A stretch of 64,000 nt of DNA from Flavobacteriales bacterium (GTDB lineage: Bacteria > Bacteroidota > Bacteroidia > Flavobacteriales_D > Sanyastnellaceae): the NCBI GenBank assembly GCA_027491075.1, contig JAIXWX010000022.1:186001-250000 (forward strand). The letters are read 5' to 3'. Of the stretch, positions 1 through 64,000 are shown one piece after another (position 1 is the stretch's first letter; every line of letters begins with the position of its first letter). Position numbers and translations under genes: made by a program. A model generated the notes under the pieces. That model had not been told where the DNA came from and made no database searches. It saw only the letters and a program-made list of their open reading frames with translations.

Positions 1-1743
1 TACTGGATAATTGCTATACCCTTTATAAAAACCTTCTATTGTAATAATCGAGTTTCTTTCGGTCCAATCGTATTCGAAACCCGCAACCACTTGCTCGTTG
101 CGGATGTAGCTAGCGTCGGTATTCTGCTTCGTCCCATTCACATTATAGCCGAGAATGGTATATGCCGGTAGTTGATAATAAATTCCAGTATTTGCATTGA
201 AGCTCCATTTCCGTGCGAAACGATATTTCAAAGAGAAACGAGGGGAAAACTGATTGAGAGGATTCGACATCTGATCGTTAAACGCCGCTCCATCCAATCG
301 TATGCCTCCAGACAATATCAACTTATTCTCAAGCAGCGATTTACTTGACTGAAGAAATACGCTGTACCGGGGGAGTGTAAAATTGCTCTGTTGATTAATT
401 TGAATGGTGGTATCAAGGATATTATTAAACAAGAAAGCACGATTACGCATATCAAACTCCGCCCATTCAACGCCAGCTCCTCCTAAAATTTTCCAGCCCT
501 TCATCGCATTCAGTTTGTGCTCTATTCGAAATTTATTCTCTGTTTCTCGGCTGCTGTAATCTAAGGTTCTATCGAGTGACTCGTCGTTATTTAGATATTT
601 GAAGGCATCATTCTGGAGGGCATTTCTGCTCAAGATAAAGGAGGTTCTCCCTGTTTCTGAAAATCTATCCCACTTCACTCCGAACGAATAGTTCCATTGT
701 TCATTAATTACCAAGTTATCCAACAAGTACCGATTACGTAGAAAGTTCTCAGAAGTGCTATCATCATCTAGGTTTAAATTAAGTGAGAATTGGTCGTAAG
801 CTCCTACCCCTATTAAAGTCACTTGATTCTTTTCATTGATATTCCACTTCCATTTCAAATTGAAATCGTTATAGGTGGGTAAAAATGGTAGACCTAAAAA
901 AGCTGCTAAACCTTGAAGATAACTTCTTCTTATAGAAAGAACCAGTCCTGCATTTTCTCCTGTGGGTGTTTCGATTGTAGCACCAATATCGCTGCTTCCA
1001 ACTACAAAATTAAAGGTTGGCTTATCTTTTCGCGCTTCTTTAAACCCGAATTCCAATACACTGCTCAGCGCATTTCCCCGTGCAGCAGGAAACGCGCCTG
1101 AATAAAATTCTACTTCCTTTATCAAATCCACATTGATCAATCCTACAGGTCCACCGCTTGCACCTTGTGTGGCAAAGTGGTTAATATTCGGGATTTCGAT
1201 GCCATCTATGTAAAAGCGGTTTTCATTGGCCGAGCCCCCTCTGATGATAATGTCGTTTCTAAAACTCGGTATGGCTGCAACTCCAGGTAAAGAGCGAATG
1301 GCTCTTGATATATCGCGATTTCCTCCGGGGTTACGCTTAATTTCATTGGTACCTATGGTCCGAACGGAGATGGGAGACTCTTCTATGTTGGATATGGTGC
1401 TTCCAACAATTTCGATAGTTTGTGTTTCTGTAACCACTTCGTCCAATCCCACATTCACAAAAGCGGGGCGATCGATAGTAACCTCAATCTCAAAAACAAC
1501 TGTTTTTACGAAACCAACTGCACTTACCTCCAGGTTGTAAAGGCCCGGTTGAAGTAAGGCAATGGTAAACAGCCCATCAAAATCCGTAGTGGCACCATTG
1601 GTAGTACCCTGAATCACCACAGGAGCAAAAGGGATGGGCTCGTTGGTGCCTTTATTGAATACTTTTCCAGTGATCGTTGCCTGTTGCCCGTAGCCAACCA
1701 AAGCAAGAAAAAGAGAAGACAAAAGCAGTGTGAGAACTTTCAT
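1..1743 (-). CDS. TonB-dependent receptor with carboxypeptidase-regulatory-like N-terminal domain (3' end off the window)
   Basis: Outer-membrane beta-barrel transporter, probably for a complex nutrient taken up with TonB/ExbBD energy; the substrate cannot be told. The reading frame is open from ATG at 1743 to the window edge (581 codons). It starts with a signal peptide (MKVLTLLLSSLFLALVGYG) followed by a CarboxypepD_reg-like beta-sandwich (about residues 22-105, with the typical GTTNGATTDFDG segment). A plug domain follows (about 115-240) with the segments RSLPGVAAIPSFRNDIIIRG and FYIDGIEIPNINHF. The start of the barrel comes next. This layout is typical of Bacteroidota receptors without a SusD partner; no susD-like gene is adjacent here. 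It is divergent from the glycosyltransferase gene at 1816, and the 72 bp between them must hold both promoters. The family call is strong; the missing C-terminus prevents anything finer. Confidence 0.93.
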   Translation of the reverse strand, partial: MKVLTLLLSSLFLALVGYGQQATITGKVFNKGTNEPIPFAPVVIQGTTNGATTDFDGLFTIALLQPGLYNLEVSAVGFVKTVVFEIEVTIDRPAFVNVGLDEVVTETQTIEIVGSTISNIEESPISVRTIGTNEIKRNPGGNRDISRAIRSLPGVAAIPSFRNDIIIRGGSANENRFYIDGIEIPNINHFATQGASGGPVGLINVDLIKEVEFYSGAFPAARGNALSSVLEFGFKEARKDKPTFNFVVGSSDIGATIETPTGENAGLVLSIRRSYLQGLAAFLGLPFLPTYNDFNLKWKWNINEKNQVTLIGVGAYDQFSLNLNLDDDSTSENFLRNRYLLDNLVINEQWNYSFGVKWDRFSETGRTSFILSRNALQNDAFKYLNNDESLDRTLDYSSRETENKFRIEHKLNAMKGWKILGGAGVEWAEFDMRNRAFLFNNILDTTIQINQQSNFTLPRYSVFLQSSKSLLENKLILSGGIRLDGAAFNDQMSNPLNQFSPRFSLKYRFARKWSFNANTGIYYQLPAYTILGYNVNGTKQNTDASYIRNEQVVAGFEYDWTERNSIITIEGFYKGYSNYPV

Positions 1744-1802
1744 AAACAATATTATTCCCTTGTGAAACCTTCCATAATGTTTAAAGTTCAAGCTAACACT
1801 AC

Positions 1803-1810
1803 TATTTTCG
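1803..1810 (+). promoter_or_regulatory. -7 promoter element (TATTTTCG) for the GT9 gene
   Basis: TATTTTCG matches the Bacteroidota -7 consensus TAnnTTTG except for one base. It ends 5 nt before the ATG at 1816, which supports that start and predicts a leaderless or nearly leaderless mRNA. No clear -33 TTTG is visible. The same TAnnTTCG variant recurs before several other genes in the window. Confidence 0.45.
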
Positions 1811-1815
1811 CAGAC

Positions 1816-2910
1816 ATGAATGAATACGGGCACATTAAATACGACTGCAAACACTTTAGAGGCGGCATACCTTGTACTCCCAATAAACTCCGCCAAAAGG
1901 TATGCTCCAGTTGCGATGAGTATCGCCCGATCACAAAGCGTATCCTCATCATCAAGCTTGGTGCTATTGGAGATGTTATTCGAACCACTCCTTTGCTCGT
2001 TAGATATAAACAGCTTTATCCCGACTGTCATATCACCTGGTTGACTCAGAGCCCCGCAGTTCTTCCAAAAGATTTGGTCGATGAGATTTTAACCCCTGAT
2101 TTCATTTCTTTCTACAAAATAAAAAATACAACTTTTGACATTGCCATTAACTTAGATAAAGAGGTTGAGGCTTGTGCTTTGTTGAAGGATGTGAAGTCCG
2201 AGATAAAATACGGATTCATTCTCCATGACCATCATATCGATGCCGCCACCGAAGCGGCAAGGCACAAACTCGTTACAGGACTTTTTGATAACATCTCTCA
2301 AAAAAACGAAAAACACTATTTGGATGAGATTTTTGAGATTTGCCATTTAAGGTTTAATGGAGAGCCTTATCAGTTAAACTATAATACCTCATTAGCTAGC
2401 AAATGGGCTTCTATACACGAACAAGCTGAAGGTAAAACCATTATTGGATTAAATACAGGCTGCGGTGTGCGATGGCAAACGCGCCTATGGCCTCAAGAAT
2501 ACTGGATTGAACTCATTAAAAAACTACAAGAGGCTGGCTTTTACCCGATAGTCCTGGGTGGAAAAGACGAAGACGATGTAAATAGTTACTATGTTCAAGC
2601 AACAGGTTGCTTTTATCCCGGTCACTTTCCTTTGGACGAATTCATCGCTTTGGCAAGCCATTGTGACATCATCGTAACGGCAGTCAGCATGATGATGCAC
2701 ATTGCATTAGGATTGGATAAGAAAATGGTTCTTTTTAACAACATCTTCAATAAGCACGAATTTTACTTGTACAACAAAGGGGTAATTGTAGAACCAAACA
2801 GCGGTTGCGACTGCTACTACGGAAATAAATGCACTCGCACTCAACATTGCATGAAAGATCTGCCCGTTGATAAAGTGTTCCATGAAATCACAGCCTTGGC
2901 AAAAAAATGA
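1816..2910 (+). CDS. Glycosyltransferase family 9 (heptosyltransferase-like)
   Basis: Predicted cytoplasmic or membrane-associated GT-B enzyme that transfers a sugar from a nucleotide donor to lipopolysaccharide or another envelope glycan. The protein is 364 aa from the ATG at 1816. The family signature KRILIIKLGAIGDVIRTTPL lies at residues 41-60, and GLNTGCGVRWQTRLWP with VLGGKDED in the second half forms the donor-binding domain. An unusual feature is four cysteines before the fold (C11, C20, C30, C33) and a cysteine cluster near the end (GCDCYYGNKC), suggesting a metal or disulfide site linking the two ends. Open frame continues upstream, but earlier starts (1684, 1777) lie over the divergent TonB gene or the promoter. 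The stop overlaps the next gene by 4 nt (ATGA), so the two are co-translated. Confidence 0.85.
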   Translation: MNEYGHIKYDCKHFRGGIPCTPNKLRQKVCSSCDEYRPITKRILIIKLGAIGDVIRTTPLLVRYKQLYPDCHITWLTQSPAVLPKDLVDEILTPDFISFYKIKNTTFDIAINLDKEVEACALLKDVKSEIKYGFILHDHHIDAATEAARHKLVTGLFDNISQKNEKHYLDEIFEICHLRFNGEPYQLNYNTSLASKWASIHEQAEGKTIIGLNTGCGVRWQTRLWPQEYWIELIKKLQEAGFYPIVLGGKDEDDVNSYYVQATGCFYPGHFPLDEFIALASHCDIIVTAVSMMMHIALGLDKKMVLFNNIFNKHEFYLYNKGVIVEPNSGCDCYYGNKCTRTQHCMKDLPVDKVFHEITALAKK

Positions 2911-4025
2911 AAATTGCATACTTATCTACGTTCTATCCTTTCAGAGGTGGCATAGCTCAATTCAACGCAAGTCTTTATCGCGCATTAGAAAAGGAGCATG
3001 ACGTTAAAGCTTTTACATTTACACGTCAGTACCCTGATTTTCTTTTTCCAGGAAAAACGCAAATGGTCACTTCTGATGATATAGCAGATCCGATTCCAGC
3101 ATTGCGTTGCCTTGATAGCATTCAACCATTTTCATGGATTAAAACAGCAAGAATCATTAATAATGAACACCCCGACTTATTGCTGATGAAGTATTGGATG
3201 TCATATATGGCACCCAGTTTAGGATTTGTAGCCGGTAGGGTTAAAAATTCTGGCGCCAAGGTTTTGACTGTGGTAGATAACGCACTGCCTCATGAAAGAA
3301 AGTTCTTCGACAAGTCGTTTGCCTCTTACTTTATGCAACGAAACACAGGATTTGTAGCGATGAGTGAAAGCGTAAAAAACGATATTCTGTCTATTTATCC
3401 TCACGCTCCCATCTTGTTAAAAGAACATCCGTTGTATGATCATTTTGGAGAAAAAACCGAACAGTCATTCGCTCGTGAAAAGTTGGGGCTATTTCCAAAC
3501 AAAAAAACGCTTCTTTTCTTCGGATTTATTCGAGACTATAAAGGACTAGACTTGCTAATAAATTCCTTTTCAGGCTTATCAGAAGAGTATCAGCTTGTCA
3601 TTGCGGGTGAAGTATATGGTTCTTTTGACTCTTATCAAAAACAGATAGACACCAGTCCAAACAAATCGAGGATTTTTCCTTTTGTGCGTTACATCAGCGA
3701 CCATGAAGTTCCTCTTTTCTTTAGCGCAGCCGATGCGGTAATTCTCCCATACAAAAGCGCAACTCAAAGCGGAATATCTGCTATTGCATGTCATTTCGAA
3801 ATTCCAATCATCGCTACGGATGTGGGCGGATTAAAGGAAATTATCGCGGATGAGAAAACTGGAATCATCGCGACCGAACCGAGTGAAAGTTCTGTGGTAG
3901 AAGCAATTCAAAAGTTTTTCAGGTTTGACCCCAAGCATTGGAGCAAAGAAATGAAGTTAAGGAAGGACGAGCTCAGCTGGGACAACTTCTCCAAAGCTTT
4001 AACCACATTTGCCAAAGAGATTTAA
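2907..4025 (+). CDS. Glycosyltransferase family 4 (GT-B fold)
   Basis: Retaining glycosyltransferase of 372 aa, likely acting on the same envelope glycan as the GT9 enzyme it overlaps by 4 nt. The N-terminal motif STFYPFRGGIAQFN (residues 7-20) is the glycine-rich acceptor-side loop of GT4 enzymes. LLFFGFIRDYKGLDLLI (about 193-209) begins the donor domain. FFSAADAVILPYKSATQSG followed by EIPIIATDVGGLKEII is the conserved nucleotide-sugar region, with an EX7E-like arrangement. There are no signal peptide or membrane spans. The gene converges on dnaX and the two stop codons share bases (4022-4025), leaving no room for a separate terminator. The exact sugar is unknown. Confidence 0.88.
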   Translation: MKIAYLSTFYPFRGGIAQFNASLYRALEKEHDVKAFTFTRQYPDFLFPGKTQMVTSDDIADPIPALRCLDSIQPFSWIKTARIINNEHPDLLLMKYWMSYMAPSLGFVAGRVKNSGAKVLTVVDNALPHERKFFDKSFASYFMQRNTGFVAMSESVKNDILSIYPHAPILLKEHPLYDHFGEKTEQSFAREKLGLFPNKKTLLFFGFIRDYKGLDLLINSFSGLSEEYQLVIAGEVYGSFDSYQKQIDTSPNKSRIFPFVRYISDHEVPLFFSAADAVILPYKSATQSGISAIACHFEIPIIATDVGGLKEIIADEKTGIIATEPSESSVVEAIQKFFRFDPKHWSKEMKLRKDELSWDNFSKALTTFAKEI

Positions 4026-5721
4026 AAATCTATCTGCAGATTGAATTTCTTGCGAAGGTCGTCCAGAATTGGATTTTTTTCTCTCATCGCTTCAAATCGA
4101 TCTTTGTCCGTGATGATGACACCGGAGGATTTCGACTCTATTGACTTATCAATGACGACTTCCATTTGAAGTCCGCGAATTCCGAACTCTTTTCTTAAAA
4201 AATCGCCGAGGTCAGCACGATAATCATTAAAATACATCTGCTGTGTCTCGCTTGGTACGTAGATTTCAAGAAGATTCGATCCCTTCAGTTCCAATTTTGC
4301 AAGCGCAAAAACAGCCTGCACTTGTCTGTTTAGCACTAATTTCTGTTCTGTAAATGCGCTCCAAGCAATAGAGATTTCATCAATGGTGTAGTCCCTTTCA
4401 GCTTTTTCCTCCTTCAGCGCTTCGCTAATTTCATTTTTTGTCCGGTGTTCAACGGCAACACTCGTAGTGAGTCCTTTTATTGAAATCAGATCTGGAGAAG
4501 TTAAGATTTTCTCACGGTTCTCCGCTGAGGGCTTTATATCACTCTTTGCCACTATGGAACGAGCAGCAGAGGCGTATTCTTGCGGAATCGAAGGAGTAGA
4601 ATTAGACAATTCCCTTTCCGAACGGAAGGGTTTTATTTTCAGTTTTTTTTTTCGCCTTCTCTTTGATTGTAGAGAATGCTGCATGCTTGCATAAGAGTAA
4701 GTTCGACTAACAGTCGCGGATGCTTACTCGTTCGATATTGGGTATCGCATTCATTGACCAGTTCAATAGCTCGAATCAAGAGGCGAAGATCCGTCGCTTG
4801 AGCTTGTTGGGCATACTTTTGAGCGACGCTTTCACTCACCTCCATCAACTGAAGTGTAATTGGATCTTTACACACCAATAAATTTCTAAAGTGAGCACCC
4901 AGCCCCGTGATGAAATGGTGGCCATCAAAACCTCGGTTTAATACATCATTGAAAAGCATCAATGCACCAGGGATATCTTCCTGAAGAATGAGTTCGGTTA
5001 GTTTAAAATAATACTCGTAGTCGAGTACATTAAGATTCTGAATTACTTCTTGATACCGTAAAGAGCGACCGCAAAATGCAACCACCTGATCAAAAATAGA
5101 AAGAGCGTCACGCATGGCGCCATCTGCTTTTTGAGCAATCACGTGCAAAGCATCGCTCTCCGCTTCTATACCCTCTTTAGTGGCAATGTATGCAAGATGC
5201 TCAGCAATGTCTTTTACTTTGATTCTATTGAAATCAAAAATTTGACAACGGCTGAGAATAGTAGGAAGAATCTTATGTTTTTCTGTAGTCGCCAAAATAA
5301 AGATGGCATGAGCAGGGGGTTCTTCCAAGGTTTTCAAAAAAGCATTGAAAGCCGCAGAAGAAAGCATGTGTACCTCGTCAATGATATAGACCTTGTACTT
5401 ACCAACCTGGGGGGGAATTCTGACCGAATCAACAATGCTTCTGATGTCGTCAACGCTGTTATTGGAAGCTGCATCGAGTTCGAAGACAGTAAACTGCAAA
5501 TCTTCCAAGTTACTCTCTAAAAAACCATTGACTGCTTTCGCGAAGATTCTTGCACAAGTGGTTTTACCGATACCTCTTGGTCCTGTGAAGAGATAAGCTT
5601 GGGCTATTTGATCGTTGGCAATGGCATTTCTCAAGGTAGAAGTGATATGCTTCTGCCCTACCACCGACTCCCACGTATCTGGACGATACTTCCTTGCCGA
5701 AACGATAAAATTCTCTGCCAT
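4022..5721 (-). CDS. dnaX: DNA polymerase III subunits gamma/tau, split by a -1 frameshift at an A10 run
   Basis: Clamp-loader ATPase that opens the sliding clamp and ties polymerase III to the helicase. From ATG at 5721 the zero frame gives 360 aa ending in TGA at 4641-4639. This part contains the AAA+ core (RKYRPDTWESVVGQKH, Walker A GPRGIGKTT, Walker B-like DEVHMLS, sensor LEEPPAHAIFILATTE, arginine-finger SRC) and the collar domain. The rest, ending in EKNPILDDLRKKFNLQIDF, is a normal Bacteroidota DnaX tail but lies in the -1 frame, entered at the A10 run 4652-4643. A shift there gives a 566-aa tau. Unlike E. coli, the short form is the in-frame product. A homopolymer sequencing error or true mutation are the alternatives. 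The open frame extends upstream to 5829, but MAENFIVSARKYRP is the typical DnaX start. Confidence 0.9.
4612..4653 (-). promoter_or_regulatory. Candidate dnaX slippage site: A10 run plus downstream hairpin
   Basis: On the minus strand the codons GGC GAA AAA AAA AAC TGA contain ten consecutive A (4652-4643). Twelve bases later an inverted repeat, CCCTTCC-GTTC-GGAAAGGG (4630-4612, one bulged A), can form a GC-capped stem. A slippery A-run next to an immediate zero-frame stop, with a 3' stem-loop, is the layout of dnaX recoding in E. coli. The run length alone could also give transcriptional slippage, as described for Thermus dnaX. The 12-nt spacer is longer than the usual 5-9 nt for ribosomal stimulators, which favours transcriptional slippage or no function for the stem. 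Confidence 0.55.
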
Positions 5722-5728
5722 TAGAGGG

Positions 5729-5736
5729 CAAAGATG
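5729..5736 (-). promoter_or_regulatory. -7 promoter element (CATCTTTG) for dnaX
   Basis: On the minus strand CATCTTTG lies 7 nt before the dnaX ATG at 5721. An ATTG lies 19 nt further upstream, the right spacing for the Bacteroidota -33/-7 promoter. It supports the chosen start and predicts a very short leader. Confidence 0.5.
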
Positions 5737-5802
5737 CAATTGTCTGCTGAAATAACAATTAACAGAATATCCACACGATATACACAAAACTCCCCGAATT
5801 AC

Positions 5803-5810
5803 TTTATTTG
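5803..5810 (+). promoter_or_regulatory. -7 promoter element (TTTATTTG) for the symporter
   Basis: TTTATTTG fits TAnnTTTG at seven of eight positions and ends 4 nt before the ATG at 5815, supporting that start. No good -33 element is seen. Confidence 0.4.
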
Positions 5811-5814
5811 CAAT

Positions 5815-7605
5815 ATGCGTCGAATACACCTTTTCCTCTTAATAACATCAATCTTTTACTATTCAGCTGGTTATGGCCGTTCTTTCCAAATCGTCACAGA
5901 AAATCCCAGTGCCGAGATAAAGGATGGAACAGCTATAATTCAATTCGAAGACTTCTCCGATACACTGGAAATAGAAAAGATATACTGGAGCAAACAATCA
6001 ACACCCCTCTATTCCCGAAAAGCTTCCGAATTGGAAGAAGGAACAGCATATACTGTCATTGTTGACTGGAAAGACAAGACTCAAACTTCACAAACATTCA
6101 AGATTTCGGCTTCGAGCGCTCAAGAAAAAGTAAACGCCGGGTTTACACCTTTTGTAGAATTATTGAGCATCGTCCTTTTCTCCGACCCCTTTGCTGCTTT
6201 AGGATTATATGATCCTGTCCTTCGAGCTGACAATGGCCTGCCCTATTTATATCCGAATGGAGATGAAAAAAAAATGGCAATACCCCTTGTAGTTGTTTGG
6301 CTAATTGCCGGCGCACTATTTTTTACGATTAAAATGCGATTCATCAACGTCCGAGGATTTAAACACGCCATCGATTTGATAAAAGGAAAGTTTGACCAAG
6401 AGGAGGATAAAGGAGAGGTGTCCCATTTTCAAGCATTAGCCACCGCCTTATCTGGAACAGTTGGCATGGGTAATATTGCTGGCGTTGCCACTGCAATGGC
6501 GATCGGTGGGCCTGGAGCGACTTTTTGGATGATCGTGGCTGGATTACTTGGTATGTCTAGCAAATTTGTCGAGTGTACTTTGGCTGTCAAGTACAGAGAA
6601 ATTGATCAGAATGGAGTCGTAAGTGGTGGACCTATGTATTATTTAAGCAAAGGCTTGCATAAAAGAGGTTGGACTAAACTAGGAAAAACACTTGCCGTTC
6701 TGTTTGCCGTTCTATGCGTCGGTGGCAGTATTGGCGGAGGAAATATGTATCAAGCAAATCAAACATTTTTACAACTCTCAACCGTTTTCCCCATGCTCTC
6801 CGAATATAGTTTGTGGGTAGGATTGTTTTTGGCGATTCTAACTGGACTGGTCATTATTGGAGGCATTAAATCCATTGCAAAAGTGACAGACAAGATCGTT
6901 CCTCTGATGATTCTGCTGTACGTTTCCATAGCCATTTTCGTAATAGCCCTTCATTATACTTTTATTCCACAGGCATTCGCGGATATATTCAACGGTGCCT
7001 TTAATGCTGATGCTGCCAAGGGCGGATTTATTGGAGTAATGATCATGGGATTTCGGCGAGCGGCTTTTAGCAATGAGGCAGGAGTAGGAAGTGCTTCCAT
7101 TGCTCACAGTGCTTCCAAAACCAATCAGCCAGTGAGCGAGGGAATTGTTTCTCTATTGGAACCATTCATTGACACAGTAGTAATTTGTACAATGACCGCT
7201 TTGGTTCTCATCTTCACAGGTTTTGCTCAGAATCCCCAGGGGCTTGATGGAGTCGCCCTCACTAACGCTGCGTTTAAATCGCAGTTCGAATGGTTTGATA
7301 TAGTACTTACCATTGCTATTTTCTTATTCGCCTTTTCAACAATGATTTCTTGGTCTTATTATGGACTAAAGGCTTGGACCTATCTCACAGGAAGATCAAA
7401 AAGAAATGACCTGATATTCAAAGTCCTTTTCCTCACGTGCACTCTAATTGGCGCCAGCAGCGGCAAAGGTGCAGTGATGGATTTTTCCGACATGATGATA
7501 CTGGGCATGGCATTTCCAAACTTAGTGGGGCTGCTGATTATGAGCTCTGAGGTAAAGGAAGATCTTGCAGTTTATTTTAAAAACGTAATGGCCAAAAAAA
7601 AATAG
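5815..7605 (+). CDS. Sodium:alanine/glycine symporter (AGCS family) with extracytoplasmic N-terminal domain
   Basis: Inner-membrane carrier importing small neutral amino acids with Na+. The protein is 596 aa, longer than the usual 450-500. Residues 1-20 form a signal peptide. About 85 residues of beta-rich extracytoplasmic sequence follow, before the transporter proper begins near residue 105. The core has about eleven hydrophobic helices with the family signatures GTVGMGNIAGVATA, GGPGATFWMIV, MYYLSKGL, GGGNMYQANQ and FRRAAFSNEAGVGSASIAH. The N-terminal extension is common in Bacteroidota homologues, but its role is unknown. Frame extends to 5734, but ATG 5815 sits 4 nt after a promoter box and starts the signal peptide. 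A terminator follows at 7634, so it is probably monocistronic. Confidence 0.9.
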   Translation: MRRIHLFLLITSIFYYSAGYGRSFQIVTENPSAEIKDGTAIIQFEDFSDTLEIEKIYWSKQSTPLYSRKASELEEGTAYTVIVDWKDKTQTSQTFKISASSAQEKVNAGFTPFVELLSIVLFSDPFAALGLYDPVLRADNGLPYLYPNGDEKKMAIPLVVVWLIAGALFFTIKMRFINVRGFKHAIDLIKGKFDQEEDKGEVSHFQALATALSGTVGMGNIAGVATAMAIGGPGATFWMIVAGLLGMSSKFVECTLAVKYREIDQNGVVSGGPMYYLSKGLHKRGWTKLGKTLAVLFAVLCVGGSIGGGNMYQANQTFLQLSTVFPMLSEYSLWVGLFLAILTGLVIIGGIKSIAKVTDKIVPLMILLYVSIAIFVIALHYTFIPQAFADIFNGAFNADAAKGGFIGVMIMGFRRAAFSNEAGVGSASIAHSASKTNQPVSEGIVSLLEPFIDTVVICTMTALVLIFTGFAQNPQGLDGVALTNAAFKSQFEWFDIVLTIAIFLFAFSTMISWSYYGLKAWTYLTGRSKRNDLIFKVLFLTCTLIGASSGKGAVMDFSDMMILGMAFPNLVGLLIMSSEVKEDLAVYFKNVMAKKK

Positions 7606-7633
7606 CTAAAGCAGAATATTCGAGGAATATACC

Positions 7634-7655
7634 CCGAATGATTATTCGGTTTTTT
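7634..7655 (+). terminator. Rho-independent terminator after the symporter gene
   Basis: CCGAAT-GATT-ATTCGG forms a 6-bp stem with a 4-nt loop followed by T6, 28 nt after the stop codon. Confidence 0.75.
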
Positions 7656-7684
7656 CCTGGTCTTAAGTCTTCTACTTTTAGCCC

Positions 7685-8392
7685 ATGAATGAATGGAAAG
7701 ATCTGCTAGTATTCAATAGAAGAGAGCGCAATGGGATTCTAATGCTAACTACATGCATCGTACTTTTTACAGTAGTGCGGTTCTTCATTTCCATTTTTCA
7801 GGACGAAAAGAAATTGATAGCAAAGATTCAATCAATTGATTTAAGTAAAGAGTTTGAGGCTATTGATCAAGCCGAAAAATCAACCAACTACTCCATGCAT
7901 GAAGTTGACAATGCAGCACATTTTGAAGTAAATCAAGATAGTACTAATCAGTCTCTACCTATCCACTTCTCTAATACTATGAAGTCACAAAGAAGGGAAA
8001 AAACGGAAATAAACAGCGCTGATTCTGCGGCCTTAGAGAAGCTTCCATGGATTGGAGGAAAGCTCGCTGCTAGAATTATAAAATACCGAAACGCTTTAGG
8101 AGGTTTTCACTCCTTAACTCAACTAAAAGACATTTACGGACTCTCATCAGAAGCTTATCAAGCTATAGACAGTCTCTGCACGGTAAATTCAAGCTTGATT
8201 CATACCATTCATATAAATCAAGATAGCGTACAATACTTATTTCACCCTTATCTATCCAAAAAGCAATGGAATACCATTCATGCGTTCATTCACAAGCACG
8301 GACCTGCCGATAATTGTGAATATTTGAAACAGACACTTGTATTAAATGATGAGGAAATTGCAAAACTATGTCCTTATTTGAGCTTCAACTAA
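7685..8392 (+). CDS. Membrane-anchored helix-hairpin-helix protein (ComEA-like HhH)
   Basis: A 235-aa protein with one N-terminal transmembrane helix (about residues 18-37) and a low-complexity linker. A ComEA-type double HhH motif lies at about 115-162 (EINSADSAALEKLPWIGGKL, then FHSLTQLKDIYGLS). HhH repeats of this kind bind DNA backbones without sequence specificity. In competent bacteria ComEA captures incoming DNA at the periplasmic face, but here the protein has extra C-terminal sequence rich in His and no known partner gene nearby, so a competence role is only a possibility. It stands between the symporter terminator and the apt promoter, the latter lying just after its stop. Confidence 0.75.
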   Translation: MNEWKDLLVFNRRERNGILMLTTCIVLFTVVRFFISIFQDEKKLIAKIQSIDLSKEFEAIDQAEKSTNYSMHEVDNAAHFEVNQDSTNQSLPIHFSNTMKSQRREKTEINSADSAALEKLPWIGGKLAARIIKYRNALGGFHSLTQLKDIYGLSSEAYQAIDSLCTVNSSLIHTIHINQDSVQYLFHPYLSKKQWNTIHAFIHKHGPADNCEYLKQTLVLNDEEIAKLCPYLSFN

Positions 8393-8403
8393 GTTTGCCG
8401 CCT

Positions 8404-8411
8404 TACCTTTG
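8404..8411 (+). promoter_or_regulatory. -7 promoter element (TACCTTTG) for apt
   Basis: Perfect TAnnTTTG match, 18 nt before the apt ATG at 8430 and just after the stop codon of the HhH gene. The nearest TTTG upstream is 23 nt away, slightly long for a -33 box. Confidence 0.5.
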
Positions 8412-8429
8412 CCGCCTCAAAAAAAGGAA

Positions 8430-8963
8430 ATGACAGAGCTTGAGTTGCGTATTAGAGAAGCCATCATTGATGTTCCCGACTTCCCAATAAAAGGAGTAAT
8501 TTATAAGGATATTACACCTATTTTTCAAAAGCCCGAGCTTTGTAAAGCCATTGTAGATGCCATGGCAGCGTCTTTTTCTTCCTTCAAGCCAGACGCAGTT
8601 TTAGGAATGGAGAGCCGAGGATTTCTTTTGGGAATGCCCCTGGCAATAGTTTTGGACGTTCCATTTATAATGGTTAGAAAAAAGGGTAAGCTACCGCGAA
8701 GTTCTTATGAGTCAAGTTATGCTTTAGAATACGGAACCGCAACAATAGAAATGCATAAGGATGCATTGAGAACAGGCCAGCGCGTTCTCATCCATGATGA
8801 TGTGCTCGCTACTGGAGGGACCGCCGCGGCTGGTGCTGACTTGGTAAAACAAGCAGGAGCAGAAATTGCAGGTTTCTCGTTCATCAGTGAGTTAAGTTTT
8901 CTAAAAGGAAGAGATAGACTTGCTTCATTCTCTGCCCCTATATCTACTTTTGTGAGCTATTGA
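8430..8963 (+). CDS. apt: Adenine phosphoribosyltransferase
   Basis: Purine salvage enzyme converting adenine and PRPP to AMP and pyrophosphate in the cytoplasm. The 177-aa length is usual for the family. The N-terminal DVPDFPIKGVIYKDITPIF is the Apt signature, and VLGMESRGFLLGMPLA covers the substrate loop. VLIHDDVLATGGTAAAG is the 13-residue PRPP-binding motif with its two adjacent acidic residues. The ATG at 8430 gives the standard N-terminus; an earlier TTG at 8409 would lie inside the promoter box. A terminator follows directly, so the gene is likely transcribed alone. Confidence 0.96.
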   Translation: MTELELRIREAIIDVPDFPIKGVIYKDITPIFQKPELCKAIVDAMAASFSSFKPDAVLGMESRGFLLGMPLAIVLDVPFIMVRKKGKLPRSSYESSYALEYGTATIEMHKDALRTGQRVLIHDDVLATGGTAAAGADLVKQAGAEIAGFSFISELSFLKGRDRLASFSAPISTFVSY

Positions 8964-8995
8964 CGAACATTCAATGAACAATGTCGTTTTTTTTT
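8964..8995 (+). terminator. Rho-independent terminator after apt
   Basis: CGAACATT and AATGTCG pair (one bulged A) around an 8-nt loop, followed by T9. It begins at the end of the apt stop codon. Confidence 0.65.
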
Positions 8996-9022
8996 AGAAT
9001 AAAAATGAATTAGCACAAAGCA

Positions 9023-10165
9023 ATGAACTTTGAAAAGACAGAAAATCACTTAATGATCGCACAAATGGTGCGAGAGTTTGCAGAAAAAGAGATCAAGCCT
9101 TATGTAATGGAATGGGATGAATCGCAAGTTTTTCCCCGAGAAGTATTTAGAAAGATGGGCGATTTAGGCTTGATGGGAGTATTAGTCCCTCAAGAATACG
9201 GCGGTTCAGGACTAGGCTATTTTGAATACATCAGTGTAATTGAAGAAGTCGCCAAAGTTTGCGGTTCTATTGGCTTGAGTGTAGCAGCACATAATAGTCT
9301 TTGCACCAATCATATTCTAGAATTTGGAAATGAAGAGCAAAAGCAAAAATACTTGCCAAAGTTGGCAACGGGCGAATGGATTGGAGCCTGGGGACTGACC
9401 GAAGCGAATACTGGTAGCGATGCAATGCGCATGAAATGCACCGCGATAGAAGATGGCGAGCATTATATAATCAATGGAACGAAAAACTGGATTACACACG
9501 GTATTTCAGGAGAAGTAGCGGTAGTCCTTGTAAGAACAGGAGAGCTTTTGGACTCAAATGGCATTACTGCATTCGTAATTGAGCGAGGCACTCCCGGATT
9601 CAGTGGTGGTAAAAAAGAAAACAAACTCGGCATGAGAGCCTCTGAGACTGCGGAGTTGATTTTTGATAACTGTCGCGTTCACAAAAGCCAAATTCTAGGA
9701 AAAATTGGGGATGGCTTCAAGCAAGCAATGAAAATCCTTGATGGCGGGCGAATTTCCATTGGAGCATTAGCCCTGGGAATAGCTAAAGGAGCATATGAAG
9801 CGAGCATAAAGTATTCTAAAGAAAGAGAACAATTCGGTCAACCTATATCAAATTTTCAAGCCATTGCGTTCAAATTAGCGGATATGGCAGTTGAAATAGA
9901 AGCTTCGGAAGCACTCCTCTACCAGGCGGCGTATTTGAAGAACAACAAGATGAAAATGACCAAGGAAAGTGCGATGGCCAAGTACTATGCATCGGAAGTT
10001 TCAGTAAAAGTCGCCACCGACGCCATTCAGATTTTCGGTGGATATGGATACACGAAAGATTTTCCTGTAGAGAAATTTTATCGAGATTCAAAGCTATGTA
10101 CAATAGGTGAAGGCACCTCTGAGATTCAGAAATTAGTGATTTCTAGAGAAATTTTAAAAGGGTAG
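9023..10165 (+). CDS. Acyl-CoA dehydrogenase (short-chain/butyryl-CoA type)
   Basis: FAD-dependent enzyme introducing the alpha-beta double bond into acyl-CoA thioesters, passing electrons to electron-transfer flavoprotein. The protein is 380 aa, the normal length. The first family signature [14 protein letters not shown] lies near residue 130. The second, [19 protein letters not shown], lies near 340-358. The catalytic glutamate is in [11 protein letters not shown] (about residue 366), the position used by short-chain, butyryl and glutaryl-type enzymes. There are no signal or membrane segments. No beta-oxidation genes flank it, so whether it serves fatty-acid or branched-chain amino-acid breakdown cannot be said. 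Confidence 0.93.
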
Positions 10166-10195
10166 TTGATTGATTAAAAAAGTATTCTATATTTG
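10165..10195 (+). promoter_or_regulatory. Bacteroidota-type promoter for rpsU (GTTG-N19-TATATTTG)
   Basis: GTTG at 10165-10168, 19 nt, then a perfect TAnnTTTG (TATATTTG) at 10188-10195. The start codon of rpsU is 24 nt downstream. The -33 box overlaps the stop codon of the preceding dehydrogenase. Confidence 0.75.
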
Positions 10196-10219
10196 CACCC
10201 CATTTAAAGGAAATAGACA

Positions 10220-10411
10220 ATGTTGATTATACCTGTAAAAGAAGGCGAAAGCATCGATCGCGCATTAAAGAAGTTTAAGAAGAAGTTCGAAAAGACTGGT
10301 GTTGTAAAAGAACTTCGTGCCCGTCAGGCCTACACTAAACCTAGTGTTCGCCGTCGTGAAGAAATCAAGCACGCTGTTTTCGTAGGAAAATTGAAGCAGT
10401 CAGAGCAATAA
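10220..10411 (+). CDS. rpsU: 30S ribosomal protein bS21
   Basis: Small basic ribosomal protein of 63 aa near the anti-Shine-Dalgarno region of 16S rRNA. The N-terminal LIIPVKEGESIDRALKKFKK and the following KTGVVKELRARQAYTKPS are the bS21 signature, and the tail is Lys/Arg-rich. It has its own consensus promoter and a strong terminator, so it is a monocistronic gene. In Bacteroidota, where Shine-Dalgarno sequences are rare, the anti-SD is reported to be held by a pocket that includes bS21 residues; that comes from literature memory, not from this sequence. Confidence 0.97.
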   Translation: MLIIPVKEGESIDRALKKFKKKFEKTGVVKELRARQAYTKPSVRRREEIKHAVFVGKLKQSEQ

Positions 10412-10456
10412 TTTATAGGCTTATTCGCCTGTAACAACGCTTTGTTCACAATACTA

Positions 10457-10497
10457 AAGTATCTTCCTTGTTTTCATGAGGAAGATACTTTTTTTTT
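10457..10497 (+). terminator. Strong rho-independent terminator after rpsU, abutting xerC
   Basis: A 12-bp perfect stem (AAGTATCTTCCT / AGGAAGATACTT) with a 10-nt loop runs into T9. The T-tract ends 5 nt before the xerC GTG start, and an ATG inside its 3' arm (10476) is in frame with xerC but is not a plausible start. Confidence 0.9.
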
Positions 10498-10502
10498 ATG
10501 CT

Positions 10503-11390
10503 GTGAATTTTGACTCCTTCTTTACATATTTAATTTCAGAAAAGCGTTGTTCAACGCATACGACAGAGGCCTACCAATCGGATCTAACGCAATTCATTGC
10601 TTTTTGTAAAGCCAACTTTGAGGTGGAATCCTTCACCGGGGTCACTCCTACTCTTGTGCGCAGCTGGATGGCCTCATTGATGGAGTCTGGCGCAAAACCT
10701 TCCAGCATTCAAAGAAAAATTAGTGCAATAAACAGCGCGTTTCGTTTTCTATTAAAAACGAAACAAGTGTCATCCAACCCCGCAAAAGGACTTAAAAAGC
10801 CCAAGATTCCTAAAAGACTACCACAATACATCGAGCAAGCACCTATGCTCAAGTTTTACACGGATGAGCAGGCAGTTCAAGACTTTCCTTCCCTGCGGAG
10901 TGATTTGATAATAAAGCTATTGTACGAAACTGGAATTCGGAGAAGTGAGCTCATTGGACTTATGGAAAAAAACATTGATTTTTCTGCCCAAACCATAAGA
11001 GTTTTAGGAAAAAGAAACAAAACAAGGATTATTCCCGTTGGAAGACCAATACTTGACTTAGTCAAACACTTTATGCAAGAAAAAAGCCGCCTAAATTTAT
11101 CATCCGTCGAAGGAAATCTACTGGTTAGCGATAAAGGGCGAAAAATTTCTAATTCTCTTGTATATCAGACTGTAAAAAGTTATCTTTCGACCGTTACGAC
11201 ACAGACTAAACGCAGTCCGCACATCTTACGCCACAGTTTTGCGACGCACATGTTGAATAATGGAGCAGATTTAAATGTGATTAAAGAGTTATTAGGGCAT
11301 AGTAATTTGGCAGCTACTCAAGTTTACACGCACAATAGTATAGAAAAGCTAAAAGGTGTTCACAAGTTGATGCACCCTAGGAATAAATAA
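10503..11390 (+). CDS. xerC: Tyrosine site-specific recombinase XerC
   Basis: Recombinase that resolves chromosome dimers at dif with XerD. The length from the GTG at 10503 is 295 aa, exactly normal for XerC. The SAM-like N-terminal domain (FDSFFTYLISEKRCSTHTTE) precedes the catalytic domain. The catalytic residues are visible: first Arg in YETGIRRSEL, Lys in VLGKRNKTRII, HILRHSF (His-x-x-Arg), LGHSN and the nucleophile Tyr in TQVYTHN. In Bacteroidota chromosomes xerC commonly sits near rpsU and tuf, as here, which supports a housekeeping role over an integrase. The longer frame from ATG 10476 would begin in the terminator arm, so GTG is preferred. hpf follows after 27 nt and may be co-transcribed. 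Confidence 0.92.
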   Translation: MNFDSFFTYLISEKRCSTHTTEAYQSDLTQFIAFCKANFEVESFTGVTPTLVRSWMASLMESGAKPSSIQRKISAINSAFRFLLKTKQVSSNPAKGLKKPKIPKRLPQYIEQAPMLKFYTDEQAVQDFPSLRSDLIIKLLYETGIRRSELIGLMEKNIDFSAQTIRVLGKRNKTRIIPVGRPILDLVKHFMQEKSRLNLSSVEGNLLVSDKGRKISNSLVYQTVKSYLSTVTTQTKRSPHILRHSFATHMLNNGADLNVIKELLGHSNLAATQVYTHNSIEKLKGVHKLMHPRNK

Positions 11391-11417
11391 AGTACAACCC
11401 TTAAAAATTTAAATGTT

Positions 11418-11708
11418 ATGCAAGTACAAGTTCAGAGCATTCATTTTGATGCAGACCGTAAGTTGATTCATTTTATTGAGGAGAAGTTACAAAAGTTGAC
11501 CTTATTTCATGATCGAATCACCTTTGGAGAAGTTTTTTTGCGATTAGACCGTTCGGATGTGAATGAAAATAAGGTAGCAGAAATCAAGTTGAGTTTGCCA
11601 GGGCGCGATTTATTTGCACGCAAACAGTGTCGAACCTTTGAGGAAGCCACCGATGTGGCCGTGGATGCTCTTCGTCGTCAGATAGTCAAGCACAAGGAAA
11701 AAAAATGA
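11418..11708 (+). CDS. hpf: Ribosome hibernation-promoting factor, short form
   Basis: A 96-aa protein of the HPF/RaiA family, which binds the decoding channel of the 30S subunit in stationary phase and promotes inactive ribosomes. It has the beta-alpha-beta-beta-beta-alpha pattern with FIEEKLQKLTLFHDRI in helix 1, basic residues through strand 4, and VDALRRQIVKHKEKK at the C-terminus. It lacks the extra dimerisation domain of long HPF, so 100S formation by this protein alone is not expected. It lies 27 nt after xerC. A combined terminator/promoter separates it from the tRNA-tuf operon. Confidence 0.92.
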   Translation: MQVQVQSIHFDADRKLIHFIEEKLQKLTLFHDRITFGEVFLRLDRSDVNENKVAEIKLSLPGRDLFARKQCRTFEEATDVAVDALRRQIVKHKEKK

Positions 11709-11737
11709 TACAAATCGAAAAAAAAATTCGATAAGTG

Positions 11738-11767
11738 TTGTCCGAATAAATTTGTTTTTTACATTTG
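11738..11767 (+). promoter_or_regulatory. Promoter of the tRNA-tuf operon (TTG-N19-TACATTTG)
   Basis: TTG at 11738-11740, 19 nt, then a perfect TAnnTTTG (TACATTTG) at 11760-11767. The box ends exactly where the hpf terminator stem begins, so transcription must start inside the 5' arm of that hairpin. Confidence 0.75.
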
Positions 11768-11799
11768 CACCCCCGTTCACCTCGGGGGTGTTTTTTTTT
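11768..11799 (+). terminator. Terminator of hpf, overlapping the tRNA operon start site
   Basis: CACCCCCG and CGGGGGTG form a perfect 8-bp stem around a 7-nt loop, followed by T9. For transcripts from hpf it is a complete intrinsic terminator. For those started at the adjacent promoter the 5' arm would be lost, so they escape it. Confidence 0.85.
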
Positions 11800-11827
11800 C
11801 GTTCTTTGAATTGCGAGAATTTTTATT

Positions 11828-11904
11828 GCCGGTGTAGCTCAGCTGGCCAGAGCAGCTGATTTGTAATCAGCTGGTCGGGGGTTCGAATCCCTCCACCGGC
11901 TCCA
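11828..11904 (+). tRNA. tRNA-Thr (anticodon TGT)
   Basis: Cloverleaf with acceptor GCCGGTG/CACCGGC, D-arm GCTC, anticodon stem GCTGA/TCAGC with loop TTTGTAA, and T-loop TTCGAAT. The 3' CCA is encoded (11902-11904). First gene of the tRNA-tuf operon. Confidence 0.97.
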
Positions 11905-11912
11905 GCATTTTA

Positions 11913-11998
11913 GGGGAGATACTCAAGCGGCCAACGAGGACAGACTGTAAATCTGTTGGTGTACACCTTCACAGGTTCGAATCCTGTTCTCCCCACCA
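11913..11998 (+). tRNA. tRNA-Tyr (anticodon GTA)
   Basis: Acceptor GGGGAGA/TCTCCCC, anticodon stem ACAGA/TCTGT with loop CTGTAAA, and a long class II variable arm as expected for tRNA-Tyr. The CCA end is encoded (11996-11998). Confidence 0.96.
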
Positions 11999-12055
11999 TT
12001 GAGATATCACTCTTCTCGGATACTTTGAGTAACGGGAAAATGGAGTTGTTAATAA

Positions 12056-12128
12056 GCGGGAGTAGCTCAGTTGGTAGAGCATTAGCCTTCCAAGCTAAAT
12101 GTCGCGAGTTCGAGCCTCGTCTCCCGCT
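12056..12128 (+). tRNA. tRNA-Gly (anticodon TCC)
   Basis: Acceptor GCGGGAG/CTCCCGC, anticodon stem TTAGC/GCTAA with loop CTTCCAA. The discriminator base is T and CCA is not encoded, unlike the two preceding tRNAs. Confidence 0.97.
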
Positions 12129-12156
12129 CTAAAGGAGCAAACGTTGCACCTCAAAG

Positions 12157-12228
<72 letters not shown>

Positions 12229-12328
12229 CATATTTTTGCCCACGAGGGCCTCGCAAAAGAAGGATTGAAGAGAGAGCATTAATTAAGGAATTATCAAAAA
12301 TAGATAAACAAACAAAAATCATCTGGCT

Positions 12329-13516
12329 ATGGCTAAAGAATCATTTGACCGTTCCAAACCCCACGTTAATATTGGGACTATTGGTCACGTAGACCATGGT
12401 AAGACCACATTGACTGCTGCCATTACTACCGTTCTGGCCACAGATGGTCTTGCCGAGAAAAAAGACTTCGCGTCTATCGATGCTGCTCCTGAAGAAAAAG
12501 AGCGCGGTATCACCATTAACACTGCTCACGTAGAGTATCAAACCAAGACTCGTCACTACGCTCACGTAGACTGTCCTGGTCACGCTGACTACGTTAAGAA
12601 CATGGTAACTGGTGCTGCTCAGATGGACGGTGCTATCCTTGTGGTAGCTGCAACTGACGGACCAATGCCACAAACTCGTGAGCACATCCTTCTAGGTCGC
12701 CAAGTAGGTGTTCCGAAGATCGTTGTATTCATGAATAAAGTGGACATGGTTGACGATCCAGAACTTCTTGACTTGGTTGAGATGGAGATCCGTGAACTTT
12801 TGAGCTTCTATGAGTATGATGGAGACAACACTCCTATCATCCGTGGTTCAGCACTAGGTGCTCTTAACGGTGATCCAAAATGGGTAGGTACAGTGCGTGA
12901 ATTGATGGATGCAGTTGATAGCTGGATTCCAATTCCTCCTCGCGATAACGAAAAGCCTTTCTTGATGTCTGTAGAAGACGTTTTCACCATCACTGGTCGT
13001 GGAACAGTTGCTACAGGTCGTATCGAGCGTGGTGTTATCAATACTGGTAACGAAGTAGACATCATCGGTTTCAACACTGAGAAAATGAAATCTACTTGTA
13101 CTGGGGTTGAAATGTTCCGCAAGATTTTGGATCGTGGTGAAGCTGGTGACAACGTAGGTCTTCTCCTCCGTGGTATTGAAAAGAGCGATATCCGTCGTGG
13201 TATGGTAATCGCTGCTCCAGGTTCTATCACACCTCACACTGAATTCAAAGCTGAAATTTACGTTTTGAAGAAAGAAGAAGGTGGACGTCACACTCCATTC
13301 CACAACAAATACCGTCCTCAGTTCTACTTCCGTACGACAGACGTTACTGGAGAGATTAGCCTTGAGGCTGGACGTGAAATGGTTGTACCTGGAGATAACG
13401 TATCCATCACTGTAAAGTTGATCGCTCCTATCGCGATGGACAAAGGTCTTCGTTTCGCTATCCGCGAAGGTGGCCGTACAGTAGGTGCTGGTCAGGTGAC
13501 TGAAATCATCAAGTAA
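12329..13516 (+). CDS. tuf: Elongation factor Tu
   Basis: GTPase that delivers aminoacyl-tRNA to the ribosome. The 395-aa length is standard. The G1 motif GHVDHGKTT (residues 19-27), G3 DCPGH and G4 NKVD are intact, and the effector segment [12 protein letters not shown] is canonical. The domain 2 and 3 sequences, ending in [10 protein letters not shown], are complete. The gene is rich in a narrow set of codons (GGT, CGT, GAA, AAG), as expected for one of the most expressed genes. It follows four tRNAs in the order Thr-Tyr-Gly-Thr, the same order and anticodons as the E. coli tufB operon. Confidence 0.99.
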
Positions 13517-13535
13517 TATACTTGAAAACATATCA

Positions 13536-13581
13536 GTGAAGGTGAAATCTCCAAAAAGATTTCACCTTCACTTTCACGTTT
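13536..13581 (+). terminator. Hairpin between tuf and tRNA-Trp, likely terminator or processing site
   Basis: A perfect 15-bp inverted repeat (13536-13550 with 13557-13571) has a 6-nt loop. Its tail is only weakly T-rich (TTTCACGTTT), so it may slow or end transcription, protect the tuf mRNA 3' end, or be an RNase III site rather than a full terminator. Confidence 0.6.
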
Positions 13582-13597
13582 AAAGACAACGTGGTAT

Positions 13598-13668
13598 ACA
13601 GGTGTAGTTCAAGGGTAGAATAGCGGTCTCCAAAACCGTTGATGGGAGTTCGAATCTCTCCACCTGTG
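13598..13668 (+). tRNA. tRNA-Trp (anticodon CCA)
   Basis: Acceptor ACAGGTG/CACCTGT with discriminator G, anticodon stem GCGGT/ACCGT with loop CTCCAAA, T-loop TTCGAAT. CCA is not encoded. It lies 31 nt before secE, the usual place for trpT. Confidence 0.95.
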
Positions 13669-13699
13669 CATAAAGACAAACGAACTTATTACCAAGCAT

Positions 13700-13924
13700 A
13701 TGGCCAGTATCAAAACATACGTAAAGGAATCATACGAAGAATTAACACACAAGGTGACCTGGCCTACATGGCGCGAGCTTCAGGAAAGCACCGTGTTGGT
13801 ATTCATTGCCATCCTCATTTTGACCGTTATCATCTTTTTGATGGATTTCATTTTTGGAATCAGCGGAGATCAAGGATCAATTTGGAAAGGATTGGTTGGT
13901 TTTATTTATGACCTGATAGCCTGA
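13700..13924 (+). CDS. secE: Preprotein translocase subunit SecE
   Basis: Essential small subunit that clamps SecY in the SecYEG channel of the inner membrane. The protein is 74 aa with an amphipathic helix holding the conserved [11 protein letters not shown] segment and one transmembrane helix (about residues 31-52). This is the one-span form of most bacteria, not the three-span form of E. coli. It lies between tRNA-Trp and nusG, 8 nt before the latter, in the standard order. Confidence 0.97.
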
Positions 13925-13932
13925 TCACTGAT

Positions 13933-14484
13933 ATGAGCGATATCGAAAAAAAATGGTATGTAGTCCGCGCCATCAGTGGTAAGGAGAAGAAAGTAAAAGA
14001 GTTCATTGAGTCTGAAATTAAGGCTCGTGGAATGGAGGCGTTTGTTTCCCAAGTGCTTATTCCAACTGAAAAAGTTTTTTCAGTTAGAAATGGCAAGAAG
14101 ATAAGTAAAGAGCGTAGTTATCTACCGGGCTATGTGCTCATTGAGGCGGCTTTGATTGGAGAAGTTCCTCACATCATTCGTAACATTACGAATGTCATTG
14201 GTTTTTTAGGTGCTGAGAAAAAGGGCGATCCAATTCCTCTTCGACTTTCTGAGGTAAACAGAATCCTTGGTAAAGTAGACGAATTAGCTGAAAGTGGAGA
14301 GGAGTTGAATATTCCTTATGTGGTAGGAGAAAGTGTGAAAGTAATCGATGGACCATTTAACAACTTCAGTGCGGTTATTGAAGAAATAAATGAAGAGAAG
14401 AAAAAACTCAAGGTTTCAGTGAAGATTTTTGGAAGAAAAACACCACTGGAATTGAGTTATATGCAGGTAGAAAAAGAGAATTAA
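13933..14484 (+). CDS. nusG: Transcription termination/antitermination factor NusG
   Basis: RNA polymerase elongation factor of 183 aa that couples transcription to translation and to Rho. The N-terminal NGN domain starts with [20 protein letters not shown] and includes the [10 protein letters not shown] segment. A KOW domain follows ([20 protein letters not shown], about 134-153). No inserted domain is present. It is followed by the structured leader of the ribosomal protein genes. Confidence 0.97.
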
Positions 14485-14493
14485 GATTAATAA

Positions 14494-14551
14494 GCGTGTG
14501 GCAGTGGTGTAATTATCATGTTACGCTTCAGCTTCCCACTAACTGCCACGC
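14494..14551 (+). promoter_or_regulatory. Structured leader upstream of rplK, candidate L1 autoregulatory site
   Basis: The nusG-rplK gap can fold into a long stem, GCGT..GGCAGT with ACTGCC-ACGC (2-nt bulge), enclosing a second hairpin GTGTAA/TTACGC. In E. coli ribosomal protein L1 represses the L11 operon by binding a 23S-like structure in exactly this position. The site here is inferred from position and folding; the L1 consensus was not checked in detail. Confidence 0.5.
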
Positions 14552-14574
14552 AAACCAAATAAATAAATAGAAAA

Positions 14575-15012
14575 ATGGCGAAAGAAGTAGCTGGATTAGT
14601 CAAGCTGCAAATTAAAGGTGGAGCCGCCAATCCTTCTCCTCCCGTGGGTCCCGCTCTGGGTTCTAAGGGTGTCAACATCATGGAGTTCTGTAAGCAGTTT
14701 AATGCTAGAACCCAGGATAAGGCAGGAAAGGTTTGTCCCGTGCTCATCACGGTTTATACGGATAAGTCTTTTGACTTTATCGTAAAAACCGCACCTGCTG
14801 CTGTTCAACTGTTGGATGCTTCAAAAGCAAAGAAAGGTGCTGCTGAACCCAACCGTCAGAAAGTAGGAAGCGTAACTTGGGAACAAGTTCGCGCGATTGC
14901 AGAAGACAAGATGCCTGACCTCAACTGTTTCACTATCGAGTCTGCTATGAAAATGGTAGCTGGTACTGCACGCAGCATGGGAATTCAGGTAACCGGTGAC
15001 CGTCCGTTTTAA
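14575..15012 (+). CDS. rplK: 50S ribosomal protein uL11
   Basis: Protein of the GTPase-associated centre, 145 aa, contacting 23S rRNA helices 43/44 and L10. The N-terminal domain has the proline-rich [20 protein letters not shown]. The C-terminal RNA-binding domain contains [19 protein letters not shown] and ends [12 protein letters not shown]. First gene of the rplKAJL-rpoBC cluster. Confidence 0.98.
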
Positions 15013-15029
15013 TCTCTAAGACAAAAGTT

Positions 15030-15722
15030 ATGGCAAGTTTGAGCAAAAACAGAAAAGCTGCAGAAGCGAAGTTCGATGCCACTAAGGCATACAATCTCGC
15101 AGAAGCTGCTGGCGTGGTGAAAAGTATCACTATGACCAAGTTTGATGCATCGGTTGACATTGCAGTTCGTCTTGGAGTAGATCCGAAGAAGTCCAACCAA
15201 ATGGTTCGTGGAACAGTATCTCTGCCCCACGGTACCGGAAGGGCTGTTCGCGTTTTGGTTTTATGCACCCCTGATAAGGAAGCAGAAGCTAAAGCCGCAG
15301 GAGCAGACCACGTAGGACTTCAGGAGTATATCGACAAGATTAAAAACGGATGGACCGACGTGGATGTAATTATTACCACACCCAGTGTAATGGGCCAAGT
15401 TGGTGCTTTAGGTAAAATCCTCGGTCCCCGCGGATTGATGCCTAACCCAAAGACTGGCACTGTTACAATGGATGTTGGAAAGGCTGTCACAGAAAAGAAA
15501 GCCGGTAATATCGATTTCAAAGTCGATAAAGCTGGTATTGTTCATGCAAGTATTGGTAGAGTTTCATTTGACGCTTCTAAATTGGCGGAAAATGCAAGCG
15601 AACTAATCCAAAGCTTGATCAAGTTGAAGCCTTCTGCTGCAAAAGGAACATACATCAAGAGCATCTCTATGAGCTCTACGATGAGTCCAGGAGTAACTGT
15701 TGAACCCCGTTCAGTGAACTAA
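15030..15722 (+). CDS. rplA: 50S ribosomal protein uL1
   Basis: L1-stalk protein of 230 aa that moves deacylated tRNA out of the E site and commonly represses its own operon. Motifs are [20 protein letters not shown] in domain [19 protein letters not shown], and the C-terminal [18 protein letters not shown]. It lies 17 nt after rplK. The preceding leader structure is a plausible binding site for this protein. Confidence 0.98.
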
Positions 15723-15751
15723 TCACTGGTACCTAAAGCGTATATTTCGAT

Positions 15752-16273
15752 ATGACGAAAGACCAAAAGAATCAGGAAATCGCCGAGTTGGTAGATATGC
15801 TGAGCAATAGCTCTGTGTTCTATTTAACAAACACGGAGTCCCTGAACGCTGAATCAACCAGTGCACTGCGCCGCGAGTGTTTCAAGAACAATGTTCAAAT
15901 GCGTGTTGTAAAAAACACTCTTTTGAAGAAAGCTCTTGAGCGCATTGAAGGAAAGGACTTTAGTCCCCTCTTCCCTGCTCTGAAAGGCAATACTGCCGTG
16001 ATGACCGCAGAGGTAGCCAATGTGCCTGCTCGTTTGATTAAGGAGTTCAGGAAAAAACACGAGAAGCCAGCTTTCAAAGCTGCATTTATACAAGAAGATT
16101 GCTATGTCGGCGAAAATCTACTCGACACGCTCGTTGCTATTAAGAGCAAGGAGGAATTGTTGGGCGATATCGTTGCATTGCTTCAATCTCCTGCCAAGAA
16201 TGTTATCTCTGCTCTTCAAGGAAGCGCAGGTCAAAAGATTGCAGGCCTCGTAAAAGCGTTGGAAGAACGCTAA
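15752..16273 (+). CDS. rplJ: 50S ribosomal protein uL10
   Basis: Base of the ribosomal stalk, 173 aa, anchoring L7/L12 dimers to 23S rRNA next to L11. The N-terminal RNA-binding region has RRECFKNNVQMRVVKNTLLK, and the C-terminal helix (SALQGSAGQKIAGLVKALEE) is the L12-binding segment. It precedes rplL by 55 nt, the usual pairing. Confidence 0.97.
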   Translation: MTKDQKNQEIAELVDMLSNSSVFYLTNTESLNAESTSALRRECFKNNVQMRVVKNTLLKKALERIEGKDFSPLFPALKGNTAVMTAEVANVPARLIKEFRKKHEKPAFKAAFIQEDCYVGENLLDTLVAIKSKEELLGDIVALLQSPAKNVISALQGSAGQKIAGLVKALEER

Positions 16274-16328
16274 AAAACTTCCCACAAAAAACAAAATTAA
16301 TTAGTATTACCTTTTAAAAATCCATACA

Positions 16329-16706
16329 ATGGCTGATTTGAAAGCAATGGCAGAAAGCCTAGTTAACTTAACCGTTAAGGAAGTAAACGAGCTTGCGCAA
16401 ATTCTCAAAGATGATTACGGTATCGAGCCCGCTGCTGCTGCAGTAGCAATTGCTGCTCCAGGTGCCGGCGGTGGCGCTGCCGCTGCAGAAGAAAAAACTG
16501 CATTTGACGTTGTCCTCGTTGAGGGCGGTGCTAACAAACTTCAAGTAGTGAAGCTTGTGAAAGACCTTACAGGCCTCGGTCTTAAGGAAGCAAAAGATGC
16601 AGTAGATAAGGCTCCATCTCCTCTCAAGTCTGGTGTTACAAAAGACGAAGCAAACGCTTTGAAAACACAACTTGAAGAAGCAGGAGCTAAAGTTGAGATC
16701 AAGTAA
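16329..16706 (+). CDS. rplL: 50S ribosomal protein bL12 (L7/L12)
   Basis: Multicopy stalk protein of 125 aa recruiting translation GTPases. It has an N-terminal dimerisation helix pair ([20 protein letters not shown]), an Ala/Gly-rich hinge (about residues 36-55), and the globular C-terminal domain with [20 protein letters not shown] and [20 protein letters not shown] hairpin between this gene and rpoB probably adjusts the ratio of stalk protein to polymerase transcripts. Confidence 0.98.
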
Positions 16707-16725
16707 TATCACAACTCTCTGATAC

Positions 16726-16760
16726 AGTTTAGGCCTCCCTTCCTAGGGATGGCCTAAACT
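16726..16760 (+). terminator. Hairpin between rplL and rpoB, candidate attenuator
   Basis: AGTTTAGGCC pairs with GGCCTAAACT, and the stem continues as TCCC/GGGA with one bulged T, giving about 14 bp with a 6-nt loop. The tail is TGTTTGTGT, not a full T-run, so partial termination or RNA processing is more likely than complete termination. E. coli has an attenuator and an RNase III site at this place. Confidence 0.65.
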
Positions 16761-16844
16761 TGTTTGTGTATTAGTGGTTTTGGTGTTGATGGTCACCCAC
16801 AAAATCCATCAAAAGCATTTTTTACTTTAAATAAAGGATAAGCT

Positions 16845-19800
16845 TTGTCAACGCTGAAAAAAACCGACGGGAGAGTTAACTTCTCCTCGACCAAAAGTTT
16901 CTACGAATACCCTGATTTCCTTGAAATCCAGCTGGCATCGTTCAAAGATTTCTTCCAACTCGAGACCAATCCCGAGAATAGAATGAATGAAGGTCTCTTT
17001 AAAGTGTTTGCGGAAAACTTCCCAATCACCGATACAAGAAACCAATTCGTTCTCGAATTCCTCGATTACTTCATCGACCCGCCTCGATACACCATCGACG
17101 AATGTATCGAAAGAGGTCTAACTTATGCTGTGCCTTTGAAGGCTAAGCTCAAGTTGTACTGTACCGACCCTGAACACGAAGATTTTGAAACCATCGTGCA
17201 AGACGTGTATCTCGGTACACTCCCCTACATGACTCCTCAAGGATCATTTGTAATTAATGGCGCGGAGCGCGTTATCGTGTCTCAATTGCACCGTTCTCCA
17301 GGGGTGTTCTTCGGTCAAAGCCGCCATGCCAACGGTACGAAGCTGTATAGCGCTCGTATCATTCCTTTCAAAGGATCATGGATTGAATTTGCAACAGACA
17401 TCAACAATGTCATGTATGCATATATCGACCGTAAGAAAAAGCTTCCTGTTACTACCCTACTCCGCGCAATCGGTTACGAAAGCGATCGTCAAATTCTTGA
17501 AATCTTCAACCTCGCTGAAGAGGTGAAGGTATCTAAATCAGGTCTTAAAAAAGTGCTCGGCCGTCGTTTGGCTGCTCGTGTATTAAAGACCTGGATCGAA
17601 GACTTCGTTGATGAAGATACCGGAGAAGTGGTCTCTATTGAAAGAAATGAAGTTGTCTTCGACCGTGAAACGGTTTTGGAAGACCACCACATTGATATTA
17701 TCGTGGACAGTGGAGCTAAGTTCATCATTCTCCACAAAGAAGAGTCTAGCTCTGCTGACTTTACAATCATCCACAACACCCTTCAAAAGGATACTTCTAA
17801 CTCTGAAAAGGAAGCCGTAGAATATATCTACCGTCAATTGCGTAATGCTGAACCACCAGATTTGGAAACAGCTCGCAGCGTAATCGACAAGCTTTTCTTC
17901 TCCGAACAAAGATATGATCTAGGTGAAGTAGGTCGCTTCCGTATCAATCGCAAGCTTGGATTGAATACCCAAGCAAGCCAAAGAACGCTTACCAAAGAAG
18001 ACATCATTTGCATTATCAAGTACTTGATCGAATTGGTCAATTCTAAAGCGGATGTAGATGATATCGATCACTTGTCTAATAGACGTGTGCGTACGGTTGG
18101 AGAGCAATTGTATAATCAGTTCGCAGTAGGTTTGGCTCGTATGGCGAGAACCATTCGCGAAAGAATGAACGTTCGCGACAATGAGGTATTTACTCCTATC
18201 GACCTTATCAATGCTAAGACGCTAAGCTCAGTAATTAATTCATTCTTCGGAACGAACCAATTGAGCCAATTCATGGACCAGACCAACCCGCTTTCTGAGG
18301 TAACTCACAAGCGCCGTATGTCTGCACTCGGACCAGGCGGACTCTCAAGAGAACGCGCCGGATTTGAGGTTCGTGACGTTCACTACACGCACTATGGTCG
18401 TTTGTGTACCATTGAAACTCCTGAAGGACCAAACATCGGTTTGATTTCTTCTCTATGTGTATATGCAAAAATTAACCGCCTAGGCTTCATTGAAACCCCT
18501 TATAGAAAGGTTGAAAATGGTAAAGCGGTAATGCAAAACGACGGGGTTACATACCTGAGCGCTGAAGACGAAGACACAAAGGTTATTGCACAAGCAAATG
18601 CAACCATTGACGAAAAAGGAAACTTCTTAACTACAACAGTTAAAGCTCGTTTGGAAGGAGATTTCCCTGTTATCGCTCCAGCGAACATCAATCTAATGGA
18701 CGTTGCTCCTAACCAGATTGCCTCTATCGCTGCTTCGTTGATTCCATTTTTGGAGCACGATGACGCAAACCGTGCCTTGATGGGATCTAACATGATGCGT
18801 CAAGCAGTGCCTTTGATGCGTCCTGAAGCTCCAATCGTTGGTACTGGATTGGAAGGCCGTGTTGCGAAAGATAGCCGAGTGCTATTGACTGCTGAAGGTG
18901 AAGGGGTGGTGGAATATGTTGATGCCAATGAAGTTCGTGTTCGCTATAAGCGCAGCGAGGAAGATGAATTGGTGAGCTTCGATACCGCTATCAAGTCATA
19001 CGATATCAAGAAGTTTGGTAAAACCAACCAAAGCATGTGTGTCAACCTCCGTCCTATCGTGACCAAGGGTGAGCGCGTGGTGGAAGGTCAAATTCTTGTA
19101 GAAGGCTACGCCACAAAGGGTGGAGAACTCGCTTTGGGAAGAAACCTCAAAGTAGCTTTCATGCCTTGGAAAGGATATAACTTCGAGGATGCCATCGTAA
19201 TCTCTGAGCGTGTTGCACGTGAGGACATATTCACTTCAATTCATATTGAAGAATTCACCACAGAGGTGCGTGATACCAAACGAGGTGTTGAAGAATTAAC
19301 AGCAGACATCCCTAACGTTTCTGAAGAGGCTACGAGAGACCTCGACGAAAACGGTATGATCCGCGTTGGTGCTGAAGTAAAAGAAGGAGATATTCTTGTT
19401 GGTAAAATCACTCCAAAAGGAGAGACAGATCCAACTCCAGAAGAAAAGCTTCTTCGCGCAATCTTCGGTGACAAAGCAGGCGATGTGAAAGATGCCTCAT
19501 TAAAGGTACCACCATCTGCTAGCGGAGTAGTTATAGATAAAAAGCTCTTTAGCAGAACTATCAAGGATAAGAAGCCTGTTAAAACAAACGAGAAGGCAAT
19601 CGTTGAAGCGCTCGATAAAGAGCACGACAAGGAAGTTGCTGACTTGAAGAAAATACTTGTAGACAAATTGATCGCTATTGTTAAAGACAGTACTTGTCAA
19701 GGTGTTTTCAATTATTTCAAAGAAGAACAAATTAAGAAGGGAACCAAATTCACTGCAAAAGCACTCCAGACATTGGATTACAGTGTCATCAATGCAGAGG

Positions 19801-20669
19801 GTTGGACAAAAGATGAAGAAGCCAATGCGCTGGTCAAGCGTTGTGTGCACAACTTCAACCTTCGATACAATGAATTACTTGGTTCATATAAGCGCAAGAA
19901 GTTCCAATTGACCGTTGGTGATGAACTTCCTGCTGGTATTGTGAAACTTGCTAAAGTGTATATTGCTCAAAAGCGCAAGCTTAAAGTGGGTGATAAAATG
20001 GCAGGTCGTCACGGTAACAAGGGTATTGTTGCCCGTATCGTTCGCGATGAAGACATGCCATTCTTGGCCGATGGAACTCCTGTTGATATTGTTCTCAATC
20101 CACTTGGGGTACCATCTCGTATGAACTTGGGTCAGATATATGAGACCATTCTTGGATGGGCAGGTTTGAAGACAGGTAAGCGTTTTGCAACACCAATCTT
20201 CGACGGAGCTACCCTTGAAGACATCAACAATACTACCGATGAGGCCGGTGTACCACGTTTTGGAGTTACCTATCTCTATGACGGTGGAACGGGAGTACGT
20301 TTTGAGCAACCTGCGACTGTGGGGGTGATCTATATGATCAAACTAAGCCACATGGTAGATGATAAAATGCACGCGCGTTCAATCGGTCCGTACTCGCTCA
20401 TCACGCAACAACCATTGGGTGGTAAGGCTCAGTTCGGAGGTCAGCGTTTCGGTGAAATGGAAGTTTGGGCGTTGGAAGCATTCGGTGCTGCTAACATTCT
20501 ACAAGAAATCCTCACCGTGAAGTCGGATGACGTAATTGGTCGTGCGAAGGCTTATGAAACCATCGTGAAAGGCGATAACATGCCAACACCTGGTATTCCA
20601 GAATCCTTCAACGTATTGTTGCACGAGCTGCGTGGTCTTGGTCTGAACATCACACTCAACCAAAACTAA
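16845..20669 (+). CDS. rpoB: DNA-directed RNA polymerase subunit beta
   Basis: Catalytic subunit of RNA polymerase, 1274 aa. The N-terminus (GRVNFSSTK, then [17 protein letters not shown]) is that of Bacteroidota RpoB. The rifampicin region reads [17 protein letters not shown] then [13 protein letters not shown]. The residues matching E. coli Q513, D516, H526 and S531 are all wild type. The C-terminal segments [15 protein letters not shown] and [19 protein letters not shown] are intact. The start codon is TTG: an in-frame TAA lies two codons upstream, and the next ATG would remove about 46 conserved residues. It follows the rplL hairpin and precedes rpoC by 41 nt. Confidence 0.98.
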
Positions 20670-20710
20670 GCACTCCAGAATTCATTAATTAAGACAACAT
20701 TCAAAAGAAT

Positions 20711-23700
20711 ATGCTTCAAGCAAAAAAGGTAAACCGTCCAAATAGCGATTTTAGATCGATTACGATCAGTCTCGCTTCTCCAGAGGACATTCTGGAGCGC
20801 TCACATGGCGAGGTTCTGAAGCCAGAAACCATCAACTACCGGACTTATAAGCCCGAACGCGATGGTCTCTTCTGCGAAAGAATCTTCGGACCGGTAAAGG
20901 ATTATGAATGTCACTGCGGAAAGTACAAGCGAATCCGTTATAAGGGTATCGTTTGTGACCGTTGCGGTGTGGAAGTTACTGAGAAGAAAGTTCGTCGCGA
21001 ACGTATGGGGCACATCACCCTTACAGTGCCAGTGGCGCACATTTGGTACTTCCGTTCTTTACCAAACAAAATTGGTTATCTTCTTGGTTTGCCCACGAAG
21101 AAATTGGATCAAATCATTTATTACGAGCGTTATGTTGTGATTAATGCTGGTCCTGCAGTGAATGCTGATGGTATCGCATTATCTAAGTTTGATTTCCTCA
21201 CTGAAGAAGAATATCTGGATATCGCTGATAAACTTCCGAAAGAAAATCAGTACTTGGATGATAAGGATCCCAATAAGTTTCTCGCTAAAATGGGTGCTGA
21301 GGCACTTTATGATTTGCTCAATAGAGTTAATCTAGACGAGTTATCATACGATTTACGTCATAAGGCGAATACAGAGACTTCTCAGCAAAGAAAGAATGAA
21401 GCGCTTAAGCGTTTGCAAGTTGTAGAAGCGTTCAGAGATGCCAATACGCGCATTGAAAACCGTCCGGAATGGATGATCACGAAGGTGGTACCTGTTATTC
21501 CACCCGAACTTCGTCCACTCGTGCCGCTTGATGGTGGGCGTTTTGCAACCTCTGACCTTAACGACCTATACCGTCGTGTGATTATCAGAAATAACCGTCT
21601 GAAGCGTCTTGTAGAAATCAAGGCACCTGAGGTGATCTTGAGAAACGAAAAGCGTATGCTTCAGGAAGCGGTGGACTCTTTGTTCGACAACAGCCGTAAA
21701 TCGTCTGCTGTAAAAACAGAAAGTAACCGTCCTCTCAAATCGCTTTCTGACTCTTTGAAAGGAAAGCAAGGTCGTTTCCGTCAAAACCTTCTTGGTAAGC
21801 GTGTTGACTATTCAGCGCGTTCGGTTATTGTCGTTGGTCCAGAATTGAAGCTCCATGAATGTGGTCTTCCAAAAGACATGGCGGCTGAACTATTCAAGCC
21901 ATTCATCATTCGCAAAATGATCGAAAGAGGAATAGTTAAGACCGTTAAGTCTGCGAAGAAAATTGTAGATAAAAAAGAAGCGGTGGTTTGGGATATCTTG
22001 GAAAACGTATTGAAAGGGCACCCAGTCCTTCTCAACCGTGCCCCTACCCTTCACCGTCTCGGTATACAGGCTTTCCAACCTAAATTGATTGAAGGAAAAG
22101 CAATTCAACTTCACCCACTGGTTTGTACTGCATTCAACGCCGACTTTGACGGTGACCAAATGGCGGTTCACGTACCACTAGGAAGTGCTGCTATTCTAGA
22201 AGCACAGTTGTTGATGCTTGCTTCTCATAACATTTTGAACCCAGCCAATGGTGCACCAATCACTGTTCCTTCTCAGGACATGGTACTTGGTCTGTACTAT
22301 ATCACCAAAGGCCGCAAAGGAACAGAAGAGCACCCTGCTAAAGGGGAAGGCAAAACGTATTACTCTCCTGAAGAGGTCATCATTGCCTTCAACGAAGAAC
22401 AATTGGATTTGCACGCGCACATCAAGGTGCGTTGGACAGATGTTGCTGGAAACGCTAGCATCATCGATACAACAGCCGGACGCGTATTATTCAATGAGGT
22501 CGTACCAAAAGAAGTTGGCTTCATCAATCAACTTTTGACGAAGAAAGCGCTTCGCGATATCATCGGAGACATTCTAAAAGTTGTAGGAATTGCAGGCACT
22601 GCGAAGTTCCTTGACGATATGAAGAGCATCGGATACTACTGGGCCTTCAGAGGTGGCTTGTCGTTTAAGCTTTCTGACGTGGTAATTCCTGCGGAAAAAG
22701 AAAAGCTTGTCAACGAAGCTAGCACCAAGGTGCAAGAAGTATTTGACAACTATAACATGGGTCTTATCACCAATAACGAACGTTATAACCAGGTGATTGA
22801 CATTTGGACGAATACCAATTCTCGTCTAACCAACATTTTGATGGATCGTTTGAAAACCGACCAGCAAGGATTCAACAGCATCTATATGATGTTTGACTCT
22901 GGAGCTCGTGGTTCTAAAGAACAGATTCGTCAGTTGGCTGGTATGAGAGGTCTTATGGCCAAGCCGCAAAAGAATGCTGCTGCGGGTGGTCAAGACATGA
23001 TTGAGAACCCGATCTTAGCAAACTTCAAAGAAGGTCTTTCGATCCTTGAGTACTTTATCTCTACTCACGGTGCTAGAAAAGGTCTTGCGGATACGGCTCT
23101 TAAAACAGCCGACGCTGGTTATTTGACCCGTCGTCTTGTTGACGTTGCTCAAGACGTTATCATCAATGAGGTAGATTGTGGTACTTTGCGTGGTATCGTT
23201 GCTTCAGCTCTGAAAAAGAGTGATGAAGTGGTGGAAACGCTCCGCGAGCGTATCCTAGGACGTGTAAGCGTTCACGATCTTCTCGCTCCAGAAACAGGAG
23301 AACTCATTGTAGAAGGTGGTCAAGAAATCACTGAAGATATTGCTGGAGCTATTGAAGCTGCAGGTATTGAAGAAGTAGAAATTCGCTCTGTATTGACTTG
23401 TGAAAGCAAGCGCGGAGTATGTTCGAAGTGCTACGGTCGCGACCTAGCTACCGCTAAGTTGGTTCAAGAGGGTCTTGCTGTCGGTGTTATCGCTGCACAG
23501 TCCATCGGTGAACCAGGTACACAGTTAACACTTCGTACGTTCCACACGGGTGGTGCTTCTTCTGCTTCTGCGATCGATAGCGATATCAAAGCGAAATACA
23601 GCGGAACGGTGGAAATCGATGAGTTGAGAACGGTAGAAAGAATGTCTGATACTGGTGAATTGAAAACCATCGTTGTATCTCGTTCTTCTGAACTCAAGAT

Positions 23701-25015
23701 CATTGACGAGAAGTCTGGTTTGACTTTGACCACTACCAACATTCCTTATGGTTCGACACTTACTGTAAAGCCTGGTCAAACCATCAAGAAAGGAGATGTG
23801 TTCTGCGAATTCGACCCGTTCAACTCGGTGATCATCACAGAAGAAGACGGTACTATCCGATTTGACGCTGTTGAAGAAGGTATTACCTTCAAAACAGAAG
23901 TCGATGAACAAACTGGTTTCTCTGAGAAAATTATCATCGAAACGAAGGATAAGAAGAAGAACCCAAGCATTGAAATCGTTCGCAACAAAGAAGTTGTAAA
24001 AGTATATTCATTGCCTGTTGGTGCTCACATCAACGTGGATGATGGACAGAAAGTAGGAAAAGGTATCATCCTTGCGAAGATTCCTCGTATGGCTGGTCGA
24101 GGTGGTGACATCACCGGTGGTCTTCCTCGTGTAACAGAATTATTCGAAGCACGTAACCCATCTAACCCTGCGGTTGTTTCTGAAATCGACGGTATCGTTG
24201 AATACGGAAAGATCAAGCGTGGTAACAGAGAAGTTAGTGTGACTTCTAGAACTGGCGAAGAGAAGAAATACCTCATTCCACTTTCCAAGCACATCCTTGT
24301 TCAAGATGGAGACTTCGTTCGCGCAGGTATGCAATTGTCAGATGGTGCGATTTCTCCAGGAGACATTCTCGATATTCAAGGTCCTACTTCGGTTCAAGAA
24401 TACCTAGTGAATGAAATTCAGGAAGTATATCGTCTGCAAGGTGTAAAAATCAATGACAAGCACTTCGAAGTGATCGTGCGTCAAATGATGCGTAAGGTGG
24501 AAATCATCGACGCTGGTGACACACGTTTCTTGGAAGGTACTAACGTCGATAAGGCTGAGTTCATTGAAGAAAACGACTTGTTGTTCGACAAAGTGGTAAT
24601 CACAGACGCTGGTGAGTCAGATCGTTACAAAGAAGGTCAGATCATCACTGTAAGAAATCTCCGCGATGAAAATTCTCAACTGAAGAGAAAAGACAAGAAA
24701 GAGATTGAAGCGCGTCCTGCTATTACTGCAACAGCGCGTCCAATGCTTCAAGGTATTACCAGAGCGTCATTGCAGACAGAATCTTGGATCTCTGCTGCAT
24801 CGTTCCAGGAAACTACCAAGGTATTGAACGAAGCTGCGGTACAAGGAAAAACCGACTATTTGATCGGTCTGAAAGAAAACGTAATCGTTGGTCACCCCAT
24901 CCCTGCTGGATCAGGCGTACGTCGCTTCCAGAAGATGATTGTAGGAAACAGCGAAGATTATGTGAATCTTGTATCTAAGCGCGGCGACAAAGTAGTTGCG
25001 GATAAAGAAGCATAA
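20711..25015 (+). CDS. rpoC: DNA-directed RNA polymerase subunit beta'
   Basis: Largest polymerase subunit, 1434 aa. The N-terminal zinc-binding cysteines are in [20 protein letters not shown] (about residues 68-87). The catalytic Mg-binding motif is NADFDGDQM (about 476-484). The second zinc site is [13 protein letters not shown], and [20 protein letters not shown] marks the trigger-loop and bridge region. The tail, with [15 protein letters not shown] and [14 protein letters not shown], is complete. A strong terminator follows, marking the end of the operon. Confidence 0.99.
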
Positions 25016-25037
25016 TATTCTTTAGAATAAATAAGAT

Positions 25038-25070
25038 AAAAAGGCTGCCTTTCACAAGTCAGCCTTTTTT
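25038..25070 (+). terminator. Rho-independent terminator of the rpoBC operon
   Basis: AAAAAGGCTG and CAGCCTTTTT pair around a 12-nt loop, ending in T6 then ATTT, 23 nt after the rpoC stop. Confidence 0.88.
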
Positions 25071-25129
25071 ATTTATTAAATGATCCCTCGTATTAGCTAC
25101 AAAAACAGTAGAAATAACTAGATTTGATT

Positions 25130-26182
25130 ATGAAACGCTTACTCCTCCCAGTATTATTGCTCATCACTTTGACCAGTTTTAGTCAACCAGATACCTTGCG
25201 CATCTTATTTCTTGGAAACAGTTATACGGCAACAAATAATTTACCTTCGCTCATTGACAACTGCCTTCAATCGTTGAATGTGGAAGTCATTTCACAATCC
25301 AATACTCCTGGAGGATATACATTTGAAGGGCACGATGGCAATCAAACCAGTACTAACCTTATTCAACAAGGAAATTGGGATTTTGTAGTGCTTCAAGAAC
25401 AAAGTCAGATTCCTTCCTTCCCCCTTTCTCAGGTTGAAACGGAGTGTTTTCCCTTCGCAGCTTCGCTAGATAATAAAGTCGAAGAATTCAATCCCTGCGC
25501 CCAAACCGTATTTTACATGACTTGGGGACGTCAAAACGGCGACAGCCAAAACTGTCCCAATTGGCCGCCCGTTTGCACCTATGAAGGCATGGACGATCTG
25601 CTTTATGAACGTTACATGACCATGGCGGAAGACAACGAAGCCTTGGTGGCCCCCGTTGGCGCTGTGTGGCGATTCATCCGTACCAATTATCCCACGATCA
25701 ACCTTTATTCCAACGACGGCAGTCATCCTTCCATCGCTGGCTCATATACCGCCGCCCTCACCTTTGCGACCGTTTTCACCGAGCAAGATCCTACATCAAT
25801 TGCGTTCAATAGCACCTTGCCTTCGACCATGGCCGATAGCATAAAATCAGCGGTGAAGACCGTTGTATTCGACCAACTTCCACAATGGAATGTAGGAGTA
25901 TTTGAAAACACCAATCCTCTATGTGCCACCACTAACTCGAATGAACATTCGGTTGAAACCGAACAAAAACTCGGTTATTGGAGCAACGGTTATTACTTTC
26001 TACCCCGATTTGAGAAGTTCTCTAAGGTTGAATTCTACGATCTACAAGGGCGCCTGATCCGTTCCCTCCGCCCCAACTCATCACAAATAGCCCTTTCACT
26101 GCCAGCGGGCATTTACTTGGTGAAGGGATTTGGTATTTCTGGCGAAATAGCAACGCATCGATTTGTAAATCATTCGCATTAA
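25130..26182 (+). CDS. Secreted SGNH-type hydrolase with T9SS sorting domain
   Basis: Predicted exported esterase/lipase-like enzyme, 350 aa from ATG 25130 (a TTG two codons earlier is less likely). A signal peptide (MKRLLLPVLLLITLTSFSQ) is followed by an SGNH fold. Block I is RILFLGNSYTA, with the nucleophile Ser in GNS instead of the common GDS. The Asp-x-x-His block is SNDGSHPSIAG (about residues 198-208). A C-terminal T9SS type A domain (FYDLQGRLIRSL, then SLPAGIYLVKG) predicts passage across the outer membrane. The substrate is unknown. It lies alone after the rpoBC terminator and before a TPR gene. Confidence 0.72.
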   Translation: MKRLLLPVLLLITLTSFSQPDTLRILFLGNSYTATNNLPSLIDNCLQSLNVEVISQSNTPGGYTFEGHDGNQTSTNLIQQGNWDFVVLQEQSQIPSFPLSQVETECFPFAASLDNKVEEFNPCAQTVFYMTWGRQNGDSQNCPNWPPVCTYEGMDDLLYERYMTMAEDNEALVAPVGAVWRFIRTNYPTINLYSNDGSHPSIAGSYTAALTFATVFTEQDPTSIAFNSTLPSTMADSIKSAVKTVVFDQLPQWNVGVFENTNPLCATTNSNEHSVETEQKLGYWSNGYYFLPRFEKFSKVEFYDLQGRLIRSLRPNSSQIALSLPAGIYLVKGFGISGEIATHRFVNHSH

Positions 26183-26229
26183 AAGTCCGTTTTGAAGCTG
26201 AAGCTTATACGTTAAGATGTTTTTTTGAG

Positions 26230-26237
26230 TATTTTCG
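26230..26237 (+). promoter_or_regulatory. -7-like element (TATTTTCG) upstream of the TPR gene
   Basis: TATTTTCG lies 36 nt before ATG 26274, the same variant seen before the GT9, subtilase, tex and PorE-like genes. No clear -33 partner is seen at the right spacing. Confidence 0.35.
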
Positions 26238-26273
26238 ATATTCATTATTGAGAATTCTGAACAACAACATCTT

Positions 26274-28757
26274 ATGCAGCATACCATCCCTGAATTAATA
26301 GAAAGAGCGGAGCAATTGCGGCGAGAGCAAAAGTTTGAGGAAATCATCGAAATGCTCAATGACCGCGTACTCGAAGAAACCCAAAGCTTCGACCTCATGT
26401 TCCTTCGGGTCATTACCCACCATAGAATTTCTGACATTACCTCTGAATGTAGGAGGTGGTATGACACGGCCATTCAACTGATCCCCGATCATGAGAAAAC
26501 GTATTTTTTGATTTCACGTGATCATTTCTCTCGTCAGGAAAAAGGTGAGTACAATATTGACCTGCTAAAACGAATTGCGCGAGAAACTCCTTCCTATTAT
26601 TCCTTCTTTGCATTAGGAATAGGGCTTGCGATTTTTAATAAACACTCAGAAGCGTTAGTTTATCTGGAGAAAGCTGAGAAATTGAACACAAACGACGACT
26701 TATTAATTGGCACAAAAGCCTTTGTTTATTTGTCTCAAAATCGTATTCAACTGGCTATGGAATATTATGATAAGGCTATCTCATTGAATCAAAAAAATTG
26801 GTGGTACCGCAGGAATAGGGGATACAGTTATTATTTGGCGAATAAATCTGAACTGGCTTTAGTCGACTACCATTTAGGCCTTCAATTGCATTACAATGAT
26901 GATTTATTAACTTGTATAGGAAATGCATATGCGTTCAGGAAGGAATATTCACTTGCCGTTGGAGCACTCATCGAAGCTACAGAGTTAAATCCTAATAACA
27001 ACCTCGCATATCAATCACTGTCTTTTGTATACTCAAAGCAATCAAAGTTCTCAGAAGCCTTAAAAGCCATCGAACAAAGTATTGCGATAGATCCTAACTC
27101 AAATAATTGGGTTGAAAAAGGCTTAACACTGCTTGAATTAGGAAGAATTGATGAAGCGAAAAGTGCTTTATTACAGGCACTCGAATTTAAAGAAACTTCA
27201 TATTATACTTATCTATGCTCCTATCATTTTTACTTGCACATAAGCGATAGTCGCCAACAAATCATCTATTACAATAGAGCCCTACAATTAGATCGTGTCC
27301 AGGTATCACTTAGTTCACTAGCATTTTATCCTACAATCCTCAATGCATACCCCCTACTCCTCGGAGGGGTTTTAGAACAGAGGCCTGAACTTTACAAATC
27401 CCTCTCCTCAGAGGCCAAGATGACGCTTCAGGATGTGAAACGAATCAAACGCCTTTTCACCCTTCTTCATCATGACATGGCCCAATGGAAAAGTCCAGGG
27501 CAGTATCTCAAGTGGTTGGGCATCCTGGCATTCTATGCCGGTGATGCGGTAGTGGCGCTGGAAATTCTTAATTACCTCGACGGAGAGCCCGAATTCGAAT
27601 TCGACTTTCAGTTAAAATATTATTGCTTGCAAGCTGCATATATGGTATTTCCCCCTGTCCCCGATATCCAGCACCTCGAGCAATACGCTTCGATATACAA
27701 AACACAAGCACTGAACTATCTCTCAAGCAAAACTCAGGATGAAGAACAGCTTCATTATGTCATGTTGATTCTTGCCAAAGTGGGCGAAGCTGCCGTCATC
27801 ACGGAATATATTCCCTTGCTTTATTTGCAGTCCACCCAATACGCCGCTGCATGGGCCGCAGAAAAAATGGACGAACCAGAAGCACACACCTTGATTTCTC
27901 CAAGAGCTCTAGAATTAAAAACAAAGGATTTCGTGATTCCCGTTGATCCTATTCCATTTCCGTCTGAACGCATTGATCCTAACACCGGAGAAGATCAATG
28001 GTTGAGTGTATTGAGCAAACTCACGCGGTATTATGAAATTGAGCATGGATTCTCATCTCTCATGGGAGTGCGACAAGATGTGCTGCGTATTTGGAATGCG
28101 TTGGATCTTTCTCCTACGGACGACCTGTACCGAAAAGTGATCTTAAAAAATCAATTGGAAAAACTGGTTGGGCGGATTGCTGAACGGGAAGGAAGTGTAA
28201 CACCCGATAAGAATAGACTCTTTGAGGATGCCTCAAAACTTGATCATGTTGACAGATTACTGGAGCTTGAAAGAGGTGATGTACTTGACCGTATGTCCAA
28301 TTACATCTTTCAAAACCACCGCATGTTTTCTAAGAAGGAATGCTTTAAGGTAATTGAATATCTGTATTTAAAGGATAAAATAAACGCGGAAGACTTCATT
28401 ATTCTGAGCATTTATGCAGCACTACAATATGGAGTTCCTACGGATCGATTTACGGAAGTCGCTGAATGGACTGCAAGACCGCTGACCGACTTTTCAATAG
28501 ACCATGTCTTAGCAGAATTGGAAAATTATTCCGGAAGCATTAACAAATTCATTTTCGACAAAATAAGGCGACTCATCCATCACGTCTTTGATCTAAGAAT
28601 CGCAGACTTCCTGCAATTAAAGGAAGTCATTCTGGAGCGCATTGCAGCTGAACAATTCCACTTATCAGAATTTGAATCCATTTTCGATGATTTCCCACTG
28701 GAGCAACTTTATGATGTTCCAAAACTTGCTGGTGAAGTGGGATTTGTGCAATCATAA
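26274..28757 (+). CDS. Large tetratricopeptide-repeat protein of unknown function
   Basis: An 827-aa cytoplasmic-looking protein without signal peptide or membrane helix. Residues about 30-330 contain eight or nine TPR units. Examples are EALVYLEKAEKLNTNDDLL, LAMEYYDKAISLNQKNWWY and EALKAIEQSIAIDPNSNNW. TPRs are protein-protein interaction scaffolds. The C-terminal 450 residues are helical, charged and not recognised; they include a stretch rich in Pro and Asp around 560-585. No catalytic motif is visible. It is followed after 50 nt by selO, which has its own promoter-like box. Function cannot be assigned; a role as a scaffold is only what the repeat suggests. Confidence 0.7.
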   Translation: MQHTIPELIERAEQLRREQKFEEIIEMLNDRVLEETQSFDLMFLRVITHHRISDITSECRRWYDTAIQLIPDHEKTYFLISRDHFSRQEKGEYNIDLLKRIARETPSYYSFFALGIGLAIFNKHSEALVYLEKAEKLNTNDDLLIGTKAFVYLSQNRIQLAMEYYDKAISLNQKNWWYRRNRGYSYYLANKSELALVDYHLGLQLHYNDDLLTCIGNAYAFRKEYSLAVGALIEATELNPNNNLAYQSLSFVYSKQSKFSEALKAIEQSIAIDPNSNNWVEKGLTLLELGRIDEAKSALLQALEFKETSYYTYLCSYHFYLHISDSRQQIIYYNRALQLDRVQVSLSSLAFYPTILNAYPLLLGGVLEQRPELYKSLSSEAKMTLQDVKRIKRLFTLLHHDMAQWKSPGQYLKWLGILAFYAGDAVVALEILNYLDGEPEFEFDFQLKYYCLQAAYMVFPPVPDIQHLEQYASIYKTQALNYLSSKTQDEEQLHYVMLILAKVGEAAVITEYIPLLYLQSTQYAAAWAAEKMDEPEAHTLISPRALELKTKDFVIPVDPIPFPSERIDPNTGEDQWLSVLSKLTRYYEIEHGFSSLMGVRQDVLRIWNALDLSPTDDLYRKVILKNQLEKLVGRIAEREGSVTPDKNRLFEDASKLDHVDRLLELERGDVLDRMSNYIFQNHRMFSKKECFKVIEYLYLKDKINAEDFIILSIYAALQYGVPTDRFTEVAEWTARPLTDFSIDHVLAELENYSGSINKFIFDKIRRLIHHVFDLRIADFLQLKEVILERIAAEQFHLSEFESIFDDFPLEQLYDVPKLAGEVGFVQS

Positions 28758-28795
28758 TAAAATTTCTAAACCATAAACGACAGCGTAAATTAGTC

Positions 28796-28803
28796 TAACT
28801 TCG
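28796..28803 (+). promoter_or_regulatory. -7 promoter element (TAACTTCG) for selO
   Basis: TAACTTCG fits TAnnTTTG with one change and ends 4 nt before the ATG at 28808, predicting a leaderless mRNA. Confidence 0.4.
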
Positions 28804-28807
28804 TTCC

Positions 28808-30253
28808 ATGTTTGTGTTCAAAACCCCATTCGAAACTACCTATTCTAATTTACCATCCATCTTCTTCAAAGAACAACTTCCTACGTCCATTCGGAAGCCG
28901 GAATTGGTTCTATTCAATCACGATTTATACAGAGAACTGACAGACCATTCCATTGAGATATCGAATGAGGAAATAGCTTCCTTTCTTTCTGGAAACAAAA
29001 TCCCAGAAGGTGCGAAACCGATCGCTCAAGCCTATGCAGGACATCAATTCGGCCATTTTACAATGCTCGGAGATGGTCGAGCTATATTGTTAGGCGAACA
29101 CCTTTCTCCTACCCACCAACGTTTCGATATCCAACTAAAGGGCAGTGGAACCACGCCCTACTCCCGCCGCGGCGATGGACGAGCCACCCTTCGATCGATG
29201 TTGAGGGAATACATCGTCAGTGAAGCCATATTTCATTTGGGTATTCCTAGTTCAAGAAGCCTGGCAGTGGTGAAAACAGGGGAACCCGTATATCGCGAAT
29301 CCACCCATCAAGGTGCCGTTCTCACGCGCACCATGTCTAGTCATATTCGTGTGGGTACTTTTGAATTCGCCCGCAACTTCGGTACAATCGACGATTTGCG
29401 CGCATTAACGGCATACACCATCCATCGCCATTATCCAGAACTTGAAGAATGGCCCCATCCAGCGCTTGGATTATTGGAAACCGTGATGAAAAAACAATTA
29501 GATCTCATCGTAAGCTGGATGCGTGTCGGTTTCATTCATGGGGTCATGAATACGGATAACACTGGACTTGCTGGTGAGACATACGACTATGGTCCCTGTG
29601 CATTCATGAATGGCTATCACCCCGGTACCGTATTCAGCTCGATTGATCGCGATGGTCGATATGCCTTCGGCAACCAGCCTTCCATCATTCACTGGAACAT
29701 GTATGCGTTGGCAAATGCACTATTGCCGTTATTTGATGATGACGCGCAAAAGGCCATGCAGAAAGGGCAATCAATATTGGATGCTTTCGAAAAAGACTTC
29801 AAGGATGCCTATCAAAACATGATGGCCCATAAAATAGGATTCTCTTCCTCTTCAACCGAAATTAATGAGTTGGTAGATCAATTGCTCCAAATCATGCAGT
29901 CGGAGAACATGGATTACACCAATACGTTTAGAGGGTTATTGGAAGAACAATCTCTTTCCACACTGCGATCTGTAATTCCAGATTGGTGGCGTAAAAGGGA
30001 AGAATTGTTGTCATACTACAATATCAGCAACGAAGAAGCCAAGGCGGAGATGCAAAAAGTAAATCCAGCTTTTATCCCAAGAAATCATGTGGTAGAATTT
30101 GTACTGGATATCGCAGAAAGCGGTAATCTTCAGCCTCTACAAGATTTACTCAATGCCGTGAAGACACCCTATATTCCTCAATTGAATCATCCCTCATGGA
30201 ATTTTTCTCCAGAAAATCACGATAAAGAGTACGTGACGTTTTGCGGTACTTGA
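28808..30253 (+). CDS. selO: Protein adenylyltransferase SelO (YdiU family)
   Basis: Pseudokinase-fold enzyme that transfers AMP from ATP to Ser/Thr/Tyr of proteins, linked to oxidative-stress responses in E. coli. The 481-aa length is typical. Family motifs are AGHQFGHFTMLGDGRA, FDIQLKGSGTTPYSRRGDGR, and HGVMNTDNTGLAGETYDYGP (catalytic loop and metal site). Cys264 in DYGPCAFM and Cys479, third from the end, occupy the places of the disulfide pair reported for E. coli SelO. Cys479 also matches the selenocysteine position of eukaryotic SelO. It is preceded by its own -7 box and has no operon partner. Confidence 0.95.
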   Translation: MFVFKTPFETTYSNLPSIFFKEQLPTSIRKPELVLFNHDLYRELTDHSIEISNEEIASFLSGNKIPEGAKPIAQAYAGHQFGHFTMLGDGRAILLGEHLSPTHQRFDIQLKGSGTTPYSRRGDGRATLRSMLREYIVSEAIFHLGIPSSRSLAVVKTGEPVYRESTHQGAVLTRTMSSHIRVGTFEFARNFGTIDDLRALTAYTIHRHYPELEEWPHPALGLLETVMKKQLDLIVSWMRVGFIHGVMNTDNTGLAGETYDYGPCAFMNGYHPGTVFSSIDRDGRYAFGNQPSIIHWNMYALANALLPLFDDDAQKAMQKGQSILDAFEKDFKDAYQNMMAHKIGFSSSSTEINELVDQLLQIMQSENMDYTNTFRGLLEEQSLSTLRSVIPDWWRKREELLSYYNISNEEAKAEMQKVNPAFIPRNHVVEFVLDIAESGNLQPLQDLLNAVKTPYIPQLNHPSWNFSPENHDKEYVTFCGT

Positions 30254-30338
30254 TTTTTGCATTTCGGCGTGCTCCTCATCAAGAATAGACGCAAATATTA
30301 TGTGCTATTCCCGATTGCATCCTGTCTGTGCAAAATGA

Positions 30339-30485
30339 AGCCCATGCAAAGATGCTTTGGGGAAAAGCATACAAGTCCCGATCAACATCATTAACAACAG
30401 AATAGAACTTGATTTTGATCAATTACACCACGGATATCATACCATTGAAATTTTTACAGGTAAAGAATTGCACACTCAAAAATGA
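30339..30485 (+). pseudogene. Remnant of a T9SS type A C-terminal sorting domain
   Basis: In the gap after selO a short open stretch, bounded by a stop at 30336-30338 and TGA at 30483-30485, reads DALGKSIQVPINIINN, then RIELDFDQLHHGYHTIEIFT and GKELHTQK. This is the pattern of the last 45 residues of T9SS cargo proteins (D..G, then hydrophobic strand, L..G.Y.I.I, K). There is no start codon, no VYPNP-type opening in frame, and no upstream gene body; FPIAS in another frame just upstream might be its decayed start. Most likely the 3' end of a lost secreted-protein gene. Confidence 0.55.
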
Positions 30486-30506
30486 CTAAAATATTTAGGC
30501 ATATTT

Positions 30507-30599
30507 GGGCGCTTCCCCGCTAAAGCGGGGTCGGGCTCTTCGCTGCAATCTTTTAATCGCTTCGCGAATAAAAGGATTTCCACTGCGATCCCTAGCGCG
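30507..30599 (+). repeat. Highly structured intergenic repeat-type element
   Basis: About 93 bp that fold into nested hairpins. The outer arms are GCGCT (30509-30513) and AGCGC (30594-30598). Hairpin 1 is CCCCGCT-AA-AGCGGGG (30515-30530). Hairpin 2 is an 11-bp stem with one A-A mismatch, from CTTTTA to TAAAAG (30550-30574), capped by TCGC-TTC-GCGA. It is GC-richer than its surroundings. The frame GGGTCGGGCT..CTGC.ATC..AAAAGGATTTCCACTGC.ATCCCTA.CGC resembles dispersed intergenic elements I recall from other Flavobacteriia, but only one copy is present here, so the repeat status is from memory. Confidence 0.55.
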
Positions 30600-30613
30600 G
30601 CGTGATTCCCCCC

Positions 30614-30664
30614 AAAAAAAAATCGAGCGGACTTATACTTTAAAATGCATAAGTCTGCTCGATT
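30614..30664 (-). terminator. Rho-independent terminator of the LamG adhesin gene
   Basis: On the minus strand a 16-bp stem with one mismatch (30664-30649 with 30636-30621) and a 12-nt loop is followed by a run of nine T (30622-30614). It lies about 120 nt after the stop of the adhesin gene. Confidence 0.82.
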
Positions 30665-30782
30665 CTATTCTGAAAGAAAAGATTCAATACATCAATGATC
30701 CTTTCTATAAATACTGAAAACTATACACCGAACATTCATTCGGCAATAGTGAAAATCACTTTCTGACTATGTTCCTCATCCA

Positions 30783-33700
30783 TCACTCCTCCTTCACCAC
30801 CTTCACAAACTGTGGAACGGGGGTGGGAAGGCGCAAGATGTAACTTCCGGATGAAAGATGGGCCATGGAAATTGTCGTACGTGGCTCTAAAAGCGTCTGT
30901 AGATGAACCAACCTGCCTGAAAGATCTCTCACCTCTACCATGGAAATCTCATCCTTCATCATGTCGCTGGACAATTCGATGATGAGTTGATCTCGTGTTG
31001 GATTGGGATACACTTGTACTATTCCTGTCGTTATCTCGCGCTCTTCCGTACTTACTACACACTCCACATTAATGGTCTGAACACTTCCCTGACAATTAGT
31101 ACCGGTGGTCTCTACCATGGTCACTTCTCCTCCTGCTCCTCCGAATTGCACTTCGATGCTGTTTGTTCCACCTCCTGAAATCAATTGAGCTCCGCTTGGT
31201 ATCGTCCACAGATAGGTGCTCTGATCGTTGAATGGTACCGAAAATGTTGCAACACTATTGGCACAATCTAATGCGGTAGGTCCTTCGATAGGGGCATTTA
31301 ATGGAGCAATCGAAAACGCGGTGTACATGTATGTTGATTGCCCACATCCCATGTTGCTGGGTAAAAGTTCTATAGTGAATAAGTCATCATTCGGCAATAT
31401 ACTGATGGCATCTGATCCTTGTCCTGAAAGGATGGTAGCAGCTCCCTGTGGAATAATGGTCCACGTGTATACATCTGCATTCATTACATTGGAAATAGTA
31501 TATAGAAGCTCATCGCCCTCACAAAAATTCGCGGGCCCTTCGATGATTCCTGTTTGCGTGGGTAAAGGAATAATCGCTAGATCCAAGGCATTGGACATAT
31601 TCACACATCCGTTGTTGGTTACTTGAACCTGATACGATCCAGCGGTCGAAGCATTGTAAGTTGGAGCTATTTTATTCGGCAAAATTTCTCCATTTACATA
31701 CCACTGATAGGAGGAGCCAGCAGGTGCAGTAGCGGTCATTAAGGCGGTGCTTCCGGCACAGATTTCTAGATCTGGGGTCGTTATTATTGCTTCCGGCAAA
31801 GGAATCACCTCTACTTCAATTTCAGTAGTAAACACACATTCTGGCTCAGCTGTAACAGTCACTGAATAGATGCCCGCACTATTCACTTGAATAGACTCAC
31901 TTGTCTCTCCAGTATTCCATAAGAATGATTCTCCAACGGTGGCTGTGAGTGTGGTGGATCCTCCATCGCAGAATAAGGTTCCCTCTGAAGCGAAAATAGA
32001 AGATGCGGAAGGTCCAATTACGGTAACGAAGATAAAATTCGATACGGATCCTTCATCGCATCCAACTTGCTCTGCAAAGAAGAAGATCTTGTTATCTCCC
32101 ACGAACAAATCCGAAAGCGGAATTTCCCAAAGCAAATCGCCGGGCCCCGTTTGCGCTTCTGCCAGTGGAGCTCCATTGAGAAACGGAGTGTACTCTACTT
32201 CTTCTTGTGTGTTAAATATTTGAATGATGGCTACATCGTCTGTATAACAAACGGTAGAACCCAGTGTAGCCAGAGATAAATCCAAATCTCCATAAACAAA
32301 GGCATTGGCTGCCGCTCTGGGTCCCTCACATCCGTTGGATACAATTGATACGTAGTAGGTCGTAGTCCCCGTTAAATTATTAATGGAGTAAGTGGGGCCT
32401 GTTTGTCCGCTTATTGGATTACCTCCTGTGGGCGTTGTATACCAACGGTAGCTCGCTCCAGCGGGAGCACCCGATGCTTGGAATGTCACAATTCCACCTT
32501 CGCATCCAAAAACATCCGTCGTAATGGGAGCATCAGGAAATTCATTGATCACGACATTCACCGGTTGGGGCGGAGAAGTACAACCATTGACAGTAACTTC
32601 TAAAACATATTCTCCATCATTCACTCCAGGTTGTGGGTTATTGATGACGGGTGGATTTTGTAGCGTAGAGGTAAATCCATTGGGACCTGTCCACGCATAC
32701 GTAGCACCGGGAAAATCAAATGTGGTCAGAGCAATGTTGTTTTGTCCTTCGCAGAAGGGCGCCGGTCCAAATGCAACACTCTCATTGTTGAAGAGTGTTT
32801 GAATTTCACTTGCATTCAACGCGCGAGAATAAACGCGCACATGATCGATATCACCGCGGTAATCAATCGCTCCAAGACCATTGGATTGTCTTCCTATTTG
32901 CAAGTTGTTTCCGGTAACAGGAATGTTACCGGATTGGTTTAATGTTCCAGTAAGCACTCCATTCTGGAATATTCTTAACTGAGAACCATTGTAGGTACAA
33001 ACAATGTGATGCCATTGCAATAAAGGAACGTTGGTATTGCTGGTGAGAAAATTGCTACCATTGATTCTCCAACGTACTGGATTTTGTGGATTAGATGCGT
33101 TAAATCCATCCAAGGCCATGTACATTCCCGTTCCACCCCACTTGTTGAATAATGGCGTTTGATCACCAAACCAGGATTGCGTTTGTCGAACCCACATGCT
33201 AATGGTCACTTGATTGGTCAGCGCATTGATGGCAGCAGGATTTCCCGCGTCGATGTAAGCACCTGGTCCGATGTTGATCGCGCTGTTTTCATTGCCCAAT
33301 CGATCTGAGGTGTAGAAAGAATTTCCTCCTTGCACCGTTGCGTTAATTCCGTTGCCACTTTCGTCCAGCAGGTTGCCATCCATTTTATAAAACAAAATCA
33401 AATCATTGATTATATCTACTGGAGGATTCAAAGGATTAATCACTGTCGCTTGCACCACTGTTCGCGCGCTTTCACAACCATTGGCGTTGACCACAGAAAC
33501 ATAATACAGCGTCGTTTCAGTTAGAATTGGTGTAGTATATAGCGTGTTGATACCGCTTTGAAGTAAAGTACCCCCAGCAGGTTGATCAAACCAATTGAAC
33601 GTCGCTGACTGCACTGTACTAGAAGCTGAAAGATTCACAGCACCTTGATTGCATACAGAACCATTCGTAACCGAAGGAACATTCGGTAGAGAAAGCACCG

Positions 33701-36230
33701 TAAAATTGGAAGGAGCCGCAATGATGGTTTGACATCCATTGATTAAACTCGTAGCAACAAATTCAAAGCTCATGCCTGTTACGAGCGCGCCTGTTGAAAA
33801 CGTGAGCGTATCTCCCGTTCCATTTTGTGCATTGCCAATAAACGCTAATGATTGTGCATTTCTCAAGCGATATGAAACCCCTGGTTGCGAGTTTATAATC
33901 AAAATATTGGATTGAGAACCTTCACAAAAAGCACCTCCTTGAGAAGTGATGGAAAGCGCTTCATTTTGCTCCATCGTTAGCAACGCAATTTCCTCTGTGC
34001 TAAGACTTCTGTTATATACTCGAAGGTCATCCATAACCCCGTTATAATAACCATCTTGCGCCCAATTGCTCCGTCCGATATAGCATATAGTGCGAAGAAT
34101 ATTTACTGGAGCAGGATGCGTTCCTGATACCACTGCAACTCCATTTAAATATAGAGTACTTAATCCTCCCTGATGGGTGAATACCAAGTGAGTCCATTGA
34201 CCGATGGGAGCTGTTACACCAACGGGCGATGTGTGCACCGTTCCGGGAGTTGTGCCATTGTAAATTTGAACGGCAGGTCTTCCTACTGTTCCATTGGTGG
34301 CTGCTAGGAGTATGTTATTATTGTTCGGACCATTGCCAAAATCCAACACCCTACTCCACGTATTCCATGCCGTTGGGTTGATCCAAGCGGAGATAGAAAA
34401 GTCGCCGCCTGAGAAATAAACTCCATCGGGTGCATCAATAAAACCATTGGTTCCATTGAATCTTAGGGCTTGACCTACTTCATCAAATCGATTCAAAGCG
34501 GAAGTTACTCCAGTATTACTCACCCCGTTCAATCCGCTTCCACTGGCATCGTTGCTGTTTCCATTCATCGGATAATGCAGAATCAAACCGGTATTGAGCG
34601 AAACAGGAAGCGTTTGAATTTGTCCTACTTGAACAGGTGCAGGAAGAACATTTACAGTTGCGCTAAGAGAAGCGGAGCATGAATTCTCAGTTATGGCGAC
34701 CGTGTAGACGCCCTCGGCACCAAAGGTGATGTCGTTGATGATCGCTGGATTGGCACTGGAGGAAAAATTGTTGGGTCCTGTCCACGCATAACTAGCCCCG
34801 GGAATAGCGGCAATAGATAACGCTGCATCGGAATTAAAACAAGCAGTGATATTCGGACTGATGGGTTCAAGTTCAATAACTGGAAATCTTGTCGAGGAGA
34901 TACCGACATCGTTCCAGCGCCCCCCGCCCATCATAGCGAGATAGTCTTCGGAGTTGTTAAAATTGTTTGGCTCGCTTGTCGCCCAATTGGAATAGGCAAA
35001 AGGAGTTGAATTGTTCCAAACAAAAGTTCCTTCAGTAAGCTCATCCGACAAACCAAGCAGAGCGCCATTGTTGCCGAGATAATGCGCGATGTAGACATTT
35101 TCTGCGGCATTGGCGATAGTGGCTAACCGACCTCCATTGGCCGATGCGGTGCTATTGGCAGCAACCCATGCTTGTTGATTCAATCCTAGAAAAAGATTCT
35201 TTCCGTTGATCTTTCCAATATATTGAAACGCGCTAGTGGCTGGAATATCCCCCAATAGGCCTTGAATAGAAATATCTTCACTACTGGCGGAAGCAGCCCC
35301 GAGAGCAGTACTTACTACTCTCAATTTGTAACCTGTGCCCGAAGGAGTTCCATCGGGAATTGTGGCCGTAATGGCACCCGAGGAGACAGAGCTTACACGA
35401 GCGATATCCAATGGAAAAGCAAAACTGCCAGAGGCGTTCGACAACTGCAGCACAAATTCGTTCTCTGGAAACAAAAGGCCCGAGGCAGTGTAGTTTACTT
35501 CTACCTGACTGCCTGCGCAAAGAGAAGCAGTGCTCAAACCGGTAATTGCAACGGATGCCCCATTAACAGCTGCGAGCTGTGCGATTTCTGCTGCCGAGAG
35601 CACGCGATTATAAAAGCGAACATCATCGATCCTGCCGTTGAGCCAAGAGTTGTTGTTTTGATTTACAACATTTCCACCGATTCGGGTAGGGGTTGTATTA
35701 CTTCCCAAGGTGTAGTTTCCATTCACACTTCCAACCAAAGTACCGTTGAGGTATGCAGCGATACCCGTGGTGCTGGTGGTGATGGCGAGGTGCTGCCAAG
35801 TATTGGCAGGAGCTGTAATCATTACATCCAAAAAACCATTGGGATGAAAAATCGCGATTCTATTCGGGGCGGTATAAAAACCTGTTTCGAGAATGTTATC
35901 CTGCCCCACCAAACTCATACCGTTGCTTAAGGAGTTAAGGCTAAACCAATAAGACATGGTAAATGCTGTGCGTCCATTGAATAAAGAAGATGGGAAGCTC
36001 AGCATACCCGCTTCAATGGAACCATTAAAATATGCCGCCGAAGAAAGCAACATGTGTCGATTGCCTGTAGGAGTTACTCCTCCAGAGGACGCGGTAGCAT
36101 TGTTGCTGTTGCCAGATATATCGGTCCAGACGCCATCCAGAGGCAAGTGCGCAATGAGGCCATTGTTGAGTTGTGCCCACGAAGAAAATTGAAGAGCAAT
36201 GAAGCTCAAAAAGAGAATGTAATTTTTCAT
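30783..36230 (-). CDS. Giant T9SS-exported LamG / C-type lectin / Ig-like surface protein
   Basis: A 1815-aa predicted adhesin or cell-surface glycan-binding protein. After a signal peptide (ending SSWAQ, residue 20) come LamG/concanavalin-like domain 1 (about 25-215), an Ig-like segment, and a C-type-lectin-like domain (about 340-465, with WVAANSTASANGGRLATI and SNWATSEPNNFNNSEDY). LamG domain 2 (about 555-755) and LamG domain 3 (about 950-1155) follow. The three LamG units share FNGSIEAG/YIDAGN-type edges and a DDVRFYNRVLS-like ending. Residues 1160-1700 hold repeated PKD/Ig-like domains with TYYVSIVSNGCEGPR-type motifs. The end is a T9SS type A domain (VYPNPTRDQLIIELSS, SSGSYILRL). ATG 36230 is used; the GTG just before it is less likely. 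It lies downstream of the subtilase and hybrid regulator on the same strand. Confidence 0.87.
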   Translation of the reverse strand: MKNYILFLSFIALQFSSWAQLNNGLIAHLPLDGVWTDISGNSNNATASSGGVTPTGNRHMLLSSAAYFNGSIEAGMLSFPSSLFNGRTAFTMSYWFSLNSLSNGMSLVGQDNILETGFYTAPNRIAIFHPNGFLDVMITAPANTWQHLAITTSTTGIAAYLNGTLVGSVNGNYTLGSNTTPTRIGGNVVNQNNNSWLNGRIDDVRFYNRVLSAAEIAQLAAVNGASVAITGLSTASLCAGSQVEVNYTASGLLFPENEFVLQLSNASGSFAFPLDIARVSSVSSGAITATIPDGTPSGTGYKLRVVSTALGAASASSEDISIQGLLGDIPATSAFQYIGKINGKNLFLGLNQQAWVAANSTASANGGRLATIANAAENVYIAHYLGNNGALLGLSDELTEGTFVWNNSTPFAYSNWATSEPNNFNNSEDYLAMMGGGRWNDVGISSTRFPVIELEPISPNITACFNSDAALSIAAIPGASYAWTGPNNFSSSANPAIINDITFGAEGVYTVAITENSCSASLSATVNVLPAPVQVGQIQTLPVSLNTGLILHYPMNGNSNDASGSGLNGVSNTGVTSALNRFDEVGQALRFNGTNGFIDAPDGVYFSGGDFSISAWINPTAWNTWSRVLDFGNGPNNNNILLAATNGTVGRPAVQIYNGTTPGTVHTSPVGVTAPIGQWTHLVFTHQGGLSTLYLNGVAVVSGTHPAPVNILRTICYIGRSNWAQDGYYNGVMDDLRVYNRSLSTEEIALLTMEQNEALSITSQGGAFCEGSQSNILIINSQPGVSYRLRNAQSLAFIGNAQNGTGDTLTFSTGALVTGMSFEFVATSLINGCQTIIAAPSNFTVLSLPNVPSVTNGSVCNQGAVNLSASSTVQSATFNWFDQPAGGTLLQSGINTLYTTPILTETTLYYVSVVNANGCESARTVVQATVINPLNPPVDIINDLILFYKMDGNLLDESGNGINATVQGGNSFYTSDRLGNENSAINIGPGAYIDAGNPAAINALTNQVTISMWVRQTQSWFGDQTPLFNKWGGTGMYMALDGFNASNPQNPVRWRINGSNFLTSNTNVPLLQWHHIVCTYNGSQLRIFQNGVLTGTLNQSGNIPVTGNNLQIGRQSNGLGAIDYRGDIDHVRVYSRALNASEIQTLFNNESVAFGPAPFCEGQNNIALTTFDFPGATYAWTGPNGFTSTLQNPPVINNPQPGVNDGEYVLEVTVNGCTSPPQPVNVVINEFPDAPITTDVFGCEGGIVTFQASGAPAGASYRWYTTPTGGNPISGQTGPTYSINNLTGTTTYYVSIVSNGCEGPRAAANAFVYGDLDLSLATLGSTVCYTDDVAIIQIFNTQEEVEYTPFLNGAPLAEAQTGPGDLLWEIPLSDLFVGDNKIFFFAEQVGCDEGSVSNFIFVTVIGPSASSIFASEGTLFCDGGSTTLTATVGESFLWNTGETSESIQVNSAGIYSVTVTAEPECVFTTEIEVEVIPLPEAIITTPDLEICAGSTALMTATAPAGSSYQWYVNGEILPNKIAPTYNASTAGSYQVQVTNNGCVNMSNALDLAIIPLPTQTGIIEGPANFCEGDELLYTISNVMNADVYTWTIIPQGAATILSGQGSDAISILPNDDLFTIELLPSNMGCGQSTYMYTAFSIAPLNAPIEGPTALDCANSVATFSVPFNDQSTYLWTIPSGAQLISGGGTNSIEVQFGGAGGEVTMVETTGTNCQGSVQTINVECVVSTEEREITTGIVQVYPNPTRDQLIIELSSDMMKDEISMVEVRDLSGRLVHLQTLLEPRTTISMAHLSSGSYILRLPTPVPQFVKVVKEE

Positions 36231-36301
36231 CACTGTTCTGAATATTTAATCAGCCAAAATTCGGATCAAGTCATCCAATCGGCTGTAAATATCGTTGCAA
36301 A

Positions 36302-36317
36302 AACATGTACACATGTT
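36302..36317. promoter_or_regulatory. Palindrome AACATGT-AC-ACATGTT, candidate operator
   Basis: Perfect 7-bp inverted repeat with a 2-bp spacer, flanked further by TGCA on both sides. It lies between the stop of the hybrid regulator gene (36336) and the start of the adhesin gene (36230), where a promoter for the adhesin would be controlled. The binding protein is unknown; AraC-type regulators usually prefer direct repeats, so another factor is possible. Confidence 0.4.
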
Positions 36318-36335
36318 GCATAAAAAAGCTAAAAA

Positions 36336-38900
36336 TCATTGAAAATCAACATCCTCTCCGGGGCTCACTCCGAAATGTTCTTTATATGATTTTGAAAAAT
36401 AAGAAGGACTACTAAAACCTACCATGTAGGCAATTTCTTTGATGCTGTATTTTTTTTCTTGTAAAAAATCCCTGGACTTTTCTAATCGGGTTACTCGAAT
36501 AAAATGGCTGGTCGAATCCCCTGAAAGCGCCGTGATTTTTCTATGGAGCTGACTTCTGCTGATGGACAAAGCCTCGGCCAATCGTTCTGAATTGAAATCC
36601 TCCTCATCCAGATGACTTAGAATAATTGCCGTGGCTTTTTGAAGAAAAGGGTCTCGGAGAAGTAATTTATCATCAAGGGACTTGCTTTCGACGACAGAAG
36701 CTTTGAATCGATTTCGAAGCGCTTGAACATCCCCAAATATTCTATTGATTTGAGCCTGAAGTTCCAAGGGATCAAAAGGCTTTGCAATAAATGCAGCCGC
36801 GCCGCAGCGTAGGGCCTCTTGTTTTACCGCGTTCGAGTTCAGTGCAGAAAAAAGTACTATAGGAATATGCTGTAGCAATGAGTCCGCTTTTAGACGCTTG
36901 AGAAAATCCATTCCACTGTCGCCCATTAGCATGATGTCTGATAATACGATATCTGGAACGCGTTCGCTTAGAAGCTCCCATGCCTGTTCAGCATTGTGCC
37001 CCATCACTAAATCATATTCTTCGGCGAAAATCGACGCCACAAAGGAGGCAAGATCTGCATCGTCTTCCAAAATGAGAAGCAACGGTTTTTCTTCCACCTC
37101 TTTAGCTACTTCTATAGTTTTATATCGTGCAAGCGGTAAAGAAAAATCGATGCTGAATCCTGTAGTGACAGGAATGACATCCATGGTGCCGCCCGAGGCA
37201 AGTAACAACTCTCGAATCATGGCCAGTCCCAGCCCCGTTCCTCGCACATTCTTGGCATTGGATCCCCTAAAATAACGTTGAAAAAGTTGCTTTTGTTGAG
37301 CATGTTCTAGACCCTTTCCGTGATCCCTCACGTTAACTTTCAATCGCTCCGCTTCAATGGTCATGTGAACCTCAATAGCACATCCACTTCCAGCATATTT
37401 AATCGCATTGGATAGCAAATTATGCATCGCTGAAGCAAGGAGTTTCGAGGAGAACCACACATTGTTGCTTTGTTCTGGCAAATCCAGAATCAATCTTTGA
37501 TCATTGAGGTCGGCTAGCGGAAGAAAAGACGTGCAGATATCCTTTACCACATCTATCGGATTACCGAGTGAATATTCTGTTTGATACTTTCCTGCATCTA
37601 GCTTGGACACATTCAGTAGATCCGTTATCATACCTTCAAGACGATCTGCACTTTTCTCCATTAAATCCAACTGCCCCGTTAAGCGATGAATATCACCACT
37701 TTGTTTATACCATTTGACAGGACCAGTTATAAGCGTTACTGGAGTTCGAATATCATGAATAAGATTCTGAAGCAGTGTATTTTTTGCTTTTTCCAATTCC
37801 CTCTTCGCTTTTCTTTTCTGAAGAAAAAGTAGAAATATGAGAGAGATCATCGCGAAAAGCCCCACTCCGACCAGTACTGTAACCAACCAATTGGAGCGCA
37901 ACTGCTGAATTTCGCTCTCCTTCTTTTGCGTTTCAAACTGAAGTTGCAGCTTTGCGATTGATTCGTTTTTTTGTTGATCAAAAAGAAACTCTTTGGCTTC
38001 AATTTCTATCTTCTTGTAGAAAAGTGCTTGTCCTGTATCTCCTAATTTCTCGTACACGGCCGCCACGGTGGCCGCTATTTGTTGTGTATGAAAATGTCGC
38101 TGCAACGCCTGACTCTTCTTCAGCGCTCTCTGCATCATTTCAAGACCTTTTTCATTTTCGCCCTTTCCGACGAGCACATCTCCAAGATTGGTATATGCCG
38201 AAAGTAGAACTTTGTCGAATCCGTTTTTCTCTGAAAGTTCAATGGATTTTTGATAGAAATAAATTGCAGAGTCAGGGTTGTTCTGTCCAGCTTGGTAAAT
38301 TCCTCCAATTGAATTGTATAATGTTGCTCCTGCCTCATTGTTCTCAGGCAAATCCTTCTGTGCACTTAGAAGTATTTCGAGCGACTTTTGATAGTCTCCC
38401 TTTGAAAAATATATAGCTGAGATATTCGTAAGAATCATTGCGTAATGCTCTAATTCACCAGCTTCCTTTTTTAGAAAAGCAGATTTATTGAGGTATTCCA
38501 AAGCTTGATCTACCTCTCCCCTTTCATAAGCAATCATTCCCAAGCCATTGTATGGTTTGGCTGCCAAAGAAGTTTGGCCCTTGGCCTCTGCGAGCTGAAT
38601 ACTTTCTAAATAAAATTCAGAAGCCTTTTCAAGTTGAGATGTATTTTGAAAGAAGTCACCGATTTGAGCCAGTGCTTTTACCTGATAAATAACATTGCCT
38701 TGATTTCTTGCGAGTTTCAAAGCATCTTCGGCATAAATAAGTGCACTATCTCCTTCTTTTTGAAGCCACCTATTTGAGCGAGAAAGCAAAGAGTCAACGG
38801 TTGCTTCTTGTGCTCGTATAGCTTGAAATGATAAAATGAATAGCACAAAAAAAGCGCCTTTGAAAGACGCTTTTAAATATATGTGCTTGTTGTTGTTCAT
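36336..38900 (-). CDS. Hybrid two-component regulator: TPR sensor, histidine kinase, receiver, AraC HTH
   Basis: One-protein two-component system of 854 aa. An N-terminal signal or anchor (about 10-31) precedes an extracytoplasmic TPR sensor domain (about 45-300). Then come a transmembrane helix (about 343-365), HisKA with the phospho-accepting His in LIHDIRTPVTL (about 382), HATPase_c with NLLSNAIKYA, DHGKGL and GTGLGLAMI, a receiver with Asp in VLSDIML (about 655), and an AraC-type helix-turn-helix ending in FSSPSYFSKSYKEHFGVSPG. Hybrid regulators in Bacteroidota commonly control adjacent surface-protein genes. Its ATG (38900-38898) shares one base with the TGA of the upstream subtilase (TGATG), so the two are translationally coupled. 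It is a TPR-type rather than the glycan-sensing beta-propeller type. Confidence 0.92.
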   Translation of the reverse strand: MNNNKHIYLKASFKGAFFVLFILSFQAIRAQEATVDSLLSRSNRWLQKEGDSALIYAEDALKLARNQGNVIYQVKALAQIGDFFQNTSQLEKASEFYLESIQLAEAKGQTSLAAKPYNGLGMIAYERGEVDQALEYLNKSAFLKKEAGELEHYAMILTNISAIYFSKGDYQKSLEILLSAQKDLPENNEAGATLYNSIGGIYQAGQNNPDSAIYFYQKSIELSEKNGFDKVLLSAYTNLGDVLVGKGENEKGLEMMQRALKKSQALQRHFHTQQIAATVAAVYEKLGDTGQALFYKKIEIEAKEFLFDQQKNESIAKLQLQFETQKKESEIQQLRSNWLVTVLVGVGLFAMISLIFLLFLQKRKAKRELEKAKNTLLQNLIHDIRTPVTLITGPVKWYKQSGDIHRLTGQLDLMEKSADRLEGMITDLLNVSKLDAGKYQTEYSLGNPIDVVKDICTSFLPLADLNDQRLILDLPEQSNNVWFSSKLLASAMHNLLSNAIKYAGSGCAIEVHMTIEAERLKVNVRDHGKGLEHAQQKQLFQRYFRGSNAKNVRGTGLGLAMIRELLLASGGTMDVIPVTTGFSIDFSLPLARYKTIEVAKEVEEKPLLLILEDDADLASFVASIFAEEYDLVMGHNAEQAWELLSERVPDIVLSDIMLMGDSGMDFLKRLKADSLLQHIPIVLFSALNSNAVKQEALRCGAAAFIAKPFDPLELQAQINRIFGDVQALRNRFKASVVESKSLDDKLLLRDPFLQKATAIILSHLDEEDFNSERLAEALSISRSQLHRKITALSGDSTSHFIRVTRLEKSRDFLQEKKYSIKEIAYMVGFSSPSYFSKSYKEHFGVSPGEDVDFQ

Positions 38901-40438
38901 CAATACGTTTGAGCCAAAGATACAGCAGCGGATGCATTGATATTTCCAAAACCACGGTTACTTGTTGACGACGGGAAGAACTGAGAGGTTTGGGTCAAGA
39001 TTGTTCGTACTTGGCTATTTGTAAGTGAAGGTTTCACAGACCAAACCAAAGAAGCAATTCCTGCTGCTGTGGCAGTGGCTGCGCTGCTTCCACCGATGTA
39101 GTTCAAAGAAGTGCCCGACATGGGAAGGGAAATAGAGTTTCGATTGTCATCGCTGTTTCTTTCCATAATAATGGTGAAGTCTACTTCGCTACCATCGTGG
39201 CAATCGCTGCACGTATTGCTGCTTTCGTTTACTCCGGTTACCGCCACAGCATTGGCGTATGCTGCTGGATAAACGACTCCCCACCATGAGGTCCAACTGA
39301 AACTTGTGCCTGCTGCGGCCATTACGAGTTTGCCCATATTGTGCGCATAATTCAATCCGTCCAAAAGAACACTGCTACCAAACGGAGAACCTATTGACAT
39401 GCTAATCACTCTTACTGATGCTGTGTTTCCCATAGCTACCAGAGCATTTTTAGTCGCTGTTCTCTCGGATGATCCGTCCAATACTACATCATTGCAACAA
39501 CGTACAAAAAATAAATTCGATTCGTATGCCACCCCCGTTGCAGCAAATTGATTGTTGCGTGGACCAACGGCTAAACCGGACATAGAAGTGCCATGTGAGC
39601 ATGAAGTAAAGCCAGTTGTTCCCAAGGTGTATCCTACTGTTCTCGTACGCCCGACGTTTGAATCACCATTATTGAATTGACTATTCAATAAGCTTTGATT
39701 CGAACTTATTCCCGCATCTAGCACGGCTACTGTAATTCCCTGCCCTTGCGATATGTTCCATGCTGTAGGAATATTGTGTAAATTGAAATTCCAAGGCACA
39801 TAGCAATTTGGACTCGTCAGGGTATAGTCCGATGCATTCAAACCATAGGTAGAAGGACTGCAGCCGTTTGAAGAACGATCTTCCTCATCTGCTAACTTAA
39901 AATCGAGCGGCTCGATGTATCGTACGTTCTCTATGTTCATCAATTCTTGAATCACCAATCGATCGGTACACTTGATGGTGAGAATGGGTAATTGCGGATC
40001 GTCCTCGATAAGTAACTCCTCCCATCGCACGGAACGTCCTCTCGACTCAGAAGCTTTCCTAAGGATAATCTCGATCAATTCATCATGAACTTTTCTCCAA
40101 CGTTCTTCGCCCAATTGAATTTCATGAATAGTAGAAGAAATATCTCCCATTCCCGACAACTTATAGCCAATGGCCACAGATTGATCTCCATAATGAATGG
40201 CACTCCACAGAGCATGTGGAGAGGCCCATTCCCAGTGGAAGTCATGTTCACGAGAAAGAAAATCGATCAAGTGATTCTTTACATTATCCTCGGATAATAT
40301 CGTTTCAGGAAGAGTGACTTGTTGGGTTTTGTAAGTGATCACATTACCTGTGGCTGTGTCTTTCACCTCGTTCTCTTCTTTTTTACAGCCGGCGACTGCG
40401 AGTAAAAATGCCGTTACCAAAAACAGTTTTGTTTTCAT
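38900..40438 (-). CDS. S8 subtilisin-like protease, surface lipoprotein
   Basis: A 512-aa serine peptidase. The signal ends in the lipobox LAVAGC (Cys18). The following KKEEN is Lys plus acidic, like the Bacteroidota lipoprotein export signal, so the enzyme is probably exposed on the cell surface. The catalytic triad is visible: Asp in VAVLDAGIS, His in SCSHGTSMSGLAVG, Ser in GGSSAATATAAGIASLVW. About 180 residues before the first catalytic motif form a prodomain. There is no T9SS domain. The stop overlaps the start of the hybrid regulator, and 40466-40473 holds a TATTTTCG box. Co-expression with a sensor suggests that the protease and regulator serve one response, perhaps sensing or processing surface proteins; that is inference. 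Confidence 0.88.
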   Translation of the reverse strand: MKTKLFLVTAFLLAVAGCKKEENEVKDTATGNVITYKTQQVTLPETILSEDNVKNHLIDFLSREHDFHWEWASPHALWSAIHYGDQSVAIGYKLSGMGDISSTIHEIQLGEERWRKVHDELIEIILRKASESRGRSVRWEELLIEDDPQLPILTIKCTDRLVIQELMNIENVRYIEPLDFKLADEEDRSSNGCSPSTYGLNASDYTLTSPNCYVPWNFNLHNIPTAWNISQGQGITVAVLDAGISSNQSLLNSQFNNGDSNVGRTRTVGYTLGTTGFTSCSHGTSMSGLAVGPRNNQFAATGVAYESNLFFVRCCNDVVLDGSSERTATKNALVAMGNTASVRVISMSIGSPFGSSVLLDGLNYAHNMGKLVMAAAGTSFSWTSWWGVVYPAAYANAVAVTGVNESSNTCSDCHDGSEVDFTIIMERNSDDNRNSISLPMSGTSLNYIGGSSAATATAAGIASLVWSVKPSLTNSQVRTILTQTSQFFPSSTSNRGFGNINASAAVSLAQTY

Positions 40439-40465
40439 GTGATTATTAGATAAGGTTTAACCACA

Positions 40466-40473
40466 CGAAAATA
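40466..40473 (-). promoter_or_regulatory. -7-like element (TATTTTCG) upstream of the subtilase
   Basis: On the minus strand TATTTTCG lies 27 nt before the ATG at 40438. A TTG is about 15 nt further upstream, shorter than the usual spacing. Confidence 0.35.
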
Positions 40474-40534
40474 GGAAAAGTCTTAAACCAATTACTGGAA
40501 TAATTATTCGTATTTATTCAGAATAATATGTGAT

Positions 40535-40801
40535 CTATCCACGGGATTTGAAAGGAGCTATTAAATGCTCCACTCGTTCAATGATATGTTCACATTTTAC
40601 GATAACCTTTTCGCCCTCGGCAGTCACTTTAATAGGGAGCGATTTACGATCGAAAATGGTTACTCCAAGACGATCTTCAAATGTTTTTATCTGTTGACTT
40701 ACCGTGCTTTGATCTGCGCCGCATTCTCTGGCAGCTTCAGAAAAGCTACCAGTTTTAGCTACAGAAATGACATATTGCATTTGACGCAAGGTAACAATCA
40801 T
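40535..40801 (-). CDS. Stand-alone LysR-type DNA-binding domain protein
   Basis: An 88-aa protein that consists only of a LysR-family winged helix-turn-helix: LRQMQYVISVAKTGSFSEAA, then CGADQSTVSQQIKTFEDRLG, then FDRKSLPIKVTAEGEKVI. The linker helix follows and the protein ends. The effector-binding domain of about 200 residues is absent, and the following 95 bp before the next gene cannot encode it. The sequence resembles the OxyR branch. It has its own -7 box (TATCTTTG) 20 nt upstream and no internal damage, so it may be a functional small regulator rather than debris. A recent truncation remains possible. Confidence 0.75.
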   Translation of the reverse strand: MIVTLRQMQYVISVAKTGSFSEAARECGADQSTVSQQIKTFEDRLGVTIFDRKSLPIKVTAEGEKVIVKCEHIIERVEHLIAPFKSRG

Positions 40802-40820
40802 ACAGGTGAAAACTTGATAG

Positions 40821-40828
40821 CAAAGATA
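40821..40828 (-). promoter_or_regulatory. -7 promoter element (TATCTTTG) for the solo LysR-domain gene
   Basis: Perfect TAnnTTTG on the minus strand, 19 nt before ATG 40801. A TTG lies about 23 nt upstream. It shows that the small gene need not depend on the upstream hydrolase promoter. Confidence 0.5.
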
Positions 40829-40843
40829 CTCTAATATCTGACC

Positions 40844-42145
40844 CTATTTAACAATGAGTCGTTCTCGATCTGTATTTGATTTTGTTTGTTTCTCTACAAT
40901 GTACACACCGGGTGTCAAACTCGAGACATCTAACGCGGGCATCCAGTTTGAGCTAAGCACCAGTTGTCCACTTAAGTTATAAATATTCACCTTGCAATTT
41001 TCACCTTGATTCTCTATGAATAGAAATTGCTCCACTGGATTCGGGGACACCCAGCGTTCCTTTGTTTCTAAAATCTCATCGGATTGTACGGTACATGCGA
41101 TATAACCCATGTATTTACAAATCTCATTGTTATATGCATTGGGCACAAAGAAAAGCTCATTTGTAGGAGCATCTCCTACTCTCACGACCACCATTTTTTC
41201 ATCCGGATAAACGTTGATAATTTGTCCATTTTTCCCCATGGCAGAATACAAATTAGACGGTGCATCCGGCATGGGCTTTCCGTTGAATGTAAAGTTTATT
41301 TGAGGCAGCATGAATGTATTGGTATTGTTCAACCACCATAACAGTCCATATGCTTCATTCATAGGCTGGCTTGTAGTGATCATTTGTTGAAAATATTCCA
41401 TGTCACTTAAAACAGGTGTGCCATTCCAATTCCCTTGATTGAGCATTAACAAACCAAATCGAGCCATCATTCTAGGTCTGCTGTAGAACACGTTGGCATT
41501 GTCATCGCTCATTAAGAAGAATCCATTAATGCCAGTTGCTAAACTTAAGTTCTCGTAGATAAATGTGTTCAACGGAGTTGACGTAGCGTTTTCTAGAACT
41601 TGATCAAGCAAGGTGTAAGGTGCATTGTGATAGGCCCAACGATTGCCTGGTTCTTCTAGGAAATTCAAACAGGATGGCTCAAAACAATTCAAGTCACCAA
41701 CATTGTCGTCAATGCCAGTAGTCATCGTAAGTTGATTCCAAATGGTGATTTGGTTTTCTTGATCAACAGGCATATTCGTCCAAGCACTACCGAGATAGTT
41801 GCTCGTCGGCTCATCGATGGTAAGATATCCATCTTCTTGCGCTATGCCCACCATAAATGCGGTAAGCGATTTAGCAGCGCTGGCCCAATACCACAGATCA
41901 TTGATCACGAAATCATCAAAATATTGCTCAATAACTATCTTTCCATCTTTGAGAACAATAAAAGCTTTGGTATTGGAAGCGTCCAAATACTCTATCAAGG
42001 CAGGTATAGAGTCTTCACACCAGCCTAGGGAGGATGGACTAACAGTTTCCCAAGTATTTCCTTGCAAGGGCGGAAAATACAATTCTTGACAATAAAGACA
42101 TGGCACAAATACCAATGCTAGAAAAAGAGAAATGATAGATTTCAT
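40844..42145 (-). CDS. Exported serine hydrolase (beta-lactamase class C fold) with T9SS domain
   Basis: A 433-aa penicillin-binding-protein-like hydrolase/esterase. A signal peptide (about 1-19) is followed by the catalytic domain with the nucleophile motif Ser89-Ala-Ala-Lys92 (YWASAAKSLTAF). A YHN motif in WAYHNAPYTLLD serves as the tyrosine base, and a SAMGKNGQIINVYP segment replaces the usual HTG/KTG. The C-terminal T9SS type A domain runs from WVSPNPVEQFLFIEN to SLTPGVYIVEK. Such enzymes act on D-amino-acid esters, peptides or amides; the substrate cannot be told. It is followed on the same strand by the solo LysR gene and preceded by the icd terminator. Confidence 0.87.
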   Translation of the reverse strand: MKSIISLFLALVFVPCLYCQELYFPPLQGNTWETVSPSSLGWCEDSIPALIEYLDASNTKAFIVLKDGKIVIEQYFDDFVINDLWYWASAAKSLTAFMVGIAQEDGYLTIDEPTSNYLGSAWTNMPVDQENQITIWNQLTMTTGIDDNVGDLNCFEPSCLNFLEEPGNRWAYHNAPYTLLDQVLENATSTPLNTFIYENLSLATGINGFFLMSDDNANVFYSRPRMMARFGLLMLNQGNWNGTPVLSDMEYFQQMITTSQPMNEAYGLLWWLNNTNTFMLPQINFTFNGKPMPDAPSNLYSAMGKNGQIINVYPDEKMVVVRVGDAPTNELFFVPNAYNNEICKYMGYIACTVQSDEILETKERWVSPNPVEQFLFIENQGENCKVNIYNLSGQLVLSSNWMPALDVSSLTPGVYIVEKQTKSNTDRERLIVK

Positions 42146-42185
42146 ATCGTTTTATTGTGTGACTATAAAAATAGACAAAAGGTTT

Positions 42186-42219
42186 AAAAACAAGTTCTCC
42201 CGCCGATGGCGGGAGAACT
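42186..42219 (-). terminator. Rho-independent terminator after icd
   Basis: A perfect 12-bp GC-rich stem (42219-42208 with 42204-42193) with a 3-nt loop, then TGTTTTT on the minus strand. It lies about 120 nt after the icd stop. The T-rich tail overlaps the promoter region of the hydrolase. Confidence 0.75.
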
Positions 42220-42339
42220 CTATTCGAATAAGTCTTGTTGAAAAACTGTTGTTTGTCCACTAACGATCAACGTTTTGACCGACCTGTTGTAAAACTATTA
42301 AACCAAATACTACTTAAACCGACGACTTATCCGCGTATT

Positions 42340-43833
42340 TTACTGTCCTTGTCCGAGAGAGAATGCTTCTACTCCATTGAACTTGAACAAATGTTCAGTC
42401 TTCACATATTCCAATCCTGCATCTGTGACGCGGTCAAGGAATCTAGAGATCATTTTATTGTGAATCTTCAAATGATCCTTTTCATTGCATGTAAAGCGTA
42501 ATCTCCAATGATCTGTGCAGAATGTTTCTCTGAATCCATGAGGCCATACCTTGATACCTCTGTTACTGATCATCGATAACTGCAAACAGTCATCATTTGC
42601 GCGCTGAGCAATAGCCGCCAATTCATCCGGCTCGGTGCCTCTCCAATGCACGAATACATCGATACCCACTAGTTCCTTTTCTGCTGCTTCTTTTCTCTTG
42701 TAAACGAAAGGTTTTGCAGGCGTAGAAGAGCTGTATTCAACTGTTTTTAAGTGGGCAGGCTTCTGGCCCAATCGAGCGATTACTGCATCAGCAAATGCAC
42801 TCGTTCCAACTTTTTCCTTGCTTACCCCTTCTTTGAAGATATCATAGGTATGCACTCCGTCTTCCATTGTTCTCAACCAAGCATTCTGAATTTTCTCGGC
42901 AACGTCCGTTTGACCAATGTGCACGAGCATCATGATTGCTCCCTGAAGAAGACCAGAAGGATTGGCCATGTCTTGACCTGCTCTGCGAGGAGCACTACCA
43001 TGAATCGCCTCAAACATTGCCACTTCTGTTCCAATGTTGGCGCTTCCAGCAATACCGACAGAACCTGCGATTTGCGCTGCAACGTCGGATAGGATATCAC
43101 CATATAGATTCAACGTAACAATCACATCAAATGCTTCAGGTGTATCCGCCAATTTCGCAGCACCGATATCTACAATCCAGTGCTCTTTTTCAATCTCAGG
43201 ATATTCTGCACCTACTTCATCAAATACTTTATGAAATAGACCATCGGTGGCTTTCATAATGTTATCCTTGGTAAAGCAAGTGACTTTCTTACGGCCGTTT
43301 TGACGGGCGTATTCGAAAGCATATCTTACAATTCTTTCGCATCCTGGACGAGAGATAAGCTTCAAGCACTGCACTACCTCATCCGTTTGTTGGTGCTCAA
43401 TGCCCGCATACAAATCTTCTTCGTTTTCACGAATAATTACCAAATCCATGTTTGGGTGCTTGGTTTCAATGTATGGGTGAAAACTCATACAAGGTCTAAC
43501 GTTCGAATACAGACCCAGCATTTTACGTGTTGTCACGTTCAAGCTCTTATATCCACCGCCTTGAGGAGTTGTGATTGGAGCTTTTAAGAAAATCTTTGTT
43601 CTTCTGATACTATTCCAGCTTTCTTCAGAAATTCCACTGGTGTTTCCAGAAAGATAAACCTTTTCCCCTACTTCAATTTCCTCTATATCGAGGCGTGCGC
43701 CTGCAGCAGTAAGAATTTTGAGAGTGGCGTCCATGATTTCAGGACCTATTCCGTCACCTTTGGCGACTGTGATTGGTACATTGACCATTGTAGCTTTTTC
43801 GTTTGCTACATTACTTGAAGTTTGATATTCCAT
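42340..43833 (-). CDS. icd: NADP-dependent isocitrate dehydrogenase (long form)
   Basis: TCA-cycle enzyme oxidising isocitrate to 2-oxoglutarate. The protein is 497 aa, longer than the 415 aa of E. coli and like the Thermus-type enzymes with a C-terminal extension. Motifs are AKGDGIGPEIMDATLKI (nucleotide loop), SNVRPCMSFHPYIETKHPN, ENEEDLYAGIEH (substrate site), and LYGDILSDVAAQIAGSVGIA (metal-binding Asp residues). GSAPRRAGQDMANPSGLLQG forms the cofactor loop. The last 140 residues, after about 355, are the extra domain. There are no operon partners; two matching palindromes lie upstream and a terminator follows. Confidence 0.94.
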   Translation of the reverse strand: MEYQTSSNVANEKATMVNVPITVAKGDGIGPEIMDATLKILTAAGARLDIEEIEVGEKVYLSGNTSGISEESWNSIRRTKIFLKAPITTPQGGGYKSLNVTTRKMLGLYSNVRPCMSFHPYIETKHPNMDLVIIRENEEDLYAGIEHQQTDEVVQCLKLISRPGCERIVRYAFEYARQNGRKKVTCFTKDNIMKATDGLFHKVFDEVGAEYPEIEKEHWIVDIGAAKLADTPEAFDVIVTLNLYGDILSDVAAQIAGSVGIAGSANIGTEVAMFEAIHGSAPRRAGQDMANPSGLLQGAIMMLVHIGQTDVAEKIQNAWLRTMEDGVHTYDIFKEGVSKEKVGTSAFADAVIARLGQKPAHLKTVEYSSSTPAKPFVYKRKEAAEKELVGIDVFVHWRGTEPDELAAIAQRANDDCLQLSMISNRGIKVWPHGFRETFCTDHWRLRFTCNEKDHLKIHNKMISRFLDRVTDAGLEYVKTEHLFKFNGVEAFSLGQGQ

Positions 43834-43885
43834 CGTATCTAAATTTTCAGCGAAAATGGCATGAGTTAATCAAAAGTTAAAGTGT

Positions 43886-43902
43886 TATGGAAATTTTCCA
43901 TA
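43886..43902. promoter_or_regulatory. Palindromic site 1 (TATGGA-N5-TCCATA) upstream of icd
   Basis: Part of a perfect 10-bp inverted repeat around one T (43884-43904). It is 53 bp upstream of the icd start, in the divergent region shared with the AlbA_2 gene. Confidence 0.55.
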
Positions 43903-43943
43903 ACTATAGAAACCTTAGCGCTGAGTATCAAGGGAATAGTGCG

Positions 43944-43960
43944 TATGGATTTTTTCCATT
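43944..43960. promoter_or_regulatory. Palindromic site 2 (TATGGA-N5-TCCATT)
   Basis: Same half-sites and same 5-bp spacer as site 1, centred 58 bp away. Two copies with fixed geometry suggest binding by one dimeric regulator. Confidence 0.5.
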
Positions 43961-44050
43961 GCATTCTAAATGAACAAGTTAGACCCTGTTTTTTTCACAA
44001 TATGTGTTAATTTTTGAACTCTTAAAGGAGCCTGGATCAATCAAACTTTG

Positions 44051-45952
44051 ATGGACACCGATGGTTTTGAAAATCTCACGAAAAACGGGCTAAATTTGTT
44101 CAGTCATATGATAGATAAAAATGATTTTCTGGGTAGAATAATCCATGAGCTTGAAACCTCCTTCAAGAGCAATCAGTTTAAGGACTTAGAAGCCCCAATT
44201 GTAGAGCTCAAAGACCTTTCTTCTGGATCTGAATGGGTTTCACTAAAACAAACTATTTGCGCCTTTCTCAACACACAGGGGGGATATGTGATTTGTGGTA
44301 TAAGAGAACGTCATAAGCAATATAGTTTTCCTGGCTTCGATAGAAATAATGAAGGAAAAATCATAGAACTGAGAAATAAATTTTTCACAAATGATAATGA
44401 CGTACTACTTGACTTATCAGAGAATATAGATTTTGAATATCGGACAATCTTAGATAAAACCATTGCGGTGATAACTGTTCGTCCAATAAGTGAGGATTTA
44501 AAGTTTTTGAAATTTGACAATGTTTATTACGAGCGTATATTAACCCAAGATAAAAAAATACCTTCGGCTAAAATTACTCAACATCGAGAGTATAAAACCG
44601 AGTTGGAGTATTCAAAAGAGATCAGTATTGTTAAAAATGCGACACTAGAACATTTAGACATTGATAAAATCAACCAATTTATTATTAAGGTCAATACGAC
44701 AGGAAAAAAAGAGACCGTTAAAAAAGACCTTCGCGATGCGGCCGATTTCTTAAGAAGACGTTACTGTGTTAATGCAGAAGGTGCAGTGACCGTTCTCGGG
44801 TTATTACTTTTTGGAAAAGAGCCTTTTCAGCATCTTGAATATCGGGCCGAGGTAGATTGCTATTTTGAAACAGGTAACGAGATTGGACGAGACAAGAGAA
44901 TTTCTCAAAACGATGTGATGAACTTAATGGATGACGCCTTCTCTTTTGTTTGGGGTCACATAAAGGTGGGTAGAAGCTACGTAGGCGGTGGAAGAAGCGA
45001 GCCAGAATTTCCAGAAAAATTAGTTCGAGAGGTAATCAATAATGCATTTGCGCATAGAGATTACGTTGCTAATAAATTTATTACTATTAAGATAAACCCT
45101 GGAGAAAGTATTGAAATTAAAAATCCTGGAGGTTTTAAGCAAAAGATGCTAATAACTGACACTACTACGGATATTGAGATAAGAAGAGTCATTTCAGGGG
45201 TGCCAGAAACAAAAAACCCAAAGCTTGCCAATGTATTAAAGGCATTTGACAAAATTGAGAGTCAAGGAATTGGCATGGCTACGCTTGTTAGTGTTTGCCT
45301 TGAAAATCAAATAGATGTGCCTTACTTTGACTTATCTGTTCCAGATACTATTTCTTTAGTTATACCATCTGGGAAGCTTATAGACGATGAAACACAAATG
45401 TGGCTGAACTCATTCTATGGATATCTTCAGAAACTCCTAAATGGACGAATGACCAGAGAGCATGAATTGGTTTTGGCTTACTTGCTCAAATCAGAGCGAC
45501 TAAATCAAAGACGACTCTACACCATACTGCTAAGTCCAAGTAACAATCACTTCGATGTACTTTCTGATCTAAAAAAAGCGGACCTTATTATGGAGCAGCA
45601 GCCAGCCAGTTCAGATCAAACGCCAGTTTACATTTTGAGAAAAGAGCTAACAATCGAGGATTTCATTTTACAAATCGAAAATCTATCAGGAAAATCTTTA
45701 GCAGACTATGAAGATACCTATAGGAGAGTTTTGAATATAATATATAGATATAATCGCTACAACAATCAGTCTATAAAACCAAACGTAATAACACCCGAAT
45801 TATATTCTCAACTTCACGGTAAGGAAATTGAACCAACTAAGTACGAAAGTTTAGGGCGTAAAGTGAGAAAGATTTGTGGCGAACTTTTGAAGGCTGACAT
45901 ACTTTCAAAAAAAGAGGATAAGTCTTACGAAATCAGAGGAGCAAGAGATTAA
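44051..45952 (+). CDS. AlbA_2/Schlafen-type domain protein with ATP-binding domain
   Basis: A 633-aa protein of the group annotated as AlbA_2 (Schlafen) ATP-dependent or transcriptional regulator proteins. The N-terminal AlbA_2 domain (about 45-180) shows FLNTQGGYVICGIRE, the conserved Asn and glycine strand of the fold. A GHKL-like ATPase domain follows (about 215-440), with EKLVREVINNAFAHRDY, SIEIKNPGGF and ESQGIGM. The last 200 residues are charged and probably include winged helices. Proteins of this build are frequent in accessory and defence islands, but many have unknown roles, and no toxin or nuclease partner is adjacent. Codon use is visibly more AT-rich than in neighbouring genes, suggesting transfer. 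ATG 44051 is chosen over the TTG next to it. Confidence 0.75.
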   Translation: MDTDGFENLTKNGLNLFSHMIDKNDFLGRIIHELETSFKSNQFKDLEAPIVELKDLSSGSEWVSLKQTICAFLNTQGGYVICGIRERHKQYSFPGFDRNNEGKIIELRNKFFTNDNDVLLDLSENIDFEYRTILDKTIAVITVRPISEDLKFLKFDNVYYERILTQDKKIPSAKITQHREYKTELEYSKEISIVKNATLEHLDIDKINQFIIKVNTTGKKETVKKDLRDAADFLRRRYCVNAEGAVTVLGLLLFGKEPFQHLEYRAEVDCYFETGNEIGRDKRISQNDVMNLMDDAFSFVWGHIKVGRSYVGGGRSEPEFPEKLVREVINNAFAHRDYVANKFITIKINPGESIEIKNPGGFKQKMLITDTTTDIEIRRVISGVPETKNPKLANVLKAFDKIESQGIGMATLVSVCLENQIDVPYFDLSVPDTISLVIPSGKLIDDETQMWLNSFYGYLQKLLNGRMTREHELVLAYLLKSERLNQRRLYTILLSPSNNHFDVLSDLKKADLIMEQQPASSDQTPVYILRKELTIEDFILQIENLSGKSLADYEDTYRRVLNIIYRYNRYNNQSIKPNVITPELYSQLHGKEIEPTKYESLGRKVRKICGELLKADILSKKEDKSYEIRGARD

Positions 45953-46105
45953 GGATTTTCTCATTTGTAAAAGATATTGACTTTAGCGTTGAACCTCATC
46001 ATAAAAGGAAATTTAATACTTACAAGCTCAGCTATTGAACAATATGTATTTGTGATTAGGAGATATGTGATTACAGATGGTATGGTTTGTGGTCGAAGGA
46101 CGTTG

Positions 46106-46113
46106 TAATTTTG
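46106..46113 (+). promoter_or_regulatory. -7 promoter element (TAATTTTG) for the sialate esterase
   Basis: Perfect TAnnTTTG ending 4 nt before ATG 46118, with TTTG 16 nt upstream. It predicts a leaderless mRNA. Confidence 0.5.
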
Positions 46114-46117
46114 AACG

Positions 46118-47533
46118 ATGCGAAAAAAAGTAGTTCTATCCTCGTTATTCAGTGCGTTCATGTCTTTGTTTGTTCAATCTCAATTTACCATTCCTTATTT
46201 TATACAAGACGGAGCGGTGCTGCAGCGCAATGCCGTGATGGAATGGAATGGAAAGGCCAAACCTCTTTCAACCATCATTATTAAAACCGGTTGGGATAAA
46301 TCAGAATTCGTCGTTCAATCTGATAGTCTTGGACGGTGGTCCTACCCCATCAACATGGGATCTGAGGGTGGTCCGTTTGTAATTCAATTCCAAAATGAGA
46401 AAAAAGAAATCAGTGTAGATAATATTTATTTAGGCGACGTTTGGATCTGTTCAGGTCAAAGTAACATGGAATGGAGACCAAATCAAGGTCTGTCTTCAGG
46501 TATGGAGATCGTAAAATCCTATTCTGATGATCAATTGCGTTTTTTTACTGTTCCCCGCAACGCCTGCAGTGATGAACAACCTACCATTAAATCCACTTGG
46601 CAAGCCGCTACACCATCATCTAATTTCAATTTCTCAGCAGCTGGATTTTTCTTTGGAAAAATGCTGCGCGACTCTCTAAAAATTCCAATAGGTATTATTA
46701 ATGCTACGTGGGGTGGTACCAAAGCAGAGCATTGGATGCAGGAAGAAACACTTCAAAACAACAATGATTTTTCAAATTTACTTTCTGACTACAAATACGG
46801 TGTGAAAGGAGAACAGTTGCATCCCTTTAGCACTGCCTTATGGAACGGAATGATAGCACCACTTACCTCGCAACCCATCACAGGTGTTTGCTGGTATCAA
46901 GGTGAGTCCAACGCAGGGGATCCGCTTCTCTACGCCAAACTGCTTCCTTCCTTGATTTCTAGTTGGAGAAAAGCATGGAAAAAGGACTTTCCTTTTTACA
47001 TAGTACAAATAGCTCCATTTGATTACGACATTGCTATATACGCTTCTATGACGCGCGAAGCACAACGACTCACCGCACTCAATGATTCTCTCAGCGGTCT
47101 GGTGGTAACCACAGACATTGGCGATTTGAAAGATATTCATCCATTAAACAAAGAAGCCGTAGGTGAAAGACTCGCTCGAGTCGCTTTAGCCAAACACTAT
47201 AATATAGATTTACCTTACTCAGGCCCCATGCTGGATAGTGTTCAAAAGGAGTCCGACAAGTTGATTCTAACATTTAAGTTCCTTCAATTTCCAAAAGACA
47301 CCTTTCTCCCGCTGAATTGTTTTAGAATTGCTGGAGAAGATGGAGTTTTCAGAGAGGCCAATGCGTATTTAGAAGATAACAGAGTATGGGTTAGCAATCC
47401 TGCCATTCAAGAGCCTCAGTATGTGCGGTTCGCTTTCGAATCAGGTGATTTGCCCAATTTCGTCAACGAGCATGGACTTCCGGCTTCCCCTTTTCGAACA
47501 GATCCGTTTGAAATGAATCTTCCCCCTAAATAA
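46118..47533 (+). CDS. Sialate O-acetylesterase family protein
   Basis: Exported carbohydrate esterase, 471 aa, removing O-acetyl groups from sialic acid or other glycans. A signal peptide (MRKKVVLSSLFSAFMSLFVQS) is followed by a beta-rich domain and then the SGNH-type core with nucleophile Ser in WICSGQSNMEW (about residue 113). Further family motifs are GIINATWGGTKAEHWM and GVCWYQGESNAGDP. The catalytic Asp/His are in TTDIGDLKDIHPLNK. No lipobox or T9SS domain is present, so the protein is expected in the periplasm. It is 49 bp before an acyltransferase gene of the envelope-glycan run, which may add the same type of acyl group that this enzyme removes; that link is inference. Confidence 0.88.
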   Translation: MRKKVVLSSLFSAFMSLFVQSQFTIPYFIQDGAVLQRNAVMEWNGKAKPLSTIIIKTGWDKSEFVVQSDSLGRWSYPINMGSEGGPFVIQFQNEKKEISVDNIYLGDVWICSGQSNMEWRPNQGLSSGMEIVKSYSDDQLRFFTVPRNACSDEQPTIKSTWQAATPSSNFNFSAAGFFFGKMLRDSLKIPIGIINATWGGTKAEHWMQEETLQNNNDFSNLLSDYKYGVKGEQLHPFSTALWNGMIAPLTSQPITGVCWYQGESNAGDPLLYAKLLPSLISSWRKAWKKDFPFYIVQIAPFDYDIAIYASMTREAQRLTALNDSLSGLVVTTDIGDLKDIHPLNKEAVGERLARVALAKHYNIDLPYSGPMLDSVQKESDKLILTFKFLQFPKDTFLPLNCFRIAGEDGVFREANAYLEDNRVWVSNPAIQEPQYVRFAFESGDLPNFVNEHGLPASPFRTDPFEMNLPPK

Positions 47534-47582
47534 GGTTTTGTAGACTGTCTTGAATGTTCTTCTTTTGCACTCGCAAAGGAAA

Positions 47583-48830
47583 ATGATGAGCAATACTTCT
47601 TTTCAGCGATTGATTGCCCTAGATGGAGTTCGAGGACTCGCAGTAACCTTATTGGTATTGAGTCACTTTATGATTTCAAAAGAATGGGAGTCAACAGATA
47701 CTTGGAAAATTGTGCATGGAGGTTGGCTCGGGGTGGATTTATTTTTCGTCTTAAGCGGGTTTCTCATCACAGGAATATTGATCGATACTCGAGATAAAGC
47801 AACGTATTTTGGAAGTTTCTTCAAGCGCCGATTGCTACGCATTTTTCCACTTTATTACTTCTGTCTTCTCATTGCTCTTTTTTGTGTTTATTTCATTGAG
47901 AAAGCCCCAGAACGTCTGACAGGATATGACAGCATGGGTTGGTTTTTTGCCTACGCTTCCAACATTGCCATTGCATTAAAGGATGCATGGACATATCAAA
48001 GTGATATAGTCACCATGGGGCATTTTTGGTCGCTCGCCGTGGAAGAGCAATTCTATTTGGTTTGGCCTTTCGTCGTGTATTTTGTACCCCTTCGCTGGTT
48101 ATTGGCTTTGTCGGGACTGATCGTTTTTACGGGTCCAGAAATTAAGGATTACTTCGACGGCTTCTTTGGAAAAGATTCCCTCGCATCCTATGTATTAACC
48201 CCTTGCAGAATGGATGCACTTGCAGCTGGCTCTTTACTTGCTTGCCTATTGCGATTGGATAAAAAAGATACACCAAAGAATCCGCACGACTTTAGATACC
48301 CCGCCCTTTTCTTAGTAGCATTATGGATAATCAGCACTTATAAAGCTTGGAAACTCGACGATATCGATCTTAAATGGAACGCCGCCATCTATCTATTTGG
48401 AATGTTCATCGTCTTGCCCCAACGCAAGTGGATTGCCTATATCATGTTTGTATATGGAGCGCTCACTACAGGAGAAATTCTAATTGAAGGTGGTCATCAG
48501 GAAAAATGGACTTTCCCGATCCTGTTTTTCTTCTCTTTCTTGTATTTAAGTTTAGAAAAAACATGGATTAAAGCACTTTGTGAAACGCGCTTTCTTACCC
48601 ACATGGGGAAGTACAGTTATGCCATTTATATTTTTCATCATTTCTGCAAACCGTGGTGGGAATACCTTTTTGGAAATGAGTTATTCTCTGGAAAGTATAA
48701 CCCATGGATTGCTCAAGGTTCCTATATCGTATTGGCTTCATTGGGCACTTATGTACTTGCGAGAATCAGTTGGGTAATCATCGAAAAGCCTATGCTCGAT
48801 CTCAAAGAGAAGTGGGCACCTGTCAAATAA
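47583..48830 (+). CDS. Acyltransferase family 3 membrane protein
   Basis: Integral inner-membrane O-acyltransferase (OafA/YrhL-like), 415 aa, with about ten hydrophobic helices. The N-terminal signature is RLIALDGVRGLAVTLLVLSH, with LGVDLFFVLSGFLITGIL and the following FFKRRLLRIFPLYY. The EEQFYLVWP motif (about 165) is also typical. These proteins acylate extracytoplasmic glycans. The open frame extends to a TTG at 47550, but the ATG at 47583 (or 47586) gives the usual start just before the first helix. It begins a compact run with nhaA and three glycosyltransferase-like genes. Confidence 0.9.
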   Translation: MMSNTSFQRLIALDGVRGLAVTLLVLSHFMISKEWESTDTWKIVHGGWLGVDLFFVLSGFLITGILIDTRDKATYFGSFFKRRLLRIFPLYYFCLLIALFCVYFIEKAPERLTGYDSMGWFFAYASNIAIALKDAWTYQSDIVTMGHFWSLAVEEQFYLVWPFVVYFVPLRWLLALSGLIVFTGPEIKDYFDGFFGKDSLASYVLTPCRMDALAAGSLLACLLRLDKKDTPKNPHDFRYPALFLVALWIISTYKAWKLDDIDLKWNAAIYLFGMFIVLPQRKWIAYIMFVYGALTTGEILIEGGHQEKWTFPILFFFSFLYLSLEKTWIKALCETRFLTHMGKYSYAIYIFHHFCKPWWEYLFGNELFSGKYNPWIAQGSYIVLASLGTYVLARISWVIIEKPMLDLKEKWAPVK

Positions 48831-48842
48831 AAATAGAAGATC

Positions 48843-49997
48843 ATGCGCTATGTAACTGTGCTCTTTGGAGATTTTTTTAAAAGTGAAAAAGCAGGTGGCA
48901 TTTTATTGGCGAGTGCAGCTATCCTGTCTCTTTTATTAGTGAATTTAGAAATATGGCCGACGCTCCCAGATCAGTTAAAGTCTTACTTAGATGTAGGGGT
49001 TCCAGGTTTAAAACTGAGCATTGAGCACTGGGTGAATGATTTATTCATGGCCATCTTTTTCCTTTTGATAGGTCTAGAATTAGAACGTGAGATCTATGCA
49101 GGAGAGTTATCGGTTTTGAAAAAGGCCTCTTTACCCATTGCCGCAGCGCTCGGAGGAATGTTACTTCCTGCTTTAATACACTTTTTATTCAATACGGGAA
49201 CTCCCACACAATCTGGATGGGGCATTCCCATGGCTACTGACATAGCCTTTGCATTAGCCATGCTAACTGTGCTTGGAAAAAAAGTGCCTACTACAGTAAA
49301 AGTGTTTCTCACCGCCCTTGCTGTAATTGATGATCTAGGGGCCATTCTGGTTATCGCTATTTTCTATTCTTCAGGAATCAAATGGATGATGCTAGGAATA
49401 TCTCTAGGTATTTGGGGAGTCCTTCTCCTGTTGAATAAACTCAAAGTCAATAAACTTTTTCCATATCTCCTGGGAGGAATTGCCATGTGGTACTTCATGT
49501 TGCAATCTGGGGTGCATGCCACCATTTCGGGAGTTCTCCTCGCATTTGCAATTCCGTTTGGAAATGGTGGTGCTGCTAGTCCATCATTTTACTTGCAACA
49601 TAAGCTACACTATCCCGTGGCATATTTTATACTGCCTGTTTTCGCTTTTGTAAACACCGCCATCGTATTGACTCCAGATGTATTTTTCACAGCGGATTTT
49701 TCAAATATGCTCGGTATTGGTTTAGGCTTGGTTGTAGGCAAACCCATCGGGGTGTTTCTATTTTCAGTCATCGCTATAAAGCTTGGAATAAGTCAGCTTC
49801 CAAGCGGGATGAATTATCTGCAAGTAGCCGCTACAGGGATGCTAGCCGGAATCGGATTTACTATGGCCATATTTATTTCTTTGCTTGCCTTTGATGACCC
49901 ATTTTTTGTGCTTCAATCAAAAATGGCCATTATTATAGGATCTGTTATATCCGCAGTATTTGGTTTACTCACCTTTCAATGGAGCTTTAGGAAATGA
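48843..49997 (+). CDS. nhaA: Na+/H+ antiporter NhaA
   Basis: Inner-membrane antiporter exporting Na+ for protons, 384 aa with about twelve helices. The ion-binding residues fall at the same numbers as in E. coli: Asp133 in MATDIAFALA and the Asp163-Asp164 pair in VIDDLGA. HWVNDLFMAIFFLLIGLELE matches the first conserved block, and the glycine-rich GMLAGIGFTMAIFISLLA the last. It is 12 nt after the acyltransferase and overlaps the next gene by 4 nt (ATGA), so it is embedded in the envelope operon, an unusual partner. Confidence 0.96.
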   Translation: MRYVTVLFGDFFKSEKAGGILLASAAILSLLLVNLEIWPTLPDQLKSYLDVGVPGLKLSIEHWVNDLFMAIFFLLIGLELEREIYAGELSVLKKASLPIAAALGGMLLPALIHFLFNTGTPTQSGWGIPMATDIAFALAMLTVLGKKVPTTVKVFLTALAVIDDLGAILVIAIFYSSGIKWMMLGISLGIWGVLLLLNKLKVNKLFPYLLGGIAMWYFMLQSGVHATISGVLLAFAIPFGNGGAASPSFYLQHKLHYPVAYFILPVFAFVNTAIVLTPDVFFTADFSNMLGIGLGLVVGKPIGVFLFSVIAIKLGISQLPSGMNYLQVAATGMLAGIGFTMAIFISLLAFDDPFFVLQSKMAIIIGSVISAVFGLLTFQWSFRK

Positions 49998-50680
49998 TTG
50001 TTGATATCATTATACCCGCTCTGAATGAAGAGAAGAGCATAGGTAAAGTTTTGGGAGAAATTGATCATCCTGAAATCCGGCATATTATTGTTGTAAACAA
50101 CGGATCCACTGATCGCACCGCGGAGGTCGCTCGTGAGGGCGGCGCTATCGTTCTGGACCAGCCATTAAAAGGATATGGATGGGCATGTCTGAAAGGCATT
50201 GGCTACGCCAATAATGAAAATCCTCCCGCCGATGTTATAGTATTCATGGACGCGGATCACAGCGATTACCCAGAAGAAATTGAACTATTGCTCGCACCTT
50301 TTCGAACCAGAAATGTCGATTTGGTAATTGGCTCAAGAGAAAACGCTCAACGGCAAAAAGGGAGCATGACCATTCCCCAAATATTCGGAAATAGATTGGC
50401 TACCTTCATGATTAGGGTGATTTATAAGCACCGATTTACAGACCTCGGTCCGTTTAGAGCCATCCGTTTTGATAAGTTAAATGCACTGAAAATGAACGAC
50501 AAAACTTATGGCTGGACGGTAGAAATGCAGGTCAAGGCATTGCGTCAAAAGATGAATTGTGAAGAAGTCGCCGTAAAATATCGACCACGTATTGGAGTCA
50601 GTAAGGTGAGTGGTACGGTGAAAGGAACTATTTTAGCGGGCTACAAAATCATTACAACGATTTTGAAATATTCAATTTAA
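49994..50680 (+). CDS. Glycosyltransferase family 2 (dolichyl-phosphate-sugar-synthase-like)
   Basis: A 228-aa GT-A enzyme that probably loads a sugar onto a polyprenyl-phosphate carrier. The N-terminal motif VDIIIPALNEEKSIGKVLGE (residues 2-21), VVNNGSTDRTAEVA and VFMDADHSD (metal-binding Asp-x-Asp) are typical of polyprenyl-phosphate glycosyltransferases. GPFRAIR and GWTVEMQVKAL follow. No membrane helix is present. It overlaps nhaA by 4 nt. A carrier-linked sugar made here could feed the GT-C membrane protein at 52173; this is inference from family roles. Confidence 0.9.
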   Translation: MIVDIIIPALNEEKSIGKVLGEIDHPEIRHIIVVNNGSTDRTAEVAREGGAIVLDQPLKGYGWACLKGIGYANNENPPADVIVFMDADHSDYPEEIELLLAPFRTRNVDLVIGSRENAQRQKGSMTIPQIFGNRLATFMIRVIYKHRFTDLGPFRAIRFDKLNALKMNDKTYGWTVEMQVKALRQKMNCEEVAVKYRPRIGVSKVSGTVKGTILAGYKIITTILKYSI

Positions 50681-50693
50681 CCTTATAACCAAA

Positions 50694-52169
50694 GTGGAAA
50701 TACTCTCGCTCATCGCCATTTGCATCTACGGATTTTTCCTGCTGTTTATATTTTTCTACAGCATTGTGCAATTGAACCTCGCCATACAATATGTGCGTCG
50801 CTTCAGAAGAAAGCTGGTCAAACCTGTCATAAAAGACTCAGACCTTCCTATGGTCACTATCCAACTACCCGTTTTCAATGAGTTGTATGTAGTAGAACGT
50901 CTTATTGATGCAGTCTGTGCTTTTGACTACCCAAAAGACAAAATGGAAATCCAGCTTTTGGATGATTCTACGGATGAATCTTTAGAAGTAGGAAGAAAAA
51001 AAGTAGAAGAGAAAAAAGCATTGGGCTTTGACATCAAGCAAATCATACGTCCAGAACGCAAAGGCTTTAAAGCAGGTGCTTTGGCCTATGGTTTAGATAT
51101 TTCTAAAGGGGAATTCACCGCGATTTTCGACGCAGATTTTGTTCCACGTCCAGATTTCTTGAGACAAACCATTCCCTACTTTTTTGTACACGACCGCGTG
51201 GGTGTCGTTCAAACTCGTTGGGAGCACTTAAATGAAGATTATTCGCTGATTACGCGTTTGCAAGCATTTGGATTGGACGCCCACTTCACGGTGGAGCAGA
51301 TGGGAAGAAATGCTGCTAAGCACTTTATCAACTTCAATGGAACTGCTGGAGTCTGGAGAAAGTCTACCATTTACGATGCAGGCGGTTGGCAAAGCGATAC
51401 CATTACGGAAGATTTGGATCTTAGCTACCGTGCTCAACTGAAAGGTTGGGACTTTATCTACTTACCAGAAATTGGAAGTCCTGCAGAATTGCCGGCTGAG
51501 ATGAATGCTTTGAAAGCACAACAATTCCGTTGGACCAAAGGAGCAGCGGAATGTACAGTGAAAAATATGCCCAAGGTATTGGGTGCAAAAGACCTAGGTT
51601 TTTCTCATAAAGTGCATGCTTCTTTTCACTTGATGAATTCAGTAGTGTTTTTGTGTATTCTGGGTATTTCTCTTCTCAGTGTTCCCATGCTGATGATCAA
51701 GTTTCACTTCAAACAATTTGAAACCTTGTTCTTGATTGCATCGGCTTTCTTAGTAAGCTTTTTTATCCTAGGATATTTTTATTGGGTGAGCCGCCCACCG
51801 GCACCATTTTTCAAAAAGCTGGGTCGCTTTGTAATTGATTTCCCAATGTTTTTGAGCGTTAGTATGGGGCTTTCACTGCACAACGCGGTTGCCGTTTTAG
51901 AAGGATTCACCGGAAAAAAATCAGCTTTTGTTCGTACTCCAAAATTTGCCATTAGCACTGGAAAGAAAGGAACATGGACCGATAAAAAATACCGTGCAGT
52001 AAAGATCTCTCCTCTCACACTCGGAGAGTTTTTGATGGCTTGCTACTTCATCACAGGGATGGTACTTGCATTCTATTATGATGACTTTGGATTGTTCCCA
52101 TTTCACTTCATGCTGACGGTTGGTTACCTCTTTGTTACGTTTTATTCCATTAAACACGCGCGTGCTTAA
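50694..52169 (+). CDS. Cellulose-synthase-like processive glycosyltransferase family 2
   Basis: Membrane GT2 enzyme of 491 aa, of the beta-mannan/glucan-synthase-like type. One N-terminal helix (about 3-27) precedes the GT-A domain with VTIQLPVFNELYVVERLIDA, FDADFVPRP (D-x-D), TITEDLDLSYRAQ (TED) and QQFRWTKGAAE (QxxRW). Four C-terminal helices follow. The D, DxD, TED, QxxRW set is complete, so the enzyme is probably processive. There is no PilZ domain. The start is GTG 50694, 13 nt after the preceding gene; no better ATG lies near. The product cannot be determined; a structural exopolysaccharide or glycolipid is likely. Confidence 0.9.
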   Translation: MEILSLIAICIYGFFLLFIFFYSIVQLNLAIQYVRRFRRKLVKPVIKDSDLPMVTIQLPVFNELYVVERLIDAVCAFDYPKDKMEIQLLDDSTDESLEVGRKKVEEKKALGFDIKQIIRPERKGFKAGALAYGLDISKGEFTAIFDADFVPRPDFLRQTIPYFFVHDRVGVVQTRWEHLNEDYSLITRLQAFGLDAHFTVEQMGRNAAKHFINFNGTAGVWRKSTIYDAGGWQSDTITEDLDLSYRAQLKGWDFIYLPEIGSPAELPAEMNALKAQQFRWTKGAAECTVKNMPKVLGAKDLGFSHKVHASFHLMNSVVFLCILGISLLSVPMLMIKFHFKQFETLFLIASAFLVSFFILGYFYWVSRPPAPFFKKLGRFVIDFPMFLSVSMGLSLHNAVAVLEGFTGKKSAFVRTPKFAISTGKKGTWTDKKYRAVKISPLTLGEFLMACYFITGMVLAFYYDDFGLFPFHFMLTVGYLFVTFYSIKHARA

Positions 52170-52172
52170 TTC

Positions 52173-53525
52173 ATGCTTGAAAAGCTCTCCAGAGCGGGGT
52201 TTCCCGTTATATTTTCCATTCTTTTTCTAGCGCTATCCTTTTTCGGGTACGCAGGTTTGGCATGGTGGGTTGAGCGAGAAGACTACCAAAACCTAACCTT
52301 GTTTTTTGTCTGCTGTTTTTCTGGATATGCTATTTGGTGGTTCAATAGATCGTTCCTCTCGTGGCGTACTATTTTAGTATTTGCTGTCATTTTTAGGGCG
52401 CTTTTTCTCTTTGACGATACTTGTCGTCTATCAGACGATGTGTATCGTTTTATCTGGGATGCCGAGCAACTAGCGGTGGGGCAAAATCCCTATGAATGGA
52501 CTCCGCGTCAATGGGCAGTCCAAAATCCCAATACCATATTTGACGAACACGATGATCTATACAGCTCTCTGAATTCAAAAGAATACTACTCCGTTTATCC
52601 TCCCGTGTGTCAAATGGTTTGGAGTAATTCTGCTTGGATAGCAAAGCTCGCAGGAGTTGGTAATAGTCTAGGACACCGCATCATATTTTTAAAGATCATC
52701 TATTTTATTATTGAAATAACCACCCTACTGCTGCTGGTAAACATCTTGCTCAAACGCGGTCAGGCGGGTCAACTTGCGGGTATCTACGCTTTGAATCCAC
52801 TCATCATTACAGAATTTACCGGCAATTTACATCCTGAGGCTATGATGATACTTCTTTTGGTAATGGCCTCTCTACTGGCTTTTTCTAAACGTCCTCTACT
52901 TGCCTCTATTCCATTTGGATTCGCAATCAGTACCAAGTTCATCCCTCTATTGTTTGTTCCGTTTTTGGCGAAACAATACGGTTGGAAGAAAACGCTCCTA
53001 TTCGGTAGCCTTTCCGTTGGAGTAGCTGCTTTGCTTTTTGTTCCTTTTGTTACTGGTAATCTAATTCATAACATCAGCTCCAGCTTGAGCCTATACTATA
53101 ACATGTTTGAGTTCAATGGCTCTGTTTATTTTGTTATACGAAATTTGATTGAGGGCATCACTGGATATAACTATATCGTCTACATCGGACCCGCTCTTGC
53201 CTTGCTTCTTCTTGTCATTGTCGGTTATTTGTACTTTAAACAGAAAACGACGCTGAGCACTTGCTTGATGGTGTACTTTTTCTATTTGCTTTCTTCGACC
53301 ACTGTCCACCCTTGGTATATGTCGCTGCCCGTTGTGATTGCGGTTTTTACCACTCGCCGCTGGCCTTTGGTAGCCTCGTGTGCCGTTATGCTTAGTTACT
53401 ACTTGTATTCCTTTGGAAAAGAAAATTGGTGGATTATCGGTATTGAGTATACCATCATCCTTGGTTCAGTGATTTGGGATGCGTTTTATCAAAGAAAACA
53501 AATGAACCTTACAGATCCTTCATAG
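52173..53525 (+). CDS. Multi-spanning GT-C-type glycosyltransferase (GT87-like)
   Basis: A 450-aa polytopic protein with about eleven membrane helices. The first extracytoplasmic loop holds SDDVYRFIWDAEQLAVGQNP then YEW, the acidic DD and NPY pattern seen in GT-C mannosyltransferases of the GT87/MptB type. HPWYMSLPVV near the C-terminus is also usual. These enzymes use polyprenyl-phosphate sugars on the outer face of the inner membrane. It starts 3 nt after the GT2 stop. Its 3' end overlaps tex by 17 bp in convergent orientation. The assignment is by pattern; the sugar is unknown. Confidence 0.72.
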   Translation: MLEKLSRAGFPVIFSILFLALSFFGYAGLAWWVEREDYQNLTLFFVCCFSGYAIWWFNRSFLSWRTILVFAVIFRALFLFDDTCRLSDDVYRFIWDAEQLAVGQNPYEWTPRQWAVQNPNTIFDEHDDLYSSLNSKEYYSVYPPVCQMVWSNSAWIAKLAGVGNSLGHRIIFLKIIYFIIEITTLLLLVNILLKRGQAGQLAGIYALNPLIITEFTGNLHPEAMMILLLVMASLLAFSKRPLLASIPFGFAISTKFIPLLFVPFLAKQYGWKKTLLFGSLSVGVAALLFVPFVTGNLIHNISSSLSLYYNMFEFNGSVYFVIRNLIEGITGYNYIVYIGPALALLLLVIVGYLYFKQKTTLSTCLMVYFFYLLSSTTVHPWYMSLPVVIAVFTTRRWPLVASCAVMLSYYLYSFGKENWWIIGIEYTIILGSVIWDAFYQRKQMNLTDPS

Positions 53526-55590
53526 ACAGCTGAACGCGGTTTCTTTCTTGATCAATTCCGAGCACTTTCACTTTCACTTTTTGCTGAAGCTTCACCACTT
53601 CCATCGGATCTTTTACAAAACGATTGGCCAAATGACTGATATGAACGAGGCCTTCTTGCTTTATTCCAATGTTGACAAAGCAGCCAAAATTGGTAATATT
53701 CGTAACTATTCCAGGCAGCACCATTCCTTCTCTTAAGTCCTCTATCGAACGCACTTCGCTGAACTCAAACGACTCTATTGCGCTGCGCGGGTCCCTTCCT
53801 GGCTTAGACAATTCTTGAATGATATCTTGAAGTGTTTCTTCTCCAACCGTTTCTGATTTGTAATTCTCCTTCTTAATTTTTTTTATACCCTCCGCATTTC
53901 CTGTGAGTTCCTTAACTGTTAGGCCAACGTCCTTGGCCATTCTTTCAACAGTAGTATAACGCTCGGGATGCACGCCAGTATTATCCAGTGGGTTACTAGC
54001 TTCAGGTATTCTCAAAAATCCCACACATTGTTCAAACGTTTTGGCACCCAACTTCGGCACTTTCAACAACTGCTCACGGGAAGTAAATGCGCCATTTTTT
54101 TCTCTATAAGAAACAATGGCACTTGCTACCTTTGGCCCCAGTCCGCTGACATATTGCAAGAGCGATGCTCCTGCACTGTTTAAGTTTACCCCCACCGCAT
54201 TCACACAACTCAAAACAACTTGATCCAAAGAAGATTTTAATTTCGATTGATCCACATCGTGCTGATACTGACCGACGCCTATGGACTTTGGATCAATCTT
54301 AACCAATTCACTCAACGGGTCTGCTAAACGTCTTCCAATAGAGACAGCACCACGAACAGTTAGATCTTTATCTGGAAACTCTTCTCTTGCAATCTCCGAA
54401 GCAGAATAAATCGATGCTCCCGACTCATTCACCGCGAACACAGGAATTGATTTGGAGACGACTTCTTTGACAAACCATTCCGTTTCTCTTCCCGCTGTGC
54501 CATTACCTACCGCTATGGCTTCAATGCGAAACGACTGAATTAGATCAGACAACACTTGTTTCGACTTCGCCTTTTCGTTTTGGGGCTCGTTGGGAAAAAT
54601 GACGGTATCCTTCAGAAGATCTCCCGTTTCGTCTAAAACAACCACCTTACAACCCGTTCTAAATCCAGGATCAATGGCGAGAATTCTCTTTTGTCCCAAC
54701 GGAGAACTCAGTAAGAGCTGTCGAAGATTCTCTGCAAAAACTCGAATGGCTTCGTCATCCGCTTTCTCTTTACAAAGGGCCCTAAATTCATTTTCAATAG
54801 AAGGTTCAAGCAGTCTCCTGTATGAGTCTTTTATGGCATCCTCCAAAATCTCAGCGGACTCGTTGTTGTTGCGAATTATTTTGTAATATAATTTCTCCAA
54901 GGTCTTTTCTTCAGAAGGAGTAATTCGCATTCTCAACATCCCTTCTTCCTCTCCGCGCATGATCGCTAGGATTCTATGTGATGGAGCATTTTTCAAAGAC
55001 TCTTCAAACTCGAAATAATCTTTATACTTTAATGCTTCCTTTTCCTTGTCCCTGGCTACTTTAGATCTAATTGTTGCAAATCTTTCGAAGCTCGACCGAA
55101 CAATCGTTCGGTACTCGGAATTTTCGCTCACCCATTCTGCGATAATATCCTTCGCTCCTTCAATGGCTTCTTCCTCATTTCTGACCTGCTCATTGATAAA
55201 TCCAGAAGCTCTTTTTTCCACACTTCCCGGAACACCCATGTATATTGCTTCAGCGAGAGGCTCCAGTCCCTTCTCTTTCGCCATGGTTGCTCTTGTTTTT
55301 CGTTTCGGCTTAAATGGAAGATAGATGTCTTCCAATTCACTGAGTTCAGAAACCCCTTCTATCCTATTCTTAATATCGAGGGTAAGCTTTCCTTGTTCTT
55401 CAATACTGTGAAGAATAAAGTCTCTTCTTTTAGAAAACTCTTCTCTTTTCTTGGCTTCTTTTTGTATTTCTAAAACTTGCAATTCATCCAAACCTCCCGT
55501 TCTTTCCTTGCGATAACGAGCGATAAAAGGAATCGTGCATCCCTCCTCTAGCAAAGAGAGCACGGCTTTTTCTTGTTGATTCGAATACAT
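53509..55590 (-). CDS. tex: Tex-family RNA-binding protein (YqgF-HhH-S1)
   Basis: Cytoplasmic nucleic-acid-binding protein, 693 aa, linked to transcript stability and transcription elongation. The N-terminal helical domain starts with LSLLEEGCTIPFIARYRKER. The YqgF/RNase-H-like domain has ILAIDPGFRTGCKVVVLDE (about 320). Tandem HhH motifs include GASLLQYVSGLGPKVASAIV, and the C-terminal S1 domain holds GMVLPGIVTNITNFGCFVNI. The open frame extends to 55635, but that overlaps a TATTTTCG promoter box, so ATG 55590 is preferred. This makes the N-terminus slightly shorter than usual for Tex. Confidence 0.94.
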   Translation of the reverse strand: MYSNQQEKAVLSLLEEGCTIPFIARYRKERTGGLDELQVLEIQKEAKKREEFSKRRDFILHSIEEQGKLTLDIKNRIEGVSELSELEDIYLPFKPKRKTRATMAKEKGLEPLAEAIYMGVPGSVEKRASGFINEQVRNEEEAIEGAKDIIAEWVSENSEYRTIVRSSFERFATIRSKVARDKEKEALKYKDYFEFEESLKNAPSHRILAIMRGEEEGMLRMRITPSEEKTLEKLYYKIIRNNNESAEILEDAIKDSYRRLLEPSIENEFRALCKEKADDEAIRVFAENLRQLLLSSPLGQKRILAIDPGFRTGCKVVVLDETGDLLKDTVIFPNEPQNEKAKSKQVLSDLIQSFRIEAIAVGNGTAGRETEWFVKEVVSKSIPVFAVNESGASIYSASEIAREEFPDKDLTVRGAVSIGRRLADPLSELVKIDPKSIGVGQYQHDVDQSKLKSSLDQVVLSCVNAVGVNLNSAGASLLQYVSGLGPKVASAIVSYREKNGAFTSREQLLKVPKLGAKTFEQCVGFLRIPEASNPLDNTGVHPERYTTVERMAKDVGLTVKELTGNAEGIKKIKKENYKSETVGEETLQDIIQELSKPGRDPRSAIESFEFSEVRSIEDLREGMVLPGIVTNITNFGCFVNIGIKQEGLVHISHLANRFVKDPMEVVKLQQKVKVKVLGIDQERNRVQLSMKDL

Positions 55591-55609
55591 AGATAGAATA
55601 AAAGGAAGG

Positions 55610-55617
55610 CGAAAATA
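55610..55617 (-). promoter_or_regulatory. -7-like element (TATTTTCG) for tex
   Basis: On the minus strand TATTTTCG lies 19 nt before ATG 55590. It overlaps an upstream in-frame extension of tex, which argues for the shorter start. Confidence 0.4.
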
Positions 55618-55618
55618 C

Positions 55619-57130
55619 TCAGGGGATGACTTCAAACCATCCGTGAAAAATCACATTGTTATAAAATGCTTCCACCTGGTAAAAACCTCCTGCCCATGAA
55701 CTCACGTCCACGGACATGATGGCTCCAGAATTCATCGCTTGTTCATACACAAGTCTTCCACTTGCATCGTGTACTTTTATAATCTTCGGACTAACCAACG
55801 ATGTTGATCTTAAATAAATCAGATCAGTAGCTGGATTGGGATATACTTGAAGCGTATACTGCTCTTTATTCTCTTTAACATTCGCTGTACAAATCAAATA
55901 AGAGTGGTCATGCGCTGCGTCAAAAATTTTCTCCTCCACCTTATAAAATGCTGATGATTCCCCGTATTCATAGCCGCCTCTAATGCCATTTATAGCGAGA
56001 ATAATACCACTGCCTGATATAGGATCAAAGTAGAAATCGGATATCAAACCATACGCTTCTCCTGCGTGTCCCATCATATACACCTCAGGAAAAACAATAT
56101 CTCCAAAAGGTGCATTTGTGGTACGTTGAAGCCCCAGTCCCCATTCTCTGAAAAGTCCGTAAAAATTATCTCCATTCGCTCCATTATAGCTCCATTCAGG
56201 GGCATGCATCAATTGAATTGCACTGGAAGATAGTATTTGATTTCCTTCGTAGAGGCCGTTGTTAAGATGTACCTTCATCACTTTGGCCAGGTCCAAAGCA
56301 CTGATGCGCAATCCTCCTTGAGGTCCAAACACCAATCCATTTATCCCCGGCGAGTAAGAGCTAAAATCCAAAGGAGTTGGAGCCACTCCTTGAAAATTAT
56401 CTACTTGAGGCACCCATCCATTTACATATCTGTAAATCACGGCCAAGTCATTGATATCCGATAAGTCGGTAACATTATAGGAACCCGTGATTCCCATAGG
56501 AGTGAGAATGTTTTGCTTTATGTAGGTGTCAAAACGTTGATTGCTCCACTTCTCAATAAGGGTACCGATTACGCCATAGTTGATATTACTATAAGTGAAA
56601 AAAGTTCCGGGTTGCTCTACTCGAAACATATTAGTGCTATAAAAAACTCCGAGTGGAATGAGTAAATCACTGATGTTCGGGGGAAAAGGCAAGGATTGAA
56701 AAGTTACCTCCAAAAAATCACCATAACCATCTCCGTCTTGAAGACTACTGGTATGAGAAAGTAACATTCGGTATGTGATGGGGGTATTGGGGTAATTAGG
56801 ATTTCTCAAGTTCCAACCCAACGCAGTGCTTACATCATCATCAAGACCGAAAAGTCCCTGATCGTATAGTTTCATCAATGCCATCGCCGTAACCAGCTTA
56901 GATACCGAAGCGATTCTGAACATGGTGTTGTTATCGACTGGAAGATCTCGTGTAACATCCTTCAATCCCAGATGATGCACTTGATCTACTTCACCTCCGC
57001 AAAGTGTAACCACTGACATACCCAATACTTCCTCTTCCGTTTGAATGGAAATCAGAGCGTTCTGGAGTTGCGCTGACACCATCAGTCCAACACTCACGAA
57101 AAAAGTTGTGATGAGAATTTTCATTTTCAT
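55619..57130 (-). CDS. Exported serine hydrolase (beta-lactamase class C fold) with T9SS domain
   Basis: A 503-aa secreted hydrolase related in fold to PBPs and class C beta-lactamases. The signal peptide covers residues 1-20. The nucleophile motif is Ser75-Val-Ser-Lys78 in FRIASVSKLVTAMALM. The tyrosine motif is YSN in FFTYSNINYGVIG, and GHAGEAYGLISDF lies at the place of the usual HxG block. The C-terminal T9SS type A domain includes VYPNPATDLIYLRST and SSWAGGFYQVEAF. It is distinct in sequence from the hydrolase at 40844. The start could be either of two close ATG codons. The substrate is unknown. Confidence 0.88.
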   Translation of the reverse strand: MKMKILITTFFVSVGLMVSAQLQNALISIQTEEEVLGMSVVTLCGGEVDQVHHLGLKDVTRDLPVDNNTMFRIASVSKLVTAMALMKLYDQGLFGLDDDVSTALGWNLRNPNYPNTPITYRMLLSHTSSLQDGDGYGDFLEVTFQSLPFPPNISDLLIPLGVFYSTNMFRVEQPGTFFTYSNINYGVIGTLIEKWSNQRFDTYIKQNILTPMGITGSYNVTDLSDINDLAVIYRYVNGWVPQVDNFQGVAPTPLDFSSYSPGINGLVFGPQGGLRISALDLAKVMKVHLNNGLYEGNQILSSSAIQLMHAPEWSYNGANGDNFYGLFREWGLGLQRTTNAPFGDIVFPEVYMMGHAGEAYGLISDFYFDPISGSGIILAINGIRGGYEYGESSAFYKVEEKIFDAAHDHSYLICTANVKENKEQYTLQVYPNPATDLIYLRSTSLVSPKIIKVHDASGRLVYEQAMNSGAIMSVDVSSWAGGFYQVEAFYNNVIFHGWFEVIP

Positions 57131-57188
57131 AAAGTTAAAACACTATTTAGAGAAGATAGTTATAAATTTATGAAAATTTACGGAAATA

Positions 57189-57983
57189 TCAAAGGCCCGT
57201 GATTCTCGCCATATCCAGTTGAAGATTCTTTGCCTCCTTTGCAGCGGCGGCGGCGAAAGTGCTTGGATCTGATGACGCATACAAGATTGATCTACTTGCG
57301 TTAATCAATAATCCAATGTCTTTATTTCTACCAAACTTGATTACCTCTTCCAAGCTTCCTCCTTGGGCCCCAACTCCTGGGACGAGAAGAAAGTGATCTG
57401 GTACAATCTTCCTCACTTGTTCAAGCAACTCCGCCTTGGTAGCTCCAACAACGAACATGGTGTTTTGTGGTGTTCCCCAAGTCGAAACAGTCTGCAATAC
57501 TTTCTCAAAAAGCGCAGATTTCCCATCGGAAAAAGTCTGAAAATCATAAGCTCCTTGGTTGCTTGTGAGTGCTAACACAATGGCCCATTTACCTGGATTT
57601 TGAAGAAATGGTTCGACGCTGTCCCTTCCCATATAAGGGGCAACCGTGACTGAGTCAAAGCCATAGGTTTCGTAAAACGTTTTAGCGTAATACGAAGAAG
57701 TATTTCCTATATCCCCTCGTTTTGCGTCCGCTATTGTAAAATGATCGTTTCCGATATACTGAACCGTTTCCTCTAATATTTCCCAACCTTCTTTTCCAAG
57801 ACACTCATAAAAGGCCAAGTTGGGTTTATAAGCGACGCAATAATCTCTAGTAGCATCGATGATCGACTTATTGAAATCGAGAAGAGAAATGCCCGCCGGA
57901 ATCTTGTTAGGGTCAGTGTCCAGACCTACGCATAAAAACGACTTTCTATCCTGAATTAGGGCTACTAGTTTGTTGTATTCCAT
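57189..57983 (-). CDS. pyrF: Orotidine 5'-phosphate decarboxylase (type 2)
   Basis: Last step of UMP synthesis, decarboxylating OMP, in the cytoplasm. The protein is 264 aa, the length of the longer type 2 family. The active site motif is TIADAKRGDIGNTSSYYA (about 83-100, with the Asp-Lys-Asp charge network), preceded by FLCVGLDTDP and YKPNLAFYE. APYMGRDSVEPFL and LLVPGVGAQGG complete the phosphate-binding loops. It is the third gene of a purM-prfA-pyrF run, 3 nt after prfA. Confidence 0.96.
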   Translation of the reverse strand: MEYNKLVALIQDRKSFLCVGLDTDPNKIPAGISLLDFNKSIIDATRDYCVAYKPNLAFYECLGKEGWEILEETVQYIGNDHFTIADAKRGDIGNTSSYYAKTFYETYGFDSVTVAPYMGRDSVEPFLQNPGKWAIVLALTSNQGAYDFQTFSDGKSALFEKVLQTVSTWGTPQNTMFVVGATKAELLEQVRKIVPDHFLLVPGVGAQGGSLEEVIKFGRNKDIGLLINASRSILYASSDPSTFAAAAAKEAKNLQLDMARITGL

Positions 57984-57986
57984 TGA

Positions 57987-59069
57987 TTAATTCTGTGCTG
58001 ATGCAAGTAACTTCTCTGTGTTTTCGGCTAGTTTCAATGCTTCGATAACCTCTTCTATTTCGCCATTCATTGCTGCGTCGAGATTGTATAGCGTAAGGTT
58101 GATACGATGATCTGTTATTCTCCCTTGTGGAAAATTATAGGTCCGAATTTTTGCACTGCGATCCCCTGTGCTCACTAAAGACTTTCTCATGCGAGCGCGC
58201 TCCTCTTGTCGCTTGTTTACTTCGGTCTCAAAAATGCGCGTACGAAGCATGGTGAGCGCTTTCTCGTAATTTTCGTGTTGTGATCTACCCTCTTGGCAAG
58301 CTACCACGACCCCAGTAGGAACGTGCGTCAAACGCACCGCAGATTCTGTCTTATTCACGTGCTGTCCACCTGCACCGCTCGAACGATAGGTGTCTCGCTG
58401 GATGTCTGCTGGATTAATTACAACGTCAAACTCTTCTGCTTCTGGCATCACAGCCACTGTTGCAGCACTTGTATGCACGCGGCCTTGTGTTTCGGTCTCT
58501 GGAACTCGTTGTACGCGGTGCACCCCACTTTCAAACTTCAATGTCCCATATACTTCTTGACCACTTACTTCTATGGAAACCTCTTTATACCCTCCCATGG
58601 TTCCTTCAGAAACGGAAAGCACTTCATATTTCCAGCCTTTATTTTGAATATACCGAGTGTACATTCGGTACAGATCTCCTGCGAAAATGGATGCCTCGTC
58701 TCCGCCGGTCCCCGCGCGAATTTCAAGTATGCAATTCTTTGTATCTTCAGGGTCTTTTGGAATAAGAAGAAACTTTATTTCTTCTTCCATTTTCTCTCTT
58801 TCTGGAAGCAGGGTATCTAACTCCTCTTGCGCCAACATTCTTAGATCTTGATCATCGTTGGATGCCAACACGTTTTTCGCATCTTGAATGTTCAAGAGTA
58901 TTCTCTTATATCGTTGAGTCGTATCTACAATATCTTCTAAGTCCTTGTATTCTTTCATTAAAGAAGGATAGCGCTTCATGTCACCAATTACGTCTGGATC
59001 GGTGATGAGCTTTCCTACCTCGTTATATCTATCTACAATGGCTTCTAATCGTTGAAGTAAATCCTGCAT
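57987..59069 (-). CDS. prfA: Peptide chain release factor 1
   Basis: Terminates translation at UAA and UAG. From ATG 59069 the protein is 360 aa, the standard length; the frame extends to 59102 but would overlap purM. The peptidyl-hydrolysis motif GGQ is in [20 protein letters not shown] (about 223-242). The stop-codon recognition region is near [20 protein letters not shown]. It lies 10 nt after purM and 3 nt before pyrF, so the three are one transcription unit. Confidence 0.96.
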
Positions 59070-59079
59070 TTCTTTCTTC

Positions 59080-60252
59080 TTATTCGTAAACAAACTCACC
59101 ATTAGAGCTGGTGATTACCAATGATTTCTTGTCGCTCGCCTCTACTCTGCCAATTACTTTTGCTTCCACTTGAAACTCCTCTGCAATGCGAATAATCTCC
59201 AAGGCGGTCGCCTCGTCCGTATAAATCTCCATTCGATGTCCCATGTTGAACACACGGTACATTTCCTTCCAATCTGTTTTAGATTCCTGCTGAATGGCTT
59301 GGAACAAAGGAGGGGTTTCGAATAAATTATCTTTTATTATTCTCACTTGATCTACGAAATGAAGCACTTTTGTTTGTCCGCCTCCACTGCAATGTACCAT
59401 TCCTCCGATTTTTTCTCTGTGCTGATCCAGAATTTTCTTGATAATAGGCGCATACGTCCTTGTTGGTGACAAGACCAATTTCCCCGCATCCAACGGAGCG
59501 CCTTCGACGTAATCCGTTAAAGCGTATGAACCGCTATAAACAAGTGTTTCAGGTACGGAAGGATCATAACTCTCTGGATAGCGATCTGCAAGTTCATGAT
59601 AAAAAACATCATGACGCGCACTCGTCAAACCGTTACTTCCCATACCGCCATTGTATTCGGTCTCATAAATGGCTTGACCAAAAGACGCTAAGCCGACAAT
59701 CACCTGACCCGGTTTGATGCCCGCGTTATCAATTACTTCGGAGCGCTTCATTCTACAAACGACGGTGGAATCCACAATAATGGTTCTCACCAAATCCCCA
59801 ACATCCGCTGTTTCTCCTCCCGTCGATACGATTTTCACTCCCCATTTAGCAAGCTCTACTAAAAGCTCTTCTGTACCTTCAATAATGGCCTTAATGACAT
59901 CTCCTGGAATAAGATTCTTATTCCGTCCTATGGTGCTGCTAAGCATGATATGATCGGATGCGCCCACGCACAACAAATCATCAATATTCATAATTAAAGC
60001 ATCTTGAGCGATGCCTTTCCATACAGAAATGTCCCCTGTCTCCTTCCAATACATGTAGGCTAAGGAGGACTTCGTTCCAGCCCCATCTGCATGCATAACA
60101 ATGCAGTGGTCTTCTGATCCGGTCAGAAAATCCGGCACTATTTTACAGAAGGCTTTTGGAAAAAGTCCTTTATCAACGTTTTGAATTGCTGCGTGAACTT
60201 CTTCTTTGCCAGAAGAAACACCGCGTGCTGCATATCTTGAGGAATCAGTCAT
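59080..60252 (-). CDS. purM: Phosphoribosylformylglycinamidine cyclo-ligase
   Basis: Fifth step of purine synthesis, an ATP-dependent ring closure giving AIR. The protein is 390 aa, the longer Bacteroidota type. Motifs are [18 protein letters not shown] at the N-terminus, [17 protein letters not shown] with the following [15 protein letters not shown] (metal-ATP site), [13 protein letters not shown], and [15 protein letters not shown]. The C-terminal half ends [19 protein letters not shown]. It heads the purM-prfA-pyrF operon. Its ATG lies 3 nt after the T-tract of the preceding gene's terminator, so the mRNA start must overlap that hairpin. Confidence 0.95.
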
Positions 60253-60255
60253 GGT

Positions 60256-60289
60256 AAAAAAAAGAGGCCCTCTTTTTCAAGAAGGCCTC
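60256..60289 (-). terminator. Terminator of the PorE-like gene, abutting purM
   Basis: On the minus strand GAGGCC/GGCCTC (60289-60284 with 60269-60264) with a 14-nt loop is followed by eight T (60263-60256), then ACC and the purM ATG. Confidence 0.8.
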
Positions 60290-60296
60290 AAAGGTA
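60289..60296 (-). promoter_or_regulatory. -7 promoter element (TACCTTTG) for purM
   Basis: Perfect TAnnTTTG on the minus strand, its last base being the first base of the terminator stem. Transcription would start inside the hairpin. No clear -33 TTTG is seen. Confidence 0.5.
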
Positions 60297-60307
60297 TAAT
60301 GAATAAT

Positions 60308-62356
60308 CTACTTCTTAGGTGCAGGGACATAGTTGGTATCAACAATTCTGAATACCGTTCTACGATTTAGCTGATGTGCAGCCTCTTGCTTATCTGCTGG
60401 TAACGCGTTGATATAAGCTTCTGTCATTTCTGTACCTGCTGGGAAACCTAGCATGGATACCATCAGTTTCTTTGGTTCTTTTTCTCCTTTTCCTACAGGA
60501 CGCAATCTAGTCGCATCAATTCCTTTGCCGATTAGATAGTCTACGCATGTTTGAGCTCTTGCTTGAGAAAGCTTTTGATTGGCATCATCCGTTCCACGCG
60601 AATCTGTATGTGCTTCAAGCTGTATTACAAACTTTGGGTTCTTCTGCATAAGATCCAGCAGATAGTTCAACGAGTCAGCTGAATTCACCGTTTCATCAAT
60701 CAACAAAGAAGCCTGATTGAAAGGATACAATACAATAGGCATTCCATATTCCTTTCCTGTTTCTACAGGAGCGATGAAATATTCCTTCACCAAATTCATA
60801 GAAGATGTTGCTTTAAGGGTAGAGAACTTATCTCCGACACCGATATAATCTTTCTTATCTACTTTGATGGAGTAGGTTGTTTCAGGTTTGATTTTGGTGT
60901 TATCCAGTGTAAATCCGCCATTTCCATCGGTGGAGAGTTTGTAGTCATCTCCATTAGAGCCCTTCACTACCACATCCGCACCTTGCACGGCAGCACCTGT
61001 TTTTTCATCATATACAGTACCTGTAATGGAGAATGTTAGTGGTGGTTCCATGAAGTAATAAATATCATCCAATCCTTTTCCGCCTGGGCGGTTAGAAGTG
61101 AAGAACCCGCTGAACTTCGACTTGTCATTAGCGTCTTCGAGGATGAATCCAAAATCATCGGAGGAGCTGTTCACTGGGAATTCAAGACCCGCAGCCGCTC
61201 CGAAAGTCATATCGCCCGTTTTTTCAGCCTTGAAGATATCAAGACCACCTAAACCACCACGACCGTTGGTACTGAAATACAGTGTGCCGTCTTTGGCCAC
61301 ATAAGGAAACATCTCATCTCCTTTTGTATTGATGGCTGAAAGATTGGTTGGTTTACCGAACTTGTCGTTTTTGCTATCGTAGCTCATGTACCACAAATCT
61401 TTTCCTCCCTTTCCTCCTGGCATTTCTGCAGAGAAAATCATGAACTTCTGATCCGGAGTAAGGCAAGGATGACCCACCGTTGAACTATCATCCACAGAGC
61501 GGTCAATGATATTCAAGCTAACAGGATCTGAGTATCCATTTCCTGATTTCTTCGCTACCATGATATCGCATGCAAAACGATCTCCGTTGTCGTATTTGCA
61601 AAAAGTATAATACATCACCCCAAAGTCTTTATCAAAGGCTGCTACACCTTCATGGCCGGCCGAGTTGATGACATTACTAAGAGGAGTTGGCGTTCCCCAC
61701 TTTCCTTTTTTATCTCTTTCAACGATAAATAAATCCATGAAATCCTCTCCCGTCTTTGGATCTACACTAGATCCACTGGACTCCTTTCTGGAAGAAGAAA
61801 AAATGAACTCATCCTTTTTTCCAGCGATGTTGATGCTGTAGTCAAAAGAACTTGAGTTAAGGGCAGCCAAGTTTTCAAGGATGATCTTTGGTTTAGCAGC
61901 TTTCTTATCAGCAGCTAATTGACATGCTTTTACTCTGTCATTCGCTTTATTCTTTTCTCCACCTTTCGCCATATACTTATTGTATTGCGCGATGGCCTCT
62001 TCGAACTTTCCTTGTTCTTGAAGCGCGATGGCGAAGTCGTAGTAAACTTCATTATTTGTATTGTAGTACTGAGCAGTGATTGCTTTATTATACCACTCTT
62101 CTGATTGACTGTACAAGGTAGAGCGGCGATAACATTCTCCGATGCGGTAAAAAACACGACCCTTCTCTGTGAGATCTTTAACAGCGGGTTCGGCTTGTTT
62201 GTAGAGACGTGCAGCTTCGGTGTAACCTCCGTTATCAAACTCAACATCAGCCTTTTTCGTGGCTTTGGTTTGAGCGAAAGTACCGACTGAAATCAATAGA
62301 GCAGCTGTAGCAGTGAGGAACAGGCGCAAGGCTTTCATAAGGTTTTGTTTTGACAT
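60308..62356 (-). CDS. PorE-like protein: TPR, PD40 propeller, CarboxypepD_reg, OmpA domain
   Basis: Exported protein of 682 aa (676 from a second ATG at 62338). After the signal peptide (ALRLFLTATAALLISVGTFA) come TPRs (about 30-150, ADVEFDNGGYTEAARLYKQA), WD40/PD40-type repeats (about 170-430, with GHEGVAAFDKD and STNGRGGLGGLDIFKAE), a carboxypeptidase regulatory domain (about 445-520) and an OmpA C-terminal peptidoglycan-binding domain (IQLEAHTDSRGTDDANQKLS, about 575-680). This four-domain order equals that of PorE, the T9SS component anchoring the system to peptidoglycan, but there is no lipobox here and no PorP/SprF gene beside it. Similar proteins also exist without a T9SS role. It is transcribed alone. 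Confidence 0.85.
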   Translation of the reverse strand: MSKQNLMKALRLFLTATAALLISVGTFAQTKATKKADVEFDNGGYTEAARLYKQAEPAVKDLTEKGRVFYRIGECYRRSTLYSQSEEWYNKAITAQYYNTNNEVYYDFAIALQEQGKFEEAIAQYNKYMAKGGEKNKANDRVKACQLAADKKAAKPKIILENLAALNSSSFDYSINIAGKKDEFIFSSSRKESSGSSVDPKTGEDFMDLFIVERDKKGKWGTPTPLSNVINSAGHEGVAAFDKDFGVMYYTFCKYDNGDRFACDIMVAKKSGNGYSDPVSLNIIDRSVDDSSTVGHPCLTPDQKFMIFSAEMPGGKGGKDLWYMSYDSKNDKFGKPTNLSAINTKGDEMFPYVAKDGTLYFSTNGRGGLGGLDIFKAEKTGDMTFGAAAGLEFPVNSSSDDFGFILEDANDKSKFSGFFTSNRPGGKGLDDIYYFMEPPLTFSITGTVYDEKTGAAVQGADVVVKGSNGDDYKLSTDGNGGFTLDNTKIKPETTYSIKVDKKDYIGVGDKFSTLKATSSMNLVKEYFIAPVETGKEYGMPIVLYPFNQASLLIDETVNSADSLNYLLDLMQKNPKFVIQLEAHTDSRGTDDANQKLSQARAQTCVDYLIGKGIDATRLRPVGKGEKEPKKLMVSMLGFPAGTEMTEAYINALPADKQEAAHQLNRRTVFRIVDTNYVPAPKK

Positions 62357-62375
62357 GCAGTTTTAATGGTGGCGA

Positions 62376-62383
62376 CGAAAATA
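62376..62383 (-). promoter_or_regulatory. -7-like element (TATTTTCG) for the PorE-like gene
   Basis: On the minus strand TATTTTCG ends 19 nt before ATG 62356. A TTTTG is about 22 nt further upstream. Confidence 0.4.
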
Positions 62384-62463
62384 GTGAATAATCAACTTTG
62401 TGTCACAAAAAATTAGGATAATTCACTTTCCTCGCAATTAATTTGGTTATCGGTTGCTAATAT

Positions 62464-62499
62464 AAAAAAAGAGACCTTTTCATAAAGAAAAGATCTCTT
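62464..62499 (-). terminator. Rho-independent terminator after glnN
   Basis: On the minus strand AGAGATCTTTTC pairs with GAAAAGGTCTCT around a 5-7 nt loop, followed by T6-7 (62470-62464). It lies just after the glutamine synthetase stop. Confidence 0.8.
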
Positions 62500-62521
62500 T
62501 TTAGTCTTTGATTTCTACCAA

Positions 62522-64000
62522 TTATCTGGTAAAGAGTATTTCTCTCATTTTTGGTAGCGGCCAATTCTCATCGTCTACAATCATTTCCAAAGCATCCGCA
62601 TTATCCCTGATTTCATCCATTAAAGGCTTAACTTTCAGAGAGTAACCTTCTGCTTGCTTTTCCACATCCAACTTCGAAAGTTTATTTCTCTCCAGATTGA
62701 TCTTATCAATGGCTGATTTCATGGCGTTCACATTACCACTTATTTCTTTGATGAGATCCACTTGAGTTTTAGTCGCTGCTTTCGCCTCGGCAGCTCCAAG
62801 CACGTCTTTTAAGCCCAACACGTTTTCGACCAAACGACTTTGATATGACAAAGCCGAAGGAAGAATGTGGTTCATAGCAATATCTACTGTAACCCTCGCT
62901 TCAATCTCACGTCGACGGATATAGTTCTCTACTTCGATCTCATATCTCGCGTGTACTTCCTCAGGAGTAAGAACATTCAAACGATCAAACATCTCTTGAA
63001 CTTTCTTCTGTTTCCACACCTTTAGAGCACTTGGTGTGTCCTTCATATTGCTTAGACCACGCTTAGCGGCTTCTTTGACCCAATCATCGGAGTAGCCATT
63101 TCCTTCAAAACGAATGGCCTTGCTCATTTTGATTAATCGTTGCAATTCTTTCAGAATGGCCTCATCCTTATCATCACCCTTTTCGATGCGTGCATCCACA
63201 TCCTTTTTGAATTGATGTAAACGGTTCGCAACGATGGTATTCAAAACAATCATTGCATTTGCGCAATTCGCAGAAGAACCCACGGCGCGGAACTCAAACT
63301 TGTTTCCTGTAAATGCAAATGGGGAGGTTCTATTTCTATCCGTATTGTCTAAAAATACTTGAGGTAATTTTCCGATGTTCAACTTGAGAACGGTTTTATC
63401 CTCTGGAGTCATTTTACCAGCTTTGATATTTTTCTCCAAATCATCCAACATCGCACTCAGTTGTTCACCAAGGAACACCGACATGATCGCCGGTGGAGCT
63501 TCGTTGGCTCCAAGTCGATGATCATTACCTACCGAAGCAATAGATGCTCTTAGCACGTCCGCATTCTCATAGATCGCTGCAATGGTATTCACCAAGAACG
63601 TCAGGAACTGCATATTGCTTTTCGGATTTTTTCCAGGCTTAAGCAGATTGACCCCTGTATTGGTACTCAACGACCAGTTGTTGTGCTTTCCACTGCCGTT
63701 GATTCCTTCAAAAGGTTTTTCATGCAATAGAACTCGGAAATTGTGTTTACGAGCTGTTTTCTCTAGCACGTCCATCACCAATTGATTGTGGTCGTTGGCC
63801 AAGTTAGCCTCTTCAAACATGGGAGCCAACTCAAACTGGTTTGGTGCGACTTCGTTGTGACGTGTTGTTACAGGAATCCCCAAAAGATGCGCTTCGTATT
63901 CGAAGTCTTGCATGTAGGCAAGGACACGCTCCGGTATTGAACCAAAATAATGGTCTTCCAGTTGCTGGCCTTTGGCTGGGCGCGCTCCAAACAACGCTCT
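62522..64000 (-). CDS. glnN: Glutamine synthetase type III (5' end off the window)
   Basis: ATP-dependent assimilation of ammonia into glutamine. The visible 493 codons are the C-terminal two thirds of a GSIII enzyme of about 720-730 aa. The frame is open to the window edge (RALFGARPAKGQQLEDHYFG). Key segments are RHNEVAPNQFELAPMFEEAN, LLHEKPFEGINGSGKHNNWS (ammonium and ATP site, with the catalytic Glu), GNDHRLGANEAPPAI and NRTSPFAFTGNKFEFRAVGS. The long helical GSIII-specific tail ends in PKMREILFTR. Type III enzymes are typical of Bacteroidota and some cyanobacteria. A terminator follows. Confidence 0.96.
   Translation of the reverse strand, partial: RALFGARPAKGQQLEDHYFGSIPERVLAYMQDFEYEAHLLGIPVTTRHNEVAPNQFELAPMFEEANLANDHNQLVMDVLEKTARKHNFRVLLHEKPFEGINGSGKHNNWSLSTNTGVNLLKPGKNPKSNMQFLTFLVNTIAAIYENADVLRASIASVGNDHRLGANEAPPAIMSVFLGEQLSAMLDDLEKNIKAGKMTPEDKTVLKLNIGKLPQVFLDNTDRNRTSPFAFTGNKFEFRAVGSSANCANAMIVLNTIVANRLHQFKKDVDARIEKGDDKDEAILKELQRLIKMSKAIRFEGNGYSDDWVKEAAKRGLSNMKDTPSALKVWKQKKVQEMFDRLNVLTPEEVHARYEIEVENYIRRREIEARVTVDIAMNHILPSALSYQSRLVENVLGLKDVLGAAEAKAATKTQVDLIKEISGNVNAMKSAIDKINLERNKLSKLDVEKQAEGYSLKVKPLMDEIRDNADALEMIVDDENWPLPKMREILFTR

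Follow-up and report, generated by a model that had tools for sequence, protein, structure and literature searches.

The window analysed here is the whole 64,000-nucleotide stretch of contig JAIXWX010000022.1. Three genes on its minus strand were described in the first-pass annotation as subtilase, hybrid kinase and adhesin, and all three reading frames are open at the coordinates below, in that order. Beyond that annotation a direct repeat with a 21-bp period (36294-36320), a -7-like element (36255-36262) and an ORF encoding only a LysR-type HTH (40535-40801) were located. The genes and elements of the locus were as follows.

38900..40438, minus strand: lipoprotein subtilase (S8), assigned with Pfam; read as a neighbour outside the conserved unit
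36336..38900, minus strand: TPR-sensor hybrid histidine kinase with receiver and AraC-type output (HTCS architecture), predicted regulator; assigned from Pfam, hydropathy and the overlap with the subtilase stop
36294..36320, minus strand: direct repeat TGCAAC-N15-TGCAAC, predicted operator with two half-sites at a 21-bp period; sole exact match in the genome, conserved behind 16 kinases
36255..36262, minus strand: GAATTTTG, predicted as a -7 promoter element; differs from TAnnTTTG at one position and begins 58 bp from where the repeat starts
30783..36230, minus strand: T9SS surface protein, predicted target; assigned with Pfam, with homologues behind kinase homologues in genomes G025, G050, G116 and G309

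The subtilase carries a lipobox-like VAGC and a Peptidase_S8 domain (Pfam, 2.6e-30). Its annotated TGATG overlap with the kinase gene was confirmed and reads TTGATG in the sequence, the subtilase stop (TGA, 38902-38900) and the kinase ATG sharing one base at 38900. Subtilase and kinase may share one transcript through this overlap.

Pfam placed TPRs, HisKA, HATPase_c, Response_reg and HTH_18/AraC domains in the single kinase chain. Hydropathy analysis gave one hydrophobic segment at the N-terminus and one, a TM segment, just before HisKA, and the TPRs are therefore predicted to be periplasmic. Both segments were present in 14 of the 18 kinases checked; at the threshold used, the other four showed just the second. 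H383, the acidic residues of the receiver and K708 were conserved in the kinase alignment. Sensor, TM segment, HisKA, HATPase, receiver and AraC-type HTH are thus combined as in an HTCS. The usual, though not universal, sensor of HTCS is of the COG3292 type; no such periplasmic glycan sensor was found in the kinase, for which Pfam returned TPRs and no beta-propeller sensor.

Laminin_G_3 (three copies), Lectin_C, Ig_7 (three), PKD_6 (two) and Por_Secre_tail domains were identified by Pfam over 30783-36233. The most likely start of the adhesin is the ATG at 36230, which matches the annotated length of 1815 aa. A hydrophobic N-terminus together with the Por_Secre_tail (1.3e-09, residues 1741-1802) marks the protein as T9SS cargo, and its LamG, lectin, Ig and PKD domains suggest a role in adhesion.

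The kinase has as neighbours the subtilase, the T9SS adhesin, SelO and a beta-lactamase-fold protein (Pfam). Neither a SusC/SusD pair nor glycan enzymes lie beside it, so the locus does not qualify as a polysaccharide utilization locus. No plasmid copies were detected at megablast sensitivity. The beta-lactamase-fold protein (PF00144; 40844-42145, minus strand), encoded upstream of the subtilase, has a T9SS Por_Secre_tail and is a predicted secreted serine hydrolase. Between this gene and the subtilase sits the 88-aa ORF at 40535-40801 (minus strand), with a LysR-family HTH (HTH_1, 1.2e-19) and no effector domain, either a truncated gene or a stand-alone HTH. The product of the gene at 44048-45952 (plus strand) combines AlbA_2/Schlafen and RecG-type HATPase_c_4 domains (Pfam), and the gene falls in the 2-kb stretch with the lowest GC content of the window (0.36).

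Kinase-adhesin pairs and the place of the subtilase

Searches with the single kinase returned mostly distant HTCS. A five-row kinase profile performed better; searched against 399 genomes of the order it gave strong matches in 50, and the downstream regions of these matches were fetched. The G025 genome, from another family, contains a kinase orthologue of about 32-33% identity over nearly the full length, with an unrelated T9SS protein encoded before it and, after it, a tandem of two adhesins homologous to that of the window. Homologous targets were also found in G116 (about 46% over residues 21-1592), G309 and G050; in the last of these the draft sequence has an interrupted reading frame. 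At E<=1e-100, homologues of the adhesin turned up in 5/399 genomes, each with one beside such a kinase, as counted from the best candidates scored per genome and with the fragment G377:C40 outside the count.

Wherever the next gene behind a kinase with the TGCAAC repeat could be read, its product was a T9SS-type surface protein. The targets in G071 and G129 have GBD_T9SS_assoc repeats with a Por_Secre_tail, and that in G034 has PKD_4/HYR/CHU_C domains with a PorP/SprF-OmpA partner (Pfam). Those in G113, G135, G101 and G304, and those in G280 and G187, were assigned to the GBD or PKD/HYR/CHU_C types only from the resemblance visible at their ends, and in G008 and G397 the target genes were masked by runs of N.

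A quick tree of the kinase cores grouped 11 repeat-bearing kinases, including that of the window on a long branch, next to two kinases with divergent adhesins. The PorP/SprF-type group and the G008 kinase fell elsewhere, which puts repeat-bearing kinases in three places. From this grouping the adhesin-type pair is probably one lineage and the TGCAAC half-site appears more widely shared, being on this tree not exclusive to one kinase clade. The patchy distribution, with upstream neighbours that vary, is consistent with horizontal movement or with repeated loss.

Subtilase orthologues were found at 66% identity in a genome of the same genus and at about 36-55% within the family. The same-genus genome, G002, shows the window's convergent arrangement of subtilase and SelO, but there the two genes abut, with no kinase or adhesin in between. 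No kinase homologue was found near the subtilase orthologues in the stretches, some of them short, that were fetched from nine genomes. Conversely, tblastn against about 60 HTCS loci gave no subtilase homologue beside any kinase other than that of the window. Judged from these genomes, the subtilase is a lineage-specific neighbour and not a conserved component.

The first-pass annotation had proposed that protease and kinase together control the adhesin. The kinase-adhesin half of that proposal held, with homologous pairs in other families of the order and a conserved repeat and promoter between the genes; the protease half did not, as the subtilase fails to co-occur with kinase or adhesin in relatives. 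Sensing of contact or proteolysis by a protease-kinase pair, as was suggested, found no support here. A three-gene system, in which the surface subtilase makes or removes the kinase signal, the kinase controls the adhesin and a single operon runs from the subtilase onwards, would suit the TGATG overlap and the common strand of all three genes. It is nevertheless very unlikely, given the subtilase orthologues that occur in the genus and family with neither kinase nor adhesin alongside, the lack of a subtilase homologue at any other kinase locus of the set and the adhesin's own predicted promoter.

Direct repeat and promoter geometry

The 102-bp gap between kinase and adhesin contains TGCAAC-ATGTGTACATGTTTT-TGCAAC at 36294-36320 on the minus strand, a direct repeat at about 21-bp distance before the target gene, as at HTCS sites. 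The same spaced repeat precedes each of the two G025 adhesins. Closeness of kinase and adhesin could in principle be coincidental if the kinase were a glycan-type HTCS of the ordinary kind whose targets lie elsewhere: Bacteroidota have numerous HTCS, and T9SS proteins are common enough to be adjacent by chance. This has only a minimal probability, since homologous kinase-adhesin pairs occur in several families and the complete 3.02-Mb genome sequence has a single exact TGCAAC-N15-TGCAAC match, the one preceding the adhesin.

All 16 best-scoring kinases were followed by the repeat with 0-1 mismatches of 12, at 5-51 bp past the stop codon; these kinases are not phylogenetically independent, several being close relatives with one genus giving five, and several of the genomes are drafts. 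Two genomes had served to define the motif and two others had shown it while their loci were being read, which leaves the remaining 12 as the cleaner test. Among 45 other HTCS loci none had the repeat with 0-1 mismatches and two had it with 2 mismatches. The period of 21 stood out among periods 12-35, with z 13.2 in the 16 kinases and z 7.1 in the 45 other HTCS loci, which have different half-site sequences.

TAnnTTTG (0-1 mismatch), the Bacteroides -7 consensus (PMC4747536), starts 58 bp after the repeat start in 14 of the 15 promoters that could be read and 59 bp after it in the remaining one, with the likely ATG some 20-30 bp past the -7 element. The hexamer repeat alone matched in 274/399 genomes, many of these matches presumably coding. 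It was therefore too noisy as a marker, and the -7 element was added to the pattern. The composite of repeat and TTTG gave 26 sites in the 399 genomes against 1 for the reversed pattern. Of the 26, nine immediately follow an HTCS gene and one more is situated before the second adhesin of G025; for the remaining 16 no HTCS homologue was present in the stretch examined, and they are probably chance or coding matches. At the level of sequence, comparison of the loci establishes the gene pairing, the repeat, its 21-bp period and its fixed distance to the promoter element.

Kinase and adhesin are divergently arranged in the second G309 copy (G309b) and in G377. The intergenic region that they share has a less well matched repeat (2 of 12 mismatches), oriented as the adhesin. 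The repeat thus goes with the divergent adhesin, which would not be expected of a site tied to the 3' end of the kinase gene. A terminator was considered and rejected for the repeat, which is direct and not inverted, keeps a fixed distance to the promoter element and precedes the adhesin in the divergent loci. In the divergent adhesin promoters, upstream of the kinase at loci L126 and L131, the recognisable repeat lies one period (21 bp) further from the best -7 candidate (TAGCTTTG, at +79), and this shift may reflect a third half-site.

Activation is favoured because the fixed distance between site and promoter suits an activator that contacts RNA polymerase around the -33 region. Counting against the proposed kinase-adhesin regulation as a whole, the -7 box of the window has one mismatch, and the divergent cases combine 2 of 12 mismatches with a -7 candidate 21 bp further away. 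The repeat could instead be the site of another regulator, or the kinase could be a repressor, the kinase adjacency then being secondary. That is unlikely. The TGCAAC half-site does occur behind kinases from three places in the tree, and binding of the kinase to the repeat is a prediction from sequence; but the repeat was found beside HTCS genes of the set, its 21-bp period is that of published HTCS sites, and the same period and geometry recur at other HTCS whose half-sites differ. A repressor in particular is fitted less well than an activator by a fixed distance just upstream of the -33 region.

Proposed regulation and relation to known systems

The locus is best explained by an HTCS-type kinase that is very probably a local activator, predicted to be dedicated to one T9SS adhesin, with the subtilase outside the unit. 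We infer that the kinase binds the repeat, that it activates rather than represses and that its signal passes through a phosphorelay. The kinase would be a one-protein regulator comprising signal peptide, periplasmic TPR sensor, one TM helix, histidine kinase, receiver and AraC-type DNA-binding domain. Once activated it would bind, presumably as a dimer, the two TGCAAC half-sites 21 bp apart just behind its own gene. The bound kinase would then activate the promoter in which the starts of repeat and -7 element are 58 bp apart, and thereby turn on a single surface protein exported by T9SS, at this locus the LamG/lectin/Ig adhesin.

HTCS regulators have been described chiefly as sensors of glycans that drive polysaccharide-utilization loci. 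The predicted sites of Bacteroides HTCS are direct repeats with a mean distance of 21 bp, read as a dimer on one DNA face, and 16-bp half-sites with a 5-bp spacer were reported for HTCS_Man (PMC3878776). Like the kinase described here, Bacteroides HTCS such as HTCS_Man and HTCS_Hep combine periplasmic sensor, TM, histidine kinase, receiver and AraC-type HTH in one protein, and they share with it the direct-repeat site of that spacing before neighbouring target genes (PMC3878776). They differ in the sensor, which here consists of TPRs and not the usual COG3292 domain, and in the target, here a T9SS surface protein in a unit without SusC/SusD or glycan-degrading genes.

T9SS surface proteins with a Por_Secre_tail or CHU_C domain, including SprB-type adhesins, resemble the adhesin in their C-terminal sorting domain and Ig/PKD/LamG repeats. 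The PorP/SprF partner of SprB-type adhesins also occurs in one subgroup of the targets. Unlike SprB-type proteins, the adhesin of the window has no adjacent PorP/SprF partner gene, and a role in adhesion or gliding is putative for it. PorX/PorY is likewise a case of two-component control connected with T9SS; however, it acts on secretion-machinery genes via a response regulator and a sigma factor, whereas here a hybrid AraC-type protein pairs with a single cargo gene. An incomplete survey of the open-access literature turned up no described case of a T9SS adhesin under HTCS control.

HTCS architecture and operator logic are tied at this locus to giant T9SS surface proteins and a TPR sensor, and the kinase-adhesin pairing offers a testable handle on how such bacteria pick which surface protein to display. 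It is also conceivable, though less likely than not, that the loci belong to a family of cassettes within the order, each with a TPR-sensing HTCS, its operator and one exchangeable T9SS cargo to which the HTCS is dedicated, and each moved between genomes as a unit. The cargo would then be a LamG/lectin adhesin, a GBD-repeat protein or a PKD/HYR-CHU_C protein with its PorP/SprF partner, and the TPRs might respond not to a glycan but to the condition of the exported protein or of the export process.

The rule of half-sites 21 bp apart with a -7 element at +58 also applies in some HTCS loci that were not used to find it, and could therefore help to assign target genes to orphan HTCS from sequence. 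Scored as a repeat of at least 11 of 16 plus a -7 element at the same geometry, 9-10 of 43 held-out HTCS loci carried the combination; the control at other periods gave a mean of 0.24 and a maximum of 3. HTCS L127 (G280b), L133 (G187b), L130 (G216) and L138 (G153) have 21-bp repeats with a -7-like box at +58, and the half-sites of HTCS of this type differ (e.g. TGTTACAAATAGTATA, TTTACAATAGTGCAT and TGCAATTxCAGTCC), suggesting that the 21-bp repeat with a -7 element at +58 is a more general HTCS promoter rule.
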